Below the pieces are notes generated by a model, which saw only the letters and a list, made by a program, of their open reading frames with translations, did not search any database and was not told where the DNA came from. A program made the translations under genes and the position numbers. A DNA stretch of 10,197 nucleotides from a bacterium UBA3734. Lineage in GTDB: Bacteria; Bacteroidota; Bacteroidia; Bacteroidales; Bacteroidaceae. This document shows, piece by piece, positions 1-10,197 of the stretch. The stretch's first letter is position 1. Each line of letters begins with the position of its first letter. The DNA is taken from NCBI GenBank assembly GCA_002372575.1, contig DFHC01000125.1, forward strand, positions 1,025-11,221, written 5' to 3'.

Positions 1-1
1 T

Positions 2-472
2 CAGCTCGACGACTACTATTCGAAATTCTACGAGAAAGAGGCGAAGCGTTTCAAGAAAATCGCTGCCAACGGCTATCAGCTGGCGAAGGAAATCGCCCAG
101 TGGAAGGAGACAGTGGCTGAGCGATGGGATGCCATTCGCATCGTCGATTCGTCGTGGGAAGTGCCCGCAGCAGGCGCAGAGACGGGTCAGACCTACATAA
201 TCCGCTATGTCATCGACGAGCAGGGTCTTGACGATGCCGTGGCACTCGAGCTCGTCAATATCAGCACCGACAAAAACGGTGAGGAGCACGTCTTCTCGAC
301 GGTTCCCATCCAAATGGTCGGTCGTGAGGGCAATCACCACGTCTTCGAGGGCATCATGGAGCCCAACTACGCCGGCATTTTCAAGAGTGCCGTGCGAATG
401 TATCCGAAGAACGAGCATCTTCCGCATCGGCAGGATTTCTGCTACGTGAAATGGCTTGAACTGCCTATGTAA
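2..472 (+). CDS. glgP: Alpha-glucan (glycogen) phosphorylase, C-terminal end only
   Basis: The reading frame is open from base 2 to the TAA at 470-472, so only the last 156 residues of a longer protein are visible; the start lies upstream of the window. The piece begins with a charged helix ([18 protein letters not shown], then a long stretch to [11 protein letters not shown]) and ends in a beta-rich domain finishing [18 protein letters not shown]. This arrangement resembles the C-terminus of the GT35 alpha-glucan phosphorylases of Bacteroidota (about 850 residues in my recollection), which release glucose-1-phosphate from glycogen in the cytoplasm. The catalytic and pyridoxal-phosphate residues are not in the window, so the function rests on resemblance of the tail alone. 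A GTG at 113 would give 119 residues, but the upstream codons continue the same helix, so it is not the real start. A hairpin follows at 499-537. Confidence 0.68.
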
Positions 473-498
473 ACGGTAATTTTCGAGATAAAAGCGTT

Positions 499-537
499 GT
501 CCCTGTCTTCTTTTTTCATTGAAAAGAGGACGGGGAC
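499..537 (+). terminator. Hairpin terminator after the phosphorylase gene
   Basis: Bases 499-514 pair with 522-537 in a 16-bp stem containing two G-T wobbles, with a 7-base loop. The stem is rich in GTCCC/GGGAC at its base and T/A at its top. It lies 27 bases after the phosphorylase stop and ahead of the next gene. The tail after the stem (GATTCATTT) is only moderately T-rich, so termination may be inefficient. The wobble pairs keep the RNA hairpin on the plus-strand transcript but would be A-C mismatches on the other strand, which points to plus-strand use. Confidence 0.7.
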
Positions 538-590
538 GATTCATTTAGGCACGATTTTTGTTGTAGGAATATTAAAAAACGTAAAAAAGT

Positions 591-597
591 AAGGAGG
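591..597 (+). promoter_or_regulatory. Strong Shine-Dalgarno sequence of the J-protein gene
   Basis: AAGGAGG lies 8 bases ahead of the ATG at 606, a textbook Shine-Dalgarno match and spacing. It fixes the start codon. No other gene start visible in the window has one; their leaders are A-rich without a GGAGG core, as is usual in Bacteroidota. Confidence 0.8.
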
Positions 598-605
598 ATT
601 CAGAA

Positions 606-1271
606 ATGGCATTCATCGACTATTACAAGATTCTCGGCGTGGACAAGAATATTCCGCAGAAGGACGTGCGGGCGGCTTACAAGAAGCGCGCTAAGCAGTT
701 CCACCCCGACCTGCATCCCAACGACCCGAAGGCCAAGGCGAAGTTTCAGGCTCTGAACGAGGCGTTCGACGTGATTGGCGACCCCGAAAAACGTAAGAAA
801 TATGACCAGTACGGTGCCCGCTGGAAGGACGTGGAGCAGGCGCAGTCATCGGGCGGATTCGACGGCTGGGGTGGTGGAGGCTCACCCTTCGAGGGCTTCG
901 ATTTCAGCTCGTTCACGAGTGGGTCGGGCGGTTTCTCGTCGTTCTTCCAAGAACTGTTCGGGGGCGGACGCTCGCGCTCGCAGCGCAGGCAGGCTTCGCC
1001 CGTCAGTCGCGAGACGAATGTTTCGGTCAATATCGACCTCTATACCGCATTGCTCGGCGGCGAAATCATCATCCAGACCAGCAGCGGCACGAAGCTCAAG
1101 CTGAAGGTGAAGCCCGAAACGCAGTCGGGCACGAAAGTGCGCCTGCGTGGAAAGGGAAATCCGCTGCCCGACGGCTCGCAGGGCGACCTGATCATCACCT
1201 ACAACGTCGTGCTTCCAACCAACCTGACAGAACGGCAGAAGTCGCTGCTTGCGCAGATGCGTAACGGGTAA
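606..1271 (+). CDS. Short J-domain co-chaperone (DnaJ/CbpA-like) lacking one C-terminal beta domain
   Basis: This 221-residue protein should recruit Hsp70 (DnaK) and stimulate its ATPase in the cytoplasm. A J domain spans about residues 4-70 with the HPD motif at 33-35, followed by a Gly/Phe-rich linker at about 83-122 and a basic RSRSQRR stretch. There is no cysteine-rich zinc domain, so it is CbpA-like rather than a full DnaJ. The remaining segment, about 134-221 (DLYTALLGGEIII, KVKPETQSGTKVRLRGKG, GDLIITYNVVLP), matches the second of the two C-terminal beta domains of CbpA. The first one, which normally holds the main client groove, appears to be missing, consistent with the length being about 85-90 residues below the roughly 306-residue CbpA. 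The frame is uninterrupted, so no frameshift explains this. A dipeptidase gene begins 30 bases downstream and may be cotranscribed. No clear promoter was found in 538-590. Confidence 0.9.
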   Translation: MAFIDYYKILGVDKNIPQKDVRAAYKKRAKQFHPDLHPNDPKAKAKFQALNEAFDVIGDPEKRKKYDQYGARWKDVEQAQSSGGFDGWGGGGSPFEGFDFSSFTSGSGGFSSFFQELFGGGRSRSQRRQASPVSRETNVSVNIDLYTALLGGEIIIQTSSGTKLKLKVKPETQSGTKVRLRGKGNPLPDGSQGDLIITYNVVLPTNLTERQKSLLAQMRNG

Positions 1272-1301
1272 GTTTAAAATAAATTTAATTCATAAACGAC
1301 C

Positions 1302-2090
1302 ATGACAAAGAAATTTATGTATCTTGTTGCCGTCCTCGCCATTCTTTGCGGTGGAGTGGTGCTGACGTGTTGCAACAACGACGATGACGTCGTGCCCACC
1401 GAGGACTCGAGCCAGTTCGTAACCCTCACCGACGTCGTGCCAGATGCTATTCTAGAAATTCGCTATTACGGCACGTACAACTTCGTAGGGCAGCGCATCG
1501 ATGGCTATTTGGAGCCGACGGCGCTGCTCACCAAGCGGGCTGCAGCAGCCCTGAAAGCTGTGAGCGATGACGTGATGGCCCAGGGCTATCGGCTGAAAAT
1601 CTACGATGCCTACCGTCCTCAGAAGGGCGTTGACCACTTTGTGCGTTGGGCTTCCGACTTGAACGACACTCGCATGAAGCCCTACTTCTACCCCGACCTC
1701 GACAAAAGCGTGCTTTTCGAGCAGGGCTACATCTATGAACGCAGCGGTCACACGCGTGGCTCCACCGTTGATTTGACCCTTTTTGACATGGCCACGGAGA
1801 AAGAGCTCGACATGGGCGGCACGTTCGACTGGTTCGGCCCGGAAAGCCATCCCGATTTCTGCGGAAATCCTGAAACGGGCGAATATACCGGCGACAACAG
1901 CAAGAGCCCGACTGGCCGGAGCATCACGGAAGAGCAGTTCCGAAACCGCATGATACTGCGCCGCGCCATGCTCGCCCACGGCTTCAAGCCCTTAGACTCT
2001 GAGTGGTGGCACTTCACACTGAAAGACGAACCCTTCCCCGACACCTATTTCACCTTTCCCGTGAAGCAGCTACAAAATCCACAAAACTGA
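1302..2090 (+). CDS. D-alanyl-D-alanine dipeptidase (VanX/DdpX type, peptidase M15D), lipoprotein
   Basis: This 262-residue zinc dipeptidase is expected to cleave D-Ala-D-Ala, probably in cell-wall turnover. All VanX active-site elements are present: R105 in YDAYRP, zinc ligands H150 and D157 in SGHTRGSTVD, and catalytic E234 with zinc ligand H237 in EWWHF. The R-to-H spacing (45), H-to-D spacing (7) and E-to-H spacing (3) equal those of VanX (R71, H116, D123, E181, H184). The interval between D157 and E234 is about 19 residues longer than in VanX. The N-terminus is a lipoprotein signal (hydrophobic to L21, then C23 or C24), so the mature enzyme should be lipid-anchored in the envelope; the NNDDD after the cysteine resembles a Bacteroidota surface-export signal. 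There are no vanR/S/H/A neighbours, so glycopeptide resistance is not implied. The start has no Shine-Dalgarno sequence. A strong hairpin follows 11 bases after the stop. Confidence 0.9.
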   Translation: MTKKFMYLVAVLAILCGGVVLTCCNNDDDVVPTEDSSQFVTLTDVVPDAILEIRYYGTYNFVGQRIDGYLEPTALLTKRAAAALKAVSDDVMAQGYRLKIYDAYRPQKGVDHFVRWASDLNDTRMKPYFYPDLDKSVLFEQGYIYERSGHTRGSTVDLTLFDMATEKELDMGGTFDWFGPESHPDFCGNPETGEYTGDNSKSPTGRSITEEQFRNRMILRRAMLAHGFKPLDSEWWHFTLKDEPFPDTYFTFPVKQLQNPQN

Positions 2091-2100
2091 TACAAAAAGC

Positions 2101-2133
2101 AACTCCTTGTAAATTCTTGATTTACAAGGAGTT
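2101..2133. terminator. Bidirectional terminator between the dipeptidase and tRNA-Lys genes
   Basis: Bases 2101-2114 and 2120-2133 form a perfect 14-bp inverted repeat around a 5-base loop. On the plus strand the stem runs into TTTTC just after the dipeptidase stop. On the minus strand it is followed by GCTTTTTG and lies 16 bases beyond the 3' end of the tRNA. It can therefore end both converging transcripts. Confidence 0.88.
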
Positions 2134-2148
2134 TTCGCTGGTTTGTCG

Positions 2149-2221
2149 TACACTCTCAGGGGCTCGAACCCTGGACCCACTGATTAAGAGTCAGTTGCTC
2201 TACCAACTGAGCTAAGAGTGC
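2149..2221 (-). tRNA. tRNA-Lys, anticodon CTT
   Basis: The minus strand folds as a complete 73-base cloverleaf. The acceptor stem GCACTCT pairs with AGAGTGT (one G-T at the first pair), the D arm is GCTC/GAGC around an 8-base loop, the anticodon stem ACTGA/TCAGT encloses the loop CTCTTAA, and the T arm is CAGGG/CCCTG around TTCGAGC. The anticodon CTT (plus-strand bases 2186-2188) reads AAG, so it charges lysine. The discriminator base is A and the CCA end is not encoded, so it must be added after transcription. A sigma-ABfr-type promoter lies upstream at 2266-2297 and the hairpin at 2101-2133 lies downstream, making it a single-gene transcript. Confidence 0.96.
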
Positions 2222-2265
2222 TCCTGTTTGCATCTGAAAATCTGTCGATTTTCGTTTTGCGGTTG

Positions 2266-2297
2266 CAAAGGTACTCCATTTTTTCTGAACCGCCAAA
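2266..2297 (-). promoter_or_regulatory. Promoter of the tRNA-Lys gene (Bacteroides type)
   Basis: On the minus strand TTTG (2297-2294) is followed after 20 bases by TACCTTTG (2273-2266). This matches the Bacteroides primary sigma consensus (-33 TTTG, -7 TAnnTTTG). Transcription would start near 2258-2260, leaving a leader of about 35-40 bases to be removed by RNase P. Confidence 0.85.
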
Positions 2298-2432
2298 TTT
2301 TTTCCATATTTTTTTCTGAAATAGATTGTTTTTTCGTGAAAATGCTGTTTGATGACTTATCAATAGACTTTGTTATCCCCTGTTTCTTTTCCCATTTTCA
2401 ACCGTTTTAGCTCTGCAAAGGTGCGAATTATT

Positions 2433-2463
2433 TTTGAGATTCGTGAAAAATGTTGTACCTTTG
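2433..2463 (+). promoter_or_regulatory. Promoter of the 2505-4580 gene cluster (Bacteroides type)
   Basis: TTTG at 2433-2436 is followed after 19 bases by TACCTTTG at 2456-2463, matching the -33/-7 consensus of the Bacteroides primary sigma factor. Transcription should begin near 2469-2471, giving a leader of about 35 bases before the ATG at 2505. It faces away from the tRNA promoter. Confidence 0.87.
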
Positions 2464-2481
2464 CACGCTGACTACATCGCA

Positions 2482-2508
2482 ATGAATGTGGAGAAAATTG
2501 AAGTATGA
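2482..2508 (+). CDS. Possible eight-codon leader peptide MNVEKIEV
   Basis: An ATG at 2482, about 12 bases after the predicted transcription start, opens an eight-codon frame that ends in TGA at 2506-2508. That stop overlaps the ATG at 2505 of the membrane-protein gene in an ATGA arrangement, which permits translational coupling. It is too short to judge by composition and may be chance; the geometry with the promoter and the next start is the only support. Confidence 0.25.
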   Translation: MNVEKIEV

Positions 2509-2774
2509 AGAAAATGTTGCAACGGATTAAGCTTTGGCTGCAGTCGCTCTCGTTTCGCACGGGCGTCATCGTGTTGCTGTGCTGCATTCCGTTCTACATC
2601 CTCTCGTTTGCCCAGATGCTCCTGCCCATCAGTGCTGCGGCCAAGGGCGTGCTCTGGACCGTTCTTTTCGGACTGGCCAAGACTTGTCAGTACGGCGGTT
2701 TGACGATTCTCGGGGTGGAGGGCTATCAGCGACTGAAAAACTGGCTGAAACGACGCAAAAAACAAGAAGAATAA
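2505..2774 (+). CDS. Small two-helix membrane protein of unknown function
   Basis: I do not recognise a named family, although the sequence has the look of a conserved Bacteroidales protein. Its 89 residues comprise a basic amphipathic N-terminus (MKKMLQRIKLWLQSLSFRTG), a first hydrophobic segment at about 20-40, a short PISAAAK turn, a second hydrophobic segment at about 48-70, and a strongly basic tail (NWLKRRKKQEE). With positive charge at both ends and two helices, it should sit in the inner membrane as a hairpin with both termini in the cytoplasm. It is the first gene after the 2433-2463 promoter and lies 9 bases ahead of the flavoprotein gene, so the two are almost certainly cotranscribed. 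The ATG at 2505 has no Shine-Dalgarno sequence, and its overlap with the leader ORF stop is the only unusual start feature. Confidence 0.8.
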   Translation: MKKMLQRIKLWLQSLSFRTGVIVLLCCIPFYILSFAQMLLPISAAAKGVLWTVLFGLAKTCQYGGLTILGVEGYQRLKNWLKRRKKQEE

Positions 2775-2783
2775 ACAGAAAAA

Positions 2784-3428
2784 ATGAAAAAAATTATTGT
2801 GATTGACGGAGGTCCGCGCAAGACGTTCAACACGGCCTCGATGTTACAGAAATTTGCCGAGGGAGCTGGCTCGGTGAGTTCGGAAATTGAAGTGAAGACG
2901 GTGCGCCTCTACGGACTCGACTACAAGGGCTGCATGTCGTGTATGGCTTGCAAAATCAGGGGGAAAGCCTCGAACATTTGCAAGTTCAAGGACGCGCTCA
3001 CACCCGTTTTGGAGGAAATTGCCGAGGCCGACGGACTCGTGCTCGGTTCGCCCAACTATTTCGGTGAAGTGACGGCTCAGATGCGTGCATTCTTGGAGCG
3101 TCTGGCCTTTCCGTGGCTCTCTTACAACGACTACAGCCTGACGGCTCCGAAGCGGATGCCCGTGGTGCTGGTAGAGACGCAGAACGGCAGCGAGAACGCC
3201 AACAACTGCAATGGCTACGGCTCGATGGAACACTGCATCACTCAGGCTCTTGGCGCGCCCGAAAAACTGTTTGCCTACAACACTTATCAGGTGAAAAACT
3301 ACGACAACTACGAGCTGCGCGGCTTCTCCGAACCTGCAAAGCGACAGTATCGCGAAGAGCATTGGGAAAAAGACCTTCAGGCGGCTTTCGACGCCGGCAG
3401 GCGCATGGCCGAGCAAATCGTGAAGTAA
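2784..3428 (+). CDS. Flavodoxin-family NAD(P)H-dependent oxidoreductase with a cysteine cluster
   Basis: This 214-residue cytoplasmic protein belongs to the flavodoxin-like/NADPH-dependent FMN reductase superfamily. The first beta strand and phosphate loop are MKKIIVIDGGPRKTFNTASM (1-20), and GSPNYFGEVTAQM (88-100) is the second FMN-contacting loop typical of these reductases. Between them lies a cysteine cluster, C50, C53, C56 and C66 (C-x2-C-x2-C-x9-C), as in the iron-sulfur flavoprotein branch of this family, where similar compact clusters bind a [4Fe-4S] centre. Whether this protein carries a cluster or redox-active thiols cannot be decided from sequence. The C-terminal third (asparagine-rich at about 137-144, then a charged helix) has no motif I can assign. 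It is the second gene of the unit and precedes the DUF4494 gene by 37 bases without an obvious terminator. The substrate is unknown. Confidence 0.85.
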   Translation: MKKIIVIDGGPRKTFNTASMLQKFAEGAGSVSSEIEVKTVRLYGLDYKGCMSCMACKIRGKASNICKFKDALTPVLEEIAEADGLVLGSPNYFGEVTAQMRAFLERLAFPWLSYNDYSLTAPKRMPVVLVETQNGSENANNCNGYGSMEHCITQALGAPEKLFAYNTYQVKNYDNYELRGFSEPAKRQYREEHWEKDLQAAFDAGRRMAEQIVK

Positions 3429-3465
3429 TAAACATTATTCTTGCAAAACGAAAAAACATAAAACG

Positions 3466-3909
3466 ATGAAAAGCAAAACAGCAAACTGGTTTGAATGTAC
3501 GGTGCGCCCCGAGCGCCAGATAGAAAACGGATTGACGAAGGCCGTGCCCGAACTCTACGTGGTGGAGGCGGTGTCGTTTGGCGATGCCGAAAAGACGATT
3601 ACGGAGGAAATTTCGGCCTACGTGAGCGGCTCGTTCGAGGTGAAAAACATCAATCCGGCGGCTTACCGCGAGATTTTCTTCAGCGAAGACGACAACGACG
3701 ACCGCTGGTACAAGGCAAAGCTCTCGTTCATCACCATCGATGAAAAGAGCGAGAAGGAGAAGCGCTCCACGGTGACCTATCTCGTGCAGGCTGCGACTTT
3801 CAGCGGAGCCGTGAAAAACGTGCAGGAGGTGATGAGCGGCACGATGATTGACTACGTCATCGCGAACATCACGGAGACGAAAATCATGGACGTTTTTACA
3901 AAGGAATGA
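3466..3909 (+). CDS. DUF4494 domain protein
   Basis: The 147 residues resemble the DUF4494 family, small proteins of Bacteroidota (and some of their phages) with no known function. The recognisable parts are the opening NWFECTVRPERQIENG, a central VVEAVSFGDAEKTITEEI and the closing region with MIDYVIANITETKIMDVF. The order is an alpha/beta domain with a strongly charged middle (EDDNDDRWYKAKLSF, then DEKSEKEKRSTVTYLVQA). It has no signal peptide or membrane segment and should be cytoplasmic. Its TGA overlaps the ATG of yggS by 4 bases (ATGA at 3906-3909), a tight coupling that suggests the two products are made together. That makes a link with pyridoxal-phosphate or amino-acid homeostasis possible but unproven. 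Confidence 0.82.
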   Translation: MKSKTANWFECTVRPERQIENGLTKAVPELYVVEAVSFGDAEKTITEEISAYVSGSFEVKNINPAAYREIFFSEDDNDDRWYKAKLSFITIDEKSEKEKRSTVTYLVQAATFSGAVKNVQEVMSGTMIDYVIANITETKIMDVFTKE

Positions 3910-4580
3910 AAGAGCGCATTGCGACAAATCTAAAGAAGGTGCTGGCCGACTTGCCCGAGGGCGTGCGGCTGGTGGCCGTGAGCAAGTTTCACCCTGTGGA
4001 GGAGCTGCGCGAGGCCTACGACGCCGGACAGCGTATTTTCGGCGAAAGCCAAGTGCAGGAATTGCAGCGGAAAGTCGCGGCGATGCCTTCGGACGTGGAA
4101 TGGCACTTCATCGGCCACCTGCAAACGAATAAGGTGAAGTATCTGGCACCCTACGTGAGCATGATTCACGCGGTGGATTCGTTGAAACTGCTGCGCGAAA
4201 TCGACCGACAAGCGGCGAAAAACGACAGGGTCATCGACGTCCTGCTCGAACTTCACATAGCCGAAGAGGAAACGAAATATGGCTTTTCACCCTCCGACTG
4301 CCGCGAATTGCTCGCCAGCGGCGAGTGGCGCGAACTTCGCCATGTGCGCATCTGCGGCCTGATGATGATGGCTACCTACACCGATGACACCAAGCAAATT
4401 CGCCTCGAGATGGAGCAGGCACAGAGCCTTTTCCATGAACTCAAGGCGAATTATTTTGCCGAAGAGCCTTCGTTTTGTGAACGCTCGTGGGGCATGAGCC
4501 ACGACTACAGGATTGCCCTTGAAACCGGCGCCACGCTCGTGCGCATCGGAACGACGATTTTCGGCGAGCGCGTCTATTGA
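3906..4580 (+). CDS. yggS: YggS/PROSC-family pyridoxal-phosphate homeostasis protein
   Basis: The 224-residue length and motifs are those of the YggS (PLPBP, PROSC) family, single-domain TIM-barrel proteins that bind pyridoxal 5'-phosphate and buffer its supply rather than catalyse a known reaction. The cofactor lysine is K27 in RLVAVSKFHP. The other family signatures are FGESQVQEL (45-53, usually FGENYVQE), WHFIGHLQTNK (66-76), GLMMMA in mid-protein, GMSHDYRIALETG (196-208) and VRIGTTIFG (212-220), the last two forming the phosphate-binding end of the barrel. It is cytoplasmic. The start overlaps the end of the DUF4494 gene, and a partial AAGGA just ahead of the ATG may help initiation in addition to coupling. 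It is the last gene of the unit and converges on the M6 protease gene, with 35 bases between the two stops. Confidence 0.94.
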   Translation: MKERIATNLKKVLADLPEGVRLVAVSKFHPVEELREAYDAGQRIFGESQVQELQRKVAAMPSDVEWHFIGHLQTNKVKYLAPYVSMIHAVDSLKLLREIDRQAAKNDRVIDVLLELHIAEEETKYGFSPSDCRELLASGEWRELRHVRICGLMMMATYTDDTKQIRLEMEQAQSLFHELKANYFAEEPSFCERSWGMSHDYRIALETGATLVRIGTTIFGERVY

Positions 4581-4589
4581 CGCCCTTTT
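4570..4589 (+). terminator. Possible weak terminator at the end of yggS
   Basis: GCGTC (4570-4574) and GACGC (4579-4583) form a 5-bp stem with a TATT loop that straddles the yggS stop codon, followed by CCTTTT. The stem is short and the T run is brief, so this is a tentative call; no better hairpin is visible between the converging genes. Confidence 0.35.
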
Positions 4590-4615
4590 CGCTTGCGATT
4601 CAGGCGGGGAGTTTG

Positions 4616-6400
4616 CTATCTGACCACAAACTTCCTGCCTTTTTTCATGTAGATGCCCTTTCGGAGCGTAGTTTCAGACATTCTCCGACCCTGCAAATCG
4701 TAGATTTCACCGCTTTCTGCAGGTTCTGTGGCAGCATTCTCGATGCCCAGAGTCGTGATGTCCTTCAGAAAGTCGAAGGTGATGATGCCGTCGTTCTCCT
4801 TAATGTTATATAGCGGCTTTTCGATGGTGCAGCGATTCATCTGCACCGACAGCAGTTGCGTGACATTCTGAGAGCCGGGATAGGGGTCGCCGGTGTGGCT
4901 GTAGCGATATTCCGCGGTGCTGTAGGGCTTGTCAGCCGTTTTTTTCGCCTCGTCGCTTCCATAGGTGCGATAGGAGCTGATGATGAGCCCGTCGGCAGGA
5001 GCGAGTGTGATGCCTGGCTTTCCAGCAGTGTTGTTGGGATAGTCGCCCAGATTCACGCTTGTGAACGGTGTTCCGCTGGCGTTGCTGTAGTCGATGCGAT
5101 AGACCAGCAGGCCGTGGCATTGCAAATCGTCTTGACCAATGATTCCGCTGGCCCATCCCGTGTTTTGCAGGTTCTGAAGAATCAGGTATTCGTCGTTCGT
5201 ATCGGAATTGATTCTGTAGAATTTGTCTTCGGGAAGCGTGATTTGCGCCTCTTCGGTGAGTTCTTCGATTTCAGCCCAACCCATCACCTCTTTTTCCCAA
5301 GGCGTGTAGGGCGTTGGCGTATAGCCGGTATTGGTATATTCGCCTGCGTCCATCAGGTCCCAATATTCCAGGGCTTGATTATCTACGGCCTGTGCAGCTG
5401 CTGTGGTCGGATAGACGTCGGGCAGACCCATCGTGTGGGAAAACTCGTGGCAGAAAAGTCCGATTCCGTTGACGATTTTCCCGTATTTGTAGGTGGGGGT
5501 GAGGTTGAGCTCGTTGTTCACGCCATAGCGACTCACGGTTACGCCGTCGTAGGTGCCGCCGCTTATGGTGCCCGATTTCGGCCAGATGCAGTCGGAGGAA
5601 TTTCCCGTGATGCTCTGTGAATAGCCGGCGTAGATGATGTAAACCAAGTCCACGTAGCCGTCTTTGTCGGCATCGTAGGACGAGAAATCGACGGTGTCGT
5701 TAATGGATTCGCATGCACTCTGGATCATTTCTTTGAGGTTCACGTCTTTGGAGTTTCCTTGGTCTTTGCCGTAGTAGGCCGACGGCTTCGGGAGCGTGAC
5801 AGGACCGAAAAGGTCGAACTGTGGACGGAAAAGGCCGCCGCTCATGTCGTTGAAGTATTGCAGAACGCTGCCGTAGTTGGGTTGCACACCCTCTTCGTTG
5901 AGGTATCTGGTGAATATACGTTTGGGGTTGGACGATACGAATGTTGTGTCGGAAAACTGCACGAGGATAACCATTGCGCGAGGCTCGCCCATGTGTGGGA
6001 AGTACGACGGTTTGGCGGTGCCGATGCTGATGCGTTGCTGCATGGCTTTCAGTCGCCTGTTCGTGGCCTTGTGGAAAAATGCGTCGCGGCGGGGATGCTG
6101 TGCCCTTACGAGTTGCTGCTCACTGGCCGAGCGCTCGTGCTGGTCGTGTGCTAACTGTTGGCTGGCCATGACGTTTCCGCTTTCGTCGATTTCAGCGATG
6201 TAGAATGCGTTTTCCTGCTGTACGAGGAGCACGCCGTCGGTCGTGGTGAACCAATGGAAGTCTTCGTCGCCGTGTGCAACGACGGTGAGTTTCGTACCGT
6301 CGCTTTGCGTGATGACAACGGGTTCTGGATAGGCTTTTACGGCCCACGATGCAATCGCCGTGAGCGCGAAACTGAGTATCAGGAATAATTTTTTCATCAT
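4616..6400 (-). CDS. Secreted M6-family zinc metalloprotease with type IX secretion tail
   Basis: This 594-residue protein is an immune-inhibitor-A-like (M6) protease. A Sec signal peptide covers about residues 1-20 (MMKKLFLILSFALTAIASWA). A probable propeptide follows (about 24-120), containing FHWFTTTDGVLLV and several basic sites, including RR at 104-105 and 115-116. The catalytic domain carries HEFSHTMGLPD (318-328), with zinc ligands H318 and H322, catalytic E319 and a third ligand candidate D328, and the Met-turn WDLMDAGEY (347-355). DADKDGYVD at 243-251 looks like an EF-hand-type calcium loop. The last 40 residues (IYDLQGRR, then KGIYMKKGRKFVV) match the short C-terminal sorting motif common in Prevotella secreted proteins, implying type IX export to the surface or medium. 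The start could equally be the second ATG. The C11 protease gene lies 47 bases upstream with no promoter between, so the two are probably cotranscribed. Confidence 0.93.
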   Translation of the reverse strand: MMKKLFLILSFALTAIASWAVKAYPEPVVITQSDGTKLTVVAHGDEDFHWFTTTDGVLLVQQENAFYIAEIDESGNVMASQQLAHDQHERSASEQQLVRAQHPRRDAFFHKATNRRLKAMQQRISIGTAKPSYFPHMGEPRAMVILVQFSDTTFVSSNPKRIFTRYLNEEGVQPNYGSVLQYFNDMSGGLFRPQFDLFGPVTLPKPSAYYGKDQGNSKDVNLKEMIQSACESINDTVDFSSYDADKDGYVDLVYIIYAGYSQSITGNSSDCIWPKSGTISGGTYDGVTVSRYGVNNELNLTPTYKYGKIVNGIGLFCHEFSHTMGLPDVYPTTAAAQAVDNQALEYWDLMDAGEYTNTGYTPTPYTPWEKEVMGWAEIEELTEEAQITLPEDKFYRINSDTNDEYLILQNLQNTGWASGIIGQDDLQCHGLLVYRIDYSNASGTPFTSVNLGDYPNNTAGKPGITLAPADGLIISSYRTYGSDEAKKTADKPYSTAEYRYSHTGDPYPGSQNVTQLLSVQMNRCTIEKPLYNIKENDGIITFDFLKDITTLGIENAATEPAESGEIYDLQGRRMSETTLRKGIYMKKGRKFVVR

Positions 6401-6414
6401 CTATAACTTTTAAT

Positions 6415-6449
6415 AATTCTTAATTCTTAATTTTTAATTCTTAATTCTC
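6415..6449. repeat. Intergenic heptad array, five 7-base units
   Basis: The plus strand consists of exactly five 7-base units, AATTCTT with single changes (third unit AATTTTT, fifth AATTCTC). It fills most of the gap between the C11 protease stop (6448-6450, which it overlaps by two bases) and the M6 protease start. Read on the minus strand the unit is AAGAATT, the same nAnAATT pattern as the two arrays in valS. In this form it contains TAA in its cycle, so it could not be translated through. Confidence 0.85.
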
Positions 6450-7671
6450 AATGCGTTGCCTCCCACCACGCCGTGCGTTCCTTGCCTTTCTGGGCCACGG
6501 TGTTTCGACTCGGGTCGCTGATGGTGAGGCCCGAGAAGGTTTTTACGTCGATGTAGGTGGGCAAGCCGTAAATGTAGGAGTAGATTTGCTCTGTGTTGGC
6601 CTTGCTGACCACGGTTTTGGCGAGTTGCGCCGTGAATTTTTCGTAGAGATACGGGTCGGTGCACAGTTTGGCTACGTAGTCGCCGAGGTCGAAGAAGATG
6701 GTTTCGTCGAATCCGTCGAGAATCTGCAAATTCTCGAGTTCAGCCTCGGGCAGCGTGAAATGCTCGTTGATTTGCTTCATGACGGCTGCCAGCGACTCCA
6801 TCTGGCGGCAGTCGATGGCGGCAATGGTTCCGCAGGGAGTGCGGTAATTGGAGTAGAATTCGTGGAAGGCAGTCACCATTTCGCTGTATTTGGGTGTTTG
6901 TGTGTTGAGCGACTTCCACATCGTGGCATAGGGCATTCCCATGGCCATGATTTCGCTGGTGGAACCCACGAGAAAGTTCGTCACGTTTCGCAGTTCGTAG
7001 GCCACTTCGGCGTTTGCCATGTAGCAGTCGTCGAAGAGGATATACTGCATGTGCGTGCTCGAGAGTCGCAGTCCTTCTGACAGCGTCTCAATGTCGGTGG
7101 CATAGCGCTTGTCATCAACGCTTCCGTAGAATCGGGTTCGCTCGTAGGGGCTTCCGGCAGGCGAATTTTGCTTGACGCGCAACGCATTGCCTTTCGTTCT
7201 GTAGGGGTAGTTCTCCCAGTCCGACAAATAGGTCCATCCCACACCATGACAACCCACGATGAGCGCATAGTTGAGTGCCTCGGCAGCGTTTTTCGCGTCA
7301 TTGACGATGCCTGCGATGCCTTCGGCAGTGGTGTATTCCGTCCCGGAATAGGTTTTGATGGGCTGGTGCGTGCAGCGGTTCTTCTCGTACTTCACTTCGT
7401 AGAGTTTCGACGTCTGCCCTGACTCACTGATGAACACGAGTAGTCGTGTCTTGTTCAGCCCGTTTCTTTTGACGATGGCCGATTCAATGCTGTCGAGGTT
7501 CACGAGGAAGTGGTTGTAGAGCCCGATGTCCGATTCAGAGCCCGACCAAGGCATGAAGACCAAAACCGTCTGCTGGTTGACGCTATCGACTTCAACAGAC
7601 TCCTCGTTGCACGAAATGGCAATCATGCTGAAAAGTGCAATCAGAATGGCGGAGAAAATGGTCTTTTTCAT
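6448..7671 (-). CDS. Clostripain-like cysteine protease (peptidase C11), lipoprotein
   Basis: The 407-residue protein starts at ATG 7671, 11 bases after the valS stop; the frame stays open further upstream but only as antisense-frame translation of valS. A lipoprotein signal (MKKTIFSAILIALFSMIAIS, cysteine at 21, then NEE) should anchor it in the envelope, and the acidic residues may send it to the surface. The protease core has a VLVFMPWSGSESD opening, the catalytic histidine H142 in GCHGVGW and the catalytic cysteine C216 in FDDCYMANAEVAYEL, the usual C11 pair (DACLM-type motif, here DDCYM). Family members usually cut after Arg or Lys; known ones include clostripain, PmC11 and B. fragilis fragipain. 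The C-terminal third lacks motifs I can name. The position between valS and an M6 protease suggests cotranscription, and a role in maturing the latter is possible. Confidence 0.9.
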   Translation of the reverse strand: MKKTIFSAILIALFSMIAISCNEESVEVDSVNQQTVLVFMPWSGSESDIGLYNHFLVNLDSIESAIVKRNGLNKTRLLVFISESGQTSKLYEVKYEKNRCTHQPIKTYSGTEYTTAEGIAGIVNDAKNAAEALNYALIVGCHGVGWTYLSDWENYPYRTKGNALRVKQNSPAGSPYERTRFYGSVDDKRYATDIETLSEGLRLSSTHMQYILFDDCYMANAEVAYELRNVTNFLVGSTSEIMAMGMPYATMWKSLNTQTPKYSEMVTAFHEFYSNYRTPCGTIAAIDCRQMESLAAVMKQINEHFTLPEAELENLQILDGFDETIFFDLGDYVAKLCTDPYLYEKFTAQLAKTVVSKANTEQIYSYIYGLPTYIDVKTFSGLTISDPSRNTVAQKGKERTAWWEATH

Positions 7672-7682
7672 CTTTTTCGGAC

Positions 7683-10196
7683 TTATTTTCCTGCTTTTTT
7701 CAGTTCTTCGAGCGTCTGCCGGAGCGTGGCGATTTTCTCCTCGGCATCGCTCTGTTTCTTGCGCTCCATCGACACGACGGCCTCGGGCGCATTCTGCACG
7801 AAGCGCTCGTTGCCGAGCTTTTTCATTACGCCTGCGAGGAATCCTTCGAGGTGTTGCAGCTGCGCTTCGGTTTTCTCGATTTCGGCGGCCACGTCGATGA
7901 GGCTGCCCAGCGGCACGGCAAATTCGTCGGTGCCCACCATGAAGGTCGAGGCCGTGGCGTCTTTCTCTTCGACTGCGCTGATGGATTTCAGGTTCGCCAT
8001 TTTCGTGATAACGGCGCTGAACGGCTCGTAGGCATTTTTGCCAATGGCCTGCAGCTCGAGCTGCTCTTTCGGGGCGATGTTTTTCGACGAACGCACCATG
8101 CGCACGCCGCTCACGATTTGCTTCACCTGCTCGATGTCGGAAATCAGTTGCAAGTCGTCTTGCGTGGGAGCCGTTAGCGAAAGGCGTTCGCGCATAATCG
8201 ACTCGCCCTCGTTGCGCTCGTAGAGGTGCTGCCACAGCTCTTCGGTGATGAAGGGCATAAACGGATGCAGCATTTTCAGCAGTTTGTCGAAGAATTCGAG
8301 CGTTTTCTCGTAGGTTTCGCGGTCGATGGGTTGCGCCTCGCCATTGACGTAGGCGGGTTTCACCATTTCGAGGTACCACGACGAAAATTCGTCCCAGAAG
8401 AGTTTATAGACGGCCATCAGAGCCTCTGAAATGCGGTATTTCGAGAAAAGGTCGTCGATTTCGGCGTTCACCTGCTTCAGTTTGGCCTCGAACCAGGCGA
8501 TTGCCGTCTTGTTGGCCTCTAATTGTGAATTGTCAGTTGTGAATTGTGAATTGTCGGCAACCTTCCATCCCTTCACCAGTCGGAATGCGTTCCAAATCTT
8601 GTTGTTGAAGTTGCGTCCCTGCTCGCACAGCGCCTCGTCGAAGAGGATGTCGTTGCCGGCCGGAGCCGAGAGCATCATGCCCATGCGCACGCCGTCGGCA
8701 CCGAATTTCTCCATCAGTTCGATGGGGTCGGGCGAGTTGCCGAGTTGCTTCGACATCTTCCTGCCGAGCTTGTCGCGCACGATACCCGTGAAATAGACGT
8801 TTCTAAACGGCATCTTGCCCACGTATTCGTAGCCGGCCATAATCATTCGCGCCACCCAGAAGAAGATGATGTCGGGACCGGTCACGAGGTCGGCAGTGGG
8901 GTAGTAGTAGGCGATTTCTTCGTTCCCCGGATTGCGGATGCCGTCGAAGAGCGAAATCGGCCACAACCACGACGAGAACCACGTGTCGAGCGCATCTTCG
9001 TCCTGCTTCAAATCTTCCATTTGCAACTGCGGATTTCCTGTTTTTTCGCGAGCCATTTCCAATGCTTTTTCAGGCGTTTCTGCAACGACGTAATTGTCAA
9101 TTGTCGATTGTGAATCGTCAATTAGGTAGTACCACGCCGGAATGCGATGCCCCCACCACAGCTGACGCGAGATGCACCAGTCTTGGATGTTTTCGAGCCA
9201 GTTTTTATACGTGTTCACGTATTTCTGCGGATAGAATTTCAGTTCGCCGCTGAGCACGGGTGGCAGTGCGATGTCGGCAAAGTGCTGCATCTTGAGGAAC
9301 CATTGCAGCGAAAGGCGCGGCTCGATGGCCGTGTCGGGATTACGCTCTGAATAGCCCACTTTGTTTGTGTAATCCTCAACGCGCTCCATCAAGCCTGCCT
9401 CTTGCAGGTCTTTGACAATCTGGCGGCGGCAGTCGAAGCGATCCATCCCCACATAGAGCGGGCTCTGCTCGCTGATGGTGCCGTCGGGATTGAAAATGTC
9501 GATGGTTTCCAGCTGATGTGTCTTGCCCAGCACGTAGTCGTTGGCATCGTGGGCGGGCGTCACTTTCAGACAGCCCGTGCCGAACTCGATATCTACGTAG
9601 CGGTCTTCGATGACGGGAATTTCGCGTCCCACAAGCGGCACGATGACGCGACGTCCCTTTAGCCACTGGTTTTTCGGGTCTTTCGGGTTGATGCACATCG
9701 CCGTGTCGCCCATAATCGTCTCGGGGCGCGTCGTGGCCACTACGGCGTAATAGCCTTTTTCGTCTTTGTGGATGACGTTGCCGTTGTCGTTTTGGGGGAG
9801 GTTGGTGGGGGCTTCGCTTACGTAGTACTTCAGATGATACAACTTCGAATGCTCCTCCTTGTAGATGACCTCTTCGGTAGAAAGTGCCGTGAGCGCCTTC
9901 GGATCCCAGTTCACCATGCGCATTCCACGATAAATCAGCCCCTTGTTGTAGAGGTCCACAAACACCTTGACGACGCTTTCCGAGCGCACTTCGTCCATCG
10001 TGAAGGCCGTGCGCTCCCAGTCGCATGACGCGCCCAACTTCCGCAGCTGCTGTAAGATGATGCCGCCGTGTTTGTGGGTCCAGTCCCACGCGTGTTTCAG
10101 GAATTCCTCGCGCGTCAGGTCGCTTTTCTTGATGCCCTGCTCCGAGAGTTTCTTCACCACTTTCGCCTCCGTTGCAATCGAGGCGTGGTCGGTGCC
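7683..10196 (-). CDS. valS: Valyl-tRNA synthetase, 5' end outside the window
   Basis: About 837 residues are visible, from [14 protein letters not shown] at the window edge to the TAA at 7683-7685; roughly the first 40-70 residues, including the HIGH motif, are missing. The enzyme charges tRNA-Val in the cytoplasm. In order there are the editing-domain signature ATTRPET (9717-9737) with VTPAHDAND, the catalytic [17 protein letters not shown] (about 9128-9178), [19 protein letters not shown], the signature loop KMSKQLGN (KMSKQ at 8745-8759, a variant of KMSKS), the anticodon-binding domain ([33 protein letters not shown]) and a C-terminal coiled coil rich in Glu/Gln/Lys. GTG codons at about 10155-10160 lie inside the conserved N-terminal domain and are not starts. 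Two in-frame heptad arrays (8521-8555 and 9092-9126) encode Asp/Asn/Ser/Gln-rich loops, one right after GHRIPAWY and one ahead of the anticodon domain. The C11 gene follows after 11 bases. Confidence 0.97.
8521..8555. repeat. Heptad array inside valS (C-terminal side), five units
   Basis: Five 7-base units of the type AATTGTG/AATTGTC (one AGTTGTG) run without interruption. On the coding (minus) strand the unit is GACAATT or CACAATT, translated as [12 protein letters not shown] between the catalytic core and the anticodon-binding domain. The unit length of 7 gives a peptide period of seven residues. The corresponding place in E. coli ValRS, as I recall it, is an unrelated variable loop. Confidence 0.88.
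9092..9126. repeat. Heptad array inside valS (after GHRIPAWY), five units
   Basis: Five 7-base units, more diverged than those at 8521: AATTGTC twice, GATTGTG, AATCGTC and AATTAGG. The coding strand reads as the loop [11 protein letters not shown] directly after the conserved [11 protein letters not shown]. Compared with E. coli ValRS from memory, the distance from IPAWY to the next conserved strand (YVV here, VYV there) is about seven residues longer. Confidence 0.8.
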
Positions 10197-10197
10197 G

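Follow-up and report, generated by a model that had tools for sequence, protein, structure and literature searches.

The window, by which we mean the whole 10,197-nucleotide stretch of DNA that was analysed, carries on its minus strand the gene for valyl-tRNA synthetase (valS, 7683..10196), whose 5' part lies beyond the window end. This assignment, first made in a reading of the letters without database searches (the sequence-only reading), is upheld by matches to the Pfam domains tRNA-synt_1, Anticodon_1 and Val_tRNA-synt_C, and by a reading frame that runs uninterrupted on this strand from 10196 to 7683. On the same strand are a gene for a C11 (clostripain family) peptidase (6448..7671, the start at 7671 chosen by eye) and one for an M6-type peptidase (4616..6400, based on reading frame and domain match), with an intergenic array of seven-base tandem units (6415..6449) between them that reaches into the stop codon of the C11 gene and stops 14 bases short of the start codon of the M6-type gene. 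A tRNA-Lys gene (anticodon CTT; tRNA gene call) occupies 2148-2221, also on the minus strand. Two further heptad arrays are translated in frame within valS, one at 9092..9126 (loop 1; an 11-residue peptide) and one at 8521..8555 (loop 2; a 12-residue peptide), and a third loop, in the editing domain, contains the GC-rich dispersed element GAAGCCCCCACCAACCTCCCCC (9794..9815, minus strand), read as EAPTNLPQ.

The three arrays were recovered where the sequence-only reading had placed them, both by TRF (6414-6452, 8521-8554 and 9092-9123) and independently by our own period scan at a threshold of 16 matches in 21, and they exceed what chance would give. Markov shuffles of the window (n=500) contained no array in 498 cases and one in 2, compared with three in the real window, and codon shuffles of valS (n=2000) contained none in 1994 cases and one in 6, compared with two in the real gene. 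All three are of AATT type on the plus strand, which is nAnAATT on the coding strand of the minus-strand genes. The description of each as exactly five nAnAATT units was too strict, since units fitting AATTNTN perfectly number 5 of 5 at 6415-6449, 4 of 5 at 8521-8555 and 2 of 5 in the degenerate array at 9092-9126; every other unit differs from AATTNTN by one base. No fold was predicted for the valS heptad array.

When the protein was aligned to Thermus thermophilus ValRS (1gax), both array loops fell in or beside gapped, poorly matching stretches. The AlphaFold model of the protein is poor (mean pLDDT 56) and hints only weakly at coil for the three loops, so that the probable surface type of the array loops is judged from the alignment gaps and from the anatomy of ValRS.

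Heptad arrays across the genome and genus

The assembly of the Prevotella-like genome containing the window comprises 1.88 Mb in 187 contigs and is 58.5% complete. A strict four-unit nAnAATT pattern matched it 23 times, compared with 6 for a reversed-pattern control, and a five-unit pattern with up to 3 mismatches matched 67 times, compared with 35, overlapping matches of one array being scored separately in these counts. The excess of such arrays elsewhere in the genome bears out one half of the earlier proposal of a dispersed nAnAATT repeat; the other half, that the repeat is one nAnAATT element, is not supported, since many heptad units are present. Across 35 further genomes from the genus, the number of strict matches lay between 0 (8 genomes) and 192, and the reversed pattern is a poor control in some genomes, with reversed/real counts of 125/91 in G015, 49/2 in G006 and 51/6 in G001. 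One genome from outside the genus, belonging to another family of the order (G045), had 157 strict matches and 78 reversed ones.

A scan for any tandem period, with no preset sequence and with N runs excluded from our own contigs, was applied to the unselected contigs C1-C20 (194 kb) of this genome and to four genomes picked by hand, namely one with many strict matches (G027), one with none (G024) and a close pair (G203 and G118). Period 7 is the commonest short tandem period in the own genome, with 17 arrays compared with 7 for period 8, the next unrelated one. Its lead is also clear in G027 (36 arrays; best unrelated period 22, with 17), slight in G203 (16 arrays; best unrelated period 9, with 14), and absent in G118 (4 arrays, as for period 18) and G024 (2 arrays; 11 for period 22). 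An A.AATT core was present in 34 of the 75 arrays from these five genomes, and by our own count from the unit list an A.AATT-type core was found in 27 of the 36 arrays of G027. The remaining arrays are made of other heptamers, among them ACACTCC, AGCGAGG, ACCCATC and AACTCTC, many of which occur once or a few times. On contig 24 of G203 (joined-stretch positions 44489-44617 and 50821-50942), heptad arrays occur in inverted pairs that face each other and might fold into long hairpins.

To place the arrays relative to genes, 39 merged nAnAATT-type arrays of the own genome were examined with a simple gene caller. Nineteen lay between co-directional genes and pointed with them, 5 lay between such genes and pointed against them, 2 were between divergent genes, 3 were at contig edges and 10 were within genes, every one of them on the coding strand. 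One of the 19 was coding when inspected by eye, lying just past the signal peptide of an S13 peptidase, so that 11 arrays count as coding and 28 of 39 lie outside genes, as expected of a repeat described as usually intergenic. For heptads of all kinds, genes contain fewer arrays than their share of the DNA would predict (11 of 73, compared with 76-82% coding DNA).

Besides ValRS, the hosts of in-frame nAnAATT arrays are, by Pfam or NCBIfam matches, PurL, FolC, an M24 peptidase, the S13 carboxypeptidase, an alpha/beta hydrolase, two glycoside-hydrolase-type proteins and a protein with a sub-threshold BACON match. Two array-bearing frames had no match in either collection, and the longer one, of 497 codons, is probably not a gene. 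Heptads of other units were in frame in the unselected own contigs in a HAM1-type pyrophosphatase, a phospholipase-D-type protein, a radical SAM protein, a beta-galactosidase and one matchless frame.

Loop contents in relatives

At loop 2, relatives have an AD-IEQPEANK-like sequence where the ValRS studied here has AD, an 11-residue array stretch and EANK. The loop is longer here than in all 29 aligned relatives, by 7 residues compared with 19 of them and by 6 compared with the other 10. In wider sets, some species have a loop 2 that is as long or longer and is filled with non-heptad sequence (e.g., L302 and L312). The aligned relatives lack the contents of the array loops, contrary to the idea that all Bacteroidales ValRS proteins share the same two loops.

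A set of 124 distinct valS genes contained seven coding period-7 arrays above the scan threshold, with the own loop 1 array and that of L305 falling below it. All seven are at loops of variable length, five at query residues ~128-139 (in four genes), one at 548 (our own loop 2) and one at 721. Period 9, which keeps the frame, was as common in valS frames as period 7 (12 and 11 arrays). Four more valS frames (L305, L320, L323 and L324) have a heptad array, of CACTTTT units, ahead of the conserved start region.

The loops were also read by eye in 120 ValRS proteins listed of 7997 matches, with the type of repeat judged from the peptide. Among the matches listed, loop 2 was a heptad peptide in at least three proteins (P0002-P0004), a GC-rich element peptide in at least eight (P0005, P0007-P0010, P0013, P0029 and P0065), and short in P0006, P0011 and others. 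Loop 1, again among the matches listed, was a heptad-type peptide in at least four (P0006, P0031, P0070 and P0104) and an EAPxxLPQ-like peptide or variant thereof in at least 13. L305 shares the loop 1 peptide of P0070, the sole peptide match that is also backed by DNA. ValRS proteins 92-97% identical to our own differ in what fills the same places, which may be a heptad peptide, an element of the GC-rich kind or just a short loop, loop 2 being heptad in P0002-P0004 and short in P0006. The third loop of P0004 has a GC-rich element different from the one at 9794-9815.

Two other enzymes were compared in the same way. Most relatives have a RIEEYFPVDSKDAEHDPML-like stretch in PurL where the protein here has RIEEFSAIDNSQLTTDNYDPML, about 3 residues more, and the corresponding loop of L240 is longer and different. 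The M24 peptidase here is about 2 residues longer than in most relatives; it is longer still in L255 and L273, the latter carrying another tandem repeat, LVPRSSFLVPR. These alignments indicate that the arrays replace existing loops, with a net footprint of 6-7 residues at loop 2 of ValRS, of about 3 in PurL and of about 2 in the M24 peptidase. Replacements of such differing net size do not fit the insertion of a single cassette, and the unequal footprints, together with the diversity of units, speak against a single mobile nAnAATT element.

Essential genes are expected to be cleared of tandem repeats whose unit length is not divisible by three. In this case heptads sit in core enzymes, at loops that hold other repeats in other species, so that the step from non-coding repeat to protein can be observed between near relatives.

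Origin and spread of the arrays

We give about even confidence to the reading that the arrays are genome-wide seven-base tandem repeats of this Prevotella lineage, born and lengthened in place. According to this proposal, tandem duplication by slippage, with a preference for a seven-base step, would create arrays and extend them where they stand, and units with the A.AATT core would be favoured without being required. Arrays would accumulate where DNA is free to change, chiefly between genes, and within genes at surface-type loops that are already variable and presumably neutral. An array arising in a gene would overwrite the old loop, leaving a polar linker as the product, and the frame would be kept because selection removes arrays that have the wrong net length or contain stop codons. 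ValRS might hold both heptads and the unrelated GC-rich dispersed elements because it has several permissive loops.

The sister species G203 and G118 were compared over ~54.6 kb of aligned DNA, which contained five indels of at least 5 bases. Two of the five are in heptad arrays (one identified by script, one by eye), and the two intergenic arrays concerned differ in length between the species. These array indels, the diversity of units and the unequal footprints favour growth in place, which we infer to be the main route. Slippage from any seed explains neither the seven-base step nor the favoured core.

That one core is favoured keeps a second explanation viable, namely that arrays are copied between sites by template switching or by an enzyme and that the in-frame landings in loops survive. 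One core does recur at many sites of a genome, and the GC-rich elements of the same loops are genuinely dispersed, with copies at two more sites that match at 93-95% over 85-88 bases. The heptad arrays, however, have no fixed ends, leave unequal footprints and include many unit types, and we regard copying as possible but doubtful. A REP-type Y1 transposase (PF01797) was considered as the spreader and rejected, because it had no match in G000 or G027, both of which bear arrays, and was present in genomes lacking a strict array, G002 and G011 for example.

Species may instead have exchanged loop contents through homologous recombination within valS, each array having a single origin elsewhere, which would account for some of the ValRS patterns. 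P0002-P0005 differ from our own protein from loop 1 to DEDALDTW and are near identical to it on both sides, so that the segment looks imported and this explanation stays viable, and the loop 1 peptide type DNSQLTIDNY occurs in P0031, P0070 and P0104, which are overall only 82-83% identical. Recombination nevertheless relocates loops and makes no arrays, leaving those in many unrelated genes unexplained, and we consider this account unlikely.

We consider it very improbable that the arrays are functional leader elements, unstructured and placed before start codons, with the coding copies as by-products. A heptad array does precede the conserved start region in the four valS frames mentioned above, and MacGregor (2015; PMC4679880) argues likewise for TAACTGA repeats. 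Of the nAnAATT arrays between co-directional genes, 19 of 24 in the own genome and 16 of 19 in G027 are oriented like the genes, and none of 30 arrays in G027, or of 39 in the own genome, lies between convergent genes. Such forward orientation before start codons, a trait of TAACTGA repeats, was in contrast absent from a set of 28 arrays, each from a different genome and 2 from outside the genus (L034, whose array is off centre, was omitted from the 29 loci), in which 5 pointed with the genes and 6 against, and it was weak over all heptads (22 with, 16 against and 3 ties). Since orientation is strong in two genomes only, a leader function is not claimed. A strand rule taking the G-poor strand as the sense strand was also discarded, with 22 arrays in agreement and 16 against. 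The degenerate state of the second valS array (9092-9126) might hint at chance, a codon-usage artefact or assembly error, which the rarity of arrays in both kinds of shuffle and the identical loop 2 peptide in a separate protein record (P0004) make scarcely credible.

The nearest known systems are heptameric repeats and Rickettsia palindromic elements. According to PMC4692102, heptameric repeats are over-represented in bacteria and had been little studied, with no detailed literature, and the arrays resemble the heptameric simple sequence repeats described there in having a seven-base unit and few units per array, and in being dispersed and mainly outside genes; their seven-base period exceeds chance, and the length of intergenic arrays varies between close relatives. 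The same paper describes the GGGNATC heptamers of Xanthomonas and Nostoc as G-rich, quadruplex-capable and under-represented in genes, whereas the units here are AT-rich or mixed and the arrays take over loops in essential enzymes. According to PMC4679880, TAACTGA direct repeats occur in Beggiatoaceae, Cyanobacteria and some Bacteroidetes, are frequent before start codons and differ in length between strains in steps of seven. The arrays here are similar in being made of heptamers, with some before start codons and some within reading frames, but the unit is another one, and the coding copies of TAACTGA are found chiefly at the ends of proteins or in hypothetical proteins of small size. The TAACTGA unit was absent from the unit list of the 75 arrays, and the units in the window are of AATTNTN type. 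We found no report of repeats of this kind in Prevotella in the open-licence literature. The system offers a place to study the bacterial preference for seven-base tandem units.

GC-rich elements and the DUF559 module

A nuclease may lie behind the GC-rich elements that share these loops. The sequence GAAGCCCCCNCCAACCTCCCCC has 4 exact matches in the own genome; allowing up to 3 mismatches gave 19, a count that carries little weight because the reversed pattern gave 14. Among 12 loci examined, the long frames with the GAAGCCCCCNCCAACCTCCCCC peptide are MnmA, ValRS and PriA. A second GC-rich element, LSSPEGD, lies in PurL and folds into a hairpin (z -4.53). Its two further copies, 93-95% identical to it along 85-88 bases, are in GuaA and a partial ArgRS-like frame, so that three unrelated genes (L105 purL, L395 argS-like and L396 guaA) contain one palindrome, read as APLSSPEGDTNVQ..EAPSGAVGG. 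It was found in PurL of none of the other aligned relatives, and the PurL of one genome (L243/L248) has the peptide NSQLSTFNSQL in its place.

Rickettsia palindromic elements, to which the sequence-only reading had likened the arrays, are palindromes of ~150 bp translated in frame in unrelated housekeeping genes, according to PMC10969869. The likeness holds for the outcome, since both the heptads and the LSSPEGD element in PurL are in frame in unrelated conserved genes and absent from the orthologues aligned. It does not extend to structure, the heptad arrays being ~35 bases long and unfolded, and on that account the GC-rich LSSPEGD element, which folds, is the nearer counterpart.

In PriA (L402, own contig C140), two copies of the GC-rich element form a 35-base inverted repeat, differing at 2 positions, on either side of a nuclease-like DUF559 module, all of it within one frame of 906 codons. 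A search of 12 genomes (13 with our own) found DUF559 at 8 places, 4 of them small frames and 4 inside a larger conserved frame, where the modules are in frame and have GC-rich ends, the hosts being PriA and a CCA-adding-type enzyme (own genome, L402 and L397 on C115), a DegT aminotransferase (G001, L404) and LeuRS (G037, from another family, L399). When inverted repeats were sought within 250 bases of each module and compared with 283 control pairs from our own contigs, which scored up to 7, three places scored above all controls (26, 24 and 12), one tied the maximum (7), one was marginal (3) and three had none. For the DUF559 module in the DegT gene, the GC-rich ends were recognised by eye, and the script gave no inverted repeat. 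We found no report of DUF559 with inverted repeats in the open-licence literature, and these arrangements are suggestive of the module as a source of the GC-rich elements.

Taken with the heptads, they lead us to a tentative proposal, held with somewhat less than even confidence, that permissive loops in essential enzymes of Prevotella (ValRS, PurL, FolC, GuaA, MnmA, PriA, the CCA-adding enzyme and others) are standing acceptor sites, rewritten on the time scale of species by two unrelated repeat families. One family would be the heptads. The other would be a mobile element that, when complete, consists of a DUF559 nuclease module flanked by GC-rich inverted repeats and is read in the frame of its host gene, and whose short remnants would be the peptides EAPSNLPQ, PLSSPEGD and LTPNPSPKGEG in loops of ValRS, PurL and FolC. 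If true, this would be Rickettsia-like protein change by selfish DNA, nuclease included, in an abundant gut and rumen genus. A single FolC of the own genome (L100) contains three different translated repeats, namely a weak heptad array, LTPNPSPKGEG and LPSLLGEGAGERPS.
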